This document shows positions 1 to 64,000 of a stretch of 64,000 bases of DNA, piece after piece. The notes under the pieces were generated by a model that saw only the letters and a list, made by a program, of their open reading frames with translations, did no database searches and was not told where the DNA came from. Origin of the DNA: Bradyrhizobium japonicum USDA 6 (lineage in GTDB: Bacteria; Pseudomonadota; Alphaproteobacteria; Rhizobiales; Xanthobacteraceae); assembly GCF_000284375.1 (NCBI RefSeq), contig NC_017249.1, forward strand, positions 2,334,001 to 2,398,000. Direction: 5' to 3'. Both the position numbers and the translations under genes were made by a program. The first letter of the stretch is position 1. Each line of letters begins with the position of its first letter.

Positions 1-208
1 CGACCTCGGCATGGCGGTCGTGGTCGAGGGCATCGAGACCAACGAGCAGCTCGAGCTGATCAGCGCCGACGGCACCGTCTCCGAGGCGCAAGGCTATCTG
101 TTCAGCCGTCCGGTGCCCGCCGTGCGGATGCGCCAGCTCCTCAACGCCTCGCATGGGCGGCGCGGCGAGAGCCTGCTCCAGGTCGTAGGCTCACGCTCCT
201 TCGCCTGA
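1..208 (+). CDS. EAL-domain protein, C-terminal end (partial)
   Basis: The reading frame is open at the left edge of the window and ends at TGA 206-208. The visible residues, including VVVEGIET and AQGYLFSRPVPA, match the end of the EAL cyclic-di-GMP phosphodiesterase domain: the conserved glutamate-containing strand (usually VAEGVET) followed by the G-Y-L-F/G-x-P segment. Only about 68 residues are visible, so catalytic residues further upstream and any partner domains cannot be judged. An internal ATG at 11 is not a credible start, because the EAL fold needs the upstream sequence. Confidence 0.8.
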   Translation, partial: DLGMAVVVEGIETNEQLELISADGTVSEAQGYLFSRPVPAVRMRQLLNASHGRRGESLLQVVGSRSFA

Positions 209-255
209 GTCCACATCCAGAAATTGCACGTCGCTTCAGGCCGTTGCTGAACCTA

Positions 256-269
256 CCGTAGTGCTACGG
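256..269. promoter_or_regulatory. Perfect inverted repeat upstream of the N-acyl amino acid synthase gene
   Basis: CCGTAG-TG-CTACGG is a perfect 6-bp inverted repeat with a 2-bp spacer, 136 bp before the start of the downstream synthase gene and 47 bp after the EAL stop. It could be an operator for a dimeric regulator. No regulator gene is adjacent and there is no T-tract, so it does not look like a terminator. Confidence 0.3.
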
Positions 270-405
270 AGGTTAACCCTATCGCGTCGATTGCTTTGCA
301 TCGTCGTTAAGGAGGTGTTAATAAATCGTCACGCGCGCGCAAGTTGTTCAGCGGCAAATGCCCCGGGCTCGCGTTTTCGTTGTGGGTGGTGGGTAAGGAG
401 TTCGA

Positions 406-1131
406 ATGCAGTCCTCAGCCAGATCTGTCATTTCGGCTGTTGGACGGGGGGCGGAGCTTCTGACCGACGTCGACTATCATCTCGCGGAGACCGACGCGGA
501 GAAGGAGCAAATCTACAACCTCCGCTACCGCGCCTATCTGCGCGAGGGTGCCGTCAGGGAATCCGCGGAAGCCCGGGTCACCGACCGCTACGACGAGCTG
601 CCGAACGCGTGGACCTTCGGCGTCTATCTTCGCGGCCAGCTCTGCAGCTCCGTGCGCATCAGCGTGCTGACCTCCGAATGGCGCGAGTCCACCTCGGCCG
701 ACGTCTTCCCCGACATCCTGCTGCCGCGGCTCGATCGCGGCGAGGTCATGATCGACCCGACCCGCTTTGTCGCCGACCCCGACCAGGTGAAGCGGGTTCC
801 GGAATTGCCCTATCTGACGACCCGGCTCGCCTACATGGCGTGCGAGCACTTCAATGCCGATCTCGGCCTCGCCATCGTGCGTCCCGAGCATCAGGCCTTC
901 TACCGTCGGGTGTTCCTGCACGAGACGATCGCCGAGCCCCGCCTGGTTCCGGGTCTCACCAAGCCGTTCGGACTAATGGCGGCGGATTTCCCGACCTTCC
1001 GGAAGAAGGTGTTCGAGCGTTATCCGATCATGCGCTCCACCGCCTTCGAGCGGCGGATGCTGTTCGGGCGCGGCGGGCAGCGCGAGATCCCGCAGCGGTC
1101 GTCACTGGTGCCGGAAGCCGTTCACGTCTGA
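406..1131 (+). CDS. FeeM-type N-acyl amino acid synthase / autoinducer-synthase-like acyltransferase
   Basis: This 241-residue protein resembles the FeeM family, acyltransferases with a GNAT-like fold related to LuxI synthases that join acyl-ACP to an amino acid. Visible family features are the N-terminal Y-x-LRYR-x-Y motif (residues about 41-47), the central conserved arginine strand SSVRISVL, and the E-x-x-RFV-like segment MIDPTRFVAD. Bradyrhizobium genomes usually carry it as a conserved protein of unproven substrate. Start ATG 406 has a strong AAGGAG site at 395-400. No fee-type partner genes (acyl carrier protein, exporter) are adjacent, so it appears to be monocistronic. The substrate cannot be inferred. 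Confidence 0.7.
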   Translation: MQSSARSVISAVGRGAELLTDVDYHLAETDAEKEQIYNLRYRAYLREGAVRESAEARVTDRYDELPNAWTFGVYLRGQLCSSVRISVLTSEWRESTSADVFPDILLPRLDRGEVMIDPTRFVADPDQVKRVPELPYLTTRLAYMACEHFNADLGLAIVRPEHQAFYRRVFLHETIAEPRLVPGLTKPFGLMAADFPTFRKKVFERYPIMRSTAFERRMLFGRGGQREIPQRSSLVPEAVHV

Positions 1132-1423
1132 TTGCCGGCCGTCACCGCCTCGAGCCGCCGCGCCGTTCGGCCGGGGCTCCGTTCGCCCCCATCATCGTTC
1201 GAGCCCAAAATTCCAGCAAAAACCTGCACTTTTGCCGGGTGCTGCAGCTTGCCTTCACCCTCGCGCCACATTTAGAACCCATTAACCATGACGGTTGCTT
1301 TTCGCGGTTTGGGGGCATTTGACCGGCTGAAGCAAGGTTCCATCAAGGTTGACGGAACGTTCGCTTAACCAACCCCCTGTAGACCGGACAGCAGTGGACG
1401 AACGTGAGCGTGGAGGCTCCGGA

Positions 1424-1912
1424 ATGAAATACCCTATGCGTATCCTCCAGGGATTGAAGCTGGCTGCGGTGGTTGCGATCGCGCTGTCGATGGGCGCATG
1501 CGCGAACAAGAACGCAGCGACGGATGCGATGGCCAATGCTGCGACGCCTGGCAGCCAGCAGGATTTCGTCGTTAACGTGGGCGACCGCGTGTTCTTCGAG
1601 AGCGACCAGACCGATCTGACGCCGCAGGCGATCGTGACCCTGGAGAAGCAGGCGCAGTGGCTCCAGAACTATCGGCAGTACAGCTTCACCATCGAGGGGC
1701 ATGCGGACGAGCGCGGCACCCGCGAATACAACATCGCGCTCGGCGCCCGCCGCGCCCAGTCGGTGCGTTCGTTCCTCGCCTCGCGCGGCATCGATCCGAA
1801 CCGCATGCGCACGATCTCCTACGGCAAGGAGCGGCCGGTCGCCGTCTGTAACGATATTTCCTGCTGGTCGCAGAACCGTCGTGCCGTCACTGTGCTGAAC
1901 GCGAGCTCCTGA
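1424..1912 (+). CDS. pal: Peptidoglycan-associated lipoprotein Pal
   Basis: Pal is the outer-membrane lipoprotein of the Tol-Pal complex and binds peptidoglycan through its OmpA-like domain. The 162-residue product starts with a lipoprotein signal ending in the lipobox MGAC (Cys about residue 25). Next comes the OmpA C-terminal domain, with IEGHADERGTREYNIALG and the RRAQSVR and SYGKERP segments that contact diaminopimelate. ATG 1424 is chosen over the in-frame ATG 1349 because it has a TGGAGG site at 1411-1416 and puts the signal peptide at the N-terminus. tolQRAB are not directly upstream; cpoB follows after a terminator. Confidence 0.95.
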   Translation: MKYPMRILQGLKLAAVVAIALSMGACANKNAATDAMANAATPGSQQDFVVNVGDRVFFESDQTDLTPQAIVTLEKQAQWLQNYRQYSFTIEGHADERGTREYNIALGARRAQSVRSFLASRGIDPNRMRTISYGKERPVAVCNDISCWSQNRRAVTVLNASS

Positions 1913-1951
1913 CGATCAGTCAGGCGCCGTTCATCTTCAGGAACCGATTAT

Positions 1952-1982
1952 GCCGGCGCCCTCTCGGGCGCCGGCTTTGTTT
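1952..1982 (+). terminator. Rho-independent terminator after pal
   Basis: A perfect 10-bp stem (GCCGGCGCCC, 1952-1961) with a TCTC loop and its complement at 1966-1975 is followed by TTTGTTTC. It lies 40 bp after the pal stop and before cpoB, so much pal transcription should end here although the two proteins act in the same system. Confidence 0.85.
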
Positions 1983-2096
1983 CAGCCATCTGTGACCGAA
2001 ACCCCGTGGTGCCAGTCACATTTTTGGCGTACTGCCTTTCAATGTGTGGCGCGTCGCAGGTTCCGTCGCAGATTTCGTTTTCGTCGTCAGGGCAAG

Positions 2097-3125
2097 ATGT
2101 CATCCAGATCCAAGGTCTTTACCGGCACCGTGGCGATCGCCGCGCTGTTCTCTTTGTGCTCGCCCGCACTGGCGCAGTCGGACGATGACCCCGAGATGCG
2201 GATCGAACGGCTGGAGAACCAGCTGCGCCAGCTCACCGGCCAGAACGAGGAGCTGCAATACCGCAACCGCCAGCTCGAAGAGCGGCTGCGGGCGCTCGAG
2301 GGCGGCGCGCAGGCCGCGCCCGGACAGGCGCCGGTCCAGCCCTCTGTCGCGGCCGTACCGCCTGCGCAGTCCGCGCCGGCCTACCGCCAGCAGCAACAGG
2401 CCCAGCCGAATTACGAGCAGCCGCAGATCGCCGCTCCCGCGCCGATCGTTCAGGAGCAGCCGGCGCCCGGTGCGCCCGGCGTGCGCCGCCGCGGTGACTC
2501 CTTCGATCCGAACCAGAACCCGAATGCGCCCGGCGCGCCACGCGCGCTTGGTGGCGGGCAGCAGCCGATGCCGGCAGGCGCGCCCGGCGGGCGCGCTCCC
2601 GGCGAGCCGCTCGATCTCGCCAACACCAGCCCGCGCTACCAGCAAGGCGTGCCACCGGCAGCCCAGCCCGGCTATCCGCCGGCACAATCGGGTTATCCCG
2701 CGCCATCGGGAGGCGCCGGCCTGACCACCCTGCCGCCCTCGGCAACGCCGCGCGACGAGTTCGACCTCGGCATCGGCTACATGCAGCGCAAGGACTATGC
2801 GCTCGCCGAGCAGACCATGAAGAATTTTGCGCAGAAATATCCGAGCGATCCGCTGCTCGGCGACGCGCAATACTGGCTCGGCGAAAGCTATTACCAGCGC
2901 CAGCAATATCGCGACTCCGCGGAAGCCTTCCTCGCCGTCACCACCAAATACGACAAATCCGCCAAGGCGCCGGATGCCCTGCTGCGGCTCGGCCAGTCGC
3001 TGGCCGCGCTGAAGGAGAAGGAAGCCGCCTGCGCCGCCTTCGGCGAGGTCGGCCGCAAATATCCGCGCGCCTCCGCCGGCGTCAAATCCGCCGTCGATCG
3101 CGAGCAGAAGCGGGTGAAGTGCTGA
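2097..3125 (+). CDS. cpoB: Tol-Pal system cell-division coordinator CpoB (YbgF)
   Basis: This 342-residue periplasmic protein has an N-terminal signal peptide ending at ALAQ (about residue 27). A short coiled coil follows (RIERLENQLRQLTGQNEELQ). A long Pro/Gln/Gly/Ala-rich linker spans roughly residues 80-220. A C-terminal TPR domain starts near FDLGIGYMQRKDYALAEQ, with repeats such as YPSDPLLGDAQYWLGESYY. This coiled-coil/linker/TPR layout is that of YbgF/CpoB, which couples Tol-Pal constriction to peptidoglycan synthesis. ATG 2097 is preferred to ATG 1950 because only it starts a signal peptide. The linker is longer than in E. coli, as is usual in rhizobia. Confidence 0.9.
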   Translation: MSSRSKVFTGTVAIAALFSLCSPALAQSDDDPEMRIERLENQLRQLTGQNEELQYRNRQLEERLRALEGGAQAAPGQAPVQPSVAAVPPAQSAPAYRQQQQAQPNYEQPQIAAPAPIVQEQPAPGAPGVRRRGDSFDPNQNPNAPGAPRALGGGQQPMPAGAPGGRAPGEPLDLANTSPRYQQGVPPAAQPGYPPAQSGYPAPSGGAGLTTLPPSATPRDEFDLGIGYMQRKDYALAEQTMKNFAQKYPSDPLLGDAQYWLGESYYQRQQYRDSAEAFLAVTTKYDKSAKAPDALLRLGQSLAALKEKEAACAAFGEVGRKYPRASAGVKSAVDREQKRVKC

Positions 3126-3205
3126 CGCGCAGTATTTGCGCCCTGACAATGCGGATGGCGCTGCACTAAATAGCTAAATAGTCTGGTGATTGCCTGGGCA
3201 GCGTC

Positions 3206-4381
3206 ATGTCGGACGACGACAACTCACCGATCTCGGCGCGCGCGGCGAAGCAGCTCTTCGCCGAGCTGAGAGGCGCGCCCGCGCTGGTGCTCGCGGTCTC
3301 CGGCGGACCCGACTCGGTCGCGCTGATGTGGCTCGCCGCGCGCTGGAAGCGCGGCCTGGCACGCGGTCCGCAACTGACCGTCGTCACCGTCGATCACGGC
3401 CTGCGCCCGGAGGCGGCGCGCGAGGCGCGCGAGGTCAAGCGGCTGGCGGCTGAACTCGGGCTGGTACACCGGACCTTGCGCTGGCGCGGCGCGAAGCCGG
3501 ACACGGGACTGCCCGCCGCTGCACGTGAAGCCCGTTACCGCCTGCTTGCGCGGGCCGCGCGCAGCGTCGGCGCGAGCCATGTGCTGACCGCCCACACCCG
3601 CGACGACCAGGCCGAGACCGTGCTGATGCGCCTTCTGCGCGGCAGCGGGCTTGCCGGGCTGTCGGCGATGGCGCGCCTCACGGAACGCGACGGCGTCGTG
3701 CTGGTGCGGCCGCTGCTCGATATCCCGAAGTCGCAGCTGATCGCGACCTTGAGGCGGGCGAAGATCGGCTTTGCCGATGATCCCACCAATCGCGACACCG
3801 CCTTCACCCGGCCGCGGCTGCGCGCGCTGCTGCCGCAGCTCGCGGCCGAGGGCGGCGACAGCAGGAGCCTGGCGCGGCTCGCAGGCAGGCTGGCGCGCGC
3901 CAATGCGGCGGTCGACGTGCTGGTCGATGGCGCCGAACGCTTCCTTCAGCTTCGGACGCGCGGCGATGCGCCGCAGGCGGGCGTTCGCAGCTTCGAGGTC
4001 TCGGCATTTGCCAATCTGCCGGAGGAGGTCCGGCTGCGGCTCCTGCTGCGGGCCGTCAATGCCCTTGGCCATGAGGGGCCGGCGGAACTCGGGAAGGTCG
4101 AGACCCTTCTGGCGGCGCTCGATCAGGCCATAGCCGCAAGCCCCCGCGCAGCCGGAAATGGCCGGCCTGTCCTGAAGCAAACCCTTGCGGGAGCCTTGAT
4201 CAGCCTTGCCGGGGGCGTATCCACATCGCACCGGCGCCGGCCCGGCGGTCCAAGGGACGGACGAGGGCGGATCAGGGCGGATCATGACACCGGCCGTTTC
4301 CGCCGCGCCCCGTCAGGACACCTTAACCAGGCAGGAAAAACCCCGGGCAGATCGCCATTATTTCAGCGGGAATCGCTCTAA
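3206..4381 (+). CDS. tilS: tRNA(Ile)-lysidine synthetase TilS, probably frameshifted near the 3' end
   Basis: TilS makes lysidine at C34 of tRNA-Ile(CAU) using ATP and lysine. The PP-loop SGGPDS is at about residues 32-37. VDHGLRPEA, TAHTRDDQAETVLMRLLRG and DPTNRDTAFTRPRLR are all diagnostic. From the GGGGG run at 4211-4215 the annotated frame becomes Arg/Gly-rich and noncoding-like. The frame obtained by adding one G instead reads GGRIHIAPAPARRSKG and stops at 4285-4287, which looks like a natural C-terminus. The real 3' end may therefore be 4287. The N-terminal catalytic part is intact in either case. The gene lies between cpoB and ftsH, the usual alphaproteobacterial order. Confidence 0.9.
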   Translation: MSDDDNSPISARAAKQLFAELRGAPALVLAVSGGPDSVALMWLAARWKRGLARGPQLTVVTVDHGLRPEAAREAREVKRLAAELGLVHRTLRWRGAKPDTGLPAAAREARYRLLARAARSVGASHVLTAHTRDDQAETVLMRLLRGSGLAGLSAMARLTERDGVVLVRPLLDIPKSQLIATLRRAKIGFADDPTNRDTAFTRPRLRALLPQLAAEGGDSRSLARLAGRLARANAAVDVLVDGAERFLQLRTRGDAPQAGVRSFEVSAFANLPEEVRLRLLLRAVNALGHEGPAELGKVETLLAALDQAIAASPRAAGNGRPVLKQTLAGALISLAGGVSTSHRRRPGGPRDGRGRIRADHDTGRFRRAPSGHLNQAGKTPGRSPLFQRESL

Positions 4382-4410
4382 GATGGGATAAATAGTCCCA
4401 TCTCGTTCCC

Positions 4411-4439
4411 TTGGCAGCGACCGGGGCGGCACCTAAATT
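4411..4439 (+). promoter_or_regulatory. Candidate housekeeping promoter for ftsH
   Basis: TTGGCA at 4411-4416 and TAAATT at 4434-4439 are separated by exactly 17 bp and lie about 108 bp before the ftsH start. The match to a sigma-70-type promoter is good. A heat-shock sigma-32 match is not obvious at this spot. Confidence 0.5.
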
Positions 4440-4546
4440 GTATCCGTCTAACCAAGAGGATTCCTTGGGGATTTCCTCGCACTGACAAAGTAACTGCTAC
4501 CGCCCAAGGATCAGGCCGCGATCCGCGCGACCACGAAGGAAGATCG

Positions 4547-6469
<1,923 letters not shown>

Positions 6470-6492
6470 TCGAGAAGCGGTAGATCAAATTG

Positions 6493-6521
6493 AAAAACGC
6501 GGCGGAAACGCCGCGTTTTTT
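6493..6521 (+). terminator. Rho-independent terminator after ftsH
   Basis: A 12-bp perfect stem (6493-6504 with 6509-6520) closes a GAAA tetraloop and runs into a T6 tract. It lies 23 bp after the ftsH stop. Confidence 0.92.
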
Positions 6522-6732
6522 GTTGGCCGATGTTGATGCAGTTGCGCTTCAAGCTCCGGTCTCGCGCCCCGGACGCAGCGCAGCGCCCCTTCGGCGGTGC
6601 GTTGCAGAACCGGGGCCCATGTCTCCGCATCTTACCGTTTGGCCTTCTGGGTCCCGGCTCAGCGCAGCAGCGTTGCACGCTGCAGCGCGTCCGGGACACG
6701 AGAGAGAGGCGCGTGTCGTCGCCACGGACTCC

Positions 6733-6810
6733 GTCATTGCGAGCGCAGCGAAGCAATCCAGAATCTTTCCGCTGCGGCAGTCTGGATTGCTTCGCTGCGC
6801 TCGCAATGAC
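6733..6810. repeat. 30-bp palindromic repeat, copy 1 (18-nt loop)
   Basis: Two 30-bp arms (6733-6762 and 6781-6810) are perfect inverted complements, starting GTCATTGCGAGCGCAGCGAA. An 18-nt loop separates them. A second copy with the same loop length is at 56914-56991. Both lie between convergent genes, here ftsH and the 6948-7802 hydrolase. The family is an abundant REP/BIME-like element in Bradyrhizobium. The rest of the gene-free stretch 6522-6947 holds no coding sequence I can support. Confidence 0.9.
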
Positions 6811-6847
6811 GACGTGGAGGCGCCGTGCTCGCAACGAGGCTCCGGTC

Positions 6848-6944
6848 TCGTAGGGTAGGCAAAGGCGCAAAGCGCCGTGCCCACCATCTCTCGACAGTCA
6901 CGACAAAACTGGTGGGCACGCTGTCGCTTTGCCCACCCTACGAT
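6848..6944. repeat. Nested palindromic repeat (TCGTAGGGTRGGC family), copy 1
   Basis: The outer arms are TCGTAGGGTAGGCAAAG and CTTTGCCCACCCTACGA; an inner pair is formed by GTGCCCACCA and TGGTGGGCAC. A second copy lies at 7885-7982, so the two copies bracket the alpha/beta hydrolase gene between them. It overlaps no coding sequence and ends three bases before the hydrolase stop codon. Confidence 0.85.
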
Positions 6945-6947
6945 ATC

Positions 6948-7802
6948 TCACTTCGCGGCGTCCTTCCGCTCCAGAAAATGCAGCACGTCGTCGCTGAACT
7001 GCTCGGGATCCTGCAGGAACGAGAAGTGACTGACCTCCGGCTGGATCAGCAGGCCGGCGCCCGGAATGTTTGCCGCCATGAACTCGGTGTTCTCGCGCTT
7101 GATCGCCTCGTCGTGGTCGCCGTCCACGATCCAGGTCGGGACCTTGATCGTCGCGAGATCCGACGCCGTCCATTTCGGCTGGCTCTCCCACATTTTGGTG
7201 ATCTCGGCGACGAAGCTCTTGTACTCGGTCGGGGTCGGCGACAGGCGCTTGTACTCCTCGCCGGCTCTCGCGATGTAGGCGTTGAAGACGTCGTTCGACG
7301 CAATGTCCGCAACGCCTGACGGATCCGAGTTCGCCGCGAAGGCGAACAGCTTGCTCACGCGCTCCGGATGCTTCATCGCGATGTCGAGGCCGATGATTGC
7401 GCCGTCGCTCCAGCCGACGATCGCAGCTTTCCTGATCTTGAGGTGATCGAGCAGGGCGACCACGTCCGAGGCCATCAGATCGTAGCCATACGGCTCCTGG
7501 TTGCGGCTGCTGCGCCCATGCCCGCGGCTGTCCATGACGATGACCTGATAGTGCCGTTGCAGCGCGCGGACCTGGTGGCCCCAATAGTTGGCGTTGGCGA
7601 GGCCGCCATGCAGCAACAGGACGGGCTCGCCGCGGCCGAACGTTGCGTACCAGACCTTGATGCCGTTGACGGGCGCGAAGCCGCTCTGCGTCGCCCTGGG
7701 CAGTGTCGGCGTCGGCGGCAGGTTCAGCCATTGCGGCGCCGCATGTGCCGCGGTGATCGCGACCGTGACGAGAAGCGCGGTGAAAAGATTACGAAACATC
7801 AT
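6948..7802 (-). CDS. Exported alpha/beta-fold hydrolase
   Basis: This 284-residue protein has a cleavable signal peptide (residues 1-21, ending AHA), placing it in the periplasm. The alpha/beta-hydrolase core shows the oxyanion HGG motif (LLHGGLANANYWG) and the nucleophile elbow GWSDG. The probable acid lies in VDGDHDE and the histidine in VSHFSF. It resembles prolyl-aminopeptidase-like and haloperoxidase-like hydrolases of unknown substrate. A second Met follows the first, so the start may be one codon later. Copies of one palindromic repeat family flank the gene on both sides. Confidence 0.85.
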   Translation of the reverse strand: MMFRNLFTALLVTVAITAAHAAPQWLNLPPTPTLPRATQSGFAPVNGIKVWYATFGRGEPVLLLHGGLANANYWGHQVRALQRHYQVIVMDSRGHGRSSRNQEPYGYDLMASDVVALLDHLKIRKAAIVGWSDGAIIGLDIAMKHPERVSKLFAFAANSDPSGVADIASNDVFNAYIARAGEEYKRLSPTPTEYKSFVAEITKMWESQPKWTASDLATIKVPTWIVDGDHDEAIKRENTEFMAANIPGAGLLIQPEVSHFSFLQDPEQFSDDVLHFLERKDAAK

Positions 7803-7884
7803 GGTGCGTATTCCTGTTCAAGCATCAGGCATTACCGCACGGCAACACGGATGCGTCAGCTTCTAAGGCGTTACAGATGTAGCG

Positions 7885-7982
7885 ATCGTAGGGTGGGCAA
7901 AGGCGCCCTTGCGCCGTGCCCACCATCCTTCGGCAGTCGCGACAGATGGTAGGCACGCTTGCGCTTTGCCCACCCTACGATA
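7885..7982. repeat. Nested palindromic repeat (TCGTAGGGTRGGC family), copy 2
   Basis: Outer arms of 18 bp (7885-7902 and 7965-7982, ATCGTAGGGTGGGCAAAG and its complement) match perfectly, with inner GTGCCCACCAT / ATGGTAGGCAC arms. It lies between the divergent hydrolase and solute-binding protein genes and is homologous to 6848-6944. Confidence 0.88.
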
Positions 7983-8079
7983 GCCGCCCGATAATGATTG
8001 GAATTCGCCGTAATGTCATGGCATGCTCCTTTCAAATAAAGGTGCGGCGCGACCGCACCGATAAAGGGGAGGGGAGCCA

Positions 8080-9282
8080 ATGCGTCTTGCGACGGCATTG
8101 GGCGCGCTTGGCGCCGTTTCAATCCTGTTCCAGCCTGCTGCTTCTGCCGCCGAGATGCGCGGCGTCACCGCGACCGAGATCAAGATAGGCCAGACCATGC
8201 CCTATAGCGGGCCGGTGTCGGCCTTCGGCGCGCTCGGCAAGGGCGAGGTCGGCTATTTCAAGATGCTGAACGAGAAGGGCGGCATCAACGGTCGCAAGGT
8301 CAATCTGATCTCGCTCGACGACAGCTACGCGCCGCCGAAATCGGTCGAGCAGACCCGCCGGCTGGTCGAGAGCGACGAGGTCGCGCTGATCTTCTCCTCG
8401 ATCGGCACCGCCCACAACACCGCAATCGCAAAATATCTCCAGTCCAAGAACGTGCCGCAGCTCTTCATCGGCTCCGGCGCGTCGAAATTCGCCGACATCG
8501 CGCAATATCCGCAGGCGACGATGGGCGTGCAGGCGCCGTTCCGCTACGAGGCGCGGCTCTATGCGCGCTACGCGCTGGCGAAGAACCCGAACGCGAAATT
8601 CGCCGTGATCTCGCAGAACGACGACTACGGCCGCGATTATCTCGCAGGCCTCAAGGACGTGCTCGGCGAGAAATACGATAGCGTCGTGACTGGGGCGACC
8701 TACGAGATCCAGGACCCAACCATCGATTCCCAGATCGTGAAATTGAAAGCGTCGGGCGCGGACGTGTTCGTGATCGCGGCAACACCGAAATTCGCCGCGC
8801 AGGCGATCCGGAAGTCCTTCGAGATCGGCTGGCGGCCGATGACCTTCCTCTCCAACGTCGCCGTGTGGGTCTCGACCGTGATGGAGCCGGCGGGCCTCGA
8901 GGCCGGCACCGGCATTCTCTCGACCGCCTATGTGAAGGACCCCGACGATCCCGCCTGGAAGGACGATCCCGGCGTGAAGGGCTGGCGCGAGTTCATGACC
9001 AGATATGTGCCCGAGGCCGACCAGCACGACACCAACTACGTCAATTCCTACAACAGCGCGATGGCGCTGGAGGCGGTGCTGAAGGCCTGCGGCGATGATC
9101 TCTCGACCGAAAACATCTTGAAACAGGCCTATGCGATCCGCGATCTCGAATTGCCGATGCTGCTCCCCGGGATCAAGGTGAACACCAGCCCGACCGACCA
9201 TGTGCCGGTCGACCAGATGCAGTTCATGCGTTTCGACGGCAAGAGCTGGGAGCGCTTTGGCGAGTTGCAGACGGGGAATTGA
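8080..9282 (+). CDS. ABC transporter substrate-binding protein, branched-chain amino acid type
   Basis: The 400-residue periplasmic protein has a signal peptide (about residues 1-23, ending ASAAE) and the Leu/Ile/Val-binding type I fold. This is seen in EIKIGQTMPYSGPVSAFGALG, the GGINGRKVNLISLDD loop and the QNDDYGRDYLAGLK hinge segment. In rhizobia, such orphan LivK-like proteins bind amino acids or small organic or aromatic acids, and the ligand cannot be told here. No permease or ATPase genes adjoin it. ATG 8080 has a GGGGAGGGGA site just upstream. Its 3' end overlaps the convergent EamA gene by 59 bp. Confidence 0.9.
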   Translation: MRLATALGALGAVSILFQPAASAAEMRGVTATEIKIGQTMPYSGPVSAFGALGKGEVGYFKMLNEKGGINGRKVNLISLDDSYAPPKSVEQTRRLVESDEVALIFSSIGTAHNTAIAKYLQSKNVPQLFIGSGASKFADIAQYPQATMGVQAPFRYEARLYARYALAKNPNAKFAVISQNDDYGRDYLAGLKDVLGEKYDSVVTGATYEIQDPTIDSQIVKLKASGADVFVIAATPKFAAQAIRKSFEIGWRPMTFLSNVAVWVSTVMEPAGLEAGTGILSTAYVKDPDDPAWKDDPGVKGWREFMTRYVPEADQHDTNYVNSYNSAMALEAVLKACGDDLSTENILKQAYAIRDLELPMLLPGIKVNTSPTDHVPVDQMQFMRFDGKSWERFGELQTGN

Positions 9283-10144
9283 CGGCATTGGTCCGCGCGC
9301 CTGGCCTGACCTGTGTCATCGCCACGCCTGATATCGCGAGCAGCCCGCCGGCGATCAACTTCGGGGTCATGCGCTCGCCAAGGAACAGCACGCTCGACGC
9401 CAAGGCGAACACCGGAAGCAACAGGCCGAACGGCGCGACGCGGCCCATGGAGCAGCGCCCGATCAGCCAGAACCAAAGGCCGAACCCGACAATTCCGCCG
9501 ATGAAAATCGTGTAGGCGAGCGCCAGCCAGCCGCGTCCATCCGCCGTGACGAGGCTCGCCAGCTGTCCGTATTCGAGCAGCAGCGACATCAACATGACCT
9601 GCGGCACCGTGAACAGCGACGACCACCCCATCAGCATCAGGGGATCGAAAGGGCCATAGCGCTTCGTCAGGACGTTGGACACCGCGAATGCGAAAGCCGC
9701 CCCGACCACAAGCAGCAGCGAAAACCCGTTGGCCGACAGGCCAGGCTCCGCTGCCAGCACGACAACGCCGGCGAATGCGAGCAGCACGCCGGCGGACGTG
9801 GTGAGAGACGGCCGCTCGGCGAGCAACGGCCAGGCCAGCAGGACGGTGAAGGGCGTGGCGAGTTGATACGCGACGGCCGACATGCTGCCCGAGCCGAGCC
9901 CAAGACCGACGTAGAACAGCCCGAAGTTCAGACCGCCCAGGAAAATCGAAATGGCTGCGACGGGGCCGAACTGCGCGCGCGTGGGCCTCTTGACGAACGG
10001 AACGAGCAGCAGCGCGATGGCCAGGAAGCGCAGCGCGAGGAAGAACAGCGGCGGAAACTCCGCAACGCCCACCTTGATGGCCACGAACTGATAACCCCAG
10101 AGCAGGGGAACGGCTACCGCGCAGACGATCTGGATGGCAGACAT
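9224..10144 (-). CDS. EamA/DMT-superfamily transporter
   Basis: The 306-residue polytopic protein has about ten predicted membrane segments in two EamA repeats. The N-terminal VAVPLLWGYQFVAIKVG and LPLVPF-like helices, and the later FIGGIVGFGLWFWLIGR segment, fit RhaT/YdcZ-like drug/metabolite exporters. ATG 10144 has a GAAAGGAAGG site upstream. It lies 87 bp downstream of the TetR-type gene on the same strand, which suggests a repressor-exporter unit. The substrate is unknown. Confidence 0.88.
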   Translation of the reverse strand: MSAIQIVCAVAVPLLWGYQFVAIKVGVAEFPPLFFLALRFLAIALLLVPFVKRPTRAQFGPVAAISIFLGGLNFGLFYVGLGLGSGSMSAVAYQLATPFTVLLAWPLLAERPSLTTSAGVLLAFAGVVVLAAEPGLSANGFSLLLVVGAAFAFAVSNVLTKRYGPFDPLMLMGWSSLFTVPQVMLMSLLLEYGQLASLVTADGRGWLALAYTIFIGGIVGFGLWFWLIGRCSMGRVAPFGLLLPVFALASSVLFLGERMTPKLIAGGLLAISGVAMTQVRPGARTNAVNSPSATRQSAPSSCRRNA

Positions 10145-10231
10145 GGCATCCTTCCTTTCAAGACCGCTCAGTCCAGATATTGACGCGCCAAGTGCGTAAG
10201 ACGTCCGGGGTTAGTTGACCTGATTGGGTTG

Positions 10232-10845
10232 CTACCTGACGAACCGATCGAGCAGAGCGTCCGCGGTGGCTTGCGAAGTGGCTCGCGCCGGCGCCGTCTT
10301 GCCGACCACGCGCAGGCCCTCGACGAAACAGACGAGAATTTTGGCGGCACTCGCGGGATCGACACCGTCGGCCAGCTTGCCCGCCAGCTTCGCACGGAAC
10401 AGGGCATCGGCCACCCGGGCCTCCATGGCCCTGAAGAAGCCCGCGATGCGACGACCGACTTCGGCATCCTGGCCGGCCAGCTCCATGGCCGTGGCCACCA
10501 GCAGGCAGCCGCGCCGGCCATTGGCGCCGCTGGTGCGATCGACATAGCCGGCAAGATAGGCCCGCAGGGCGTCGACCGGCTCCCTGCGGGGGCGAGCTCG
10601 ACATCCATCCGTGTCATGGCATCGGCAATGTAGCGATCGAGCGCGCGCAGGAAGAGCGAGTGCTTGTCGCCGAACGCGGCATAAAGGCTGCCACGCGAGA
10701 GTTTTGTGGCCCGAAGCAGGTCCGGCAGTGCCGTGGCGTGATAGCCGCGCGACCAGAACACCCCCATCGCGCGTTCGACCGCGGCGTCCAAATCGAAGCT
10801 TCGGGGACGGCCACGGGGCGACTGCGCTGGGGGGTGGCGGCTCAT
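10232..10845 (-). pseudogene. TetR/AcrR-family regulator, interrupted by a frameshift
   Basis: The frame from ATG 10845 encodes a typical TetR HTH (residues about 12-60: RSFDLDAAVERAM, TKLSRGSLYAAFGDKHSLF). Near the run of five C (minus strand; 10588-10592) it turns into Trp/Pro/Arg-rich noncoding-like sequence. The ligand-binding half continues in another frame to 10232: EPVDALRAYLAGYVDRTSG, RRGCLLVATAMELAG, then FVEGLRVVGKTAPA. Adding one C restores a continuous protein of about 204 residues (APRREPVDALRAYL). The start at 10845 is preferred to 10950 because it begins the conserved N-terminus. It probably regulates itself and the downstream EamA gene. A sequencing error cannot be excluded. 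Confidence 0.85.
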
Positions 10846-10857
10846 GATCGATATATA

Positions 10858-10869
10858 GACCAATCGGTC
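10858..10869. promoter_or_regulatory. Candidate TetR operator
   Basis: GACC-AATC-GGTC, within TATAGACCAATCGGTCCTTA, is an inverted repeat 13 bp upstream of the TetR start. Its size and sequence resemble operators of AcrR/LmrA-like repressors, which suggests autoregulation of the TetR-EamA unit. It may also touch transcription of the divergent hydrolase. Confidence 0.5.
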
Positions 10870-11059
10870 CTTAAATCGCAAGTGCCCGCTTCGGGACGAA
10901 AGCCGGCGACTGATGGGCCAGTTGCAGACATTCGACAGCCGTGTGACCATGGCGGCCGTTGTTGCAGCCTACGATCAAGAAATTCCAAAAACAGATGGTT
11001 GGCTGAGACAAGGCTCCGCGAGATCGACGAGGAATCGAGGCACGACGGAGGGCATATAT

Positions 11060-11971
11060 TTGAGACATTCAAGCAACGCTGCGTGCCTTGGCGAAGGTGC
11101 GGTCCTGATCGGCGGTCGATCACTAGCCTACCTTCAGGTCGGCGACCCGAACGGACCGCTCGTACTTCACAATCATGGCGGACCATCGAGCCGGCTGGAA
11201 GCCAAGGTTTTTGCGTCTCACGCGCTCAAACTTGGTTTGAGATTTGTGTGCGTGGACCGTCCAGGCCAAGGCAAATCAGATCCTCAACACGGTCGCAACT
11301 TCGCAGGCTGGGCCGCAGACCTGGAAGCGATTGCCAACGCTTTTGAGACCGATCGGTTTGCGGTCACGGGCTGGTCTGAGGGTGGTCCTTGGGCGCTCGC
11401 GGCAGCGGCGTACCTCGATCCCGCGAAGCTGATACACGTGACCAGCATCGCTCCCGGATCCTACGGCGCATTCGGTACGAATTGGGCAGCGAAGGATCTG
11501 TCCTCGACCGACGCCATGGGCGGGTTCCTTGCATTGCATTTCCGGCCGGGTTTCCAGCTCATGTATGACCTGATCGATCTCGCTGCGACGCGGTTTCCGG
11601 AGCAGTACAAGAAGGCATTGCTGAAGGCGAGCTGCCCCGCCGACCTCGCGGCGCTTGCTGATGACGATGTGTTGAGTGCGATCGTGGAGTCCGGACGCGA
11701 GTGTTTCCGGCAAGGCGTTGACGGTCTCGTGACCGATGCGCAGATGCTCTACCAACAGTGGCCATTCGACGTCACGGCGATCCATAGGCCGGTTCATCTG
11801 TGGCAAGGCAGCGCCGATACGTTTGTGCCTTACGCAGTCAACAAACCGCTGGGTGAGCGGATGCCTGGAGCGGTATGGCACGAAGTAGCCGATGGCGGGC
11901 ACTTTATCGCGAGTTCACACGCCGGCGAAATATTGGCGGTCGTTGCCAACGATCTGGCAGCAACGGCGTGA
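11060..11971 (+). CDS. Alpha/beta-fold hydrolase
   Basis: The core contains LVLHNHGGPSSRLEA (oxyanion region), VDRPGQGKSDP, the nucleophile elbow GWSEGG and a C-terminal histidine in VADGGHF. These define an alpha/beta hydrolase of about 303 residues with unknown substrate. I place the start at TTG 11060 because GGAGGG at 11047-11052 is correctly spaced and the conserved fold begins about 20 residues later. The frame stays open back to ATG 10913, but that 5' part has no ribosome site and looks noncoding. The gene is divergent from the TetR gene and has less biased codon use than the housekeeping genes. Confidence 0.8.
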   Translation: MRHSSNAACLGEGAVLIGGRSLAYLQVGDPNGPLVLHNHGGPSSRLEAKVFASHALKLGLRFVCVDRPGQGKSDPQHGRNFAGWAADLEAIANAFETDRFAVTGWSEGGPWALAAAAYLDPAKLIHVTSIAPGSYGAFGTNWAAKDLSSTDAMGGFLALHFRPGFQLMYDLIDLAATRFPEQYKKALLKASCPADLAALADDDVLSAIVESGRECFRQGVDGLVTDAQMLYQQWPFDVTAIHRPVHLWQGSADTFVPYAVNKPLGERMPGAVWHEVADGGHFIASSHAGEILAVVANDLAATA

Positions 11972-12113
11972 TTTCTGTCTCCCATCGTCCCGATGGGTAT
12001 GTCCGCTTTGGAAAGCGAAGAACTCAGAGTGAGCAAAGTCAGTCCGCTCTACCCACCAAGCGGACCTCAATGAAAGGTGTCGCCACTTCGCTGATGGGCC
12101 ATAAGCTGACCAC

Positions 12114-13757
12114 TCAGCCCTCGCGCACCCCGGCCAACCGCAGGCCCTCATAGACGCGCTCGCATCCCGCTAGATACATCGGATGGTTGCTTGGGGTGTT
12201 CGTGCGGTACCGGCGGATAGTGAAACTCGGATTGAGCGCAAGGCCCGCCTGCGCTGTGGCCCGTGCTTCATCCAACTCACCGACGAGCGCCAACGCAGCC
12301 GCGAGATTGAAATGCGCAGCGGGATAATTTCGGTTGGCCTCAAGGCTCCTCCGTAGCCAAACAAGAGCTTCGGCGTCGGCCCCCTGCCAAAATTTGGCGA
12401 GGCCAACAAACATACTCCAGACATAGACAAGTGTATCGCGAGGAGAGAGACGGAGCGCGTGCTCCATATGGGCTTCTGTTTCCCCGCCCCGACCGAGAAA
12501 AAACTTCGCAACCCCAATGCCCGCGTGCGAGCGGGCCAAATTCCGATCAAGCGCCAACGCCCGCTGGCATTCTGCAATGCCTTGAGCCGCGCGGTTCGTA
12601 AAAATTTTCACGAGGCCCATGGTGTTGTGAGCCAGGGGATGGTTCGGTGCCAAGGATAGCGCCTTCGCGAGGGTTGCCTCGGCTGCGGCGAGACGCTCTA
12701 CCCGATCGTCGGACACCAAGTTGGCACCAATTACGAAATTAGCCCATGCTCTGCCGACCAGCGCCTCAACATTTGTCGGTTCGAGTGCCAAGGCCTGTTC
12801 ATAGAAGCCGCACGCTCGTGTCATATTTTCGGGTGTTCGACCCATGTTGAGCCAAACGGCGCCTTGGAAACAAAAGTCAGTCGCGTCGGGATTGGGTGAG
12901 CGCTCCGCGCGGCGCGCTTCCACAGCAAGGAGTTCGGCATCGAGGGCGTTGGCGAGCCTCGATACGATTTCGTCCTGCATGTCAAAGAGATCGCCGATGG
13001 GCTTCTCAAAGCGCTCGGCCCACAGCTGATTGCCCGTTTCAGTGTCGACTAGCTGCACATTCACCCGGAGACGGCTGCTGCCACGCTGCACCGAGCCTTC
13101 AAGCACATAGCGGACGTTCAGCTCGCGTCCCAGCTTCACTACGTCCACGGCCTTGCCCTTAAACGTGAATGCGGTGTTGCGCGCAATTATGAACGCGCCA
13201 CTGATGCGCGACAGGTCCGTGGTCAGGCTCTCGGTCACACCATCGACGAAGTAGTCTTGCTCGGGATCACAGCTGAGGTTGACGAAAGGCAATACGACGA
13301 TGGAAAGACGAGGCGGTGAAAACACCCTTTGCGCCGTGTCGTCATTCCGCGTCAGCGAGCCAACCTGCGCAACTACGGGCCTCTGCTCTTGCACCACGCC
13401 AACGAAGCGAACGCCTTTGCGCGCCAGTGTTTTGATTAGACGCTGCTTTTCGCCCGTATCACCAATTGCGTTGCGGGCGGCGTTGAGTCGGGTCGTCAGC
13501 GCTGCATCCGACACGCTGCGCCCATTCCAGATGGCGGTGATGAGTTCGTCTTTGCTGACGACGCGCTCGCGGTTGCGGATCAGGTAGTCGAGCAGGTCAA
13601 AGACCTGTGGCGTCACTGATACGACAAGCGCCCCGCGATACAGCTCGCGCCGGTCCGTGTCGAATGCGTAGTCCTCGAAGAGATAGCGCAAGATGCCAAT
13701 CCCGTTGAACGAGGGCCCCGATACCGGGTATCGCTTTGGTTCCGCTAAAAATCGCAA
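12114..13757 (-). CDS. Winged-helix (OmpR/CadC-type) transcriptional regulator with TPR domain
   Basis: The 547-residue protein starts with an OmpR/PhoB-type winged helix (about residues 28-110; LVVSVTPQVFDLLDYLIRNR, VSKDELITAIWNGRSVSDAA). A TolB/FlgO-like segment follows (IVVLPFVNLSCDPEQDYFVD, VRYVLEGSVQR, VNVQLVDTETGNQLWAERF). The C-terminus carries several TPR repeats (YEQALALEPTNVEALVGRAW and others). This layout is common in rhizobia, usually annotated as an adenylate-cyclase-like or CadC-type regulator, but no cyclase domain is present here. No membrane helix is obvious. The start may be TTG 13691, 22 codons later. It has AT-richer codons than its neighbours. Confidence 0.85.
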   Translation of the reverse strand: MRFLAEPKRYPVSGPSFNGIGILRYLFEDYAFDTDRRELYRGALVVSVTPQVFDLLDYLIRNRERVVSKDELITAIWNGRSVSDAALTTRLNAARNAIGDTGEKQRLIKTLARKGVRFVGVVQEQRPVVAQVGSLTRNDDTAQRVFSPPRLSIVVLPFVNLSCDPEQDYFVDGVTESLTTDLSRISGAFIIARNTAFTFKGKAVDVVKLGRELNVRYVLEGSVQRGSSRLRVNVQLVDTETGNQLWAERFEKPIGDLFDMQDEIVSRLANALDAELLAVEARRAERSPNPDATDFCFQGAVWLNMGRTPENMTRACGFYEQALALEPTNVEALVGRAWANFVIGANLVSDDRVERLAAAEATLAKALSLAPNHPLAHNTMGLVKIFTNRAAQGIAECQRALALDRNLARSHAGIGVAKFFLGRGGETEAHMEHALRLSPRDTLVYVWSMFVGLAKFWQGADAEALVWLRRSLEANRNYPAAHFNLAAALALVGELDEARATAQAGLALNPSFTIRRYRTNTPSNHPMYLAGCERVYEGLRLAGVREG

Positions 13758-14045
13758 GAATAATCCGCTGGTGAGGAAAATGTAAGCTGCAGGTCAAGCC
13801 TGTCCGCCAATCTCCCGTGTCGGCGAAAAAACTGCCTCAGGAAGACACCCCTCATCCGAGCGGCCGAATGAACGCCCGACCCCGCAGGCCGACTTCCGGT
13901 ATGGGTCAATCGCGCCATTCTTGCAGTTGGCCAGCTACTTCCAATCTGCGCCCAGCTTCAGACATGTCGCTGCACCGCGCAAACTGAAGCGATCGGCAAG
14001 AAGCAGAAGGTTAAACCAATCTAGAAATCGTCCAAAGAACGCTCG

Positions 14046-14687
14046 TCAGCCCAGCGGTTCGGCTCCGAACCGCCGCGCAGATTTGGATACCGCCGGGCCT
14101 CGGACGAGCCCTTCATCGGTGAGCGCCTTGGCGACCGAAGGAATCGTCTTCATGTGCGCGAGATAGTCGTTGAGCCGCTTCGGCACCTCGATCTCGTTCT
14201 TCTCAGCCCACATCAGCATCACGACAAGATATGGATCTGCGATCGTCATTCGATCGCCCACCAGAAACGGCCTATCGCCAAGCTGGCCGGCGATCGTAGC
14301 GAAATGCTTGACCAGCAACTTTCGTGCCTTGTCCCTTTCCGCGTGGGTCGCGTCAACGTGGGAAAACGGCCTGAAATTGCCATGGAATTCGGTGGTCATG
14401 AAGGAAGTGGCTTCAAGCGCGCGCCAACGGTCGAGACCGTCGCTGGGAAGCAGGGCCCCTGCTTGGTGGGCGATATAGACAAGAATGGCGAGATTTTCGG
14501 TAAGGACACTCCCGTCGTCGAGTTCCAGCGCGGGAATGAAACCCTTTGGATTGATCGTCATGAAGTCACGCCCATCCTCGGTCCGCTTGCCCCGTTCGAC
14601 TTTAACGAGTCTGTATGGAAGGCCTGTCTCGATCAGCACGATGTGATCAGCCAAGCTACAGCCGCCGGGATGGTAATAGAGGATCAT
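14046..14687 (-). CDS. Glutathione S-transferase family protein
   Basis: The 213-residue product has an N-terminal thioredoxin-like domain (MILYYHPGGCSLADHIVLIE, then NPKGFIPALELDDG and the TENLAILVYIA helix that follows the cis-Pro/Ser site). The all-helical GST C-terminal domain includes FLVGDRMTIADPYLVVML with the N-capping box. The GGCSLADH start resembles beta-class bacterial GSTs, where Cys takes part in catalysis. ATG 14687 is preferred over ATG 14753 because the GST fold begins there. No partner gene is adjacent. Confidence 0.88.
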   Translation of the reverse strand: MILYYHPGGCSLADHIVLIETGLPYRLVKVERGKRTEDGRDFMTINPKGFIPALELDDGSVLTENLAILVYIAHQAGALLPSDGLDRWRALEATSFMTTEFHGNFRPFSHVDATHAERDKARKLLVKHFATIAGQLGDRPFLVGDRMTIADPYLVVMLMWAEKNEIEVPKRLNDYLAHMKTIPSVAKALTDEGLVRGPAVSKSARRFGAEPLG

Positions 14688-15083
14688 CACGGGAGTCTCC
14701 GTACTCGTCGGTCGATAGGAAGCTAGAATGTCGCCTAGCAAGATAGGCGACATGGTTAGGACCGAATCGTCACGTCCCGTTGTCTCAAGCGGAAGTGACC
14801 GGGGAACTAGCAGCGGCTTGTTGGTCCGCGGAGAGGCGGCTCGGCGGCTTCGTCAAACGATCAACATGACTGTTCCCGACGACGAGCCGAGAGTCTCACT
14901 GAGGACGAAGCCCGAAGCAACATCGTGTTGCTGGGGAGTCTCAAGCTCCGACATGATTTCGGCCAAGGCGCGGGCAATGTCCGCGACGGGGCAAACGGCG
15001 AAATGGCCGGAGTGCGCGCCTAGGTCCGCTTCACATCTTCAAGCGAACGTCGCATCTGAGAGGACACGCCTGAAGCTACGTCC
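14688..15083. other. Gene-poor stretch with a possible gene remnant
   Basis: No complete gene can be supported. On the minus strand an open stretch at 14853-15038 reads HSGHFAVCPVADIARALAEI and later HDVASGFVLSETLGSSSGTV, with G/C-rich third positions. It has no ATG except at 14954, which would give 33 residues. It looks like the tail of a decayed gene. Short degenerate Hyphomicrobiales repeat fragments may also be present. Confidence 0.35.
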
Positions 15084-16571
15084 TCACTTTGACGGCAGCG
15101 CCGCGTCGTCCGCATTCTCCCGCACATGAATGACGGCGATGTCGTCCGCATAGATCCGCTTCCAGCCCTTGAGCTGGTCGAGGATCTGCGGGCCCGGCGC
15201 ATCGGCGACCAGGAGCGTCGCGTCGATCTTGTACTGGTCGAGCAGGCGCGGCAGCAGCTCCGGCTTCTTGCCTTCCGTCGCCTTGAAGAAGTCCATGACG
15301 AACTTTTCGCCATAGAGCTCGGCGCGGCCGTCGACGTAAACGGGCACGTCGCGCGAGATCAGATAACCGCCGAACTGATAGGCGTTGAAGATGCGCTGCA
15401 CTCTGAGTTTTTCGAGCAGGTCGACCGCCGCAACCGGCGTCTGCGTCATCGTGAACGTGAAGCGATGGTGTCCCATGTAGAGCGAGGTCGAGGTCCAGCT
15501 CGCGGCCACGATCATCAGCGCGCCGAGCGCGGTGACATAGCGGGCCGGCCAGCGGTCTGCGCCGACAGTGTCCGCCAGCGGGCGCGGGAACATCTCGCCG
15601 AGCGGCTTTGCCAGCACCAGCGGCACCAGGAAGGCGAAGGCCTCGATGTTCCTGACATGGGTCAGCGCGCTCCAGGTCAGGAACAGGATCAGGAAGATCC
15701 GCGGCGCCGACAGCACGAGGCCGCGATAATAGCCGAGCGCGATCAGGCCGAGCAGTGCGCCTTCGAACCCGGTGAAGGTGGCAAAGTTCGCCGGCATCCA
15801 TTCGAAGATCAGTGACAGCAATTCGCCGAGGCTGAGGATGTTGGTCGCGCCCATCAGCGTCCGCCAGCCGTAAGGCGTGCAGCAGGCGGCGATCAGCGCG
15901 CCGATGCCGAACAGCACCCAGCGCATGAACAGCTTCAGCCGCGCTCCCTTCTCGGCATGCTCGACCGCTTCGAGCGAGATCGGACCGATCAGCGCGAGGC
16001 CCAGCACGAAGCCGCCATGCAAATTCGCCCAGAGTGCCATCAGCGGCAGCCAATACCAGGACGGCGCGCTTCTGCGGTCGGCAGCCGCCATCAGCAGGCC
16101 GACCCACGCCACCATGACGGGCAGCGCCAGAATATGCGGACGCGCCAGCACGTGATGGATCGACAGCAGCAGCGCCAGCATCGCGAACAGTACCGCACGC
16201 GGCGCCTCGATCTGCGCATCGAGCAGATAGACGAAGACCGCGGCCGTGAGCGCCATCCCGATCGCGGTGAGGATGACCGGACCTGCCCAGCCCCATTGCG
16301 CGTAGGACAAGGCGAACAGCACCTGCGACAGCCACGACGTCGAGATCCAGGATTCCCCAGGGCGCGTGAATGAATAGAAGTCGGTGTAGGGCAGGGCGCC
16401 GTGATCGAGGATCCATTGCCCGATCTTGATCTGCCAGAACGAGTCGGAGTCCTGAAGCAGCGTGTCGCCGACGAAGAGGAAGAACAGATAGGTGCCGGCA
16501 CCGACGCAGAGCGGCAGCAGTGCTCGCGCGCGGCTCTGCATCGCAATGCTGTTGGCAAAGGAAAGGGACAT
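15084..16571 (-). CDS. Polytopic membrane protein, GT-C-like architecture, unknown function
   Basis: The 495-residue product has about ten hydrophobic segments and a soluble C-terminal domain of about 110 residues. An acidic loop after the first helix (DTLLQDSDSFWQIKIGQWIL) and the conserved FNAYQFGGYLI and VYVDGRAELYGEKF segments occur in a family of bacterial membrane proteins that resemble GT-C glycosyltransferases. The acidic DSD pair in the first loop fits that class but does not prove activity. No cell-surface polysaccharide genes are adjacent. The start could be ATG 16541 (MQSRARALL) instead of 16571. Confidence 0.75.
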   Translation of the reverse strand: MSLSFANSIAMQSRARALLPLCVGAGTYLFFLFVGDTLLQDSDSFWQIKIGQWILDHGALPYTDFYSFTRPGESWISTSWLSQVLFALSYAQWGWAGPVILTAIGMALTAAVFVYLLDAQIEAPRAVLFAMLALLLSIHHVLARPHILALPVMVAWVGLLMAAADRRSAPSWYWLPLMALWANLHGGFVLGLALIGPISLEAVEHAEKGARLKLFMRWVLFGIGALIAACCTPYGWRTLMGATNILSLGELLSLIFEWMPANFATFTGFEGALLGLIALGYYRGLVLSAPRIFLILFLTWSALTHVRNIEAFAFLVPLVLAKPLGEMFPRPLADTVGADRWPARYVTALGALMIVAASWTSTSLYMGHHRFTFTMTQTPVAAVDLLEKLRVQRIFNAYQFGGYLISRDVPVYVDGRAELYGEKFVMDFFKATEGKKPELLPRLLDQYKIDATLLVADAPGPQILDQLKGWKRIYADDIAVIHVRENADDAALPSK

Positions 16572-16605
16572 GCCGCCTCGTCGTCCTGCTTGTTCTTGTC
16601 GGCCG

Positions 16606-16675
16606 GAGCATGATCCGGACCCGAAGGGCCGCGTTAGCGCAAAGTGTGTAGCGGTTTTCCGGGAAGATCATGCTC
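16606..16675. repeat. GAGCATGATC palindromic repeat
   Basis: The arms GAGCATGATC (16606-16615) and GATCATGCTC (16666-16675) match perfectly; the interior includes GCGGTTTTCCGGG. It is the same family as the element at 46805-46851 and is abundant in Bradyrhizobium. The gene-free stretch 16572-16986 holds this repeat, the next one, and the promoter region of the Flp pilin. Confidence 0.85.
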
Positions 16676-16684
16676 AAGCAATGA

Positions 16685-16720
16685 CCTGAAGCGCGATACA
16701 CGATCTCATCGCGCTTCAGG
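16685..16720. repeat. CCTGAAGCGCGAT palindrome
   Basis: Arms of 13 bp (16685-16697 and 16708-16720) pair perfectly around a 10-nt loop, 9 bp after the GAGCATGATC repeat. There is no T-tract, so it is a repeat-type hairpin rather than a terminator. The two often occur as a composite. Confidence 0.8.
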
Positions 16721-16986
16721 CCGAGCGGGCGGCATTGGACCATACGCGGTCATAACTTCGGGTAAATCGCGCCCCGCGGCGTTGCCGCGGATAGCTGCGA
16801 TTTAACAGATTGTTTTCAATTCCCCTTTACCATCGTCGAATACGTGCAATCCGCTTCGTGTTTCCGCAGTCGAATTAACTGCGGCGCAATTCTTTGCCTC
16901 TAGGTTCGGTTCCATGGTCGGGCGGCGCTGGGAAGCCGAAAAGACCAGACCATTTGTCAGCCTCGTGTACTCTTTGGGAGCAGTCT

Positions 16987-17151
16987 ATGAAGAACCTCGT
17001 TTCGCGTTTCGTGAAGGACGAATCCGGCGCCACCGCCATTGAATACGGCCTGATCGCTGCCGGCATCGCGCTGGCGATCATCACCGTCGTCAACAACCTC
17101 GGCAGCTCGCTGAACACCAAGTTCGGCTCGATCTCGTCCAGCCTCAAGTAA
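16987..17151 (+). CDS. Flp/Fap-type pilin
   Basis: The 54-residue protein is a type IVb (Flp) pilin precursor. A short leader MKNLVSRFVKDESG precedes the hydrophobic segment ATAIEYGLIAAGIALAIITV, with the hallmark Glu at position 5 after the Gly processing site and the E-Y pair. ATG 16987 has GGGAG at 16976-16980; the longer frame from 16894 has no such support. Prepilin peptidase and cpa/tad secretion genes are not in this window, so this is an orphan pilin gene. A strong terminator follows. Confidence 0.92.
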   Translation: MKNLVSRFVKDESGATAIEYGLIAAGIALAIITVVNNLGSSLNTKFGSISSSLK

Positions 17152-17174
17152 GACCGGACGATCTGAGAGTTTCG

Positions 17175-17207
17175 AGAGCCCCGTCCCGGACGGGGCTCTT
17201 TTCTTTG
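17175..17207 (+). terminator. Rho-independent terminator after the Flp pilin gene
   Basis: An 11-bp perfect stem AGAGCCCCGTC / GACGGGGCTCT (17175-17185 and 17189-17199) with a CCG loop is followed by TTTTCTTT, 23 bp after the pilin stop. Confidence 0.9.
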
Positions 17208-17351
17208 TGGGGTGGAGTGGCCACAGCTGTCATGGCCGGGCGTTCGCCGCGCCGAAGCGGCTTCGGCCGCGCAGACGGGACAAAGCCCGGGCATGGCGAC
17301 CTTCGCATCCCAGGCATGGCGCTCCCGTCCGTCCCGCGTGACGCTAGACGC

Positions 17352-17411
17352 ATTTGCATCTTGTCATTCACTTTGAATAGTTGTTCAGTCCTTGCGGGAC
17401 GATTTGCATCT
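17352..17411. promoter_or_regulatory. Spaced direct repeats upstream of a TetR gene
   Basis: ATTTGCATCT occurs at 17352-17361 and again at 17402-17411, exactly 50 bp apart, 66-125 bp upstream of the TetR start at 17477. They may be paired regulator sites. Otherwise the gene-free stretch 17152-17476 contains only the pilin terminator and nothing else I can support. Confidence 0.3.
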
Positions 17412-17476
17412 ATTGCAGGGACGACGCGTTCGGCCGCGCGGGGCGTGCGGCTGGCGTGTGGGACAGGAAGCGCGCC

Positions 17477-18157
17477 ATGGTTTACCGGCGAACGCATCAA
17501 GTGGTGAAGCGCCTTGCGGCCAGGCGCAGTGCGATCCTCGCTGCAGCGCGGGAAGCTGCGGCGGAAGGCGGGATGGCTGCGGTGCAGATCGCACCGGTTG
17601 CGGTCCGGGCCAGTGTCGCGGCCGGAACGGTCTACCGCTACTTCCCGTCCAAGTCCGAGCTGATCTCCGAATTGATTGCCGAGGTGTCGCGCGACGAGCT
17701 CGCGGCGATCCGCCGGGCGGCCGATGCCGCGCCCGGCCCATCCTCGGCGCTGGCGGCGGCCGTCACCACCGTGGCGGTCCACACGCTGTCGCAGCGCAGG
17801 CTGGCCTGGGGCATCCTGGCCGAGCCGGTTGACGTCGATGTCAGCGCGTCCCGCCTGGCCAGCCGCCGCGAGATCGCCGGCGAGATCGCCGCGCGGATCG
17901 ACGCCGCCGTGCGTGCCGGCCATTTGCCGGCGCAGGATACCGCGCTCGCCGCCACCGCGCTGCTAGGGGCGCTGCATGAGGCTCTGGTCGGGCCGCTCGC
18001 GCCCGACAATCTCGACGATCCCGCCAGGATGCGCGATGCGGTGCAGACCGTGACGCTGCTGGCCCTGCGCGCCGTCGGCGTGATGGACGCCCGTGCCCGC
18101 GGTCTGGTGGTGCAGCAGACGCTGCTGCCGGCGGCGAAGGCGCTGGTCGGAGCTTAA
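17477..18157 (+). CDS. TetR/AcrR-family transcriptional regulator
   Basis: The 226-residue protein has the N-terminal TetR HTH (RRSAILAAAREAAAEGGMAA, VRASVAAGTVYRYFPSKSEL, about residues 15-60) and a helical ligand-binding domain ending QTLLPAAKALVGA. ATG 17477 has AGGAAG at 17465-17470 and starts just before the HTH; the upstream in-frame start at 17381 is not supported. The gene stands alone between the pilin and the convergent pyruvate kinase gene, so its target cannot be inferred from context. Confidence 0.9.
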   Translation: MVYRRTHQVVKRLAARRSAILAAAREAAAEGGMAAVQIAPVAVRASVAAGTVYRYFPSKSELISELIAEVSRDELAAIRRAADAAPGPSSALAAAVTTVAVHTLSQRRLAWGILAEPVDVDVSASRLASRREIAGEIAARIDAAVRAGHLPAQDTALAATALLGALHEALVGPLAPDNLDDPARMRDAVQTVTLLALRAVGVMDARARGLVVQQTLLPAAKALVGA

Positions 18158-18309
18158 AAAGCCGGGCGCGACCGTGGCCGAGACCTGATTCCGCTCAGGT
18201 CGTTGCCCGCGCGCGCCTTTTCACAAAACCCAAGCACCTTCGCCGGCAACGCCGGCTACTGTGCATGGGGTTGTTTTCGACATTTTTGTTTTGGCCCGCA
18301 CCTACGGGC

Positions 18310-19746
18310 CTACAAATTCGCGTCGCCCTCGGGCCCGACCGAGGCGATGCGCACCATGTTGGTGGTGCCGGGGATGCCGAGCGGCACGCCGGCGACGATG
18401 ATCACGCGCTGGCCGGCGCGGACAAAACCGTCGCGGAAGGCGATCTGGCCGGCGCGGCTCACCATGTCGTCCTGGTCGCGGGCATCGTCCGCCACCACGC
18501 AATGCACGCCCCAGACGACGGCGAGACGGCGTCCGGCGGCCATGTTCGGCGTGATCGCCACGATCGGCGGCTTCGGCCGCTCGCGGGCCACACGCACCGC
18601 GGTCGAGCCGGAGCTGGTCCAGCAGATCAGCGCCGGCAGGTCGAGCGTCTCGGCGATCTGCCGCGCGGCGTCTGCGATGGCGTCGCCGGCGGTGGTTTCC
18701 GGCGCGGGGCGCTGCGCGGTGATGACCGAACGATAGGTCGGGTCGCGCTCGACCTCCTCGCCGATGCGGTTCATGGTCGAGACCGCTTCGACCGGGAATT
18801 TGCCGGCCGCCGATTCCGCCGACAGCATGATGGCGTCGGCGCCCTCATAGACGGCGGTGGCGACGTCGGAGACCTCGGCGCGGGTCGGCACCGGCGACTG
18901 GATCATCGATTCCAGCATCTGGGTTGCGATCACCACCGGCTTGCCGGCACGGCGCGCCATACGCGTCATCTGCTTCTGCAGGCTCGGCACGCGTTCCAGC
19001 GGCAGCTCGACGCCGAGGTCGCCGCGCGCCACCATCAGCGCGTCGGAGGCGTCGATGATGTCGGCGAGGCGGTCGATCGCCTGCGGCTTCTCGATCTTGG
19101 CCATCACCGCAGCGCGGCCGCGGATCATCTTCTTGGCCTCGATCACATCGTCGGCGCGCTGCACGAAGGACAGCGCGATCCAGTCGACGCCGGTCACCAG
19201 CGCGGCCTCGAGGTCGGCACGGTCCTTCGGCGTCATCGCCGAGACCGGCAGATCGGTGTCGGGCAGGCTGACGCCCTTGCGGTCGGACATCCGGCCGCCG
19301 ACCACGACACGCGTCACCGCGTGCTCTTTCGAAGTCTCCTCCGCGATCAGGCGCACCTTGCCGTCGTCGAGCAGCAGCGAATGGCCGGGCCTGAGTGCAG
19401 CCAGGATCTCCGGATGCGGGAGATTGACGCGCGTGGCGTCGCCCGGCGCCTTGTTGGAATCGAGCGTGAAGATCTGACCGTTCTGGAGCTGGACCGCGCC
19501 TTCGGCGAAGGCGCCGAGCCTGAGCTTCGGGCCCTGGAGATCGACCAGAATGCCGATCGGCCGGCCATAACTGCTCTCGACGTTGCGGATCGTCGCGACC
19601 AGCTCCCGCATCTTGTCATGCGGGGTGTGGCTCATGTTGATGCGGAACAGATCGGCGCCGGCCTCGAACAGGCGGCGAATCATCGCGAGGTCTGAAGAGG
19701 CAGGTCCCAGGGTCGCGAGAATCTTGATACGGCGAAGACGCCTCAT
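18310..19746 (-). CDS. pyk: Pyruvate kinase
   Basis: Pyruvate kinase converts phosphoenolpyruvate and ADP to pyruvate and ATP. The 478-residue product is full length. It starts RRIKILATLGPASSD, with the RINMSH substrate motif, the K-catalytic segment AVMAKIEKPQAIDRL, DALMVARGDLGVELP, and the MLESM and AIMLSAESAAGKFP helices. The C-terminal regulatory domain includes PALICWTSSGSTAVRVARERP. It overlaps the upstream DUF1036 gene by 4 bp (ATGA), so the two are translationally coupled. Confidence 0.97.
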   Translation of the reverse strand: MRRLRRIKILATLGPASSDLAMIRRLFEAGADLFRINMSHTPHDKMRELVATIRNVESSYGRPIGILVDLQGPKLRLGAFAEGAVQLQNGQIFTLDSNKAPGDATRVNLPHPEILAALRPGHSLLLDDGKVRLIAEETSKEHAVTRVVVGGRMSDRKGVSLPDTDLPVSAMTPKDRADLEAALVTGVDWIALSFVQRADDVIEAKKMIRGRAAVMAKIEKPQAIDRLADIIDASDALMVARGDLGVELPLERVPSLQKQMTRMARRAGKPVVIATQMLESMIQSPVPTRAEVSDVATAVYEGADAIMLSAESAAGKFPVEAVSTMNRIGEEVERDPTYRSVITAQRPAPETTAGDAIADAARQIAETLDLPALICWTSSGSTAVRVARERPKPPIVAITPNMAAGRRLAVVWGVHCVVADDARDQDDMVSRAGQIAFRDGFVRAGQRVIIVAGVPLGIPGTTNMVRIASVGPEGDANL

Positions 19747-20342
19747 GGCTTATTTCCAGACGGTGGCGAGGGAGCTGGCGGGAGGCCAGGCGCGGCGGGG
19801 GGCGTACCACCGGGCGGACTATTGGGCAAACCCGGAACGCCGCCACCCGGGCCGACCGGGCCCGGCAGGCCAGGCACGCGCTGCTGCTGTGACGGCTGCT
19901 CGTTGGCGTCGGTGAGCTGAACCGTCCAGGCCCGCTGCTCGCCGGTATCGACCTCGAAATAGCCGGTCCGGTCGTAGCCGCGCGCGAGGCAATCCTCGGT
20001 GCCGCGGATGGTGAATTCCTTGTCGCGCGAGCACATGAAGGCCTGGCCCGACCATTCGCCGCCGCGGTCATAGTCGATGGCGTAGATGTAATAGTAGCGG
20101 GCGACCAGCGTTCCCCGCAGCAGGGTCTCGCAGGAACGCGACGAGATGTTCCACCAGCCCTCGGTGGTCCAGCCCTCGGCGTCCTTGTAGCCGAGCGCAA
20201 TGCCGACCCGGCTCGAGGTGTTGTTGCAAAGCCGGAAGTCGGCGGAGGCCGGGCTGGCCCAGAGGCACAGCAGGCCAACCACCAGCACCGGGACCAACCG
20301 GGCGAGCAGGCGAAGGGGGGCGCGGGGAGATTCGGCGATCAT
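19743..20342 (-). CDS. DUF1036-domain secreted protein
   Basis: The 199-residue product has a signal peptide ending at ASADF (about residue 34). The DUF1036 domain follows: LCNNTSSRVGIALGYKD, EGWWNISSRSCETLL and a Tyr-rich strand YYYIYAID, with four cysteines. A Gly/Pro-rich C-terminal tail of about 60 residues (GLPGPVGPGGGVPGLP-like) comes last. Function is unknown; the family is widespread in Hyphomicrobiales next to pyruvate kinase. ATG 20342 is used because it begins the signal peptide; the frame stays open to 20528. It is the first gene of a two-gene unit with pyk. Confidence 0.85.
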   Translation of the reverse strand: MIAESPRAPLRLLARLVPVLVVGLLCLWASPASADFRLCNNTSSRVGIALGYKDAEGWTTEGWWNISSRSCETLLRGTLVARYYYIYAIDYDRGGEWSGQAFMCSRDKEFTIRGTEDCLARGYDRTGYFEVDTGEQRAWTVQLTDANEQPSQQQRVPGLPGPVGPGGGVPGLPNSPPGGTPPAAPGLPPAPSPPSGNKP

Positions 20343-20521
20343 TGTCGCGGAACGTATACCAGATGATTGACGATTTGGCGTAGGGCCGGGGAGCCGGCCT
20401 TCGGTTTGGCTCTGGGGCCGTTTGCGCCGTGATATGGCAAAATCTGTGACAGGCCCCCACCTGATCCCGTAAGGGTGACCCCCATCGGGGCAGAACCAAT
20501 TCAGGCCGAAGGGATCCAGCC

Positions 20522-20824
20522 ATGGCAATCGACGACAAAACCAGAACGGAGCTCGAGGCCGCCGCTTTCCGGCGCCTGGTCGATCATCTGAAGACGCGGA
20601 CCGATGTCCAGAACATCGATCTGATGAATCTGGCCGGCTTCTGCCGCAACTGCCTGTCCAACTGGCTCAAGGACGCCGCCGACGCGCAGGGCGTCGCGCT
20701 CAGCAAGGACGAGAGCCGCGAGGCCGTCTACGGCATGCCCTACGAGACCTGGAAGTCGAAATACCAGGGCACGGCCACGCCCGAGCAGATCGAGGCGATG
20801 AAGAAAGTCCACCCCGGGCATTGA
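20522..20824 (+). CDS. DUF1244-domain protein
   Basis: The 100-residue protein matches the DUF1244 family, small cytosolic alpha-helical proteins of unknown function. FRRLVDHLKTRTDVQNIDLM, AGFCRNCLSNWL and YGMPYETWKSKYQ are conserved landmarks; the C-x-x-C pair in FCRNCL is typical and may bind metal. Its start at 20522 lies 179 bp from the divergent DUF1036 gene. Confidence 0.9.
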   Translation: MAIDDKTRTELEAAAFRRLVDHLKTRTDVQNIDLMNLAGFCRNCLSNWLKDAADAQGVALSKDESREAVYGMPYETWKSKYQGTATPEQIEAMKKVHPGH

Positions 20825-21022
20825 ACGGCCTCGCCGGCAGACTGGCGGTGAGTCGCACCACACAACTGCTTTCTTCGCTCCGCCGCAGGAATGTGTGGGC
20901 GCGCTGTGGACGAGCGCGATGCTGCCTTGAACGCGAGAGCGGCGAACCCTAAGGGTCAACCAGCACGCGCGGTGAGGATGCCGGCGTCACCTCGTTTTGC
21001 CAGTTCCATTGGGAGTACCAAG

Positions 21023-21295
21023 ATGGCCACCTCCGCCGCCGTCCGCGACGACGAGCCCGCGACGAAATTTGCCAAGGACCAGCTCAAGTCCATCATCGAG
21101 CGCATCGAGCGGCTGGAGGAAGAGAAGAAGGCGATCTCCGACGACATCCGCGACGTCTATGCCGAGAGCAAGGGCAATGGCTACGACGTCAAGGCGCTGC
21201 GCACCATCGTGCGCATGCGCAAGCAGGACCCGAACGAGCGCGCCGAGGCCGAGACGATCCTCGAGACCTACATGCAGGCGCTGGGAATGCTCTGA
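21023..21295 (+). CDS. gapR: GapR-family nucleoid-associated protein (DUF2312)
   Basis: The 90-residue product matches GapR, first characterised in Caulobacter, which clamps overtwisted DNA ahead of replication and transcription machinery. The conserved core is [18 protein letters not shown], then [17 protein letters not shown] and [14 protein letters not shown]. It is almost entirely coiled-coil and helix with a basic face. ATG 21023 has GGGAG at 21011-21015 and matches the family N-terminus; the frame from 20891 is not supported. Confidence 0.92.
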
Positions 21296-21305
21296 GGCGA
21301 TTACT

Positions 21306-21331
21306 CTCGTCCTGGCGAAAGCCAGGACGAG
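21306..21331. repeat. CTCGTCCTGGC hairpin repeat
   Basis: A perfect 11-bp stem (21306-21316 with 21321-21331) closes a GAAA tetraloop. It begins 11 bp after the gapR stop and ends 28 bp before the next gene. There is no T-tract. The TCGTCCTGGC-GAAA-GCCAGGACGA hairpin recurs between genes in Bradyrhizobium and may stabilise or trim the mRNA. Confidence 0.75.
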
Positions 21332-21358
21332 CCTGAGTCTTGAGTCGGGAGAGACGTC

Positions 21359-21775
21359 GTGACGCCGACGCTGCCGCGCGAGGTGGACCGTGCCTTCCGC
21401 GCCCTTCCGGCGCCGATCGGCAAGCGGCTACTCCAGGTGCGTGCGCTGATCTTCGCGACCGCTGCGGCGCATGAAGAGGTTGGCAAGCTCACCGAGACCC
21501 TGAAATGGGGCGAGCCGGCTTACTTGACCGATGAGAGCGGCAGCGGCTCCACGATACGGCTCGGCCGCCTGAAGGACTCCGAGCACGCCGCCATCCTGTT
21601 CAACTGCAAGACGACGTTGATCGATACCTTTCGCGAACGCTTTCCCGATCAGTTCGAGTATCGGCAGACCCGGGCGCTGTTGCTGGATGTCTCGGGCAGG
21701 CTGCCTAAACAGCCGCTATCGGTCTGTCTGTCGCTCGCGCTGACCTATCATCTGGACCGGCGGCGGAAGCGCTAG
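21359..21775 (+). CDS. DUF1801-domain protein
   Basis: The 138-residue protein has the DUF1801/YdhG-like fold: LLQVRALIFATAAAHEEVG, the ETLKWGEPAYLTDE hallmark and CKTTLIDTFRERFPDQF. The family adopts an iron-chaperone-like (frataxin/YdhG) fold but its role here is unproven. Translation starts at GTG 21359, with a GGGAG-type site at about 21347-21351. It lies downstream of gapR across a hairpin. Confidence 0.88.
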   Translation: MTPTLPREVDRAFRALPAPIGKRLLQVRALIFATAAAHEEVGKLTETLKWGEPAYLTDESGSGSTIRLGRLKDSEHAAILFNCKTTLIDTFRERFPDQFEYRQTRALLLDVSGRLPKQPLSVCLSLALTYHLDRRRKR

Positions 21776-21791
21776 CAGCGCTTGCAAGACG

Positions 21792-23426
21792 TCAGCGCAG
21801 CGCCGCGGTGCGCATGACGAACGACCTCGTCTCGAGCTTCGCGGTCGCGCTGCCCGTAAAACTGTCGCAGGACAGGCCCTGCATCGGATCGTCGGCAAAG
21901 CCCATCGCGATCACGGCCTGCGGTTTGACGAAATAGCCGCGCAGCGCAACGGTATCCAGCTCGCCCATCAGCGTCACCGACATCGCGCGGCTGGCGCTCG
22001 GCGACAGCATCACGATCTTGAGCCAGATGCTTTCGCCTCTGGCGGCGGAGAGGCGGGTCGCGGTTGCGATCCTGCCGTCGATGCTCTTGCCGACCACCGT
22101 GTTGATCTCGGTCGCGGGCGGAAGGCCGCGCGTCGCGGCAACGGGGCGGCCCGTGCGCGGGACCGGCGCGGAGGCGGCGACGACGTTGGCGCGGTCGACC
22201 GGGGAGGCGGACGCCGGCGCGTAGGCCAGTGCCTGATAGGCCGCGCTGGAGACGCTCGCGGTTGCTTGCGGCTCGGTGGCGGCGGCGAGCGCCTGGCGGG
22301 CCTTCAGCGCAGCCACTTGCGCTGGCGTCGCCTGCTGCGGGGTCGCAGGGGTATCCCAGAAGCCGCGGGCATTGATGATATCGGCCGGGGTCTCGGGCTT
22401 GCCCTCAACAGATTTGTCGGCTGTCGGCTTGTCAGCCACGGGCGCGGGCTTCGGCTTGGGCGGTACAACGAGCTGCACATCTGCCGAAGCGAGCTGGATC
22501 GCAGCGGCGATCTGCGGCTTGGCGCGCGGTGTCGGCACCGGATCGGCCGGCTTGGCCGCGGCGGCAACCACGGTCGGCGCAACAGGCTTTGCGGCCGGGG
22601 CGGGCGCGCTCTCGTCATCCTCGTCGCTGCTCGTGGCGGCCGGAGCCGACTTGCTCCTGAACAGGGCGGCAAAGAAATTCGGCTTGCTGCCGGAATCGTC
22701 GCCGGTGCCGCGGCGCTCGATGTCGGCCTTGGCCAGCTCATAGCCCTTCAGCGGCGTACCGTCGGTCGGGACGTGAACCGTGCGGCCATCCGGGAAGACG
22801 CGGGCGAGCTGGTCATGCGTCATGCGCGGCCAGTGCCGGATGCTGCCGGTGTCCAGATGGACGAAGGGCGAGCCGGAGGTCGGATAGAAGCCGACGCCGC
22901 CGCGCTGCAGGCGCAGGCCGGCGAAGCGGATCTGCTCCAGCGGCACGCCCGGAATGTAGAAGTCCATCGCATGCCCCAGCATGTGCTGGCTGAAGCGCGC
23001 CACGCCGGAGGAGCGGCGGCGGAGCATGGCGTTGGTGGCGGGGGAGCGGTAGGAGGAGATGATCTGGATCGGCTGCTTGCCGTCGACGTCGCGATAGACT
23101 TCCCAGAGGATGTCGAACAGGCGACGATCCATGACCGTCTCGTCCTGGGTGCGCCAGTCGCGCAGGAAGTGGTTGAGCTGCTTCAGCGCGGCCTCGTCGA
23201 AACGGCCGTCGCGCTTGAAGGTGACGGTGAGGTCTTCGCCGGAATGGGTGTGGTGGAACGAGAGCGTCTTGGTCTCGTTCAGCGCGGCGGCGTCATGGAC
23301 CGAGCCCGCCGCAGCAAGCAGCAGTGCGGAAGCGAGGCCGATCCGGGATCCGGCCTTCACTCCCGCATGGGACAACGACAGCACTGCGAATTTGCGTGCG
23401 AGACCAGTCAGCACGAATGAGCCCAC
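21792..23426 (-). CDS. DUF882 / peptidase M15A family protein with long linker and C-terminal domain
   Basis: This 544-residue exported protein has an N-terminal hydrophobic segment (about residues 30-50). The DUF882/YcbK-like murein endopeptidase domain spans about residues 55-215: YRSPATNAMLRRRSSGVA, SQHMLGHAMDFYIPG and GFYPTSGSPFVHLDTG give the zinc ligands H-x6-D and H of the M15 fold. A Pro/Ala/Lys-rich linker covers about 235-400. A conserved C-terminal domain covers about 440-544. The E. coli relative (MepK/YcbK) cleaves mDap-mDap crosslinks. It is divergent from DUF1801 and upstream of the L,D-transpeptidase in orientation, so maker and cutter of 3-3 crosslinks are neighbours. Confidence 0.88.
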   Translation of the reverse strand: MGSFVLTGLARKFAVLSLSHAGVKAGSRIGLASALLLAAAGSVHDAAALNETKTLSFHHTHSGEDLTVTFKRDGRFDEAALKQLNHFLRDWRTQDETVMDRRLFDILWEVYRDVDGKQPIQIISSYRSPATNAMLRRRSSGVARFSQHMLGHAMDFYIPGVPLEQIRFAGLRLQRGGVGFYPTSGSPFVHLDTGSIRHWPRMTHDQLARVFPDGRTVHVPTDGTPLKGYELAKADIERRGTGDDSGSKPNFFAALFRSKSAPAATSSDEDDESAPAPAAKPVAPTVVAAAAKPADPVPTPRAKPQIAAAIQLASADVQLVVPPKPKPAPVADKPTADKSVEGKPETPADIINARGFWDTPATPQQATPAQVAALKARQALAAATEPQATASVSSAAYQALAYAPASASPVDRANVVAASAPVPRTGRPVAATRGLPPATEINTVVGKSIDGRIATATRLSAARGESIWLKIVMLSPSASRAMSVTLMGELDTVALRGYFVKPQAVIAMGFADDPMQGLSCDSFTGSATAKLETRSFVMRTAALR

Positions 23427-23694
23427 CCAGTCGACGAGCGTTCAAAATGGACTCTCCCGGCAACCCCGTTAGCGCGCGAAAGAGGATGAACGCTTTCTTA
23501 AAGCGAGAAGGTTAATTCGAGGTTGACCTTCCCGACCCCAAACCAAGTCAACGAACCTAAGCGGCTCAGTGTGGCAAAAAAACGCCCGCTGCCGGAGTTC
23601 GGGTGGAGAATGGTAAACTTAAGCGACCCCATCCAGGGGGGTGAGGTCGCTGATCTTACTAGAGAATTTCCGGCAAAAACCTGTCGGGGAGGCC

Positions 23695-25908
23695 TCAGCG
23701 GGTAAACACCCGCTGCTGCTGCGGCCGCCGGCCGACCGGAGCCGGCGGCGGGGCCAGGGCCGGGGCCCCGAACAGCCGCTCGAAGAAGTTCGGACCCGAC
23801 GAGCCGAAGCCGCCGCCATTGTTGGCGATCGCCACGCCCGAGGGCAGCGTCGTCGCCGGGCGCGAATAGCTCGGCTGGGAGTGTGCGACGACGTTCTCGA
23901 GGTCCTTGCCGCGACCGTTCTTCAGGATGTTGATCATGGTCGCGTCACGGCCATAGACGTCCTTGCGGATTTGCAGCTTGCCGGCATCGTCCACGAACGC
24001 GGTCTGGTAGGTGATGTTGACCGGGATCGGCGTCGGGAATTTCAGGTCGATCTCGCTCTTGCCGTACATGCTGCGCACGCGCTCCGGCGTGTACTTCTCG
24101 TTCGGCATGGCGATGTTGAGCAGAATCGAGGCGTACTGATCCGGATTCTGCACGCGCATGCAGCCATGGCTGAAGGCGCGATCTTCCTTGGCGAACAGGT
24201 TCTTGTCCGGCGTGTCGTGCTGATAGACCAGGAACTTGTTCGGGAAGTTGAAGCGAATGCGGCCGAGCGCGTTGGCCTCACCCGGGGGCTGCGAGATGTG
24301 CACGGAGCCGTCACGGTTCTGCTCGAGCTTGAGGCCCATGCGCTGGAGCACCGTCGGGTCCTGCTGAAGCGCCGGGAGGTATTCGTTGTAGACGATCGAC
24401 GGCGGCACGTTCCAGGTCGGATTGACCGTGATGTACTTCATCGTCTCGGTGAGCAGCGGCGTCGCATGCGTGCCCGGCTTGCCGGTGACGACGCGGGTGG
24501 TCCAGACCTGCTGGCCGCGCTGCATCACCTTCAGCGTGTAGTCGGGAATGTTGAGGATGACATAGGCATCGCCCAACGAGGGGACGCCGAGGTCGCGCGG
24601 CAGCCAGCGCCAGCGCTCCATGTTCACCAGCACCGTGTCGATCTGCTTGTCGCGCTTCGGGGTGTTGATCGCCTTGACGGTCTTGTCGTCGAGGATGCCT
24701 GTTACCTTCATCTCGGCGCCGCTCTGGAATTTGCGCACGGCTTCGGCGACGGTGGCGTCATAGCGGGTGTCGCCGGCGTTCTCGGCGAGGCCGAGCTTGG
24801 CGCGGAGCTGCGGCACGCGCGGATCTTCAACGACGATTTCAGCCTGCTTCTTGCCGGCCGGGGTGTATTTCAGCGCCGGACCGTCGGCGATTTCGATCAC
24901 CGGGCCGCTGCCCAGGCCGCGCAGTTCGGCGAGCTTGGCCTTCAGCTCCTTGTAGAGCTTCTGCGGCGGGTTGTAGCTGTCGAGCGCTGCGGAGGCGTCG
25001 GCTGCGGTCGTGACCTTGGCGAGCACCTCGTTCGGATCGACCGGATGCTCGGGATAGAGGATGTCGCCGCTGACCTGCGACCAGTGCATGCGGCCGCTCT
25101 GGGCCTGGCGCGCATAGTCGAACATGCTGGCGGTGAGCTTCAGCTCGGCATCGGCGAGCGCATCGGGCGTCGTGGCGGCGGCGAAATCCGGCACCGGATA
25201 GTCGGCGGGATTGAGGCCATCGGAGGCCGCATCCTTCAGCCGCGCGATCACGCCCTTGGCCGCGGCGGTCAGGCTGCCGGCCTGGGTCCAGACCGGCGCG
25301 AAGTCGCGTGCACCGTAAAACTTCTCGATCGCGGCGCGCTCGTTCTTGCGGTCGAAATGGCGCGAGGTCTTGGCGCCGATGATGTCCTTGAGCTTGTCGG
25401 CGACCGGCTGGTCGGCGGCGGGAACGTTGCTCGCGGCCTTCACCGGCTCGGCGGCCGGAGCCGCAGCGGGGGCCGCAGGCGCGGCTGGCGTTGCCGTCGC
25501 GGTGTCGGCCTTTGCCGGTTCGGATTTGGCGGGCTCGGTCTTCGCGGGCTCGGACTTGGCGGTTTCGCTCTTCGGCGCCTCAGATGCAGGCGTGGTGGCG
25601 ACGTCGGAAGGCTTGGTCTCGACCTTGTCGGGGCCCGGTGCGGCTTCGGCCTTCACTGGTTCCTTGGTCGGCTCCTTTGCGGAGTCCTGAACCGTCGCGG
25701 TGGTGTCGAGCTTGATGTCGGATGCGGTCGGGGGCGGGACGTTGGCGGGCTCGGGGCGCGGGATCGCGGCTTCGATGGCGAGTTCGGCGGCGCTGCTGCG
25801 CGCCTGATCCTGCGCCAGGGCCGAGCTGGCCGATACCGTGAGGAAGGTCGCCGCGACCGTCATCAAGACGCGGTCAAAGCCCGCACGGTGGTTCAAACAG
25901 TCACGCAT
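23695..25908 (-). CDS. L,D-transpeptidase (YcbB/LdtD-like) with peptidoglycan-binding domain
   Basis: The 737-residue exported protein starts with a signal peptide ending ALAQ (about residue 33). A repetitive Lys/Pro/Ala/Glu linker follows, with repeats such as KSEPAKTEPAKSEPAK (about residues 105-135). A helical YcbB-like domain and a PG_binding_1 domain (AVRKFQSGAEMKVTGILDD) come next. The YkuD catalytic domain has SHGCMRV with nucleophile Cys583. The enzyme forms mDap-mDap (3-3) crosslinks or attaches outer-membrane proteins to peptidoglycan. It lies upstream, on the same strand, of the DUF882 endopeptidase with no sign of coupling (268-bp gap). Confidence 0.93.
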   Translation of the reverse strand: MRDCLNHRAGFDRVLMTVAATFLTVSASSALAQDQARSSAAELAIEAAIPRPEPANVPPPTASDIKLDTTATVQDSAKEPTKEPVKAEAAPGPDKVETKPSDVATTPASEAPKSETAKSEPAKTEPAKSEPAKADTATATPAAPAAPAAAPAAEPVKAASNVPAADQPVADKLKDIIGAKTSRHFDRKNERAAIEKFYGARDFAPVWTQAGSLTAAAKGVIARLKDAASDGLNPADYPVPDFAAATTPDALADAELKLTASMFDYARQAQSGRMHWSQVSGDILYPEHPVDPNEVLAKVTTAADASAALDSYNPPQKLYKELKAKLAELRGLGSGPVIEIADGPALKYTPAGKKQAEIVVEDPRVPQLRAKLGLAENAGDTRYDATVAEAVRKFQSGAEMKVTGILDDKTVKAINTPKRDKQIDTVLVNMERWRWLPRDLGVPSLGDAYVILNIPDYTLKVMQRGQQVWTTRVVTGKPGTHATPLLTETMKYITVNPTWNVPPSIVYNEYLPALQQDPTVLQRMGLKLEQNRDGSVHISQPPGEANALGRIRFNFPNKFLVYQHDTPDKNLFAKEDRAFSHGCMRVQNPDQYASILLNIAMPNEKYTPERVRSMYGKSEIDLKFPTPIPVNITYQTAFVDDAGKLQIRKDVYGRDATMINILKNGRGKDLENVVAHSQPSYSRPATTLPSGVAIANNGGGFGSSGPNFFERLFGAPALAPPPAPVGRRPQQQRVFTR

Positions 25909-26273
25909 TGTGTCGCACCCCTCGGGTGAACTGTCCCTCGTGGAACAGCTTCATTATCGCCTAATGAGCTTCGGCTAAACTGCGCCGGCCGCTCGAAAGT
26001 TGCACGCCTGCACGCAACGATTCATACGCGGACGAACGAATCCCACGCAGACGATATACAGGCCCCGTTTGGGCGGCCAGCGCTACCCGGGGCAACTCAC
26101 GACAAACTGACTTCAAGAAAGCCCGTTTGCAACGGATTGTGCGGCTTTGGCAGACGCTTTTCCATGTGTCTGTCACTTCCAAGTCACGGTTCACGTCGCG
26201 GCCGGATTTTGCCGTAATGCGAAGGGCTTGCGGCGTCATCGCAACGCCAGGCGAACCTCCGTTCGCATGAGGC
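25909..26273. other. 365-bp intergenic region, nothing recognised
   Basis: This gap separates the L,D-transpeptidase start (minus strand) from the end of the response-regulator gene. It is less GC-rich than the flanking genes. GATAAT on the minus strand (complement of 25953-25958) could be part of the transpeptidase promoter, but no convincing -35 element accompanies it. I see no gene, RNA or repeat. Confidence 0.4.
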
Positions 26274-27770
26274 TCAGCGCGTCTCCTCACCGCTTTTGCC
26301 GCCATGTCCGGGAACCCCGGCTTCGTCGAGCTTGCGGTAGAGCGTGGAGCGGCCGATCTTGAGGCGGCGGGCGACCTCGGACATCTGCCCCCGATAATGC
26401 GAGATCGCGAAACGGATGATCTCGTTCTCCATGTCGTCCAGCGGGCGGACGTCGCCGGTGGGGGTCAGCATGGAAAGGGTGCCCGCCAGCGGCAGCGGCG
26501 CGATCGGTATTTCACCACCCGACACCACCGAGGGCGCCGCGATCGGCTCGAGCATCAGCGGCGCGGTCGGGATGTCCGTCGCCAGATGCGGCTGCGGGGT
26601 GAGCAGGGGGAAGTCGGCAAGGTCAAGCTGGTCGCCCTCGCTCATCACCACCGCGCGGTAGACCGCGTTTTCGAGCTGGCGGATGTTGCCCGGCCAGTCG
26701 AGCTGGGCAAGGTGCGCCACGGCCTCGCCGCTGATGCCGGTGATGAGGCGGTTCTCCTCGGCAGCAAAGCGCGCCAGGAAATGCCGGAGCAGATGCGGGA
26801 TGTCCTCACGCCGCGCCCGCAGCGAGGGGATCGTCAGCGGCAGCACGTGGAGGCGATAGAACAGATCTTCGCGGAAATGACCCTGCTTCACCCGCTCCAG
26901 CAGCCTGCGGTTGGTCGCGGAGATGATCCGGACGTCGACCTTCAACGGCTTGCGCCCGCCGACCGCCTCGACCGCGCCTTCCTGAAGTGCGCGCAGCAGC
27001 TTGACCTGCGCGGTGAGCGGCAGCTCGCTGACCTCGTCCAGGAACAGCGTGCCGCCATGAGCCTCGACGAACTTGCCGGTGTGCCGTTCGGTGGCGCCAG
27101 TGAAGGCGCCCTTCTCGTGGCCGAACAGGATCGACTCGACGAGATTGTCGGGGATCGCGCCGCAATTGACTGCGACGAACGGCTTGGCCTTGCGCTCGCC
27201 GCTGCCATGGATGGCGCGTGCGAACATCTCCTTGCCGACGCCGGACTCGCCCTCGATCAGCACGGGGATCGACGAGCCCGCGGCCTTCTGCGCGGCGCGC
27301 ATCACGGCCGCCATCCCCTCGGCGCGGGTGATGATGTCGGAGAAAGTCAGCCGGCCCTCGCGGCTATGACGGATACGCTGCAACTCGCCCTTGAGCGCGG
27401 AGGCATTGAGTGCGTTGCGCAGAGAGACCTGAAGCCGCTCCAAGCCAACCGGCTTGACGACGAAATCGGCCGCGCCCGCGCGCATCGCCGAGATCACGTT
27501 GTCGATGCCGCCATGGGCGGTCTGCACGATGATGGGGACGCCGAGGCCGGCCTCGCGGATTTTCGCCAGCACGCCCATGCCGTCGAGGCCGGGCATCACG
27601 AGATCGAGGATGACGGCGTCGATCGCCGGTGCATCGGGAGCGGTGAGGGCGGCGATCGCGGCGTCGCCGGAGTCCACGACGACCGTCTCATAGCCGCATT
27701 TCTGCACCATGTTCTCGACCAGCCGGCGGGCTACAGCGTCGTCGTCGGCGATCAAAATACAGGCAGCCAT
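26274..27770 (-). CDS. NtrC-family sigma-54-dependent response regulator
   Basis: The 498-residue protein has a receiver domain (acidic pocket DDD at 9-11, phosphoacceptor Asp56 in ILDLVMP, Lys in VKPVG). The AAA+ domain has Walker A GESGVGKE at 174-181 and the sigma-54-contacting GAFTGA at 221-226. A Fis-type HTH lies at the C-terminus (MSEVARRLKIGRSTLYRKLD). It therefore activates RpoN promoters after phosphorylation. No sensor kinase gene is adjacent, so it is an orphan regulator. A Pro/Leu-rich linker of about 55 residues separates the AAA+ and HTH domains. Confidence 0.95.
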   Translation of the reverse strand: MAACILIADDDAVARRLVENMVQKCGYETVVVDSGDAAIAALTAPDAPAIDAVILDLVMPGLDGMGVLAKIREAGLGVPIIVQTAHGGIDNVISAMRAGAADFVVKPVGLERLQVSLRNALNASALKGELQRIRHSREGRLTFSDIITRAEGMAAVMRAAQKAAGSSIPVLIEGESGVGKEMFARAIHGSGERKAKPFVAVNCGAIPDNLVESILFGHEKGAFTGATERHTGKFVEAHGGTLFLDEVSELPLTAQVKLLRALQEGAVEAVGGRKPLKVDVRIISATNRRLLERVKQGHFREDLFYRLHVLPLTIPSLRARREDIPHLLRHFLARFAAEENRLITGISGEAVAHLAQLDWPGNIRQLENAVYRAVVMSEGDQLDLADFPLLTPQPHLATDIPTAPLMLEPIAAPSVVSGGEIPIAPLPLAGTLSMLTPTGDVRPLDDMENEIIRFAISHYRGQMSEVARRLKIGRSTLYRKLDEAGVPGHGGKSGEETR

Positions 27771-27897
27771 GGTGTTCCCCGCACGCTACTACTATCTGTC
27801 TCGAATCGGGTCACTCTGGCCGAAGCCGATTAACGCACTCTTAAAACTTGATGCCCCCGCCCGCCGTCGCGCTTGTTGAACACAGGTTTCCCACACA

Positions 27898-29805
27898 ATG
27901 AATTCGCGCCCCAAATCTGCTCTCAAGAAGACTGCCTCCAGCAAGCCCGCTCTCCGCAAGCCAAGCACCAGGAAATCCGCCGCCAAGGCAAAGTCCTCCA
28001 AATCTTCGCCCGCAAAGCCTGCGAGCAAGACCGGCAGGCTTCCAGAGTGGAACCTCGCCGACCTCTATTCCGGGATCGATGCGCCGGAAGTGGCGCGCGA
28101 TCTCGAAAGGATGGACGCCGATTGCGTCGCGTTCGAGACCGACTACAAGGGCAAGCTCGCCACAGGGACAGCAAACGAAGATGGCGGAAAATGGCTCGCC
28201 GAGGCGGTGCGACGCTATGAGGCGATCGACGATCTCGCCGGGCGTCTCGGCTCTTATGCCGGTCTCGTCCATGCAGGCGACAGCGTTGATCCCAAGATTT
28301 CAAAGTTTTACGGCGATGTCTCTGAGCGGCTGACGGCGGCGTCCACGCATCTCCTGTTCTTCGCGCTCGAGCTCAACCGCGTCGATGACGATATTTTGAA
28401 CCGCGCGATGCAGGCCGCCGAGCTCGCGCATTACCGCCCCTGGATCGAGGATCTGCGCAAGGAGAAGCCGTACCAGCTCGACGACAAGCTCGAGCAGCTC
28501 TTCCTGGAGAAGTCGCAAACCGGCTATTCCGCCTTCAACCGGCTGTTCGATCAGACCATCTCGGGCCTGCGCTTCAAGGTCGGCGCCAAAGAGCTCGCGA
28601 TCGAGCCGACGCTCAATTTTTTGCAGGACCGCGACGGCGCCAAGCGCAAGGCCGCGGCCGAAGCGCTGGCGAAAACCTTCAAGGCCAATGAGCGCACCTT
28701 TGCGCTGATCACCAACACGCTCGCCAAGGACAAGGACATCTCGGACCGCTGGCGCGGCTTTCAGGATGTCGCGGATTCCCGCCACCTGAACAACCGCGTC
28801 GAGCGCGAGGTGGTGGATGCGCTGGTTGCCTCGGTGCGCGCGGCCTATCCAAAGCTGTCGCATCGCTATTATGCGTTGAAGGCGAAGTGGTTCGGCAAGA
28901 AGCGGCTGGCTTACTGGGACCGCAACGCGCCGCTGCCGTTCGCCGCGACCGACGTGATCGGCTGGCCCGATGCGCGCAACATGGTGCTGACGGCCTATCG
29001 CGGCTTCTCGCCCAAAATGGCCGAGATCGCCGAGCGCTTCTTCACCGATCGCTGGATCGACGCGCCGGTGCGTCCGGGCAAGGCGCCGGGCGCGTTCTCA
29101 CATCCGACCACGCCGTCGGCGCATCCTTACGTGCTGATGAACTACCAGGGCAAGCCGCGCGACGTGATGACGCTCGCGCATGAGCTCGGCCATGGCGTGC
29201 ACCAGGTGCTGGCTGCGAAGAACGGCGCGCTGATGGCGCCGACGCCGCTGACGCTGGCCGAGACGGCGAGCGTGTTCGGCGAGATGCTGACCTTCCGGCG
29301 GCTGCTGGCGCAGACCAAGAGCGCCAGGCAGCGCCAGGCGCTGCTCGCCGGCAAGGTCGAGGACATGATCAACACCGTGGTGCGGCAGATCGCGTTCTAT
29401 TCGTTCGAGCGCGCGGTCCATACCGAGCGCAAGAACGGCGAGCTCACCGCGACGCGGCTTGGCGAGATCTGGCTGTCGGTGCAGGGCGAGAGCCTCGGGC
29501 CGGCGATCGAGATCAAGGCGGGCTACGAGAACTACTGGATGTACATCCCGCACTTCATCCACTCGCCGTTCTACGTCTACGCCTATGCCTATGGCGATTG
29601 TCTCGTGAACTCGCTCTACGCCGTCTACGAGAATGCCGCCGAGGGCTTTGCCGAGCGCTATCTCGACATGCTCGCCGCCGGCGGCACCAAGCATTACTCC
29701 GAGCTGCTGCGACCGTTCGGACTCGATGCCAAGGATCCCAGATTCTGGGACGGCGGTCTGTCGGTCATTGCCGGGATGATCGACGAGCTCGAGGCGATGG
29801 GCTGA
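27898..29805 (+). CDS. M3-family oligoendopeptidase (PepF-like)
   Basis: This 635-residue zinc peptidase contains the M3 signature TLAHELGHGVHQV (HExxH) and the downstream glutamate in TLAETASVFGEM. The N-terminal helical clan domain and C-terminal YVYAYAYGDCLVNSLY complete the fold. Unusually, the first 45 residues are a Lys/Ser/Ala/Pro-rich extension (KSALKKTASSKPALRK and similar) absent from most PepF proteins. It does not look like a signal peptide. The likely role is cytosolic degradation of short peptides. It is divergent from the response-regulator gene. Confidence 0.93.
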   Translation: MNSRPKSALKKTASSKPALRKPSTRKSAAKAKSSKSSPAKPASKTGRLPEWNLADLYSGIDAPEVARDLERMDADCVAFETDYKGKLATGTANEDGGKWLAEAVRRYEAIDDLAGRLGSYAGLVHAGDSVDPKISKFYGDVSERLTAASTHLLFFALELNRVDDDILNRAMQAAELAHYRPWIEDLRKEKPYQLDDKLEQLFLEKSQTGYSAFNRLFDQTISGLRFKVGAKELAIEPTLNFLQDRDGAKRKAAAEALAKTFKANERTFALITNTLAKDKDISDRWRGFQDVADSRHLNNRVEREVVDALVASVRAAYPKLSHRYYALKAKWFGKKRLAYWDRNAPLPFAATDVIGWPDARNMVLTAYRGFSPKMAEIAERFFTDRWIDAPVRPGKAPGAFSHPTTPSAHPYVLMNYQGKPRDVMTLAHELGHGVHQVLAAKNGALMAPTPLTLAETASVFGEMLTFRRLLAQTKSARQRQALLAGKVEDMINTVVRQIAFYSFERAVHTERKNGELTATRLGEIWLSVQGESLGPAIEIKAGYENYWMYIPHFIHSPFYVYAYAYGDCLVNSLYAVYENAAEGFAERYLDMLAAGGTKHYSELLRPFGLDAKDPRFWDGGLSVIAGMIDELEAMG

Positions 29806-30028
29806 GGCGAGGCGCGAGTTCCTTCCCGGTGCACGGAATGCGGGTGTCGCAAGTTTTTGCGGCCCCCAGTTCCATCCATGCGCGTGGGCGACCTTCGCGG
29901 CGGAGGCCGGCAATTTGCTACGTGCGATTGAACGTTCGCGCGGCCCGCAAGACTAACTCAACAGATACTCGGAAATGATTTTCTACTATTGATTGTGGAT
30001 TGATCGGTTTCTCCCTGGGGAGGCACCC

Positions 30029-33016
30029 ATGCTCCATCAAGGGCCCGCCACGCCGGCTCCGATGGCGAGAAATGCTGCCGTCGTCGATCAGGAAACGCCC
30101 TGGTGCGAGAAGCACCATCAGATCGTCTGCGATGAGATCGAGGCGATCAACACCCGACGCGAGCCGGAACGGCGCCTCGACGCCGACGGCCTGCAACCCT
30201 GCCAGTTGCTCGACGTCGTCGGGCTTGCGTTGTCTGGCGGTGGCATTCGCTCGTCGGCCGTTTGCCTCGGCGTGCTCCAGGCACTGAACCACCACAATCT
30301 GATCGGCCGGATCGACTATCTCTCCACGGTGTCGGGCGGCGGCTATATCGGCACCTCGCTCAGCGCCACCATGACGACGGCACGGCGCTTTGTATTCGGC
30401 GAAAGACCCGTCGGCGGAACCGTCACGTCCGCCGAGATCAGCGATACGCCGTCGGTCGGACACCTGCGCAACTATTCCAACTATCTGATCCCTGCCGGGG
30501 CCCGCGATCTTCTGACCGGAGTTGCGATCGTCGTGCGGGGACTGGTCGCCAATATCGGGTTGACGTTGCCCATCGTGCTGCTGCTTGCCGCCGTCACCAT
30601 CTGGTCGACGCCGCTGCGGAGCTGCCTTACGGATGCGAACATCTTCGGCATCAGTCTCAACAACAGGTCGTTGTGCGAGCTGCATGATTTCAGCGACCTC
30701 GATCGTTACGGGTTCAGTATATTCGGCCTGGTCGTCGCGCTGGTGATGTTCGCTTGCAGCGGGCTCGCCTATTTCGCCTCCCGCTCCGTCCGCGGCAGCG
30801 GTCCCAGCGTCGTCTTCGCCTATATTGGCGGGATCGCGCTGTTGCTGGGCGTCGCGTGCGACTTCGCGCGGTTTCTCAAGGTCCAGCATTTTGCGTTGAG
30901 CCTGTCGATCGCAATCATCGGGGGCGTCCTGTTTTTCGGATGGGCGCTCAAGCAGTCGCTCGCGAGCCCCGGCAAGCGGCAGGAGTTCCGATCGCATTGG
31001 CCGAGCATGGGCGCGACCTTCCTGGTGCTGCTGGCGGTGATCGCCTTCTTCGAGTTTCAACCCTTCATGCTGGAGCAGATGTTCGATGTCGCCGAGAGCA
31101 GCGCAATCGGTGGACCGGCTGCTGCGGTTGCGATCACCTGGATCAAGTCGCTCGCGGCGGTGGCTGCGCCAATCGGTGTCTTCGTCACCGCGTTCAGGCA
31201 GCAATTCGTGGAATTGCTGAAGGGCAACAGCGCATCCTCGCAATGGGGCTCGCTTGTGCTCGCGGTCGTCGCCAAGGTCGCGCTGTGGATCGCGGGCCTT
31301 GCGCTTCCGCTCGTCATCTGGGTCGCATACCTCTATCTGTCCTATTGGGGCATCGCCAACGATCTGTACGAGAGGTGCCCTTCCGTCATGGGCGCAACCT
31401 CCCAGCGAGAGTGCCTGGTCAATGCCAAATCGAACGCGCTGTCCGGCAGCCTCGCAGGCAGGATTCAGTTCGATGCCAGCAAGGGGACCTTGTCGGCGGA
31501 AATCACGCCGAAAGCCGCGCCGCAGGTCGTGGCAGATGCCGAGCAGCTGACGCCGACCTGGCACACGCCCGCCTGGCTCCTGTTCCTGGCTCAGAAAGCG
31601 GGGCAGGTGGTTCAGGTGCGTTTTCCCAGCCTGTTCCAGGGCAACGCTTCGGAGCTCGCCTATTCCTACAGTCTGCACATGGTGATCCTCTACACGTTCG
31701 CCGGCGTCCTGCTGTTCGCCATCTCGTTCTGCCTGACGCCGAATGCGAACTCGTTGCACCGGCTCTATCGCGATCGCCTGAGCAAGGCCTTCCTGTTCGA
31801 TCCGACGCGTTCGGCCGACGGGCGCGTCGCGCCCGCCGAAGCCAGTCTCGACCAGGGGCGCGATTTCAAGGCGCTCGATCGCATGAAGCTGACGGATCTC
31901 TACGCCGCTCCGGCCGCGACGGCCCGGATTCCGGGGCAGCAGGCTGCGCCGAAGCTGCACGCGCCCTATCAGCTCATCAATACTGCGCTGAATATTCAAG
32001 GCTCCGACTTCGCCAACCGGCGCGGACGCAACGCGGACTTCTTCGTGTTCTCCGCCCTGAACGTCGGCAGCGAGGCGACGGGCTATGCGCCCACCGCTCT
32101 CGTGCAGGACGACGAGCAAAGTCTCGATCTCGCCACCGCAATGGCGATTTCCGGAGCCGCGGCCTCCTCGAACATGGGGTCGAGCTCGATCAAGGCGCTG
32201 ACGCCGACGCTTGCACTCCTCAACGTCCGGCTCGGCTACTGGCTGAAGAACCCGCGTTACGTCGATGAGCGTGTCCGGCCGCAGCGCCGCTCCACGCCGA
32301 TCTATTTCTGGTCGGAGATCTCGGGGCGCCTGTACGAGAACAGCGACAGCGTCTATCTGACGGACGGCGGCCATATCGAGAATCTCGGCGTCTACGAGCT
32401 GTTGCGCCGCCGCTGCAAGGTGATCATCGCGGTCGATGCGGAAGCCGATGCGCCGATGAATTTCGGTTCCCTGATGACGTTGCAGCGTTACGCCCGCATC
32501 GATCTCGGCGTCCGCATCGACCTGCCATGGACGCCGATTCGCGAGCGCACGCGTGCGCTGATGGCGCGCAATGCCGACAAGGCGGGCGATCCCGGCGCGG
32601 CCGACGAGCGCGACGACATTGCGCGAGACCACGTCCACGTCGCGATCGGCACCATCGACTATGGAGGCGACGAGCAGGGCTATCTCGTTTACGTCAAATC
32701 GTCGCTCAATGGCGACGAGAACGACTATATCCGGGACTACGCGCGGCGAAACGACCGCTTCCCGCACGAGACCACGGGTGACCAGTTCTTCTCGGAAGAG
32801 CAGTTCGAGGTCTACCGCGCGCTTGGCTTCCACATGGCGCACGGTTTCCTGTCCGGTGACAATCCGGTCGCGGTCGGGTCCGGCGTCGATCCGCATATGG
32901 CCCTATTCACCGAAGCGGGCGAGCCGGCGATCGACGCGGTCCGCGAGGCGCTCGGTCTTCCGGTACCCCGGCGGCAAACCGCAAGCGTCACCGCCACGAT
33001 GATCGATCAGGGCTGA
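30029..33016 (+). CDS. Large patatin-like phospholipase with internal membrane domain
   Basis: The 995-residue product carries the patatin glycine-rich loop LALSGGGIRSS (about residues 67-76). The likely nucleophile is Ser102 in TVSGGGY. The catalytic Asp779 is in TDGGHIENLGVYELL. Between them lie roughly 650 residues that include about eight hydrophobic segments (for example GLTLPIVLLLAAVTIW and LHMVILYTFAGVLLFAISF), so the catalytic halves are joined through a membrane domain. ATG 30029 has GGGGAGG at 30017-30023, better than ATG 29993. Activity is probably lipid acyl hydrolysis at the inner membrane. No secretion or immunity gene is adjacent. Confidence 0.87.
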   Translation: MLHQGPATPAPMARNAAVVDQETPWCEKHHQIVCDEIEAINTRREPERRLDADGLQPCQLLDVVGLALSGGGIRSSAVCLGVLQALNHHNLIGRIDYLSTVSGGGYIGTSLSATMTTARRFVFGERPVGGTVTSAEISDTPSVGHLRNYSNYLIPAGARDLLTGVAIVVRGLVANIGLTLPIVLLLAAVTIWSTPLRSCLTDANIFGISLNNRSLCELHDFSDLDRYGFSIFGLVVALVMFACSGLAYFASRSVRGSGPSVVFAYIGGIALLLGVACDFARFLKVQHFALSLSIAIIGGVLFFGWALKQSLASPGKRQEFRSHWPSMGATFLVLLAVIAFFEFQPFMLEQMFDVAESSAIGGPAAAVAITWIKSLAAVAAPIGVFVTAFRQQFVELLKGNSASSQWGSLVLAVVAKVALWIAGLALPLVIWVAYLYLSYWGIANDLYERCPSVMGATSQRECLVNAKSNALSGSLAGRIQFDASKGTLSAEITPKAAPQVVADAEQLTPTWHTPAWLLFLAQKAGQVVQVRFPSLFQGNASELAYSYSLHMVILYTFAGVLLFAISFCLTPNANSLHRLYRDRLSKAFLFDPTRSADGRVAPAEASLDQGRDFKALDRMKLTDLYAAPAATARIPGQQAAPKLHAPYQLINTALNIQGSDFANRRGRNADFFVFSALNVGSEATGYAPTALVQDDEQSLDLATAMAISGAAASSNMGSSSIKALTPTLALLNVRLGYWLKNPRYVDERVRPQRRSTPIYFWSEISGRLYENSDSVYLTDGGHIENLGVYELLRRRCKVIIAVDAEADAPMNFGSLMTLQRYARIDLGVRIDLPWTPIRERTRALMARNADKAGDPGAADERDDIARDHVHVAIGTIDYGGDEQGYLVYVKSSLNGDENDYIRDYARRNDRFPHETTGDQFFSEEQFEVYRALGFHMAHGFLSGDNPVAVGSGVDPHMALFTEAGEPAIDAVREALGLPVPRRQTASVTATMIDQG

Positions 33017-33156
33017 GCAGCGCGACAGCCGGATTCCCGGCAATCGGAATTCCAAATCACCTGATTTGCCCGAAAACCGGCCATCGGTGCCGTTGCCCTG
33101 CCCGAAGGTTTGCGGTATCCCAGCCCAAGAATTCGACTTTCGACTGGGGACAATAC

Positions 33157-33309
33157 ATGGCTGACCATAGCGAAGTGGCGTACACCACCGCCGACGGCAA
33201 CGACTACGTTGCCCACGAGCAGACCTATGAGGGCTTCATCAAGCTGGTGAAGTACGGCACGGCCTCGGTCGCGCTCATCGTGATCCTGATGGCGATCTTC
33301 CTGACCTGA
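33157..33309 (+). CDS. aa3-type cytochrome c oxidase subunit IV (small)
   Basis: This 50-residue product begins MADHSEVAYTTADGNDYVAH, followed by EQTYEGFIKLVKYGTASVA and a single C-terminal membrane helix (VALIVILMAIFLT). That is the layout of the alphaproteobacterial COX4_pro_2 family, found as a small peripheral helix in aa3 oxidase crystal structures. A GGGGA site lies 6 bp upstream of ATG 33157. It is 138 bp upstream of pntAA, which is its usual neighbourhood in Bradyrhizobium, and not next to the ctaCDE oxidase genes. Confidence 0.9.
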   Translation: MADHSEVAYTTADGNDYVAHEQTYEGFIKLVKYGTASVALIVILMAIFLT

Positions 33310-33447
33310 CCTATCGGCAGCTGCACACGCCAGCAGCGGCTGCCGCCTACAAAATTTGCATCCAAGCCGGTCCCAAAACCGGTATCGAACGCTGCGGGAG
33401 TAACGCTTAAGTTTGCGCGCGCGCTGTCCCGCGTCGCCGGAGGGCCT

Positions 33448-34575
33448 ATGAAGATCGCCGTTGCCAAGGAAATCGATCCGTCGGAGCCGCGTGTTGCCGC
33501 TTCGCCTGATACGGTGAAGAAGTTCAAGGCGTTGGGCGCCGAGATCGCCGTCGAGCCGGGTGCCGGCCTCAAATCGGGCCTGCCGGATTCCGAATTCACC
33601 GCCGTGGGCGCCACCGTCAGCGCCGATGCGCTGAAGGACGCCGACATCATCATCAAGGTGAAGCGTCCTGAGGCCTCCGAGCTCGCGCAGTACAAGCGCG
33701 GTGCGCTCGTCATCGCCATCATGGACCCCTACGGCAACGAGGCCGCGCTGAAGACGATCGCCGATTCCGGGGTCTCCGCCTTCGCGATGGAACTGATGCC
33801 GCGCATCACCCGTGCGCAGGTGATGGACGTGCTGTCGTCGCAGGCGAACCTTGCCGGCTACCGCGCCGTGATCGAGGGGGCCGAGGCCTTTGGCCGCGCC
33901 TTCCCGATGATGATGACCGCCGCCGGCACCGTGCCCGCCGCAAAGGTGTTCGTGATGGGCGTCGGCGTTGCCGGCCTCCAGGCGATCGCGACCGCGCGCC
34001 GCCTCGGCGCCATCGTCACCGCGACCGACGTGCGGCCCGCGACGAAAGAGCAGGTGGAATCGCTTGGTGCGAAGTTCCTCGCCGTCGAGGACGAGGAGTT
34101 CAAGAACGCGCAGACCGCCGGCGGCTACGCCAAGGAAATGTCCAAGGAGTACCAGGCCAAGCAGGCCGCGCTCACCGCCGAGCACATCAAGAAGCAGGAT
34201 ATCGTGATCACGACCGCGCTGATTCCGGGCCGGCCTGCGCCGAAGCTCGTCAGTGCTGAAGTGGTCAAGTCGATGAAGCCGGGCTCGGTGCTGGTCGATC
34301 TCGCGATCGAGCGTGGCGGCAATGTCGAGGGCGCCAGGCCCGGCGAGGTCGTCGACCTCGATGGCATCAAGATCGTCGGCTACACCAACGTCGCCGGCCG
34401 CGTCGCGGCCTCGGCCTCCAGCCTCTACGCACGCAATCTGTTCTCCTTCATCGAGACCATGGTCGACAAGAAAGAGAAGAAGCTCGCCGTGAACTGGGAC
34501 GACGAGCTCGTCAAGGCCACCGCCCTGACCAAGGACGGCGCCGTGATCCACCCGAACTTCCAGCCGAAGGTTTAA
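33448..34575 (+). CDS. pntAA: NAD(P) transhydrogenase subunit alpha part 1
   Basis: This 375-residue soluble dI domain binds NAD(H) in the proton-translocating transhydrogenase. Landmarks are [20 protein letters not shown], the RQD-like loop region [20 protein letters not shown], and the nucleotide-binding [18 protein letters not shown]. The C-terminus ([20 protein letters not shown]) is complete. As in Rhodospirillum, the alpha subunit is split into pntAA and pntAB. The 12-bp gap to pntAB and the following pntB make one operon. Confidence 0.96.
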
Positions 34576-34586
34576 GGAGAGCCGCC

Positions 34587-34904
34587 ATGGAGCATGCAGC
34601 ACAGGTCGTCGACCCCTTCATCTTCCGGCTGTCGATCTTCGTCCTCGCCGTCTTCGTCGGCTATTTCGTGGTGTGGTCGGTGACGCCGGCGCTGCACACG
34701 CCGCTGATGAGCGTGACCAACGCGATCTCGTCGGTGATCGTGGTCGGCGCGCTCCTCGCCGGCGGCGTCGCCAATGTCTCGAGCGGCTCGGGCTGGGCAC
34801 GCGCCTTCGGCTTCGTCGCGCTGATCTTCGCCTGCATCAACATCTTCGGCGGCTTCCTTGTCACCCAGCGCATGCTGGCGATGTACAAGAAGAAGTCGAA
34901 GTAA
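34587..34904 (+). CDS. pntAB: NAD(P) transhydrogenase subunit alpha part 2
   Basis: This 105-residue membrane protein supplies the small part of the dII proton channel. Three hydrophobic helices are visible ([55 protein letters not shown]). Conserved [11 protein letters not shown] and [16 protein letters not shown] match the family. It has an AAGGAGA site at 34575-34581, overlapping the pntAA stop. Confidence 0.95.
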
Positions 34905-34943
34905 GCGGCCACCTCGGGCTGATGGGATCAATGGGGACCTGAG

Positions 34944-36341
34944 ATGAGCGCCAACCTCTCTGCATTTTTGTATCTCGTGGCGGGAGTGCTGTTCATCCTG
35001 TCGCTACGCGGGCTGTCGAGCCCGGCTTCGTCGCGCCAGGGCAATCTGTTCGGCATGATCGGCATGGCGATCGCGGTCGCCACCACGCTCGCCAACCATC
35101 CGCCGGCAGACGGCCTCGCCTGGGTGCTCGTCATCGTCGGCATCGCCATCGGTGCCGCGATCGGCGCGGTCATCGCCCGCCGCGTGCCGATGACCTCGAT
35201 GCCGGAACTGGTCGCCGCCTTCCACTCGCTGGTCGGCATGGCCGCGGTGCTGGTCGCCGCGGGTGCGTTCTACGCACCCGAGGCTTTCGACATCGGCACC
35301 CCCGGCAACATCCATCCGCAGAGCCTGGTCGAGATGTCGCTCGGCGTCGCCATCGGCGCGCTGACCTTCACCGGCTCGGTGATCGCGTTCCTGAAGCTGT
35401 CCGCGCGGATGAGCGGCGCGCCGGTCATCCTGCCCGCCCGTCACATCATCAACATCGCGATTGCCGTGGCGCTGGTGTTCTTCATCGTCCGCCTGGTCCT
35501 CACCGGCGGCGCGCTCGACTTCTGGCTGATTGTCATCCTGGCGCTGGCGCTCGGCGTGCTCATGATCATCCCGATCGGCGGCGCCGACATGCCGGTCGTG
35601 ATCTCGATGCTGAACTCCTATTCCGGCTGGGCCGCGGCCGGCATCGGCTTCACGCTGGGCAATTCCGCGCTGATCATCACCGGCGCGCTGGTCGGCTCGT
35701 CCGGTGCGATCCTGTCCTACATCATGTGCCACGCGATGAACCGGTCCTTCATCTCGGTCATCCTCGGCGGCTTCGGCGGCGAGACCGCTGCGGCCGGCGG
35801 CGGTACGGGCGAGCAGAAGCCGGCCAAGCTCGGCTCGGCCGATGACGCCGCCTTCATCATGAAGAACGCCTCCAAGGTCATCATCGTGCCCGGCTACGGC
35901 ATGGCGGTGGCGCAGGCGCAGCACGCGCTGCGCGAAATGGCCGACATGCTGAAGAAGGAAGGCGTCGAGGTGAAGTACGCCATTCACCCGGTCGCGGGCC
36001 GCATGCCCGGCCACATGAACGTGCTGCTCGCCGAGGCCAACGTCCCCTACGACGAGGTGTTCGAGCTCGAGGACATCAACTCCGAATTCGCGCAGGCCGA
36101 CATCGCCTTCGTGATCGGCGCCAACGACGTCACCAACCCGGCGGCCGAAGAGGACAAGACCTCGCCGATCTACGGCATGCCCGTCCTGCAGGTCTGGAAG
36201 GCCGGCACCGTGATGTTCATCAAGCGCTCGCTCGCCTCGGGCTATGCCGGTATCGACAATCCGCTGTTCTACCGCGACAACACCATGATGCTGCTCGGCG
36301 ACGCCAAGAAGGTCACCGAGAACATCGTCAAGGCGATGTAG
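34944..36341 (+). CDS. pntB: NAD(P) transhydrogenase subunit beta
   Basis: The 465-residue beta subunit has about nine membrane helices and a C-terminal NADP(H)-binding dIII domain. The latter shows VPGYGMAVAQAQHALREM, HPVAGRMPGHMNVLLAEA and GANDVTNPAA, all hallmarks. With PntAA and PntAB it couples proton import to hydride transfer from NADH to NADP+. It is 39 bp after pntAB and ends the operon. Confidence 0.97.
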   Translation: MSANLSAFLYLVAGVLFILSLRGLSSPASSRQGNLFGMIGMAIAVATTLANHPPADGLAWVLVIVGIAIGAAIGAVIARRVPMTSMPELVAAFHSLVGMAAVLVAAGAFYAPEAFDIGTPGNIHPQSLVEMSLGVAIGALTFTGSVIAFLKLSARMSGAPVILPARHIINIAIAVALVFFIVRLVLTGGALDFWLIVILALALGVLMIIPIGGADMPVVISMLNSYSGWAAAGIGFTLGNSALIITGALVGSSGAILSYIMCHAMNRSFISVILGGFGGETAAAGGGTGEQKPAKLGSADDAAFIMKNASKVIIVPGYGMAVAQAQHALREMADMLKKEGVEVKYAIHPVAGRMPGHMNVLLAEANVPYDEVFELEDINSEFAQADIAFVIGANDVTNPAAEEDKTSPIYGMPVLQVWKAGTVMFIKRSLASGYAGIDNPLFYRDNTMMLLGDAKKVTENIVKAM

Positions 36342-36361
36342 GGCGGGAAGGCGAGCGGACC

Positions 36362-36532
36362 GTGGCCCTGAACAGGGAGTGGCACCGGTCCCATCGCATG
36401 CCACCGAAAGCGACGCGCGAGCAGCGTGTCGCATGGCACGCCGCCCATGCGGCGGCGTGCGGCTGCCGCGAGATTCCCTTGAGCATCCGGCCGGACGTCC
36501 TCAAACTGCTCAAGAGCCGCCGCAAGTCCTGA
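36362..36532 (+). CDS. Small conserved Cys/His/Trp-rich protein
   Basis: The GTG-initiated frame encodes 56 residues beginning MALNREWHRSHRMPPKATRE, then QRVAWHAAHAAACGCREIP, ending LLKSRRKS. The pattern W-H-x3-H ... W-H-x2-H-x4-C-x-C looks like a small metal-binding or structural motif. I recall similar short proteins in Bradyrhizobium and relatives, of unknown function. It starts 20 bp after pntB and 21 bp before the next hydrolase, so it may be cotranscribed. An ATG at 36398 is an alternative start. Confidence 0.7.
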   Translation: MALNREWHRSHRMPPKATREQRVAWHAAHAAACGCREIPLSIRPDVLKLLKSRRKS

Positions 36533-36553
36533 ACTCCGGAATGGCGGGCCGCG

Positions 36554-37354
36554 ATGACATTCCTGAAATGGACCGCCACCATCCTTGCGGCCGGCTACCT
36601 CGCCGGTCTCGTCCTGCTGTTTGCCAAACAGCGCGCCATGCTGTTCCCGATACCGACGGCCGAGCGCACGGCGCCCGCTGCCGCGGGACTTCCAGACGCC
36701 GAAGAGCATGTCCTGACGACGTCCGACGGCGAGAAGGTCATCGTCTGGCACGTGCCGCCAAAGCCTGGCCGTGCCGTGGTGCTGTTCTTCCACGGCAACG
36801 GTGATTCTCTGGCCGGCCTTGCCGGGCACTTCAAGGCGATCACGGCTGACGGCACCGGTCTCGTCGCGCTGTCCTATCGCGGCTACGCGGGCTCCGGCGG
36901 CGCACCGGGCGAAGATGGCCTGCTGCGCGATGGCGCGGCTGCGTTTGCGTTCGCGACGGCGCGCTATGACGCCCGGCGTCTCGTCGCCTGGGGCTTCTCG
37001 CTCGGGACCGGCGTTGCGGTCGCCGTCGCCTCCGAACATCCGGTCGGGAAGCTGATCCTCGAGGCGCCCTATACGTCGATCGCCGACGTCGCCGCCGCGC
37101 ATTTCTGGTTCGCTCCGGTTCGTCTCCTGATCCGCGACCCCTTTCACTCGGATGAGCGCATCGCACGCGTCACGGCGCCGCTCCTGATCATGCATGGCGC
37201 GCAGGACCAGACCATCCCGATCGCATTCGGCGAGAGGTTGTTTGCGCTGGCTCGCGAGCCGAAGCAGTTCGTCCGCATTCCCGGCGGCGGGCACGACGAT
37301 CTCGGCAGCTTTGGCGCCATCGAGATCGCACGAAACTTCATCAATGGGTCCTGA
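36554..37354 (+). CDS. Membrane-anchored alpha/beta hydrolase (BEM46/ABHD13-like)
   Basis: The 266-residue protein has an N-terminal membrane anchor (residues about 5-23) and an alpha/beta-hydrolase domain. FFHGNGDSLAG is the oxyanion loop, GFSLGTG the nucleophile elbow, MHGAQDQTIP carries the Asp and GGGHDDLGSFG the His. The order matches the BEM46/YfhR family. The substrate is unknown. Confidence 0.88.
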   Translation: MTFLKWTATILAAGYLAGLVLLFAKQRAMLFPIPTAERTAPAAAGLPDAEEHVLTTSDGEKVIVWHVPPKPGRAVVLFFHGNGDSLAGLAGHFKAITADGTGLVALSYRGYAGSGGAPGEDGLLRDGAAAFAFATARYDARRLVAWGFSLGTGVAVAVASEHPVGKLILEAPYTSIADVAAAHFWFAPVRLLIRDPFHSDERIARVTAPLLIMHGAQDQTIPIAFGERLFALAREPKQFVRIPGGGHDDLGSFGAIEIARNFINGS

Positions 37355-37414
37355 GGGCTGACGTACGCGATCTTCTCGCGCATAATCGGTCTCCCATTTG
37401 AAGGAATCGCCCGC

Positions 37415-38512
37415 ATGAGCGCACACGGACCGATGCCGCGGTCGTCCTGGATCTTCCCCGCTCTGGCGGTGCTGCTGTTCCTGATCGTGACCGCGACCGG
37501 ATACGGCTTCACGCTGACGGCCGGGGGCGGCCTGTTCGCGATCGTCCTGCTGGTGATCCTGTTCGGCACCGTGTTCGCGGCCGTTCATCATTCCGAGGTG
37601 ATTGCCGAGCGTATCGGCGAGCCCTACGGCACGCTGCTGCTGACGCTGGCGGTGACCATCATCGAGGTCGCGCTGATCACCACGATCATGCTGGGCGACA
37701 AGCCGGCGCCGGAGCTCGCGCGCGACACGGTGTTCGCGGTCGTGATGATCGTCTGCAACGGCCTGGTCGGCCTCTGCGTCTTCATCGGCGGCCTGCGCTA
37801 CCGCGAGCAGGGCTTTCAGGTCTCGGGCGCCAACGTCTATCTCAGCGTGCTGATCGCGCTGGCGACCATCACCCTGATCATGCCCAACTATACGCTGACG
37901 ACGCCGGGCCCGATCTATTCGACGCTCCAGCTCGGCTTCGTCGATCTCGCAACGATCGTGCTCTACGGCGTGTTCCTCTACACCCAGATCGTCCTGCACA
38001 AGGACTACTTCGTCCACGAGAGGGCGGACGGCGAGGGCGGAGAGGCGCATTTGTCGGGCAGGATGCTGGTGCTCAGCATCGTGCTGCTGCTGATCTCGCT
38101 GCTGGCGGTCGTCCTCCTCGCCAAGAAGTTCTCGCTGGTCGTGGACGCGGTCGCCGCCCGAATCGGCGCTCCGCCGGCGTTCGCGGGCCTCCTCGTCGCG
38201 CTCCTGATCCTCATGCCGGAGGGCGTCTCGGCGATTGCGGCGGCGCGCAAGAACGACCTCCAGAAGAGCATCAACCTGGCGCTCGGGTCCTCGCTCGCAA
38301 CCATCGGCCTGACCATTCCGGCGGTCGGGATCGCCACCTACGTGCTCGACCAGCCGCTCGTGCTGGGCCTCAATCCCCCGAACACGGCCCTGCTGTTCCT
38401 GACATTCTTGTTGAGCATGCTGACTTTCGGGACCGGCAGGACCAATGTCCTGTTCGGGCTGGTCCATATGGTGGTATTTGCCGTTTACGTGTTCATGGTT
38501 TTCGTGCCGTAG
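37415..38512 (+). CDS. chaA: Calcium:proton antiporter, ChaA-like
   Basis: The 365-residue protein has about eleven membrane helices with two inverted CaCA repeats. The alpha-1 motif is GEPYGTLLLTLAVTIIEVAL (catalytic Glu in the T-x-x-E-x-x-L segment) and the alpha-2 motif is LLILMPEGVSAIAAARKNDLQ. The family exports Ca2+ (and Na+/K+ in ChaA) in exchange for protons. It is 60 bp after the hydrolase and 13 bp before the cupin gene, so it is probably in one unit with the latter. Confidence 0.92.
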   Translation: MSAHGPMPRSSWIFPALAVLLFLIVTATGYGFTLTAGGGLFAIVLLVILFGTVFAAVHHSEVIAERIGEPYGTLLLTLAVTIIEVALITTIMLGDKPAPELARDTVFAVVMIVCNGLVGLCVFIGGLRYREQGFQVSGANVYLSVLIALATITLIMPNYTLTTPGPIYSTLQLGFVDLATIVLYGVFLYTQIVLHKDYFVHERADGEGGEAHLSGRMLVLSIVLLLISLLAVVLLAKKFSLVVDAVAARIGAPPAFAGLLVALLILMPEGVSAIAAARKNDLQKSINLALGSSLATIGLTIPAVGIATYVLDQPLVLGLNPPNTALLFLTFLLSMLTFGTGRTNVLFGLVHMVVFAVYVFMVFVP

Positions 38513-38525
38513 AAGGAAATTCCCG

Positions 38526-38810
38526 ATGCTTGCCGCCAAATCCGAGGTCCAGGTCGACAACGAGCAGGTCCGGGTCACCGAATGGCGGCTCGCCCCGGGC
38601 AGCGCGACCGGGCATCACACCCACGGCATGGACTATGTGATTGTTCCCGTCGTCGCCGGCGAGATGACCATCGTGGCGCCCGGCGGCGAGCGTTCCAAGG
38701 CGCAGCTCGCGGCCGGGAAATCCTACTTTCGCAAGGCCGGGGTCCAACACGACGTACTTAACGAAACCTCAACCGAGATCGTGTTCCTTGAGATCGAGCT
38801 GAAGCCGTAA
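38526..38810 (+). CDS. Small cupin-domain protein
   Basis: The 94-residue product is a single cupin barrel. VTEWRLAPGSATGHHTHGMD holds the HxH metal ligands of motif 1, and SYFRKAGVQHDVLNE holds the His of motif 2. ATG 38526 has AAGGAA 7 bp upstream. The gene lies 13 bp after chaA, implying cotranscription. The ligand or reaction is unknown. Confidence 0.88.
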   Translation: MLAAKSEVQVDNEQVRVTEWRLAPGSATGHHTHGMDYVIVPVVAGEMTIVAPGGERSKAQLAAGKSYFRKAGVQHDVLNETSTEIVFLEIELKP

Positions 38811-38904
38811 GGCGGGCGTTACCCTTTGCCATCGATCCGTCGCAGTTGATCCCTTACAATGCCCCAAAGTTCCCGCATCTGATCGCGCGGGGAGTGGCCG
38901 AGAA

Positions 38905-39864
38905 ATGCTGAAATACCTCGCTAAAATCTCGATGGATATTTTCCCCTCGGTGCTCGCGACGATCATCGGGGCGTACATCGTTAACCACTACATCAACGCC
39001 AAGCCGGCGGCCGATGCCCCCGCGGCCGTGGTAGCGCCTGCCGATGCCGGCAAGAGCGGCAAGCCCTCCGATGTGGCCAACCTCCCGGCTCCCGGCGTCA
39101 AGGCCAAAGGCGTCTCCGAGAAGAGCGTGACCGACAAGGCGGCGGCCGAGAAGCCCGCCGACAAATCCGGCGAACACCCGGCCGAGACCAAGGCCGCCGA
39201 CGTTGCTCCCGCCGAGACCAACCCGCGCGGCCGCAACCCGGCGCGTGAGAAGGCGGCCGCCAAGTCCGCTCCGGCTGTCGCGGCTCCCGCCACCACCCCG
39301 GTGGTCGAGGCCAATTCGGCACCGGCGTCCCCGGCTGCGACCCCCGACGCCAACGATCTCGCGCGCGCCGCCATCGAGCGCCTGCGGAAGTCGCCCGAGG
39401 GCAAGGCCGCCGAGGCCAGATCTTCCGAAACCAAGTCTTCCGAGAGCAAGCCTTCCGAGGCCCGCCCGGCTGAAACCAAGTCCGTCGAGAGATCGCCGGA
39501 GCCTGCGGTTCGGGAAGCCTCCCGCACCCCGGAAGCCCCGCGTGTCATTCCTGCGGAGTCGTCCGCGCTCCGTCCGCTGCCGCCGCCGATCACGGTGTCG
39601 ACGCCTTCGTCCGAAGCCTATGGCAGTGGCGGCGCGTCGCCGGTTAATCCGCCCTACACCGCCTCGATCGGCAACGACGATCCGAACCGGATGACGCCGC
39701 CGGCCGACATTCCGGTGCCGGTGATCGCGCCGCCACTCGACCTGCGTGCCGATGTCAGCGCGACCATGCCGCGGCCGAAGAAGACCAATGTTGCCGACGA
39801 GATGCTGTCGGGCATGAAGTCGATGTTCCACTCCGTCCTGCCGAAGAGCGCCACCCCCGATTAA
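38905..39864 (+). CDS. Membrane-anchored Pro/Ala/Lys-rich protein, unknown function
   Basis: The 319-residue product has one N-terminal membrane segment (MDIFPSVLATIIGAYIVNHY, residues about 10-30). A long low-complexity region follows, rich in Ala, Pro, Lys, Glu and Ser, with short repeats such as SSETKSSESKPSEARP. The conserved-looking C-terminal end is NVADEMLSGMKSMFHSVLP. It is likely to be a periplasm-spanning or scaffold-like protein. I recognise no catalytic domain. It stands alone between the cupin gene and the TPR lipoprotein gene. Confidence 0.75.
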   Translation: MLKYLAKISMDIFPSVLATIIGAYIVNHYINAKPAADAPAAVVAPADAGKSGKPSDVANLPAPGVKAKGVSEKSVTDKAAAEKPADKSGEHPAETKAADVAPAETNPRGRNPAREKAAAKSAPAVAAPATTPVVEANSAPASPAATPDANDLARAAIERLRKSPEGKAAEARSSETKSSESKPSEARPAETKSVERSPEPAVREASRTPEAPRVIPAESSALRPLPPPITVSTPSSEAYGSGGASPVNPPYTASIGNDDPNRMTPPADIPVPVIAPPLDLRADVSATMPRPKKTNVADEMLSGMKSMFHSVLPKSATPD

Positions 39865-39876
39865 GGCGGTGGCTGA

Positions 39877-39942
39877 GAGCGTTTTCGAGCGGAGTGGACC
39901 CCGGTTCGCGTGAAGAAAACCCGTCAAAACGAGAATCTCTAG
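39877..39942. repeat. GAGCGTTTTCGAGC repeat, copy 1
   Basis: The element reads GAGCGTTTTCGAGCGGAGTG, then CCGGTTCGCGTGAAGAAAAC, CCGTCAAAAC and GAGAATCTCTAG. It belongs to a Hyphomicrobiales repeat family also present at 48309-48351 (reverse orientation) and 52339-52440. It lies between two convergent genes. Confidence 0.85.
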
Positions 39943-39950
39943 CCGCGCTG

Positions 39951-40604
39951 TCAGCCGCCGACGCGGGCGAGGCCGCTGCGGGCGGTATCGTCGCGTGGGC
40001 GTAGGGCGACCGCCTTGTTGTAGGATGTGGCCGCCTTGGCCTTGTCACCCAGCCGCTCATAGGCCTGTCCGCGCGCGGTCCACACCTGCACGTTGTGCGG
40101 ATCGGCCTCGGAGGCCTCATCGAGATCGGCTGCCGCTTCCTTGACCTTGCCGATGGCGATGTAGCTGATGGCGCGGCCGAGCAACGGCTCGACCTTTTGC
40201 GGATTGAGCCCGTTGGCGGCGCTGAAATCGGCGATGGCGAAATTATGCTCGTTGTTGCCCTGATAGATCAGGGCGCGACCATAAAGTGCTTGTGCGTTGT
40301 AGGGATCGAGCGCGACGGCCCGGTTGAACTCGTCCAGCGCGCCGGCCGTCTCCCCCGCCTTTGCCAGGGTCTGGCCCTTTGCGGTGTGAGCCTGGGCCTC
40401 GCTGACATTGCCGGCGCTGACCGCGCTGTCGGCGGCCGTCGCAGCCGCCTTGGGCGCCTCCTGCGGCTTCTCCTTCTCGGGCATCATGGAGCCCAGGTCG
40501 AAGGAGCAGCCGCACAGCACGATCCCCATCAAGCCGAGCGCGAACGGCTGTCGCCAGATCTGGCGTAGCCGCGCCAGGCGGCGTTCGGGGAAAGGGGAGG
40601 CCAT
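39951..40604 (-). CDS. TPR-repeat lipoprotein
   Basis: The 217-residue protein has a lipoprotein signal with lipobox LCGC (Cys about residue 33). A TPR array from about residue 65 follows (DEFNRAVALDPYNAQALYGR, ADFSAANGLNPQKVEPLLGR, ADLDEASEADPHNVQVWTAR and ATSYNKAVALRPRDDTARSG). Such NlpI-like lipoproteins tether partner proteins at the outer membrane. The specific partner is unknown. No cognate operon is present; rpsU is upstream on the same strand but has its own terminator. Confidence 0.88.
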   Translation of the reverse strand: MASPFPERRLARLRQIWRQPFALGLMGIVLCGCSFDLGSMMPEKEKPQEAPKAAATAADSAVSAGNVSEAQAHTAKGQTLAKAGETAGALDEFNRAVALDPYNAQALYGRALIYQGNNEHNFAIADFSAANGLNPQKVEPLLGRAISYIAIGKVKEAAADLDEASEADPHNVQVWTARGQAYERLGDKAKAATSYNKAVALRPRDDTARSGLARVGG

Positions 40605-40667
40605 CTACGGTTCGCTCGCGCTGGTGCCGCATCGGTAGTGCCCCCGTCCCAGAGAAGGCACCGCTCA

Positions 40668-40698
40668 CAAAACAATAACGCGGGCCAGGGGCCCGCGT
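40668..40698 (-). terminator. Rho-independent terminator after rpsU
   Basis: Reading the minus strand, ACGCGGGCC pairs with GGCCCGCGT (40690-40698 with 40678-40686) around a 3-nt loop. It is followed by TTATTGTTTTG. It lies 51 bp beyond the rpsU stop. Confidence 0.85.
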
Positions 40699-40748
40699 CA
40701 TCGAAAACTGAAGTCTTGGAAAACTGAAGTCTGGCAAGCCAGGCGGAA

Positions 40749-41045
40749 TCAGCGCGGTCCGCGCGGACCTGCACCCGGGCCACTGCGGCCGCCACGATCA
40801 CCGCCGGGACCGGCGCCGAACACCGGCTTCGGCTTCATCGGCAGCAGGCCTTCACGCTGCAGCTTCTTGCGGGCCAGCTTGCGCGCGCGGCGCACGGCCT
40901 CAGCCTTTTCACGGGCCTTCTTCTCGGAGGGCTTTTCGTAGTGACCGCGGAGCTTCATCTCGCGGAAAATTCCCTCGCGCTGCATCTTCTTCTTCAGCGC
41001 CTTGAGGGCTTGATCGACATTGTTATCGCGAACGAGAACCTGCAC
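40749..41045 (-). CDS. rpsU: 30S ribosomal protein S21
   Basis: The 98-residue product begins [20 protein letters not shown], the S21 signature, followed by [20 protein letters not shown] and the Arg/Lys-rich helix. The C-terminal extension ([20 protein letters not shown]) is Gly/Arg/Pro-rich and makes it longer than the roughly 70-residue E. coli protein, as is usual in Bradyrhizobium. It is monocistronic with its own terminator. Confidence 0.97.
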
Positions 41046-41310
41046 GCGGCATCCTCTTCAGTGGATCGGATTTGAATTCTGGTAAGTCAAAGGGGATGGC
41101 GAAAACGCACAAGCCCTTAACCTTGAGGGCGCGGATGTATCAGACAAAACCCGCGATGTCCACCTGCCAAGCAGGTTTTCGGGCCAAGTTCAGCCATTAA
41201 ATAAGGCGAAAATACCTCCGTGCGGCCCCGATTTGGGTGGTTTAGCGCCAAGGGCGGGGCAGTTCCCGGAGCTCTGTTCCGGAAATTCCTGGAATTAGGG
41301 GAGACGCTAC

Positions 41311-42033
41311 ATGGATATGAAGAAATACGCTGCCGAGGCGATCGGCACATTCTGGCTCACATTCGCAGGCTGCGGCAGCGCGGTGATCGCCGCCGGCTTT
41401 CCGCAGGTCGGGATCGGCCTGGTCGGCGTGTCCCTAGCGTTCGGCTTAAGCGTCGTCACCATGGCCTATGCGATCGGGCACATCTCAGGCTGCCATCTGA
41501 ACCCGGCCGTCACCGTCGGGCTTGCCGCCGGCGGACGCTTCCCGGCGGGACAGATCCTGCCTTACGTGATCGCGCAGGTCTGCGGCGCCATCGTCGCCGC
41601 CCAGCTGCTTTACATAATCGCCAGCGGTGCTCCCGGATTCGACGTCAGCAAGGGTTTTGCGTCGAATGGCTACGACGCGCATTCGCCCGGCCAGTACAGC
41701 TTGATCGCCTGCTTCGTCACCGAAGTGGTGATGACCATGATGTTCCTGTTCGTCATCATGGGCGCCACCCATGGCCGCGCGCCCGCGGGCTTCGCTCCAC
41801 TCGCGATCGGGCTCGCGCTGGTGATGATCCATCTCGTCAGCATCCCCGTCACCAACACGTCGGTGAACCCGGCGCGCAGCACGGGGCCCGCGCTGTTCGT
41901 CGGCGGCTGGGCGCTGTCGCAGCTCTGGATGTTCTGGGTCGCACCGCTGATCGGCGGCGCGCTGGGCGGGGTGCTCTATCGCTGGCTCAGCGAGGAGCCC
42001 ACAGGCGTCGTCGCGGGCGCGAAGACGGCCTGA
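41311..42033 (+). CDS. aqpZ: Aquaporin Z
   Basis: The 240-residue MIP-family channel has six membrane helices and both NPA boxes: [12 protein letters not shown] (first) and [14 protein letters not shown] (second, with the pore Arg). The start [20 protein letters not shown] is typical of AqpZ water channels. ATG 41311 has GGGGAGA 8 bp upstream. It is divergent from rpsU and convergent with purK. Confidence 0.95.
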
Positions 42034-42040
42034 TCGAAAG

Positions 42041-42070
42041 GCGGGATCGCGGCACGCGCCGCGGTCCCGC
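42041..42070. terminator. Hairpin between convergent aqpZ and purK
   Basis: GCGGGATCGCGG (42041-42052) pairs with CCGCGGTCCCGC (42059-42070) with one mismatch around a 6-nt loop. It spans nearly the whole 36-bp gap between the stop codons. It could act on both strands, but there is no T-tract. Confidence 0.4.
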
Positions 42071-43176
42071 TACTTGCCCTTCGTCGGCCTGACTTCGGTG
42101 ACGTGGCCCATCTTGCGGCCGGGGCGCGGTGCGCCCTTGCCGTAGATGTGCACGGTCGCGCCCGGCACGCTCAGCCACTTCTCGTAATCGTTGATCTCGT
42201 CGCCGATCAGATTGGTCATGGTGACGATTTCGCCGTGGCGCACGGCCTTGCCGAGCGGCCAGCCGGCAATGGCGCGGATGTGCTGCTCGAACTGCGAGAC
42301 CGAGGCGCCGTCGAGCGTCCAGTGTCCGGAATTGTGCACGCGCGGGGCGATCTCGTTGACCAGCACTTTCGGCCCGGTGCCGTTGGCGAGCACGAACATC
42401 TCGACCGCGAGCACGCCGACATAATCGAGCGCGCCGGCGATCTTGCCGGCGATGCTGCGCGCTTCTTCCGCGAGCGCATCCGGAATCTGTGCGGGCGCGC
42501 GGGATATCTTCAGAATGTGGTCGCGGTGCTCGTTCTCGGTGACGTCGAAGCACTCGACCTGGCCGGTCGCCGAGCGCGCTGCAATCACGGAGATCTCGCG
42601 CTCGTACGGGATGAAGGCTTCCAGGATCGCCGATTTGGTGGCGAGGCTGGTCCACACCTTGGCGATGTCGTCGCCCTCGCGGATGATGGCCTGGCCCTTG
42701 CCGTCATAGCCGAAGCGGCGGGTCTTCAGCACCGCCGGAAGGCCGATCCGGGCGATCGCCTCGCGCAGCGAGGAGACCGAGGTGACGTCGGCATAGGCTG
42801 CGGTGCCGATGCCGAGCCGCGTCACGAAATCCTTCTCGGCGAGCCGGTCCTGGGTGGTCTCGAGGATCTTGCGGTTGGGCAGCACCGGGCGGCGCGCGTC
42901 CAGCACCATCGCGGCGGCAGACGGCACGTTCTCGAATTCGTAGGTGATGACGTCGACGTCGTTGGCGAACAGCTCGAGCGCTTCGACGTCGGCATATTCG
43001 GCGCAGGTCGCGTTCAGCACGACGTCGAAGGCGGGCGAGTCCGGATCGGGCGAGAATACCTGGCAGCGCAGGCCGAGCCGGGCCGCAGCCATGGCGAGCA
43101 TCCGCCCCAATTGTCCGCCGCCGAGGATTCCGATGGTGTCGCCGGGCTTCAGCTTCACCTGCTTTGCGTCAGTCAC
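42070..43176 (-). CDS. purK: 5-(carboxyamino)imidazole ribonucleotide synthase PurK
   Basis: PurK carboxylates AIR to N5-CAIR with ATP and bicarbonate in purine synthesis. The 368-residue product starts with the Rossmann-like [20 protein letters not shown]. The ATP-grasp landmarks [37 protein letters not shown] and [15 protein letters not shown] are all present. Its start overlaps the purE stop by 4 bp (ATGA), so the two are translationally coupled. Confidence 0.97.
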
Positions 43177-43661
43177 GCCTTGTCCTCCGGGCGCTCCGCA
43201 ACTGCCTCGGTCTGTGCCTTGCGCCAGGCGGCGAGACGGTCGGCCAGAGCCGGGTCGGACAATGCGAGCACTGAAGCTGCAAGCAGCGCCGCGTTGATCG
43301 CGCCGGCCTTGCCGATGGCGAGGGTGCCGACCGGGATGCCCGCGGGCATCTGCACGATCGAATAGAGCGAATCGATGCCCTTGAGCGTCCTGGATTCGAC
43401 GGGAACGCCGAGCACGGGCAGCTCCGTCAGCGCCGCCGCCATGCCGGGCAGATGGGCAGCGCCACCTGCGCCGGCGATGATGACCTTGTAGCCTGCCGCC
43501 TTGGCGCCCTTGGCGAATGCAAACAACCGGTCGGGGGTGCGGTGTGCCGAAACGATGCGGGTCTCGGCGGCAACGCCGAGCGCTGCGAGCGTGTCGGCGG
43601 CATGCCGCATTGTCTCCCAGTCCGACTGGCTTCCCATGATGATGGCGATCGGCGCGGTCAT
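43173..43661 (-). CDS. purE: N5-CAIR mutase PurE
   Basis: PurE converts N5-CAIR to CAIR. The 162-residue class I enzyme shows [32 protein letters not shown] (catalytic His) and [20 protein letters not shown], with [20 protein letters not shown]. It is the first gene of purEK and is divergent from the diguanylate cyclase gene. Confidence 0.97.
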
Positions 43662-43748
43662 GACGTCAATTGTGCTCGGAAAACAGAAAGATAGGCCAGA
43701 TTAATGGTTCCGGCCGGTGGCTCGCAAGGCGGTGGCAAGGAGAAGGGA

Positions 43749-44516
43749 ATGCACTATCCTGTCTTGGTGAATCCCCGCAAGCCTTCATTGAGCAGGATGC
43801 CCATGAAGAAACCAAAAAGGGCAGGCGCTGCGAAGGCCAAAAAGGGCCGGAAGACCAGCGCCAGCCGCTCCAAAGCTGCCCCCAGGCAGCTGGCGAAGCG
43901 CTCGGCCAAGCCGGCGCGGCGCGGAGCGCCGGCTGCCGACGACGCCAGGGCGACCATCCGCGGCTTGCGGAGCAAGCTCAAGGAGGCGGAGCGGCGGGTC
44001 GCGGAACTGGAAGCTGCGGCCGACACCGATTTCCTGCTCGAGATTCCGAACCGGCGCGGCTTCGAGCGCGAGCTCGCGCGCGCCATCGCCTATATGAAGC
44101 GCTACCGCGCCAGCGGCGCGCTGATCGTCCTCGACGTCGATCGCCTGAAGCCGATCAACGATTCCTTCGGCCATGCCGCCGGAGACGAGGTGCTCAAGGC
44201 GATTGCGGCCACCCTGACGCGGCAGGTCCGCGCCTCGGACGTGGTCGGCCGGCTTGGCGGCGACGAGTTCGCGCTGCTGCTCTGGAATCTCAGCGAGACC
44301 GACGCCAAGGCGAAGGCCGCGACCCTCGAGCAGGCGATCGACGAATTGTCGTTTGCCTTTCGCGGTCAGCGCGTGACCGCGGGCGCTTCCGCAGGTGTCG
44401 CGCTGCTGGGGGCACAGTCCGATGCAGGCCGCGCGCTGGAGGAGGCTGATGCCGCCATGTATGTACGCAAGGCGCACCGGCGGCACGAGCCGCGGATCAG
44501 GCTGGTCAGCAACTAG
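43749..44516 (+). CDS. Diguanylate cyclase with basic N-terminal tail
   Basis: The 255-residue cytosolic protein has a very basic N-terminal region (about residues 17-48: KKPKRAGAAKAKKGRKTSAS and similar), a short coiled coil (LRSKLKEAERRVAELEAA), then a GGDEF domain. That domain has IPNRRGFERELARAI, LDVDRLKPINDSFGHAAGDE, the intact active site RLGGDEFA, and an inhibitory RxxD site (RASD) five residues before it. It should therefore make c-di-GMP with product inhibition. ATG 43749 has AAGGAG at 43737-43742. Its TAG stop at 44514-44516 uses the TA target of the adjoining IS element plus the first base of that element. Confidence 0.9.
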   Translation: MHYPVLVNPRKPSLSRMPMKKPKRAGAAKAKKGRKTSASRSKAAPRQLAKRSAKPARRGAPAADDARATIRGLRSKLKEAERRVAELEAAADTDFLLEIPNRRGFERELARAIAYMKRYRASGALIVLDVDRLKPINDSFGHAAGDEVLKAIAATLTRQVRASDVVGRLGGDEFALLLWNLSETDAKAKAATLEQAIDELSFAFRGQRVTAGASAGVALLGAQSDAGRALEEADAAMYVRKAHRRHEPRIRLVSN

Positions 44517-45700
44517 TCACATGAATCTAAAGTTCGCCACATAAAGTCTGCTGGGCTTTGTGGCAAAAGCGTTTGACGGAAGCCAAGATCTGGTCTGCGG
44601 ACTTGGTCCATTTGAAGGGCTTCGGGTTGTTGTTGTGCAATTCGATGAAGGTACGGATGTCGGCTTCGAGCTGCCTGACGGAGGTGTGAACACCTCGCCG
44701 GATCTGCTTTCTGGTGAGTTCAGCGAACCAGCGCTCGATCTGATTGATCCACGACGCGGAAGTCGGCGTGAAGTGGACATGATAGTGCGGCCGGCGAGCG
44801 AGCCACGCTTTAATCTTGGGGGTCTTGTGGGTAGCGTAGTTGTCCATGACGATATGGACAGCGAGCCCCTCAGGGATTTGAGCGTCGATCTCTTTGAGAA
44901 ACTTCAAGAACTCGAGCGCCCGATGGCGCTTGTAGCATTTGCCAATGACGAAGCCGGAAGCGACATCGAGCGCGGCAAACAGCGTGGTCGTACCATGCCG
45001 CACATAGCTATGCGTGCGACGTTCCGGCACCCCAGGCATCATCGGCAAGACCGGCTGCTCGCGATCGAGTGCCTGGATCTGGCTTTTCTCATCGACACTG
45101 AGGACAACGGCTCGGTTAGGCGGCGACAGATAAAGCCCGACAATATCGCGCACCTTATCGACGAATAGCGGATCGCTCGATAGTTTAAATGTCTGGCTGC
45201 GGTGCGGCTGCAAGCCGAACGCCGTCCACATTCGGCGGATCGTGGTGTGAGAAAAGCCAGTATCCGCAGCCATCGAGCGGATCGACCAGTGCGTTGCGTC
45301 GGGCGGCGTCGTACGCAATGTCCGCTCGATTACCTCGGCAACCTGATCATCGTCGATGGTTCGAGGGCGGCCCGGGCGGGCTTCGTCAAGCAGGCCATCA
45401 CAACGATCCTTCAAGAATCGGCGGCGCCACTTGCCGACGGTGTGTTCATGGATGCCAAGTTCGGCAGCCACAGACTTGCTTGGCAGACCATCTGCACACC
45501 GCAGGATCGCGCGGCATCGCTCAGATAGCGATCGGGCTACACGATGACGACGAACTTGCCTCTCCAAGTACGCCCGCTCCTGCGAACTCAGCACCAACGG
45601 CGCGATCGGCCGGCCTTTCACACCTGCATTCGCCACGAGCGCTCTCCTCTCTAGAGATCCGAGCGATCAACTAATGTCACGAACTTCCGTTCCAGATGAC
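44516..45700. mobile_element. IS630-family insertion sequence
   Basis: The 1,185-bp element is flanked by TA on both sides (44514-44515 and 45701-45702), the expected target duplication for IS630/Tc1-mariner elements. Terminal inverted repeats pair the first 27 bp (GTCACATGAATCTAAAGTTC...) with the last 27 bp (reverse complement GTCATCTGGAACGGAAGTTC...), with 19 of 27 matches. One intact DDE transposase fills it. Nothing suggests decay, so it may be a recent insertion. Confidence 0.88.
44527..45636 (-). CDS. IS630-family transposase
   Basis: The 369-residue transposase starts at GTG 45636 with a GAGGAGAG site. An N-terminal HTH pair (LPSKSVAAELGIHEHTVGKW, then WSIRSMAADTGFSHTTIRRM) precedes the DDE catalytic domain. 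Its acidic residues lie in LSVDEKSQIQ, VMDNYATHKT and WINQIERWFAELTRKQ. The frame is uninterrupted. The stop codon lies inside the left terminal repeat. Confidence 0.95.
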   Translation of the reverse strand: MANAGVKGRPIAPLVLSSQERAYLERQVRRHRVARSLSERCRAILRCADGLPSKSVAAELGIHEHTVGKWRRRFLKDRCDGLLDEARPGRPRTIDDDQVAEVIERTLRTTPPDATHWSIRSMAADTGFSHTTIRRMWTAFGLQPHRSQTFKLSSDPLFVDKVRDIVGLYLSPPNRAVVLSVDEKSQIQALDREQPVLPMMPGVPERRTHSYVRHGTTTLFAALDVASGFVIGKCYKRHRALEFLKFLKEIDAQIPEGLAVHIVMDNYATHKTPKIKAWLARRPHYHVHFTPTSASWINQIERWFAELTRKQIRRGVHTSVRQLEADIRTFIELHNNNPKPFKWTKSADQILASVKRFCHKAQQTLCGEL

Positions 45701-45805
45701 TAGGGCGTGTGCTCATAAATCCGAGATGTCCGCTTAGCTCCCAATAGCAGCGCAGAAGGGGACATTGCACGAGGTCCGCTGTGGGCCAAAACCGGACTCA
45801 TGCGG
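45701..45805. repeat. Inverted-repeat copy R1 (GGGCGTGTRCTCATAAA family)
   Basis: TAGGGCGTGTGCTCATAAA at 45701-45719 matches, in inverse orientation, 46784-46803 with one mismatch. Internal segments (AGCTCCC, GCGCAG, GGAC, and a GGGCCAAAACCGGAC-like end) also correspond. With the C before the IS target it restores CTAG at the outer edge. The IS630 element interrupts its junction with the diguanylate cyclase gene. Confidence 0.75.
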
Positions 45806-45967
45806 TGCAGCAAAACGCCTTGGCCGCATTCGTTTTCAAATGCCGCCTTTATGAGAATGGCGATCGGAATCCCTAGAATTCCTATGCCTTAAAGAATACT
45901 CCGTCGCTTCTGGTCAGGCTATCCGCCGAACGCGGGAAGACACATTGCGCCTAGAAAGGGCTCCGAA

Positions 45968-46630
45968 GTGAACATCAAAGCAGTCGCCAAGCCGGCCCGC
46001 ACCCTTCTTAGCCCGAATGATCACGCGTTGATCCTGATCGACCACCAGTCGCAAATGGCATTCAATACCAAGTCGATTGACATCACTACTCTGCGTACGA
46101 ATGTCGCGATGCTCGCTCGCGCGGCAAAGGGCTTCAGGGTTCCGACGATCGTCACGACGATTTCGAAGGATACCTTCGCGGGTCCGCTGTTCAGTGAAAT
46201 CGCGGATGTCTTTCCGAACGCGGAGGTCATCGACCGCACGACCTCGAACGGCTGGGAAGACGAGAATCTCATCCGCCGCGTCAACGCCATCGGCAAGGAC
46301 CGCTTGGTTATGTGCGGCCTGTGGACCTCCGTCTGTTGCAATGGTCCCGTGCTGTCGGCACTAGAGCAAGGCTATGAAGTTTATGTCGTCACGGATGCGT
46401 GCGGCGACTGCACGATTGAAGCGCATGAGCGGGCGATCGCGCGCATGATACAGGCTGGTGCACGTCCGATAACGTCGCTGGCCTATCTCTTGGAGCTGCA
46501 GCGGGACTGGGCGCGTCTTGAGACCTACGAGCTCACTGTCGGCATCGCGAAGCAGTACGGCGGCCCGTTTGGCGTGGGCCTCCAGTACGCTAAGACAATG
46601 TTCGAAACCCACGGGGGCCAGAAGGGCTAA
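45968..46630 (+). CDS. Isochorismatase-family cysteine hydrolase
   Basis: The 220-residue protein has the cysteine-hydrolase fold: ALILIDHQSQMAFN (catalytic Asp), a likely lysine in TTISKDTF, and the nucleophile Cys in MCGLWTSVCCNGPVLSA before a cis-peptide segment. The family hydrolyses isochorismate, nicotinamide or other amides. The LWTSVC pattern and the length are closest to YcaC-like members of unknown substrate. It starts at GTG 45968. It sits alone between inverted repeat copies R1 and R2, which looks like a cargo gene. Confidence 0.9.
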   Translation: MNIKAVAKPARTLLSPNDHALILIDHQSQMAFNTKSIDITTLRTNVAMLARAAKGFRVPTIVTTISKDTFAGPLFSEIADVFPNAEVIDRTTSNGWEDENLIRRVNAIGKDRLVMCGLWTSVCCNGPVLSALEQGYEVYVVTDACGDCTIEAHERAIARMIQAGARPITSLAYLLELQRDWARLETYELTVGIAKQYGGPFGVGLQYAKTMFETHGGQKG

Positions 46631-46700
46631 TTTGCAGAGGGTCTCGCCCGACACGGCAGAGGATTCCCATCCAGCAACTCTTGCGTCGCGTATTCTGAAA

Positions 46701-46803
46701 ACAGAACGAGGTCCGATATGGGTCAAAACTGCTTTGAGCACAGATAGTCCGCTGCGCTCCGGGAGCTGACCCTGATCCAGCCGTTTATGAGTACACGCCC
46801 TAG
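46701..46803. repeat. Inverted-repeat copy R2 (GGGCGTGTRCTCATAAA family)
   Basis: It ends TTTATGAGTACACGCCCTAG (46784-46803), the inverse of the R1 end with 19 of 20 matching bases. Internally it carries GGTCCGATATGGGTCAAAAC and AGTCCGCTGCGCTCCGGGAG, parts of a repeat often seen in Hyphomicrobiales. With R1 it brackets the isochorismatase-family gene. Confidence 0.75.
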
Positions 46804-46804
46804 G

Positions 46805-46851
46805 GCATGATCTTCGCGACAAGCGCGGACCGCGTTGCGCGGAGATCATGC
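46805..46851. repeat. GCATGATC palindromic repeat, degenerate copy
   Basis: GCATGATC (46805-46812) and GATCATGC (46844-46851) form the outer arms with imperfect inner pairing. It is the same family as 16606-16675 and abuts R2 directly. It ends 14 bp before the stop codon of the next minus-strand gene. Confidence 0.7.
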
Positions 46852-46865
46852 TCAGGCAACAACCC

Positions 46866-47117
46866 TTACAGCGTGGCCAGATCTTCCGGCACGTTGCCGA
46901 ATTTGCGCAGCAGCGTGGCGTCGCCGAATTCGCCGGTCATGGGATCGCCGCTGCGGCTGAACGCAACCGCGCCGATATGGCCGGCACCGTGCGCCATGAT
47001 CTCGGCGCGCCGCAACGCGGCCGCCGAGCTCTGGCATTCCTCCGCGGTGCCCGCGACAGGCGATCCGTCGGCATCGATCAGGAAGGGCATTGCAACGTAG
47101 TAGGTCACATCCGACAT
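46866..47117 (-). CDS. Small hypothetical protein
   Basis: This 83-residue protein (MSDVTYYVAMPFLIDADGSP at the start) has no signal peptide or membrane segment. The pattern YYVAMPF, a short loop, then RRAEIMAHGAGHIGAVAFSR resembles small conserved proteins of Bradyrhizobium of unknown function. It lies 21 bp downstream of the next minus-strand gene and is probably cotranscribed with it. Confidence 0.7.
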   Translation of the reverse strand: MSDVTYYVAMPFLIDADGSPVAGTAEECQSSAAALRRAEIMAHGAGHIGAVAFSRSGDPMTGEFGDATLLRKFGNVPEDLATL

Positions 47118-47138
47118 GGCGTTGCTCCGATGTTGAAC

Positions 47139-47357
47139 TCAGGCGGCGCTGCTGTTGCTCCGCACTTTGCTGCGTGCGGTCTCGGGAATGCAGCCGGCTG
47201 AAATCGCCGCCTGCAATTCTTCCAGCTCCGCTTCCAGATATTCGTTGGCCATGATCAGCGCCTTGATGGTGCTGCGCAGATTGCCGTCGCACATCGCGAT
47301 CGCCTGGTCGCAGGCCTGTTCATAATGGCTGTTGTCGAGAAGGGCGGTTGCCGACAT
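47139..47357 (-). CDS. Small helical hypothetical protein
   Basis: The 72-residue product (MSATALLDNSHYEQACDQAI at the start) is rich in Ala, Glu and Leu and appears all helical (GNLRSTIKALIMANEYLEAE, LEELQAAISAG). I recall related proteins only from Hyphomicrobiales and cannot assign a function. It is the first gene of a two-gene unit with the 46866-47117 gene. Confidence 0.7.
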   Translation of the reverse strand: MSATALLDNSHYEQACDQAIAMCDGNLRSTIKALIMANEYLEAELEELQAAISAGCIPETARSKVRSNSSAA

Positions 47358-47483
47358 CTGCGTTGTCCTCGGGGGTTCCTGGGCGGTTCCTGGGGCGGTG
47401 GGATGTCCAAATGTTCCTATTTTGTTCTTTTCGAGTCAAGCGGATTCGGATGCGGCAAGCTGCCACGAAAAGGGCCTCGCGGA

Positions 47484-47690
47484 TCAGGCGATGATGTCCG
47501 GCGTGATCTGGTCTTCGATGAACGCGATACGGTCGCGCAACAACAGCTTGCGCTTCTTCAACCGTTGTAACCGCAACAGGTCGGGGGCAGGCGATTGATG
47601 CAGCGCATCGATCGCGGCATCGAGATCTCGGTGTTCTTGCTGCAACCGGGTGAGCTCGGCTTCGAGCTCACGCTCGTCTTCATTGGTCAT
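47484..47690 (-). CDS. YdcH/DUF465-family protein
   Basis: The 68-residue protein is a short helical hairpin of the DUF465 (YdcH) type: RELEAELTRLQQEHRDLDAA, then LLRLQRLKKRKLLLRDRIAF with the conserved L-K-K-x-K-L-x-L-x-D-x-I core. Function is unknown. A second family member lies divergently at 48019. Confidence 0.85.
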   Translation of the reverse strand: MTNEDERELEAELTRLQQEHRDLDAAIDALHQSPAPDLLRLQRLKKRKLLLRDRIAFIEDQITPDIIA

Positions 47691-48018
47691 GTTCGCGGTG
47701 GCCGAAACCCGATGGGCGTGAGATTCAAGGCTGTGGATGCCCTGTGGAAATTATCGTCCTTGCGCGCCGTGATCGCAAGCGATCTCGGGCCGCCGCTCAC
47801 CGAACTCTCGCAAGATATTTCGACGATTCGCAGCAGCGTTGCGCAAGCACGTTGATATCATGGATTTTTCCAGCGTGGTTCCTTACTCACGGTTCGTTAC
47901 ATATGAATTTTCAAAAATGACGCCGCGACGACGGATACATATCGACAGAACGAATCGGTGATGTACACTTGCTCGTCCGGATCGAATCCAAGGTTTCCCC
48001 CTACCGAGGAGGTTTCGA
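47691..48018. other. 328-bp region between two divergent DUF465 genes
   Basis: The gap between the divergent YdcH-like genes should hold both promoters. It includes the strong GAGGAGG site at about 48007-48013 for the rightward gene and an AT-rich patch at about 47855-47920. I see no RNA gene, repeat or further coding sequence that I can support. Confidence 0.4.
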
Positions 48019-48201
48019 ATGACAATTCAGGCACATCTGGTTGAATTGGAACGGAAGCACAAAACGCTCGAAAACGAATTGCACGAAGCTCTAGTGCACC
48101 TTTCAACAGACGACCTGCAAATTGTTGAGTTGAAGCGACGGAAGTTGATGGTCAAGGACCAGATCGAGCGCTTGAAGCACACCGGCGACACGCTCCACTA
48201 G
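48019..48201 (+). CDS. YdcH/DUF465-family protein
   Basis: The 60-residue protein MTIQAHLVELERKHKTLENE continues with LSTDDLQIVELKRRKLMVKD, a clear DUF465 helical hairpin with the L-K-R-R-K-L-x-x-K-D-x-I core. A GAGGAGG site 5 bp upstream of ATG 48019 predicts strong translation. Function is unknown. It is the divergent counterpart of the gene at 47484-47690. Confidence 0.88.
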   Translation: MTIQAHLVELERKHKTLENELHEALVHLSTDDLQIVELKRRKLMVKDQIERLKHTGDTLH

Positions 48202-48308
48202 TAACCCCCGTAACAGCGTAAAATTGAACCTACCCTTCACGCAGGGGTGAGAGCTATTGCTCATCCCTGCCAGAAGGTGCGCGCCGTGCAAAGCTATTTG
48301 CGCGGCGT

Positions 48309-48351
48309 TCTTTACGCGAGCCGGTATCCGCTTCGCGCGAAAACGCTCTAG
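48309..48351. repeat. GAGCGTTTTCGAGC repeat, copy 2 (reverse)
   Basis: Read on the minus strand, CTAGAGCGTTTTCGCGCGAA, then GCGGATACCGGCTCGCGTAA, matches the start of the 39877 and 52339 elements. Its CTAG edge overlaps, and supplies, the TAG stop codon of the adjacent flavoenzyme gene. Confidence 0.8.
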
Positions 48352-49451
48352 ATGTTGGCGAGCTCGGCGACGTGATCGGCGATCGCGAGCGATGACGTCA
48401 GTCCCGGCGATTCGATACCGAACAGGTTGATCAGGCCTTCGACGCCGTGATCGCGCGGGCCCTGCATCAGAAAATCCTGCGTGGCCACCGCCGGCGGCAC
48501 GATCTTCGGGCGAATGCCTGAATAGCTCGGCATCAGCGCGCCGTCGGGCAGCGTCGGCCAGTATTTCCGGATCGCCGGATAGAAGCGCTCGGCGCGTGAT
48601 GGGTCGACCTCGTAGTTGATCGTCTCGATCCACTCGACGTCGGGGCCGAAGCGTGCCTGCCCGGCCATGTCCAGCGTCAGATGCACGCCGAGCCCGCCAG
48701 GCTCGGGCACCGGATAGATCAGGTGCGAGAACGGTGCCCTGGCGTTGCAGCTGAAATAGTTTCCCTTGGCGAGATAGGCCGGCGGAATCCGGTCAATCGG
48801 CATGCCGTCGATGTGGCGTGCGACCGTTGTCGCCGAGAGCCCGGCGGCGTTGACGAGCAGGCCGCATTGCAGCGTCATCGGCGCTTCGCCGCCGGCCTCG
48901 ATCTCGATCACATCGCCGGCTGCCTTGGCGCGGATCAGCGGGGTGTGAAACGCGAAGGCGGCGCCGGCCGCCTCGGCCTCGCCGCGGAGCGAGAGCATGT
49001 AGGCGTGGCTGTCGATGATGCCGGTCGATGGCGAGAGCAGCGCGGCATCGCAGGCGAGCGCCGGCTCCAGCGCGCGCGCGGCCTCGCCCGTGAGCAGTTG
49101 CATGTCGAGCACGCCATTGGCCTCGGCATGCGCCTTGATCGATTGCAGCTTCTCGGTCTCCTTGGCGCTGGTCGCGACGATCAGCTTGCCGCAGTTCTTG
49201 TGCGGAATGCCGCGCTCGCCGCAGTAGCGATACAGCGCGTGTTTGCCGCTGACGCACATGCGCGCCATCCAGCTCCCGGCGCGGTAATAGATCCCGGCAT
49301 GGATCACCTCGCTGTTGCGCGAGGAGGTGATGGTGCCGATGGCCTCGGCTGCCTCGAGCACGATCACCTCGCGCCCGGCCTGGGCAAGCTTTCGAGCCAC
49401 CGCGAGGCCGACCACGCCGGCTCCGATGACGACGCAGTCGACCCTATCCAT
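48348..49451 (-). CDS. FAD-dependent oxidoreductase, L-2-hydroxyglutarate dehydrogenase-like (LhgO)
   Basis: The 367-residue DAO-fold flavoenzyme starts with the dinucleotide motif [40 protein letters not shown] and the C-terminal [20 protein letters not shown] and [19 protein letters not shown] match the LhgO/L2HGDH family, which oxidises L-2-hydroxyglutarate. The stop TAG comes from a repeat element at its 3' edge. It is divergent from the PAS-GGDEF-EAL gene. Confidence 0.88.
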
Positions 49452-49653
49452 GGTTGTGCAACGTGTCCGTTGAAGGCATCGGTGGCATCAGGCCCGAGAA
49501 CCACGGCGCGGGGCCATTTTCCATTAAGGAAGCATTTATCATGTCAGGGCAATTGCCGTATTTGGCGTCACATTTTTCTGTTGCGCGTACAGGCGTTTAC
49601 CCGATCCAAACCCGTGAAGCCAGACAATCCGACGTTGAAAGCGCGGGTGGCTG

Positions 49654-52338
49654 ATGGCTGAGAAGAACTGGCACGTGGGCAGCACGCTACCGATTGCTGT
49701 GCAGGCCGTCGTGTGCCTGGGCAGCGCGGTCGCGCCTGCGCGCGCCTTTGCGCTTTCGGACAGCTTCGCGCCGCCGAGCTATCTCGGCAAGCTCGATCCC
49801 AACATGGTCTGGGAAGCGCTGATCGGCGGCGTTGTCGTCTGTGCGTTCCTGGCCGCCATCGCGCTGTGGATCCATTCCTCGCTGCGCCGCACCAGGCGCT
49901 TGCAGCTGCGGCGCAACGCCTTCGTCTCCTCCGCCATGAACAATCTCAACCAGGGCGTGGTGATGACGGATGCGCAACGACGCATCATGTTCTGCAACGA
50001 CCGCTATCTCGACATCTACGGCCTGACGCGTTCGGATCTGTGGACCGGCATGACCGGCTACGACATCCTCGAGCTGCGTCGGCAGCGCGGGGTCCTCGCC
50101 GTCTCCGACGACGATTTCTACGAGAAGGCGGCGAGCCCCAACGGCCTGATCACCGAACTGCCCGATGGCCGCGCCATCCTGGTGAAATATTTCGTGTTGC
50201 CGAACGGCGGCTCGGTCGCGACGCATCTGGACGTCAGCGATCAGCGCAAGCTGTCACGGCAGCTCGCCTCCACCAAGCAATTCCTGGAAACCGTGCTGGA
50301 CCACGTGCCGGCCTGCGTCGCCGCCAAGAACATCGAGGACGGTCGTTACATCTTCGCCAACAGCGCCTATGAACGGTTCTGGGGGTTCTCGCGCGACCAC
50401 GCCGTCGGCAAGAATGCGCGTGAGCTGTTCGCGCCCATCTCGGCGGCCAGCATCGAGGCGGCCGACAAGGCGGCACTGAATTCGCCGGACGGCCAGTTCC
50501 GCAATGAATTCGAGGTCGACCGCGCCGGTGAACGGCGCATGGTGGCCTCGATCCGGATCGTGGTCCGCGACGAGAGCAACAAGCCCGAATTCCTGATGCT
50601 CGTGTTCGAGGATATCACCGACCGCCGCTCGCTGTCGCAGGAGCTGGAGAGCACGAAGAAGTTCCTGGAGCTCGTGGTCGACAACATTCCGGTGGCGCTG
50701 ATCGTGGAGCAGGTCAAGGACGGCCGCTACCTGCTCGCCAATCGCAGCGCCGAGACGATCCTCAACCGCCGGCGCGAGGAAGCCACGGGCCTGACCGCCT
50801 CCGACATCTTCAATCCCAAGGAAGCCAAGCTGATCATCGCGCGCGACGAGGCCGCGATCAAGAAGCGCGGGATGATCACCGAGGAGCACCCGATCTCCAC
50901 CAAGGACGGCCTGCGGCTGTTCCTGACTCGGCGGGCGACCGTGCTCAGCGATGCCGGCGAGCCGCAATATCTGATCAAGACCCACGAAGACGTTACCGAC
51001 CGCCGGCAGACCGAGTCGCGCATGGCGCACATGGCCTATCACGACGGCCTCACCGATCTGCCGAACCGCGCCGCCTTCCTTCAGGCGCTGACCCAGATGA
51101 TCGAGGCCTGCGAAGGCACCAGCGAGGAGTTCGCCGTGCTCTGCGTCGACCTCGACGGCCTCAAGGAGGTCAACGACGTCTTCGGTCATGCGCTCGGCGA
51201 CAAGCTCTTGATCGAGGTGGCCCAGCGGCTCCAGGATTCCGCGCGCGGCGGCGTGGTGGCGCGTCTGTCCGGCGACGAGTTCGGCCTGATCATCGACGGC
51301 AAGCAGCCGGAGGCGGGCCTTGCGCTGGCACAGCAGATCGGCGAGGCCGTTGCCCAGGAGTTCCAGATCGACGGCCGGGCGGTCCGCGCCGGCGCCACCA
51401 CCGGCATGTCGATCTTCCCCCATAATGGTGCCGACGGCGCGGCGCTGCTCGCCAATGCCGGCGCGGCGCTGTTCCGCGCCAAGCAGAAGTCGCGCGGCAC
51501 GATCAGCCTTTACCAGCCGGAGATGGACCAGCAGATCCGCGACCGCCGCGTGCTGCATCAGGACCTGTCGATGGCGATCAAGAACGGCGAGCTCGCGCTC
51601 GCCTTCCAGCCGCAGGGCGTCGCGGGCCACAGCGTCGTCGACAGCGAGATCATCGGTTTCGAGGCCTTAGCGCGCTGGCAGCATCCGGTGCGCGGCCAGG
51701 TCTCCCCGGCCGAATTCATCCCGATCGCCGAAGAGAGCGGCCTGATCGTCGAGATGGGCGAGTGGATCCTGCGCGAGGCCTGCCGCGAGGCGGCGTCCTG
51801 GCCGAAGCCGCTCCAGGTCGCGGTCAACCTGTCGCCGGCGCAGTTCATGCACGGCGACGTGGTCGGGCTGGTCCATTCGATCCTGATCGAGACGGGCCTC
51901 GCACCCGGCCGGCTCGAGCTGGAAATTACCGAGGGCGTGCTGATCGAGGACTTTGATCGCGGCCTCGCCCTGTTGCGCCGGCTGAAGGCGCTCGGCGTGC
52001 GCATCTCCATGGACGATTTCGGCAGCGGCTATTCCTCGCTGAGCTATCTCCAGGCCTTCCCGTTCGACAAGATCAAGATCGATCGTGCCTTCATCATCAA
52101 TCTCGGCCGCAATCCGCAATCGGCGGCCATCGTGCGCGCCGTGATCGATCTCGGCCACGGCCTCGAAATGTCGATCATCGCCGAGGGCGTCGAGACCCTC
52201 GATCAGCTCGCCTTCCTTGCCAAGGAGGGCTGCGACGGCGTGCAGGGCTACCTGCTCGGCAAGCCGCTGCCGATCGGCAAATATGCCGGCCTCGTCGGCC
52301 GCGCCGAGACCATGGAGCTTGCGCTCAAGACCGGCTAG
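49654..52338 (+). CDS. PAS-PAS-PAS-GGDEF-EAL c-di-GMP signalling protein
   Basis: This 894-residue membrane protein has an N-terminal hydrophobic segment and a second helix (about residues 52-72), then three PAS domains (about 85-195, 205-325, 335-450). The GGDEF domain (about 460-620) has YHDGLTDLPNRAAF but RLSGDEFG instead of GGDEF and no RxxD inhibitory site. The EAL domain (about 640-885) is intact, with GFEALARWQHP, LEITEGVLI, SMDDFGSGYSSLSYL and IAEGVETLDQL. It probably acts mainly as a phosphodiesterase; SGDEF variants can retain some cyclase activity. The TAG stop abuts a repeat. Confidence 0.93.
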   Translation: MAEKNWHVGSTLPIAVQAVVCLGSAVAPARAFALSDSFAPPSYLGKLDPNMVWEALIGGVVVCAFLAAIALWIHSSLRRTRRLQLRRNAFVSSAMNNLNQGVVMTDAQRRIMFCNDRYLDIYGLTRSDLWTGMTGYDILELRRQRGVLAVSDDDFYEKAASPNGLITELPDGRAILVKYFVLPNGGSVATHLDVSDQRKLSRQLASTKQFLETVLDHVPACVAAKNIEDGRYIFANSAYERFWGFSRDHAVGKNARELFAPISAASIEAADKAALNSPDGQFRNEFEVDRAGERRMVASIRIVVRDESNKPEFLMLVFEDITDRRSLSQELESTKKFLELVVDNIPVALIVEQVKDGRYLLANRSAETILNRRREEATGLTASDIFNPKEAKLIIARDEAAIKKRGMITEEHPISTKDGLRLFLTRRATVLSDAGEPQYLIKTHEDVTDRRQTESRMAHMAYHDGLTDLPNRAAFLQALTQMIEACEGTSEEFAVLCVDLDGLKEVNDVFGHALGDKLLIEVAQRLQDSARGGVVARLSGDEFGLIIDGKQPEAGLALAQQIGEAVAQEFQIDGRAVRAGATTGMSIFPHNGADGAALLANAGAALFRAKQKSRGTISLYQPEMDQQIRDRRVLHQDLSMAIKNGELALAFQPQGVAGHSVVDSEIIGFEALARWQHPVRGQVSPAEFIPIAEESGLIVEMGEWILREACREAASWPKPLQVAVNLSPAQFMHGDVVGLVHSILIETGLAPGRLELEITEGVLIEDFDRGLALLRRLKALGVRISMDDFGSGYSSLSYLQAFPFDKIKIDRAFIINLGRNPQSAAIVRAVIDLGHGLEMSIIAEGVETLDQLAFLAKEGCDGVQGYLLGKPLPIGKYAGLVGRAETMELALKTG

Positions 52339-52440
52339 CGCGTCTTCGAGCCAAGTGGATACCGGTTCGCGCAAAGAAAACCCGTCAAAACAAGAATCCA
52401 AAGCCCCGTTCCGATTTCATCGGAGCGGAAATGGCTCTAG
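52339..52440. repeat. GCGTCTTCGAGCC repeat, copy 3, with trailing hairpin
   Basis: It begins right after the EAL gene stop: CGCGTCTTCGAGCCAAGTGG, then ATACCGGTTCGCGCAAAGAA and AACCCGTCAAAACAAGAATC. It continues into the hairpin CCGTTCCGATTTCATCGGAGCGG-like segment and ends GGCTCTAG. The left CTAG contains the stop codon of the EAL gene. Confidence 0.82.
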
Positions 52441-52474
52441 TGATGGCGGGCGCTAGCTCCCATTCGACGGCTTC

Positions 52475-53929
52475 ATGGCGGATTACGACCTTGCGATCAT
52501 CGGCGGCGGCCTGAACGGTGTCAGCCTCGCCCGCGATGCGGCCGGCCGCGGCCTGCGGGTCATTCTGCTGGAGCAGGGCGATCTCGGCGGCGCGGCGTCA
52601 TCCGCGACGCCGCGGCTGATCCATGGCGATCTGTCGGTGCTGGAACGCCGCGGTTTTTGGCGGGTGCACCGGGCTTTGGCCGAGCGCCGGACCTGGCTTG
52701 CCATCGCGCCGCATCTGGTCCGGCCGATGCGCTTCGTGATCCCGGCCCATTCCGAGGAGCGTCCACCCTGGCTGCTGCGCGCCGGCTTGTACCTCTATGA
52801 CAGCCTCACCGGTCGGAGCGGCCTGCCCGCCGCGACGACCCTCGACATCACGCATCATCCGGTTGGCAACGCGCTGAAGCGTCCATTCGGCACGGCTTTC
52901 GAATATTCGGACTGCGTCGTCGATGATTCCCGCCTCGTGGTGCTGACGGCGCTGGATGCCGCCGAGCGCGGCGCTGCGGTCCGGACCGGGGCGCGCTGTG
53001 TCCGCGCCGATCGAACCGACACATGGCGCCTCGCGGTGGTCGATCGTGGCCATCGCCGCGCGATCACGGCCCGGGCGCTGGCCAATGCCACCGGCGGCTG
53101 GACGTCGATCGTCGCAGAGACCGTGCTGCGCCAGCCGCAGCCCGCCATGGCGGCCATGCAGATGAGCCAGATCATCGTGCCACGGCTGTTCGAGTCCGAT
53201 AACGTCTACGTCTTCCAGAACAGCGATGGGCGGCTGATCTTCGCGAGCCCCTTTGAACGCGATTTCACGCTGATCGGCACCGTCACTCGTGACTTCACCG
53301 GTGATCCCGCGATCGTGGCGATGCCTGGGGCCGACGTCAGCTATCTCTGCGAGGCCGCCAGCCGCTATTTCCGCGAGCGCGTCGCGCCCACCGACGTGGT
53401 GCGCGCGGTCTCCGGCGTCAACCTGACGCTAGCGTCCGTGCGGCGGCGTGACGGGACGACGCTGTTCCACGCGCGCCGGCGCAAAGCGCCGCTGATCACG
53501 ATGTTCGGCGGCGACGTCACCACCTCGCGCCTGCGCGCCGAGCGGGCGGTGACGAAGCTGACGCCGTTCTATCCGATGTCGCCGCCCTGGACGGCCGGCG
53601 CCGCGCTGCCCGGCGGAGACTTTGCCTGGGATCGTTTCGACACCGAGGTCGCCCGCGACCGCTGGCGCTTTCTGTCGGAGCCGCAGGCCCAGCGTCTGGT
53701 TGCGGCCTACGGCTCACGCTTGCCGGCGGTGCTCGGCGAGGCGAAGACCCGCGACGAACTCGGCCCCGCCTTCGGCCCCGAACTGACCGGCGCCGAAGTG
53801 CGCTATCTGATGACCCGGGAATGGGCCCGCTTTCCCGAGGATATTCTGTGGCGGCGTTCCAAGCTCGGCCTGACGATGCCCGCGGCGGACCGTGACGCGC
53901 TGGCCGTGTTCATGGCGAATGTGATGTGA
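52475..53929 (+). CDS. glpD: Glycerol-3-phosphate dehydrogenase-like flavoenzyme
   Basis: The 484-residue protein has the FAD motif LAIIGGGLNGVSLARDAAGR and ATPRLIHGDLSVLERRGF, typical of GlpD. The substrate region AVSGVNLTLASVRRRDGTTL, then FGGDVTTSRLRAERAVTKL, and a C-terminal helical domain (YLMTREWARFPEDILWRRSK) complete it. It oxidises sn-glycerol-3-phosphate to dihydroxyacetone phosphate at the membrane and passes electrons to quinone. No glycerol kinase or glpF is adjacent. The potG gene follows after about 75 bp. Confidence 0.92.
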   Translation: MADYDLAIIGGGLNGVSLARDAAGRGLRVILLEQGDLGGAASSATPRLIHGDLSVLERRGFWRVHRALAERRTWLAIAPHLVRPMRFVIPAHSEERPPWLLRAGLYLYDSLTGRSGLPAATTLDITHHPVGNALKRPFGTAFEYSDCVVDDSRLVVLTALDAAERGAAVRTGARCVRADRTDTWRLAVVDRGHRRAITARALANATGGWTSIVAETVLRQPQPAMAAMQMSQIIVPRLFESDNVYVFQNSDGRLIFASPFERDFTLIGTVTRDFTGDPAIVAMPGADVSYLCEAASRYFRERVAPTDVVRAVSGVNLTLASVRRRDGTTLFHARRRKAPLITMFGGDVTTSRLRAERAVTKLTPFYPMSPPWTAGAALPGGDFAWDRFDTEVARDRWRFLSEPQAQRLVAAYGSRLPAVLGEAKTRDELGPAFGPELTGAEVRYLMTREWARFPEDILWRRSKLGLTMPAADRDALAVFMANVM

Positions 53930-54004
53930 ACGACGCGCCCCGAACCGGTTGAGCTAGGAACGATCGGCCGCTAGCGTGCGGCGGAATCGGGGTTGGCAGG
54001 GACC

Positions 54005-55177
54005 ATGACGGACGAATTGCCCAGAACAGACGCCGCGGCCAATGCGGCTGGCGGAGATGCGCTTCCTGCGGCGGGGCAGCCGCTGCTGCGCATCGAGGGC
54101 GTCGCCAAGACGTTCGGGACGTTCCGGGCCGTCGACGGCGTGTCGCTCGACATCAAGGCCGGCGAGTTCTTTGCGCTGCTCGGGCCGAGCGGCTGCGGCA
54201 AGACCACGCTGCTGCGCATGCTCGCCGGGTTCGAGGCGCCGGACGAGGGGCGCATCCTGCTCGGCGGCCGGGACATCGCGCAGGCGCTGCCGCACGAGCG
54301 GCCGATCAACATGATGTTCCAGAACTACGCGCTGTTTCCGCATCTCTCCGTGCGCGACAACATCGCCTTCGGCCTGAAGCGGGCCGGCATGGCGCGCGCC
54401 GACATCGCCACGCGCGTGGCGGAAATGGTTGCGCTGGTGAAGCTCGAGGGGCTGGAGAAGCGAAAGCCCGACCAGCTCTCCGGCGGTCAGCGCCAGCGTG
54501 TGGCGCTGGCGCGTGCATTGGCGCGCCGGCCGCAGCTTCTCCTGCTCGACGAGCCCCTCGCGGCGCTCGACAAGAAGCTGCGCGAGAGCACGCAGGGCGA
54601 GCTGATGGAGCTGCAGCGCCGGCTCGGCATGACCTTCATCATCGTCACCCACGACCAGGAGGAGGCCATGACCATGGCCAGCCGGATCGGCGTGATGAAG
54701 GCTGGGAAGCTCGCCCAGGTCGCGAGCCCCCGCGAGCTCTATGAAGCGCCGCGCTCGCGCTGGATCGCGGAGTTCGTCGGCGACATCAATCTGTTCGACG
54801 GCGAGTCCAAATTGCGCGACGGCCATCGTCTGATCATCGGCACGCGTGATGCGGGTGCGCTGGTGGTGGCCGAGCCGCGCGAAGGCGTCGGCGCGGGAAA
54901 ACTGTCGGTCGCGATCCGCCCCGAGAAGGTCAAGCTGTCGCGCCGCGGCCCGGTCAGCGAGGCCGGTCGTGAGACGGCGATCAACAGCCTGGACGGCGTG
55001 GTCACCGACATCTGCTATCTCGGCGGCACCACCACCTACAAGGTGAAGCTCGATGCCGGCGGAATCCTGCAGGCGTCGGTCCCCAACAGCGCGCGCCTCG
55101 ACGTCGACGCCTACAGCCTGAACCAGCATGTCGTCGCCTGGTTCACGCCCGACGACTGCGTGGTGCTGCAATCATGA
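54005..55177 (+). CDS. potG: Polyamine-type ABC transporter ATP-binding protein PotG
   Basis: The 390-residue ATPase has Walker A GPSGCGKTT, the signature LSGGQRQRVALARAL, and Walker B LLLDEPLAAL, followed by a C-terminal TOBE domain (LSVAIRPEKVKLSRRG). It powers uptake of putrescine/spermidine or a similar cation. ATG 54005 is chosen; a TTG at 53993 in frame is possible. It overlaps potH by 4 bp (ATGA). No PotF/PotD binding protein gene is present on either side. Confidence 0.92.
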   Translation: MTDELPRTDAAANAAGGDALPAAGQPLLRIEGVAKTFGTFRAVDGVSLDIKAGEFFALLGPSGCGKTTLLRMLAGFEAPDEGRILLGGRDIAQALPHERPINMMFQNYALFPHLSVRDNIAFGLKRAGMARADIATRVAEMVALVKLEGLEKRKPDQLSGGQRQRVALARALARRPQLLLLDEPLAALDKKLRESTQGELMELQRRLGMTFIIVTHDQEEAMTMASRIGVMKAGKLAQVASPRELYEAPRSRWIAEFVGDINLFDGESKLRDGHRLIIGTRDAGALVVAEPREGVGAGKLSVAIRPEKVKLSRRGPVSEAGRETAINSLDGVVTDICYLGGTTTYKVKLDAGGILQASVPNSARLDVDAYSLNQHVVAWFTPDDCVVLQS

Positions 55178-56088
55178 GCTCGCGCCGCATCTTCGCAAGA
55201 CCCGCGCGCTTTGCCGCGATCGCGCCCTATGTCTGGATGCTGCTGTTCTTCCTGGTGCCGTTCGGCTTCGTGCTCAAGATCAGCCTGTCGCAGACGGCGA
55301 TCGCGCAGCCGCCCTACGAGCCGGTGTTCGACCTGATGGCGGGATGGGAGACGCTCAAGGCGGCGTTCGCCGCGCTGTCGATCGACAATTTCAAGCTGCT
55401 CGCCTCAGACGACATCTACGTGTTCGCCTATGTGCGCAGCCTCACCGTCGCCGTGACCGCGACTGCGCTGTTGCTCGTGATCGGCTATCCCATCGCCTAT
55501 GGCATGGCGCGGTTGCCGAAGCGCTGGCAGGCGGTGGCGATGGTGCTGGTGATCGTGCCGTTCTGGACCTCGTTCCTGATCCGCATCTACGCCTGGATCA
55601 ACATCCTCCAGCACGACGGCCTGCTGAACCAGATCCTGCTCGCGCTGCATCTGGTCAGCCAGCCCGTGGTGTGGCTCTCGACCGACAGTGCGATGTATAT
55701 CGGCATCGTCTATTCCTATCTGCCGTTCATGATCCTGCCGCTCTACGCCACGCTCGCGAAAATGGAGCCGGTGCTGGAGGAGGCGGCCTCTGATCTCGGC
55801 GCGCCGCCCTGGCAGGTGTTCTGGCTCGTGACCTTTCCGCTGTCGCTGCCCGGCGTCGGGGCGGGCGTGCTGCTGTGCTTCATCCCCATCGTGGGCGAGT
55901 TCGTGATCCCGGACCTTCTGGCCGGCTCCAATTCGCTGATGATCGGCCAGACCCTGTGGCTCGAATTCTTCACCAACAAGGACTGGCCGGTGGCCTCCGC
56001 GGCGGCGATCGTGCTGCTGGTGGTGCTGCTGGTGCCGCTGCTGCTGTACGAGCGGCTGCAGAAGCGGCAGCTCGAACAGGGGCGCTGA
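55174..56088 (+). CDS. potH: Polyamine-type ABC transporter permease PotH
   Basis: The 304-residue permease has six membrane helices and the cytoplasmic EAA loop LEEAASDLGAPPWQVFWLVT that contacts PotG. The N-terminal APYVWMLLFFLVPFGFVLKI helix and the late FIPIVGEFVIPDLLAG segment fit PotB/PotH. It is translationally coupled to potG and ends 4 bp before potI. Confidence 0.92.
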   Translation: MSSRRIFARPARFAAIAPYVWMLLFFLVPFGFVLKISLSQTAIAQPPYEPVFDLMAGWETLKAAFAALSIDNFKLLASDDIYVFAYVRSLTVAVTATALLLVIGYPIAYGMARLPKRWQAVAMVLVIVPFWTSFLIRIYAWINILQHDGLLNQILLALHLVSQPVVWLSTDSAMYIGIVYSYLPFMILPLYATLAKMEPVLEEAASDLGAPPWQVFWLVTFPLSLPGVGAGVLLCFIPIVGEFVIPDLLAGSNSLMIGQTLWLEFFTNKDWPVASAAAIVLLVVLLVPLLLYERLQKRQLEQGR

Positions 56089-56092
56089 AGCA

Positions 56093-56905
56093 ATGCGCAA
56101 GGTCTCCCGCCTGTCCCGCTTCAACATCGCCTCGCTCGCATTGGGTCTGGCATTCCTCTATCTGCCGATCCTCATCCTCGTCATCTACTCCTTCAATGCC
56201 TCGCGGCTGGTGACGGTGTGGGGCGGCTGGTCGCTGCGCTGGTACCGCGAGTTCTTCAACGACCGCGCCATGATCGAGGCGGCCTGGATGAGCCTGCGGG
56301 TCGCGGTCTCCTCCGCGACCATCGCCACGCTGCTCGGCACGCTCGCAGCCGTTACGCTGTCGCGCGGCGAGCGGTTTCGCGGCCGCACGCTGTTCTCGGG
56401 CATGCTCTACGCGCCGCTGGTGATGCCGGAGGTGATCACCGGATTGTCGCTACTGCTGCTGTTCGTCGCGCTCAACGCCGAGCGCGGCTTCTGGACGGTG
56501 ACGATCGCGCATACCACGCTGACGATGTGCTTCGTCGCGGTGGTCGTGCAGTCCCGCCTCGGCTCGCTCGACCGTTCGCTGGAGGAGGCGGCGATGGACC
56601 TCGGCTGCAACCCGGTTCGCGCGTTCGTCGCCGTGACGCTGCCGCTGATCGCGCCCGCGATCGTGGCGGGCTGGATGCTGGCCTTCACGCTGTCGCTCGA
56701 CGATCTCGTGATCGCGAGTTTCACCACCGGCCCCGGCTCGGCGACGCTGCCGATCCGGATCTACTCGGAGGTGCGGCTTGGCGTGAAGCCCGAGATCAAC
56801 GCGATCTGCACGCTGGTGATCGCCCTGATCGCGGTGGTCATCGTCATCGCCTCGCTTGCCTCGAAACTCTCGAGCTCGCAGGGCGAGAGCGCGGCGCCGC
56901 TGTAG
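56093..56905 (+). CDS. potI: Polyamine-type ABC transporter permease PotI
   Basis: The 270-residue permease has six membrane helices and the EAA loop LEEAAMDLGCNPVRAFVAVT. FLYLPILILVIYSFNASRLV at the N-terminus and LSLDDLVIASFTTGPGSATL towards the end are typical of PotC/PotI. It is the last gene of potGHI, before a 30-bp palindromic repeat and a convergent ABC operon. Confidence 0.92.
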   Translation: MRKVSRLSRFNIASLALGLAFLYLPILILVIYSFNASRLVTVWGGWSLRWYREFFNDRAMIEAAWMSLRVAVSSATIATLLGTLAAVTLSRGERFRGRTLFSGMLYAPLVMPEVITGLSLLLLFVALNAERGFWTVTIAHTTLTMCFVAVVVQSRLGSLDRSLEEAAMDLGCNPVRAFVAVTLPLIAPAIVAGWMLAFTLSLDDLVIASFTTGPGSATLPIRIYSEVRLGVKPEINAICTLVIALIAVVIVIASLASKLSSSQGESAAPL

Positions 56906-56913
56906 GCTCGGCT

Positions 56914-56991
56914 GTCATTGCGAGCGCAGCGAAGCAATCCAGACTGCCGCCGCGGAGAGATTCTGGATTGCTTCGCTACGCTCGCAATGAC
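56914..56991. repeat. 30-bp palindromic repeat, copy 2 (18-nt loop)
   Basis: Arms at 56914-56943 and 56962-56991 pair with a single mismatch (CGCTACGC against CGCTGCGC), separated by an 18-nt loop, the same geometry as 6733-6810. It begins 8 bp after the potI stop and ends 9 bp before the stop of the convergent permease gene, so it fills the convergent intergenic gap. Confidence 0.9.
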
Positions 56992-57000
56992 GAGAAGTCC

Positions 57001-57867
57001 CTAGGACTTCACCGCGCCTGCCGTAAGCCCGCCCACCATGTAGCGGCGGAAGGCGTAGTAGACCGCGGCCGGCGGCAGCGCGTAAATGAAGCCGGTGGTC
57101 ATCAACAGCTCCCACGGCGAATCGTCGGCAGCGAGGAAGTTGCCGAGCGCGACGGGGAGGGTGATCTCGCGGTCGTTGGACAGTAGCAGGAACGCGTAGA
57201 GATATTCGTTCCAGGCGAGCAGCACCGCATAGGTGCCGATCGCGACCAGCGAGGGCATCATCAGCGGCAGGTAGACCAGGCGGAAGATCTGGAGCGTCGT
57301 CGCGCCGTCCATCACCGCGGCTTCGTCCAGCTCGACCGGCAGCTTATCGGAGGCCTGCTTGAGCACCCAGATCGCGTAGGGGCTGGCGATCGTCACCATG
57401 GCCAGGATCAGCGACCAGTGATTGTTGAGCAGGCCGTAATTGCCCATGGTGCGGTACATCGGCACGGCGAGGAACGCGGCCGGAATAAAATAGGTGAAGA
57501 GCGCGAGGTTCAACACGCCGCGTCCGCCCGGCACCTTCAGCCGCGAGATCGAGAACGCAGCCGCGGTCGCAATGAACAGCGTCAGCACGCCGACGGAGAC
57601 CGCGATCACCGTCGAGTTCCAGAACTGGATGTAGAAGTCGCGCAGGAAGTAGTGCTGCTGCTTGAACACGATCTCGAAGTTGTGGAGCGTCGGATGATCC
57701 GGCCACAGCTTGCCCGAGAACGCGTCCTCCTTCGGGGAGATCGCGAACAGGAACATGTGGTAGATCGGAATCATCGTCCACAGAAAGACGGGAATTCCGA
57801 TCAGCAGCAGCCGCGCTTCGGTCGCGACGTCGCGCCAGGAAAATTCGCTTACGCCGGGAAGCTTCAT
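57001..57867 (-). CDS. Carbohydrate/polyol ABC transporter permease (MalG/UgpE type)
   Basis: The 288-residue permease has six membrane helices and the EAA loop LPVELDEAAVMDGATTLQIF. FLAVPMYRTMGNYGLLNNHW and LLAWNEYLYAFLLLSNDREI are characteristic of the CUT1 sugar/polyol class. It overlaps the upstream permease gene by 4 bp. It is the last gene of the operon; no ATPase gene follows, because the strand changes at the palindrome. Confidence 0.92.
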   Translation of the reverse strand: MKLPGVSEFSWRDVATEARLLLIGIPVFLWTMIPIYHMFLFAISPKEDAFSGKLWPDHPTLHNFEIVFKQQHYFLRDFYIQFWNSTVIAVSVGVLTLFIATAAAFSISRLKVPGGRGVLNLALFTYFIPAAFLAVPMYRTMGNYGLLNNHWSLILAMVTIASPYAIWVLKQASDKLPVELDEAAVMDGATTLQIFRLVYLPLMMPSLVAIGTYAVLLAWNEYLYAFLLLSNDREITLPVALGNFLAADDSPWELLMTTGFIYALPPAAVYYAFRRYMVGGLTAGAVKS

Positions 57868-58736
57868 CGCGACAACCGTTTCATCATAAAGTACACGAGC
57901 GGCAGGACGAACGGCATCGCGCAGACGATGGAGGCCATCGCGAGCGAGAGCTGGTCGAGCCGGAGATAGCGGATACCCAGCGTCGACAGCACGTGCGTGA
58001 GGTCAGCCGGGCCACCGCCGGTGAGCAGATAGACGCTGTTGAAATCGCCGAGCGTCCAGATCATCGAGAGCAGCGTGCAGGTGACGTAGAGCGTCTGCAT
58101 CGACGGCCAGGTGATGTAGCGGAATTTCTGCCACCAGCTCGCGCCATCGACCTCGGCGGCCTCGAACAGATCGTGCGCGATCGCAAGACGTCCGGTGATC
58201 AGGATCAGCGTCCAGAACGGCAGTGACTTCCAGATGTGAACGCCGATCGCCATGCTCAGCGCCACGGTCGGGTCGTTCAGCCAGTTCGGGCCGTCATCGC
58301 CGGTGAAGGAGAAGATGAGGTGGTTGATCACGCCCCATTCGGGATTGAGCATGAAGCGCACCGACAGGATGGTCGGGATCGACGGCACCGCCCAGGGCAG
58401 GATGAAGATCACCGAGAGCCATTTGATCCAGGTGCGTTGCTGCGCGAAGAAGCCGGACAGGAACAGCGCGATCAGCATCTTGATGTTGATGCCGATGACC
58501 AGGAAGATCAGCGTGTTGATCGCAGCGCGCGCGAAGATCGGATCGTGATACAGCGCGACATAATTCGACGGCGCCCGCGCCAGCCACAACCCGTAGCAGA
58601 CGGGATAGACGACGAAGGCGAGGAAGACGAGCAGATAGGGCGCGAGCAGCACGATGCCCCAGACCTGCGCCGGGGTCAGCCGCGACGACAGGGGCGGAGC
58701 GGGCATCGACTGATCGCCAGAGAGCGTAATCGACAT
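57864..58736 (-). CDS. Carbohydrate/polyol ABC transporter permease (MalF/UgpA type)
   Basis: The 290-residue permease has six membrane helices and the EAA loop LFEAAEVDGASWWQKFRYIT. LLAPYLLVFLAFVVYPVCYG and TLGDFNSVYLLTGGGPADLT mark the CUT1 class. It lies 98 bp downstream of the binding-protein gene across two hairpins and is coupled to the next permease gene by a 4-bp overlap. Confidence 0.92.
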   Translation of the reverse strand: MSITLSGDQSMPAPPLSSRLTPAQVWGIVLLAPYLLVFLAFVVYPVCYGLWLARAPSNYVALYHDPIFARAAINTLIFLVIGINIKMLIALFLSGFFAQQRTWIKWLSVIFILPWAVPSIPTILSVRFMLNPEWGVINHLIFSFTGDDGPNWLNDPTVALSMAIGVHIWKSLPFWTLILITGRLAIAHDLFEAAEVDGASWWQKFRYITWPSMQTLYVTCTLLSMIWTLGDFNSVYLLTGGGPADLTHVLSTLGIRYLRLDQLSLAMASIVCAMPFVLPLVYFMMKRLSR

Positions 58737-58761
58737 TCTTCAGGACTCTTTGAAAGGACTT

Positions 58762-58822
58762 CCGGCCGCACTGAGGCGGCCGGTATTAGCGTTTCGCCTC
58801 TCCCCGCGCCAGCGGGGAGAGG
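58762..58822 (-). promoter_or_regulatory. Tandem hairpins between the binding-protein and permease genes
   Basis: One stem of 11 bp (CCTCTCCCCGC with GCGGGGAGAGG, 58797-58822) and one of 8 bp (CCGGCCGC with GCGGCCGG, 58762-58783) lie between the binding-protein stop and the permease start. Neither has a long T-tract. Such hairpins commonly protect the binding-protein mRNA and reduce read-through into the permease genes. Confidence 0.55.
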
Positions 58823-58834
58823 AAGAAAGAAAAC

Positions 58835-60220
58835 TTAGCCTGCAACCTGCTTGATGCGGGCGATCAGCTCGTCGACGGCCTTGTCGACCGGGACCTTTTC
58901 GCTGACGACCCGGTTCATCGCCTTGGCCCAGACGTTCTCGTTGTTGAGGATCGTGAACTTCCAGTTCTTGGTGAAGTCGAACGCGGCGGTGCCGCCGGTG
59001 AACTGGGCATAGACCGCCTTGCGATGCTTGTCGGCCTGCCAGAACGGGCTGGCCTGGCTTTCCTTCGTCACCGGGAACCAGCGGCCGAGCGCGCCCTCGA
59101 TATAGGGGCGAACATTCTCTTCCTGGAGCAGGAAGCTGATGAACTGCTTGGCCTCGGCCTTGTTCTTGGCCGCGGTGAACACCAGCCCGGTCTTGACGTC
59201 GGAGCGGTAGCGGATGGTCGAACCGTCGGGCGCCTTCGGGAAGGACGCCGTCACGATGTCCTGCTCATAGGCCTTCTTGCCGGCGTCGCGCTGCTCCTGC
59301 GTGAGCGCCTGGTTCTGCGAGTCCTCGAACCACTTCGCCGCGATCGAGATCGTGAAGTTGTGGGTCATCACGATGGTCTTGTTGTGGAAGGCGACGTTGT
59401 TGTCGGGGTCCTTCCAGGTTGTGGAAGAGGGCGGCGTGCAGCCCTTGATATAGGTGTCGGTGTAATCCTTCAGCGCGCCGATCAGGTTCTCGCGCACCTT
59501 GGGATCGTCGACCAGGAGCTTGCCGTCGTCGTCGACCAGCTTGACGTGGTAGGCGTCCATGAAGGTGTAGAACGACTGGAAGGCGTCGGTGGATTCAACG
59601 CCCATCGGCTGGCCGACGCCGTAGATGCGCTGGCCGGTGGCTTTACGGATCCCCGGCTGCACCTTGTCGCACCAGAACGTCCAGTAGCCCGCCCAGTCGG
59701 TCGGGATGTCGCTCAGCTTGAAGCCGGCCTTCTCCAGCATGTCGTTCCAGATCTCGACATGCATGCTCTGCTGCTTCAGCGGGAAGCCGTAATAGGCCTT
59801 CTTCTTGGTGACGTCGTTATAGAGGATCGACGCGTCCAGCGTGTTCTGCACGAACCGATCCTTGATCGGCTCCATGACGTCCGTGAGGTCCTCGAGCTTG
59901 CCCTCATAGGCCCATTTGCCCTGCGCCTGCACGTCGTAGGAATCGGAATAGGCGACATCGGGCACGGTGCCGGCATCGAGCGCGGCCACCGTCTTCGGAA
60001 TCATGTCCTGGATCGCGTACTGCGACAATTCGACCTTGATGCCGGTCTTGGCTTCGAACTTCTTGATCGTCTCGATCAGCGCGTCGTCTTCGGACCGATA
60101 GAAGCCCTTGCCCCACCAGACCGTGATCGTCTTCTGCTGCGCAAAGGCGGGTGCAGTGGCCGCAAAAAGCCCAACCGCAGCGACCGCCAATGAAACTGCG
60201 CCAATAACCTTGGATCTCAC
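58835..60220 (-). CDS. Extracellular solute-binding protein, sugar/polyol ABC transporter
   Basis: The 461-residue periplasmic protein has a signal peptide (ending AFAQQ, about residue 27) and the type I SBP_bac_1 fold (TITVWWGKGFYRSEDDALIE, KFEAKTGIKVELSQYAI, PDVAYSDSYDVQAQGKW). It is the binding component of the two permeases downstream. GTG 60220 is chosen as start because the GAGGGAG site lies 8 bp upstream and the signal peptide begins there; a TTG at 60235 is the alternative. The ligand is unknown, probably a sugar or polyol. Confidence 0.92.
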   Translation of the reverse strand: MRSKVIGAVSLAVAAVGLFAATAPAFAQQKTITVWWGKGFYRSEDDALIETIKKFEAKTGIKVELSQYAIQDMIPKTVAALDAGTVPDVAYSDSYDVQAQGKWAYEGKLEDLTDVMEPIKDRFVQNTLDASILYNDVTKKKAYYGFPLKQQSMHVEIWNDMLEKAGFKLSDIPTDWAGYWTFWCDKVQPGIRKATGQRIYGVGQPMGVESTDAFQSFYTFMDAYHVKLVDDDGKLLVDDPKVRENLIGALKDYTDTYIKGCTPPSSTTWKDPDNNVAFHNKTIVMTHNFTISIAAKWFEDSQNQALTQEQRDAGKKAYEQDIVTASFPKAPDGSTIRYRSDVKTGLVFTAAKNKAEAKQFISFLLQEENVRPYIEGALGRWFPVTKESQASPFWQADKHRKAVYAQFTGGTAAFDFTKNWKFTILNNENVWAKAMNRVVSEKVPVDKAVDELIARIKQVAG

Positions 60221-60428
60221 GTTTTTCTCCCTCAAACGGCCGGTGTTTTTAACCGGTCGTATAAAACACTAGCGCATGGCCGTCAGCCGATCTAGCGGCA
60301 TCTTGTCAGACATAGGTCGTGGGGTGTCGGGCCGGCGGAGATGCTTAATCCGCGCATCGATCCAATCGCCGCATCAATTCGGCCGGATCAATTCGCGATG
60401 GTCCGGCAGCGCCGGACGATCGCCGTCC

Positions 60429-62330
60429 TCAGTTGGACTTCGCGTTTTCCTTGGCGTTCTCGGCCGTCGGCGAATCTGTCGGCGCAGGGTGCTTCTCGCC
60501 GGTGATGCGCCGCTTCAGGAGGTCCAGGAAGGGGGACGCCGCAGGCGACTGGCGGATCAGGCTTTCGGGGTCGGGGAAGATCAGCGGATCGTCCCAGGGA
60601 CCCTGCACCATGAAAGGCAATTGAAAGCCGGACGTTGTATTGAGGCTCGCCACGCCCTTCATGTCGTATTCGCGCGTCGGCACCGAGGCAGTGCCCGTCA
60701 GCGTGATCTTCGCAGCCGGCCCCTCGATGCGGATGTCCTCGGCGGTGGCGATCCCATCGGAGAATTTCACCGCGATGGTGAGGGTGTCAAAAGGGGTCGA
60801 GCCGTTGCGGAAATTGCCGCCACCCGACAGCGGCCGCCGCTCCAGCCGCTTCAGGAGCTGCTCGGCGTTGAAGCCCGAGATCGCACCGTCGTGCCCGGTC
60901 ACGGTGGCAGTGCCGTCGAGCGACTGCACGAGGCCGAACGGGCTCGAGCCGGAGGCCAGCAGCGAGACGTTGATGTTGCCGCGGCCGGACAGCTTGTTGA
61001 GGCCGAACAATTCGGAGGCGCAGGCCTGGAGATCGACATCGGTGAACTGGAATTGCGCCTTGACGTCGGCGACGGTGTCGGAGCGCGCGATCCCGAACGA
61101 GCCCTTGGCGATGCCGCCATAGACCTGGGCTTCGCCGACCGAGAGCGCCAGCGTGCCGTTGCGCAAATTGGCGCCGATCGCGGTGCGGCCGAGCTTCGAC
61201 GTCCCGACTGTCAGCCTGGCTGCCGACAGGCGCATGTCGAGGTCGGTGGTCGAAAGCCCGTTGAGATCGAACAGCTGCCTGTTCCAGTCGCGGGCGCCGC
61301 TGGCGAGCAGGCGGAAGGTCGAGATATAAGGTGTGAAGTCGAGCGCGTCGGCGGCAAGCGTCGCTTGCAGTGTCTGCCGGCCGTTATTGGCGTAGGTCAT
61401 CACGCCCTCGGCGGTGTTGCCGTCGAGCTCGACATTGACGTTGGTGAGCGCGATCGAGGCGCCGACGACATTGGCGCGCGCCTTCAGCGCGAAGCGGCCG
61501 AAGCCGCCGCTGCCTGGCTGCGGCTGACCGGTCCAGCGCAGCGCGTTGCGCAAGGACGGGCTGTCGATGGTGAGCGTGCCTTCCATCATCGGGCTGGTGC
61601 GGTTGGCGACGCTACCGTCGAAGGCGAGCTTGAGCGGGGCGCTGGCGATCCGTGCCTTCAGCCCGGAGCGGTCGCCGGAGAGGGCGGCGACGAAATCGGC
61701 GAAGCTGATCGAGCCGTCGACGCGCTCGCCGCGCCAGTCGAATTGTCCGGTCGCGGCGAAGGACCGCGAGATCGAGGGCCAGGCCAGCGACAGGTCGATG
61801 TCCTCGAACTTCTCGGCGGCGTGGGTGGTGGCGTCCTCGTAATTGAGCACACCGTCCTGGATCCTGATCTCGGAGAACGACACCTGGTTGTCGGCGCCCG
61901 GCTTCATGGTGCGCGCAATGGTCTGGATGAAGGGCGTCCAGTTGCTTTCACCATCCTGCTTCAGGCTGACATGGATGCGCGGCCGCAGCAGGGTGAGGTC
62001 GGCGATCTCGAACCGCTGCAGCAGCAGCGGCAGTAGCCGGAGATTGGCGGTGAGCACGTCGACATGGAGCGCGGGATCGCTGGTGCCGCCGCCCTTCAGG
62101 CCGACGTCATGGAACGAAATGTAGCTCGCCGGCAGCACCGAAATGTCGATGCTGCCTGCCACGCTGAGCTCGAGCCCGGTGACGTCGCGGATCTGCGTTT
62201 CCACCGCCTTGCGCAGCGCGTCGCGGTTGATGAGCCAGGAGGTCGCGATCAGGGCGATCAGCGCGAGGCCGAGCAGCGCCGCGATCGGCGTCCCGAGGCG
62301 CTTCATTCCTTGGGCCATGGTCAATGGCAT
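60429..62330 (-). CDS. AsmA-family protein
   Basis: The 633-residue protein has one N-terminal membrane helix (IAALLGLALIALIATSWLIN) and a long beta-rich periplasmic region of the AsmA type (TQIRDVTGLELSVAGSIDIS, LHVDVLTANLRLLPLLLQRF, GISGFNAEQLLKRLE-like C-terminal AsmA_2 segment). Such proteins are bridge-like phospholipid carriers between the two membranes. The C-terminal tail is Lys/Glu/Asn-rich. ATG 62330 fits the helix best; the frame is open to 62543, and ATGs at 62318 and 62306 are alternatives. Confidence 0.85.
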   Translation of the reverse strand: MPLTMAQGMKRLGTPIAALLGLALIALIATSWLINRDALRKAVETQIRDVTGLELSVAGSIDISVLPASYISFHDVGLKGGGTSDPALHVDVLTANLRLLPLLLQRFEIADLTLLRPRIHVSLKQDGESNWTPFIQTIARTMKPGADNQVSFSEIRIQDGVLNYEDATTHAAEKFEDIDLSLAWPSISRSFAATGQFDWRGERVDGSISFADFVAALSGDRSGLKARIASAPLKLAFDGSVANRTSPMMEGTLTIDSPSLRNALRWTGQPQPGSGGFGRFALKARANVVGASIALTNVNVELDGNTAEGVMTYANNGRQTLQATLAADALDFTPYISTFRLLASGARDWNRQLFDLNGLSTTDLDMRLSAARLTVGTSKLGRTAIGANLRNGTLALSVGEAQVYGGIAKGSFGIARSDTVADVKAQFQFTDVDLQACASELFGLNKLSGRGNINVSLLASGSSPFGLVQSLDGTATVTGHDGAISGFNAEQLLKRLERRPLSGGGNFRNGSTPFDTLTIAVKFSDGIATAEDIRIEGPAAKITLTGTASVPTREYDMKGVASLNTTSGFQLPFMVQGPWDDPLIFPDPESLIRQSPAASPFLDLLKRRITGEKHPAPTDSPTAENAKENAKSN

Positions 62331-62503
62331 GTCCTGATCGGGTTGGTCGCTGGAGCCGGAAGGGCGGACCGGGAAACCCGCGTGCCCACGCCCAACCCCC
62401 GCAACTTGATGGGTTTTCTTGTCGCTTTCAAGGCCGCGGACGGTTCTGCCCACGGCGTGGGCAGCTTCTATCACCGGAGGGCGGAACGGAGAACCCCGTA
62501 TCA

Positions 62504-62533
62504 TTGACGGCTTTGGAGGATTTCGCCTAATAA
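62504..62533 (+). promoter_or_regulatory. Candidate promoter for the CoA-transferase genes
   Basis: TTGACG (62504-62509) and TAATAA (62528-62533) are separated by 18 bp, 58 bp before the start of the subunit A gene. This fits a housekeeping-type promoter. Confidence 0.45.
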
Positions 62534-62590
62534 TCGCCGCCAATGAGGCGCGACGCCTGCCAGCCGAAGGTTCACCCGAAGGTTATTTGC

Positions 62591-63298
62591 ATGAACAAGG
62601 TCTATCCCGACGCCAAGTCGGCTCTCGAAGGCGTTCTGAAAGACAACATGATGATCATGTCGGGCGGCTTCGGCCTCTGCGGCATCGCCGAGGAGCTGTC
62701 GGACGCGATCCGCGAGTCCGGCGTCAAGGGCCTGACGGTCGTCTCCAACAATGCCGGCGTCGACGGCATCGGCCTCAGCCGCCTGCTCGAAACCCGCCAG
62801 ATCAGGAAGATGATCTCGTCCTATGTCGGCGAGAACAAGCTGTTCGCCCAGCAATTCCTGGCCGGCGAGCTGGAACTCGAATTCAATCCGCAGGGCACGC
62901 TGGCCGAGCGCATCCGCGCCGGCGGCGCCGGTATCCCGGCCTTCTACACCAAGACCGGCGTCGGCACGCTGATCGCCGAAGGCAAGGAAGTGAAGGAGTT
63001 CGACGGCGAGAAATACCTGATGGAGCGCGGCCTGTTCGCCGACCTCGCCATCGTGCACGCCTGGAAGGGCGACACCGCCGGCAACCTGATCTACCGCAAG
63101 ACCGCGCGCAACTTTAATCCGATGATGGCGACCGCCGCCAAGATCACGGTGGCCGAGGTCGAGCATCTGGTTCCGGCCGGTGAACTCAATCCCGACCACA
63201 TCCACACGCCCGGCATCTTCGTGAAGCGCATCGTCGAGGTCGGCACGGCCAAGAAGCGCATCGAATTCCGCAACACCCGCCCGCGCACGGCAGCTTGA
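62591..63298 (+). CDS. scoA: 3-oxoacid CoA-transferase subunit A
   Basis: The 235-residue protein is subunit A of a family I CoA-transferase that moves CoA between succinyl-CoA and acetoacetate (or 3-oxoadipate). The family signature is MIMSGGFGLCGIAEELSDAI; LTVVSNNAGVDGIGLSRLLE and GAGIPAFYTKTGVGTLIAEG are also conserved. ATG 62591 matches the family N-terminus (MNKVYPDAKSALEGVL); the frame from 62543 does not. Subunit B follows after 15 bp. Confidence 0.94.
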   Translation: MNKVYPDAKSALEGVLKDNMMIMSGGFGLCGIAEELSDAIRESGVKGLTVVSNNAGVDGIGLSRLLETRQIRKMISSYVGENKLFAQQFLAGELELEFNPQGTLAERIRAGGAGIPAFYTKTGVGTLIAEGKEVKEFDGEKYLMERGLFADLAIVHAWKGDTAGNLIYRKTARNFNPMMATAAKITVAEVEHLVPAGELNPDHIHTPGIFVKRIVEVGTAKKRIEFRNTRPRTAA

Positions 63299-63313
63299 GA
63301 TCAGGAGACTAAG

Positions 63314-63964
63314 ATGGCCTGGACCCGTGAACAGATGGCTGCGCGCGCCGCCAAGGAACTGCGTGACGGCTACTACGTCAATCTCGGCATCGGCATCCCG
63401 ACGCTGGTCTCGAACTTCATCCCCGATGGCGTCGATGTCAGCCTCCAGAGCGAGAACGGCATGCTCGGCATGGGCCCGTTCCCCTATGAGGACGAGGTGG
63501 ATGCCGACCTCATCAATGCCGGCAAGCAGACCGTGAGCGAGCTGCCGTCGACCTCGTATTTCTCAAGCGCGGATTCCTTCGGGATGATCCGCGGCGGCCA
63601 CATGGACCTGTCGATCCTCGGCGCCATGCAGGTGGCCCAGAACGGCGATCTCGCCAACTGGATGATCCCTGGCAAGATGGTCAAGGGCATGGGCGGCGCG
63701 ATGGATCTCGTCGCCGGCGTCAAGCGCGTCGTCGTCGTGATGGAGCATTCGGCCAAGGACGGCTCGAAGCTGCTGAAGAAGTGCAATCTGCCGCTGACCG
63801 GCGAGCGCGTGGTCGACATGGTCGTCACCGACCTTGCCGTCTTCACCATCGACAAGCATGGCGACGGCGGCATGGCCCTGATCGAGCTCGCCGACGGCGT
63901 CTCGCTCGACGAGGTCAAGGCCAAGACCGAAGCCGAATTCCGCGTCGCGCTGAAGAACACGTAA
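63314..63964 (+). CDS. scoB: 3-oxoacid CoA-transferase subunit B
   Basis: The 216-residue subunit B carries the catalytic glutamate in [16 protein letters not shown] and the conserved [20 protein letters not shown] segment. The N-terminal [17 protein letters not shown] loop also fits. With ScoA it forms the heteromer of acetoacetate/succinyl-CoA transferase. The context (no pca genes) favours acetoacetate over 3-oxoadipate, but this is inference. AGGAGA 6-11 bp upstream supports ATG 63314. Confidence 0.94.
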
Positions 63965-63986
63965 GGTCGTCGCTAAGGGGGCGCGC

Positions 63987-64000
63987 ATGACGATACGGTC
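63987..64000 (+). CDS. Possible start of the next gene (partial)
   Basis: ATG at 63987, preceded by AAGGGGG, begins an open frame that runs off the window after four codons. It may be the next gene, 22 bp after scoB. Too little is visible to say more. Confidence 0.25.

Follow-up and report, generated by a model that had tools for sequence, protein, structure and literature searches.

A hydrolase gene carried by a candidate mobile insertion cassette with two unlike end modules in Bradyrhizobium japonicum

MITEs are short and have no coding capacity, compound transposons carry a complete IS on each side, integron gene cassettes possess a single structured attC site, and the Pack-MULE elements of plants combine non-autonomous ends with captured host genes of many kinds. 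Among insertion sequences, IS870-like elements of the IS427 group (IS5 family) presumably prefer CTAG as their target, and a transposase stop codon supplied by the target is a trait of IS870. The IS231–MIC231 elements are reportedly described as modular in a paper dealing with them. Mobile insertion cassettes (MICs), represented by MIC231 of Bacillus cereus, mic-qnrD and mic-qnrS2, consist of two inverted repeats and a passenger gene, are devoid of a transposase and usually show a target duplication (PMC3913671). The IS231A transposase moves MIC231A1 in trans, and the passenger of this cassette differs from that of MIC231D (PMC3913671). Transporter ISs, in turn, are defined as ISs with passenger genes (PMC3129680).

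The window, i.e., the whole stretch of 64,000 nucleotides of B. japonicum USDA 6 analysed here, contains a unit of 1,104 bp between and including inverted 20-bp ends (45700–46803) that resembles a MIC in being bracketed by inverted repeats, in carrying a passenger gene and no transposase, and in showing CTAG at both borders as against a single CTAG in the empty site of a relative. This unit is very probably a mobile insertion cassette with exchangeable cargo that is moved in trans by a transposase of the IS5 family. Structurally, it would be a non-autonomous transposon whose left and right end modules differ and whose cargo is a single gene of host type, each end being composed, as proposed here, of a 17-bp terminal repeat beside the TA/CTAG target and about 70–100 bp of subterminal sequence. 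The locus comprises:

43704..44516, plus strand: GGDEF gene (PF00990, E 2.4e-37), its TAG stop codon lying within the target CTAG (44513–44516), as seen in the empty site of a relative
44517–45699, no strand: IS630-family element, CTAG at both borders (44513..45703), with ORF 44527–45636 on the minus strand (NF033545 transpos_IS630, E 6.1e-80)
45700..45719, plus strand: left terminal repeat and outer CTAG, CTAGGGCGTGTGCTCATAAA
45720..45812, plus strand: left end module, class 1, inner limit approximate (profile match 45720–45790, E 7e-14; alignment)
45968–46630, plus strand: cargo gene for a YcaC-like cysteine hydrolase of the isochorismatase family, 220 aa, GTG start (PF00857, E 3.9e-31)
46707..46783, minus strand: right end module, class 0 (class-0 profile match 46770–46707, E 7.5e-5)
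46784..46803, minus strand: right terminal repeat and outer CTAG, CTAGGGCGTGTACTCATAAA
46804..46865, no strand: right flank, which in the empty-site relative follows the left flank across a single CTAG (L095 junction)

The original prediction had placed here a single hydrolase gene between inverted copies of a repeat, with no transposase inside, and both points are borne out: the terminal 20-mers agree at 19 of 20 positions (two matches, against none in 100 shuffles) and have CTAG at their outer edges, and neither the ORFs nor protein-family searches revealed a transposase within the unit. The right end had been located correctly, while the left one begins at 45700 rather than at 45701. Related segments had also been expected to extend about 100 bp inward; a stretch of 24 nt is indeed common to both ends (45769–45792 and 46706–46729, 88%), but it is repeated directly and not inversely, and the ends otherwise belong to different classes. 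These were recognised with profiles from which both the window and the terminal repeat had been left out. The class-1 profile finds the left end, its next match in the window only reaching E 0.1. The class-0 profile ranks the right end third, behind 12069–11995 (E 2.9e-7) and 15052–14973 (E 4.2e-5), and has weak matches within the left end as well (E 7e-4 and 0.022). The right end lies outside every BLAST cluster and is class 0 by profile; model R1, which includes the window itself, matches across this whole end with E 7.7e-12.

The two better-ranking stretches (11995–12069 and 14973–15052) are further class-0-like end modules with no good terminal repeat, possibly those of decayed cassettes. 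Near them lie an ORF resembling alpha/beta hydrolases (10913–11971) and an ORF of 547 aa (12114–13757) whose N-terminal part resembles, by eye, a cargo protein of unit L039.

The cargo protein has YcaC as its nearest solved structure (PDB 1yac, E 6e-33) and scores 139.5 bits against the NCBIfam model NF041461 for YcaC; since this is under the cut-off of 310, its substrate is not assigned from the likeness. Scans of the unit yielded one promoter-like site, against 0.6 expected, and no terminator, against 1.1 expected.

In its own genome, the terminal repeat occurs at 10 places with at most two mismatches (reversed control, 2), and further inward pairs enclose genes for MgtC (L014), TauE/SafE plus DUF6494 (L015), and YkuD plus a small ORF (L011). 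With at most one mismatch, the end is present in 102 of 146 genomes of the genus, the reversed control giving 4 matches in all; the exact end pattern was matched in none of 16 genomes of the same order outside the genus. A scan of named genomes returned at least 120 stretches with the end. Among the 80 listed by title, 36 are from Bradyrhizobium and most others from alphaproteobacteria, and two of the stretches listed (L154, L195) come from MAGs assigned to other phyla, perhaps through binning errors. Around 124 exact anchors in these stretches, further ends with at most four mismatches lie inward 38 times, outward never and in tandem seven times, as compared to six, two and two for the reversed pattern. 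Four inward pairs were counted from both sides, which leaves 34 distinct pairs. In L027 (5474–5476), two ends stand back to back with a common CTAG, as if belonging to adjacent units.

Units were collected by requiring at least one end with at most one mismatch to a CTAG-containing pattern, which gave 53 distinct units (70 before exact duplicates were dropped) of 602 to 7,613 bp, with a median of 1,378 bp, and their ends were classed by single-linkage BLAST clustering. In none of the 53 units are the two ends alike beyond the repeat, 3.9 homotypic pairs being expected under shuffling (P 0.011). Moreover, class 0 is paired with class 1 in 14 units as against 3.2 expected, a number reached in 0 of 10,000 permutations. 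As a control for kinship, units with related interiors or sites were collapsed (53 to 35), after which class 0–class 1 pairs amount to 7 versus 1.3 expected (0 of 10,000 permutations), and the deficit of homotypic pairs (0 versus 1.7 expected; 1,574 of 10,000 permutations as low) is no longer telling. The end modules common to units measure about 100–119 bp on the class-1/5 side and 89–101 bp on the class-0 side. A conserved secondary structure of the ends was also considered and, with it, mechanisms based on structured ends, both of which were set aside: the class-1 fold comprises only 10 weak pairs, one of them with both-sided change, at a covariation term of -0.04, and class 0 has none.

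Sequence-only models of the end classes, which contain ends of this same genome, produced 34 class-0 and 20 class-1 matches in it (E at most 0.01), and inspection of them revealed ten inward class-0/class-1 pairs spaced by no more than 3 kb, one of which is the window unit. The terminal repeat, at up to six mismatches, flanks both ends of two (L259, L268) out of ten further stretches of this genome around such matches, the other eight having one or no repeat at the expected place. A flank search with the MgtC unit matched only G104 among 145 other genomes (E at most 1e-45), by the right flank alone and with no empty site. A second copy (93%) of this right flank in the own genome (G000:C1:4412452-4412611, L272) is possibly a paralogous site.

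CTAG is present on both sides of 29 of the 53 units, a share biased by their selection through a CTAG-containing pattern, and 10 units show CTAG on the left and CTAA or CTAC on the right. This asymmetry would fit a 2-bp TA duplication with free outer bases better than one of 4 bp, both lengths being compatible with the palindromic CTAG itself. Among 95 usable flanks (non-redundant and of 600 bases or more), 85 show xTAG, and in 41 of these the target TAG is exactly the stop codon of an ORF of 80 codons or more, as compared to 14 and 8 for the two remaining frames. Selection against gene-breaking insertions, together with the rarity of CTAG, could explain this bias toward stop codons equally as well as targeting. 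At the window locus, insertion took place at the CTAG that includes the TAG stop codon of the GGDEF gene, and target duplication kept this codon intact.

The cargo is diverse. Interior DNA is common to 18 of 1,378 unit pairs, most of them sharing transposase pieces or being the pairs L030/L144 and L167/L200. Protein families were run on selected ORFs of part of the units, and those found with Pfam are MgtC, TauE, DUF6494, YkuD, guanylate cyclase/AAA, the PF00144 serine hydrolase family, alpha/beta hydrolase, amidohydrolase, Crp-type regulator, TetR, amidase, guanylate cyclase, Cache, autotransporter, lipocalin, dodecin, TPR regulator, PNPOx, metal P-type ATPase, FTR1, HbpS, ABC substrate-binding protein, GNAT, O-methyltransferase and DUF1254/1214, to which TctC, LysR, AHSA1 and, by NCBIfam, ArsA are added. 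Substrate-binding proteins, cyclases, O-methyltransferases and GNAT recur among units. No protein family was found for the ORFs L026:3626-4117, L028:2334-3908, L055:2448-2909, L059:4652-5344, L234:3379-4014, L149:4006-4443 and L163:6669-7121. A DUF6494 stretch is shared at 92% over 241 bp by L015 (3790–4030) and L059 (5618–5858), which differ in end classes and other cargo.

Three pairs of units with homologous flanks and common end modules of about 100 bp carry unrelated cargo. L025 (G133) and L028 (G096) have flanks identical at 100% and 97.5% over 400 bp and ends that correspond over some 100 bp at either side, and their interiors are unrelated except for one 34-nt match (E 0.005), the former carrying a guanylate cyclase/AAA protein and the latter a 524-aa protein without family. 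Their joined flanks match G056 and G151 at 77–81% with a disturbed junction, which may hint at an empty site. Likewise, L169 and L181 agree at 95% in the left flank and at 83% over 220 bp on the right, end module included, around unrelated interiors. L180 and L185 come from two places in Vineibacter terrae; their flanks are homologous (81 and 87%) and their ends the same, with a substrate-binding protein in one and, in the other, a protein best matching the LipJ lipase/cyclase family, under its cut-off. L213 and L214 have common ends, with neither flanks nor cargo in common. In addition, the left flank of L030 and the right flank of L052 agree at 92% over 392 bp, so that one gene-end CTAG holds two different family elements in two genomes. 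The ends would thus act as a reusable frame that stays in place, and the comparison of these sites suggests that cargo was probably exchanged by recombination between the end modules of two copies. Recombination is preferred because, had a longer ancestor been shortened by differential deletion, the deletions would need to have ended at approximately the same inner borders each time.

The link to an IS5-family transposase comes from related units. In some of them, one end module is replaced by the 3' end of a transposase gene of the IS5 family, which leads into the repeat GGGCGYGGACTCATAA. Unit L155 encodes, besides ArsA, a 273-aa ORF reaching 303 bits against NF033580 (cut-off 110), and L035 a 267-aa transposase ORF (PF13340, PF01609) besides methyltransferase, TctC and LysR genes. 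The transposase frames of L035, L155, L052 and L061 stop at the TAG contained in the target CTAG. A search of the 53 units with the L035 protein detected it in seven, namely L035, L155 and, as pieces, L053, L019 (= L061), L052, L151 and L167. The 23 units that have an end of class 0 or class 1 all lack it, as does the window unit. Therefore, the link between this transposase and the class 0/1 ends rests on the common 17-bp terminal repeat and the target. The prediction had suggested looking for transposases with matching terminal repeats: IS5-family elements end in nearly the same repeat as the cassettes (GGGCGYGGACTCATAAC), but the IS5-type ends (GGACTCATAAC) and the cassette ends (TRCTCATAAA) are not identical. 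The L035 transposase has a single relative of full length in the own genome (89%, residues 9–267, no stop, 9125310–9126086), which ends at CTAGGGCGCGGACTCATAAC. Most likely, a transposase of this family acted in trans on the window unit; such MIC-type mobilisation is putative, whereas similar ends on IS5-family elements are seen directly.

The same elements lend some plausibility to the reading that the window unit arose by decay from a full transposon or IS, its transposase having been deleted and its hydrolase being the former passenger of a transporter IS, and that cargo is not exchanged. Related units with an IS5-family transposase and passengers do exist (L155, L035), and five further units retain transposase pieces at one end. 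However, decay of this kind is improbable given that all 23 class 0/1 units are free of that transposase, L039 containing an IS91-type transposase ORF instead, and that the same pair of ends surrounds unrelated cargos, also at one and the same site.

The insertion can be followed at the window locus itself. A query composed of the right flank and of the left flank as far as the CTAG at 44513–44516 was searched in 146 genomes of the genus. One of them, G104 (G104:C19:106596-106994), matches all 398 nt of the joined flanks end to end at 96%, with a single CTAG at the junction (GGTCAGCAACTAGGGCACGATC / GGTCAGCAACTAGGGCACGATCTTCGCG) and neither the IS630 element nor the cassette. End-to-end matches at 87–88% occur, e.g., in G082, G022, G071, G121 and G002, where the intergenic sequence varies. 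Since the site is cleanly empty in a relative, with a single CTAG, the stretch 45700–46803 is, as judged by comparing genomes, an inserted unit and not two stray repeats. The hydrolase has orthologues of at least 79% identity in 4 of 145 other genomes of the genus (G100, G059, G047 and G041, the last with two TAG in frame), all four standing at other sites; the likeness of these loci to the unit is essentially confined to the gene, and no terminal repeat with up to five mismatches was found in 9 kb at each. The idea of a plasmid-borne mobile gene was rejected, as none of 120 plasmid records matching at least part of the unit does so over more than 80% of it, and the 10 matches listed cover 54–57%, all within the gene.

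That two independent intergenic repeats merely flank an ordinary chromosomal gene by chance, which the original prediction had offered as its other reading, is very unlikely. Partnerless ends are common, the remaining exact anchors having no partner in the stretch examined, and 23 of the 34 class-0 model matches in the own genome start at model position 21 or beyond and lack the terminal repeat, so that they may be old scars or an independently living repeat. Chance flanking is nevertheless contradicted by the clean empty site, the total absence of outward pairs and the pairing of unlike end classes. The prediction had further anticipated that its mobile unit would fail if the repeat occurred mostly singly and the hydrolase stood at the same place in strains without repeats; the frequent partnerless ends go some way in that direction, but the hydrolase was not found at the window site without repeats in any of the 145 other genomes. 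Its first reading, a non-autonomous passenger transposon with one hydrolase gene, is favoured by the empty site, the inward-only pairing and the many units with the same ends and other cargo, and the label MITE-like has to be dropped for a unit this long (1,104 bp) and gene-bearing (220 aa).

The neighbouring IS630 copy landed later in the left CTAG of the cassette, outside it, and its insertion duplicated that CTAG. Four full-length copies exist in the own genome (window 44513–45703; G000:C1:6842258-6843448, 9124120-9125310 and 21901-23091), three of which adjoin a CTAG border of cassette-family elements, namely the window unit and two IS5-type ends, and the fourth (21901-23091) none. That this element mobilised the window unit has the slimmest chance of all, its adjacency, its use of CTAG and the three copies beside cassette-family ends being outweighed by inverted repeats (CTAGTCACATGAATC / CTAGTCATCTGGAAC) unlike the cassette ends and by its position outside the cassette in a CTAG duplicated by its own insertion.

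The gain of genes by large soil genomes is usually attributed to islands, plasmids and integrons, and cassettes of this kind would be another vehicle, one with readable borders. A search with 20 bp lists candidate cargo, including metal pumps, regulators, hydrolases and transporters, that may have come by one route. Moreover, same-site pairs with different cargo constitute natural experiments on cargo exchange, and the use of stop-codon CTAGs shows how units can insert without breaking genes. Tentatively, and with rather more doubt than confidence, the family could represent a form of integrase-free gene shuffling, in which unlike modules of about 100 bp remain fixed at a site, preferably a stop codon, the cargo between them is replaced, and IS5-family transposases ensure spread in trans, with a shared pool of one- to few-gene cassettes extending over many alphaproteobacteria.

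Among the papers listed for one open-access library, no published account of this cassette family, its paired unlike ends or same-site cargo replacement was found. A compound transposon was rejected, as the end modules only measure about 100 bp, the right-side ORFs have no transposase family and the IS630 element lies outside on the left; an integron gene cassette was likewise rejected, given the inverted ends on both sides and the weak or absent fold. Pack-MULEs belong to another transposase family and kingdom, and the cassettes described here carry apparently whole genes. Transporter ISs have the form of L155 and L035, i.e., a transposase plus passengers, and the window unit has no transposase. 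The likeness to IS870-like elements lies in the CTAG target and in the stop supplied by the target in L035, L155, L052 and L061. Unlike MIC231, the window family has ends of the IS5 type and not of the IS231 type, its two end modules differ from each other, and it comprises tens of units of diverse cargo in many alphaproteobacteria, with stop-codon CTAGs and replaced cargo at the same site. Thus, the build of the cassette is that of the known MICs, and its unlike end modules, stop-codon sites and same-site replacement of cargo look new.
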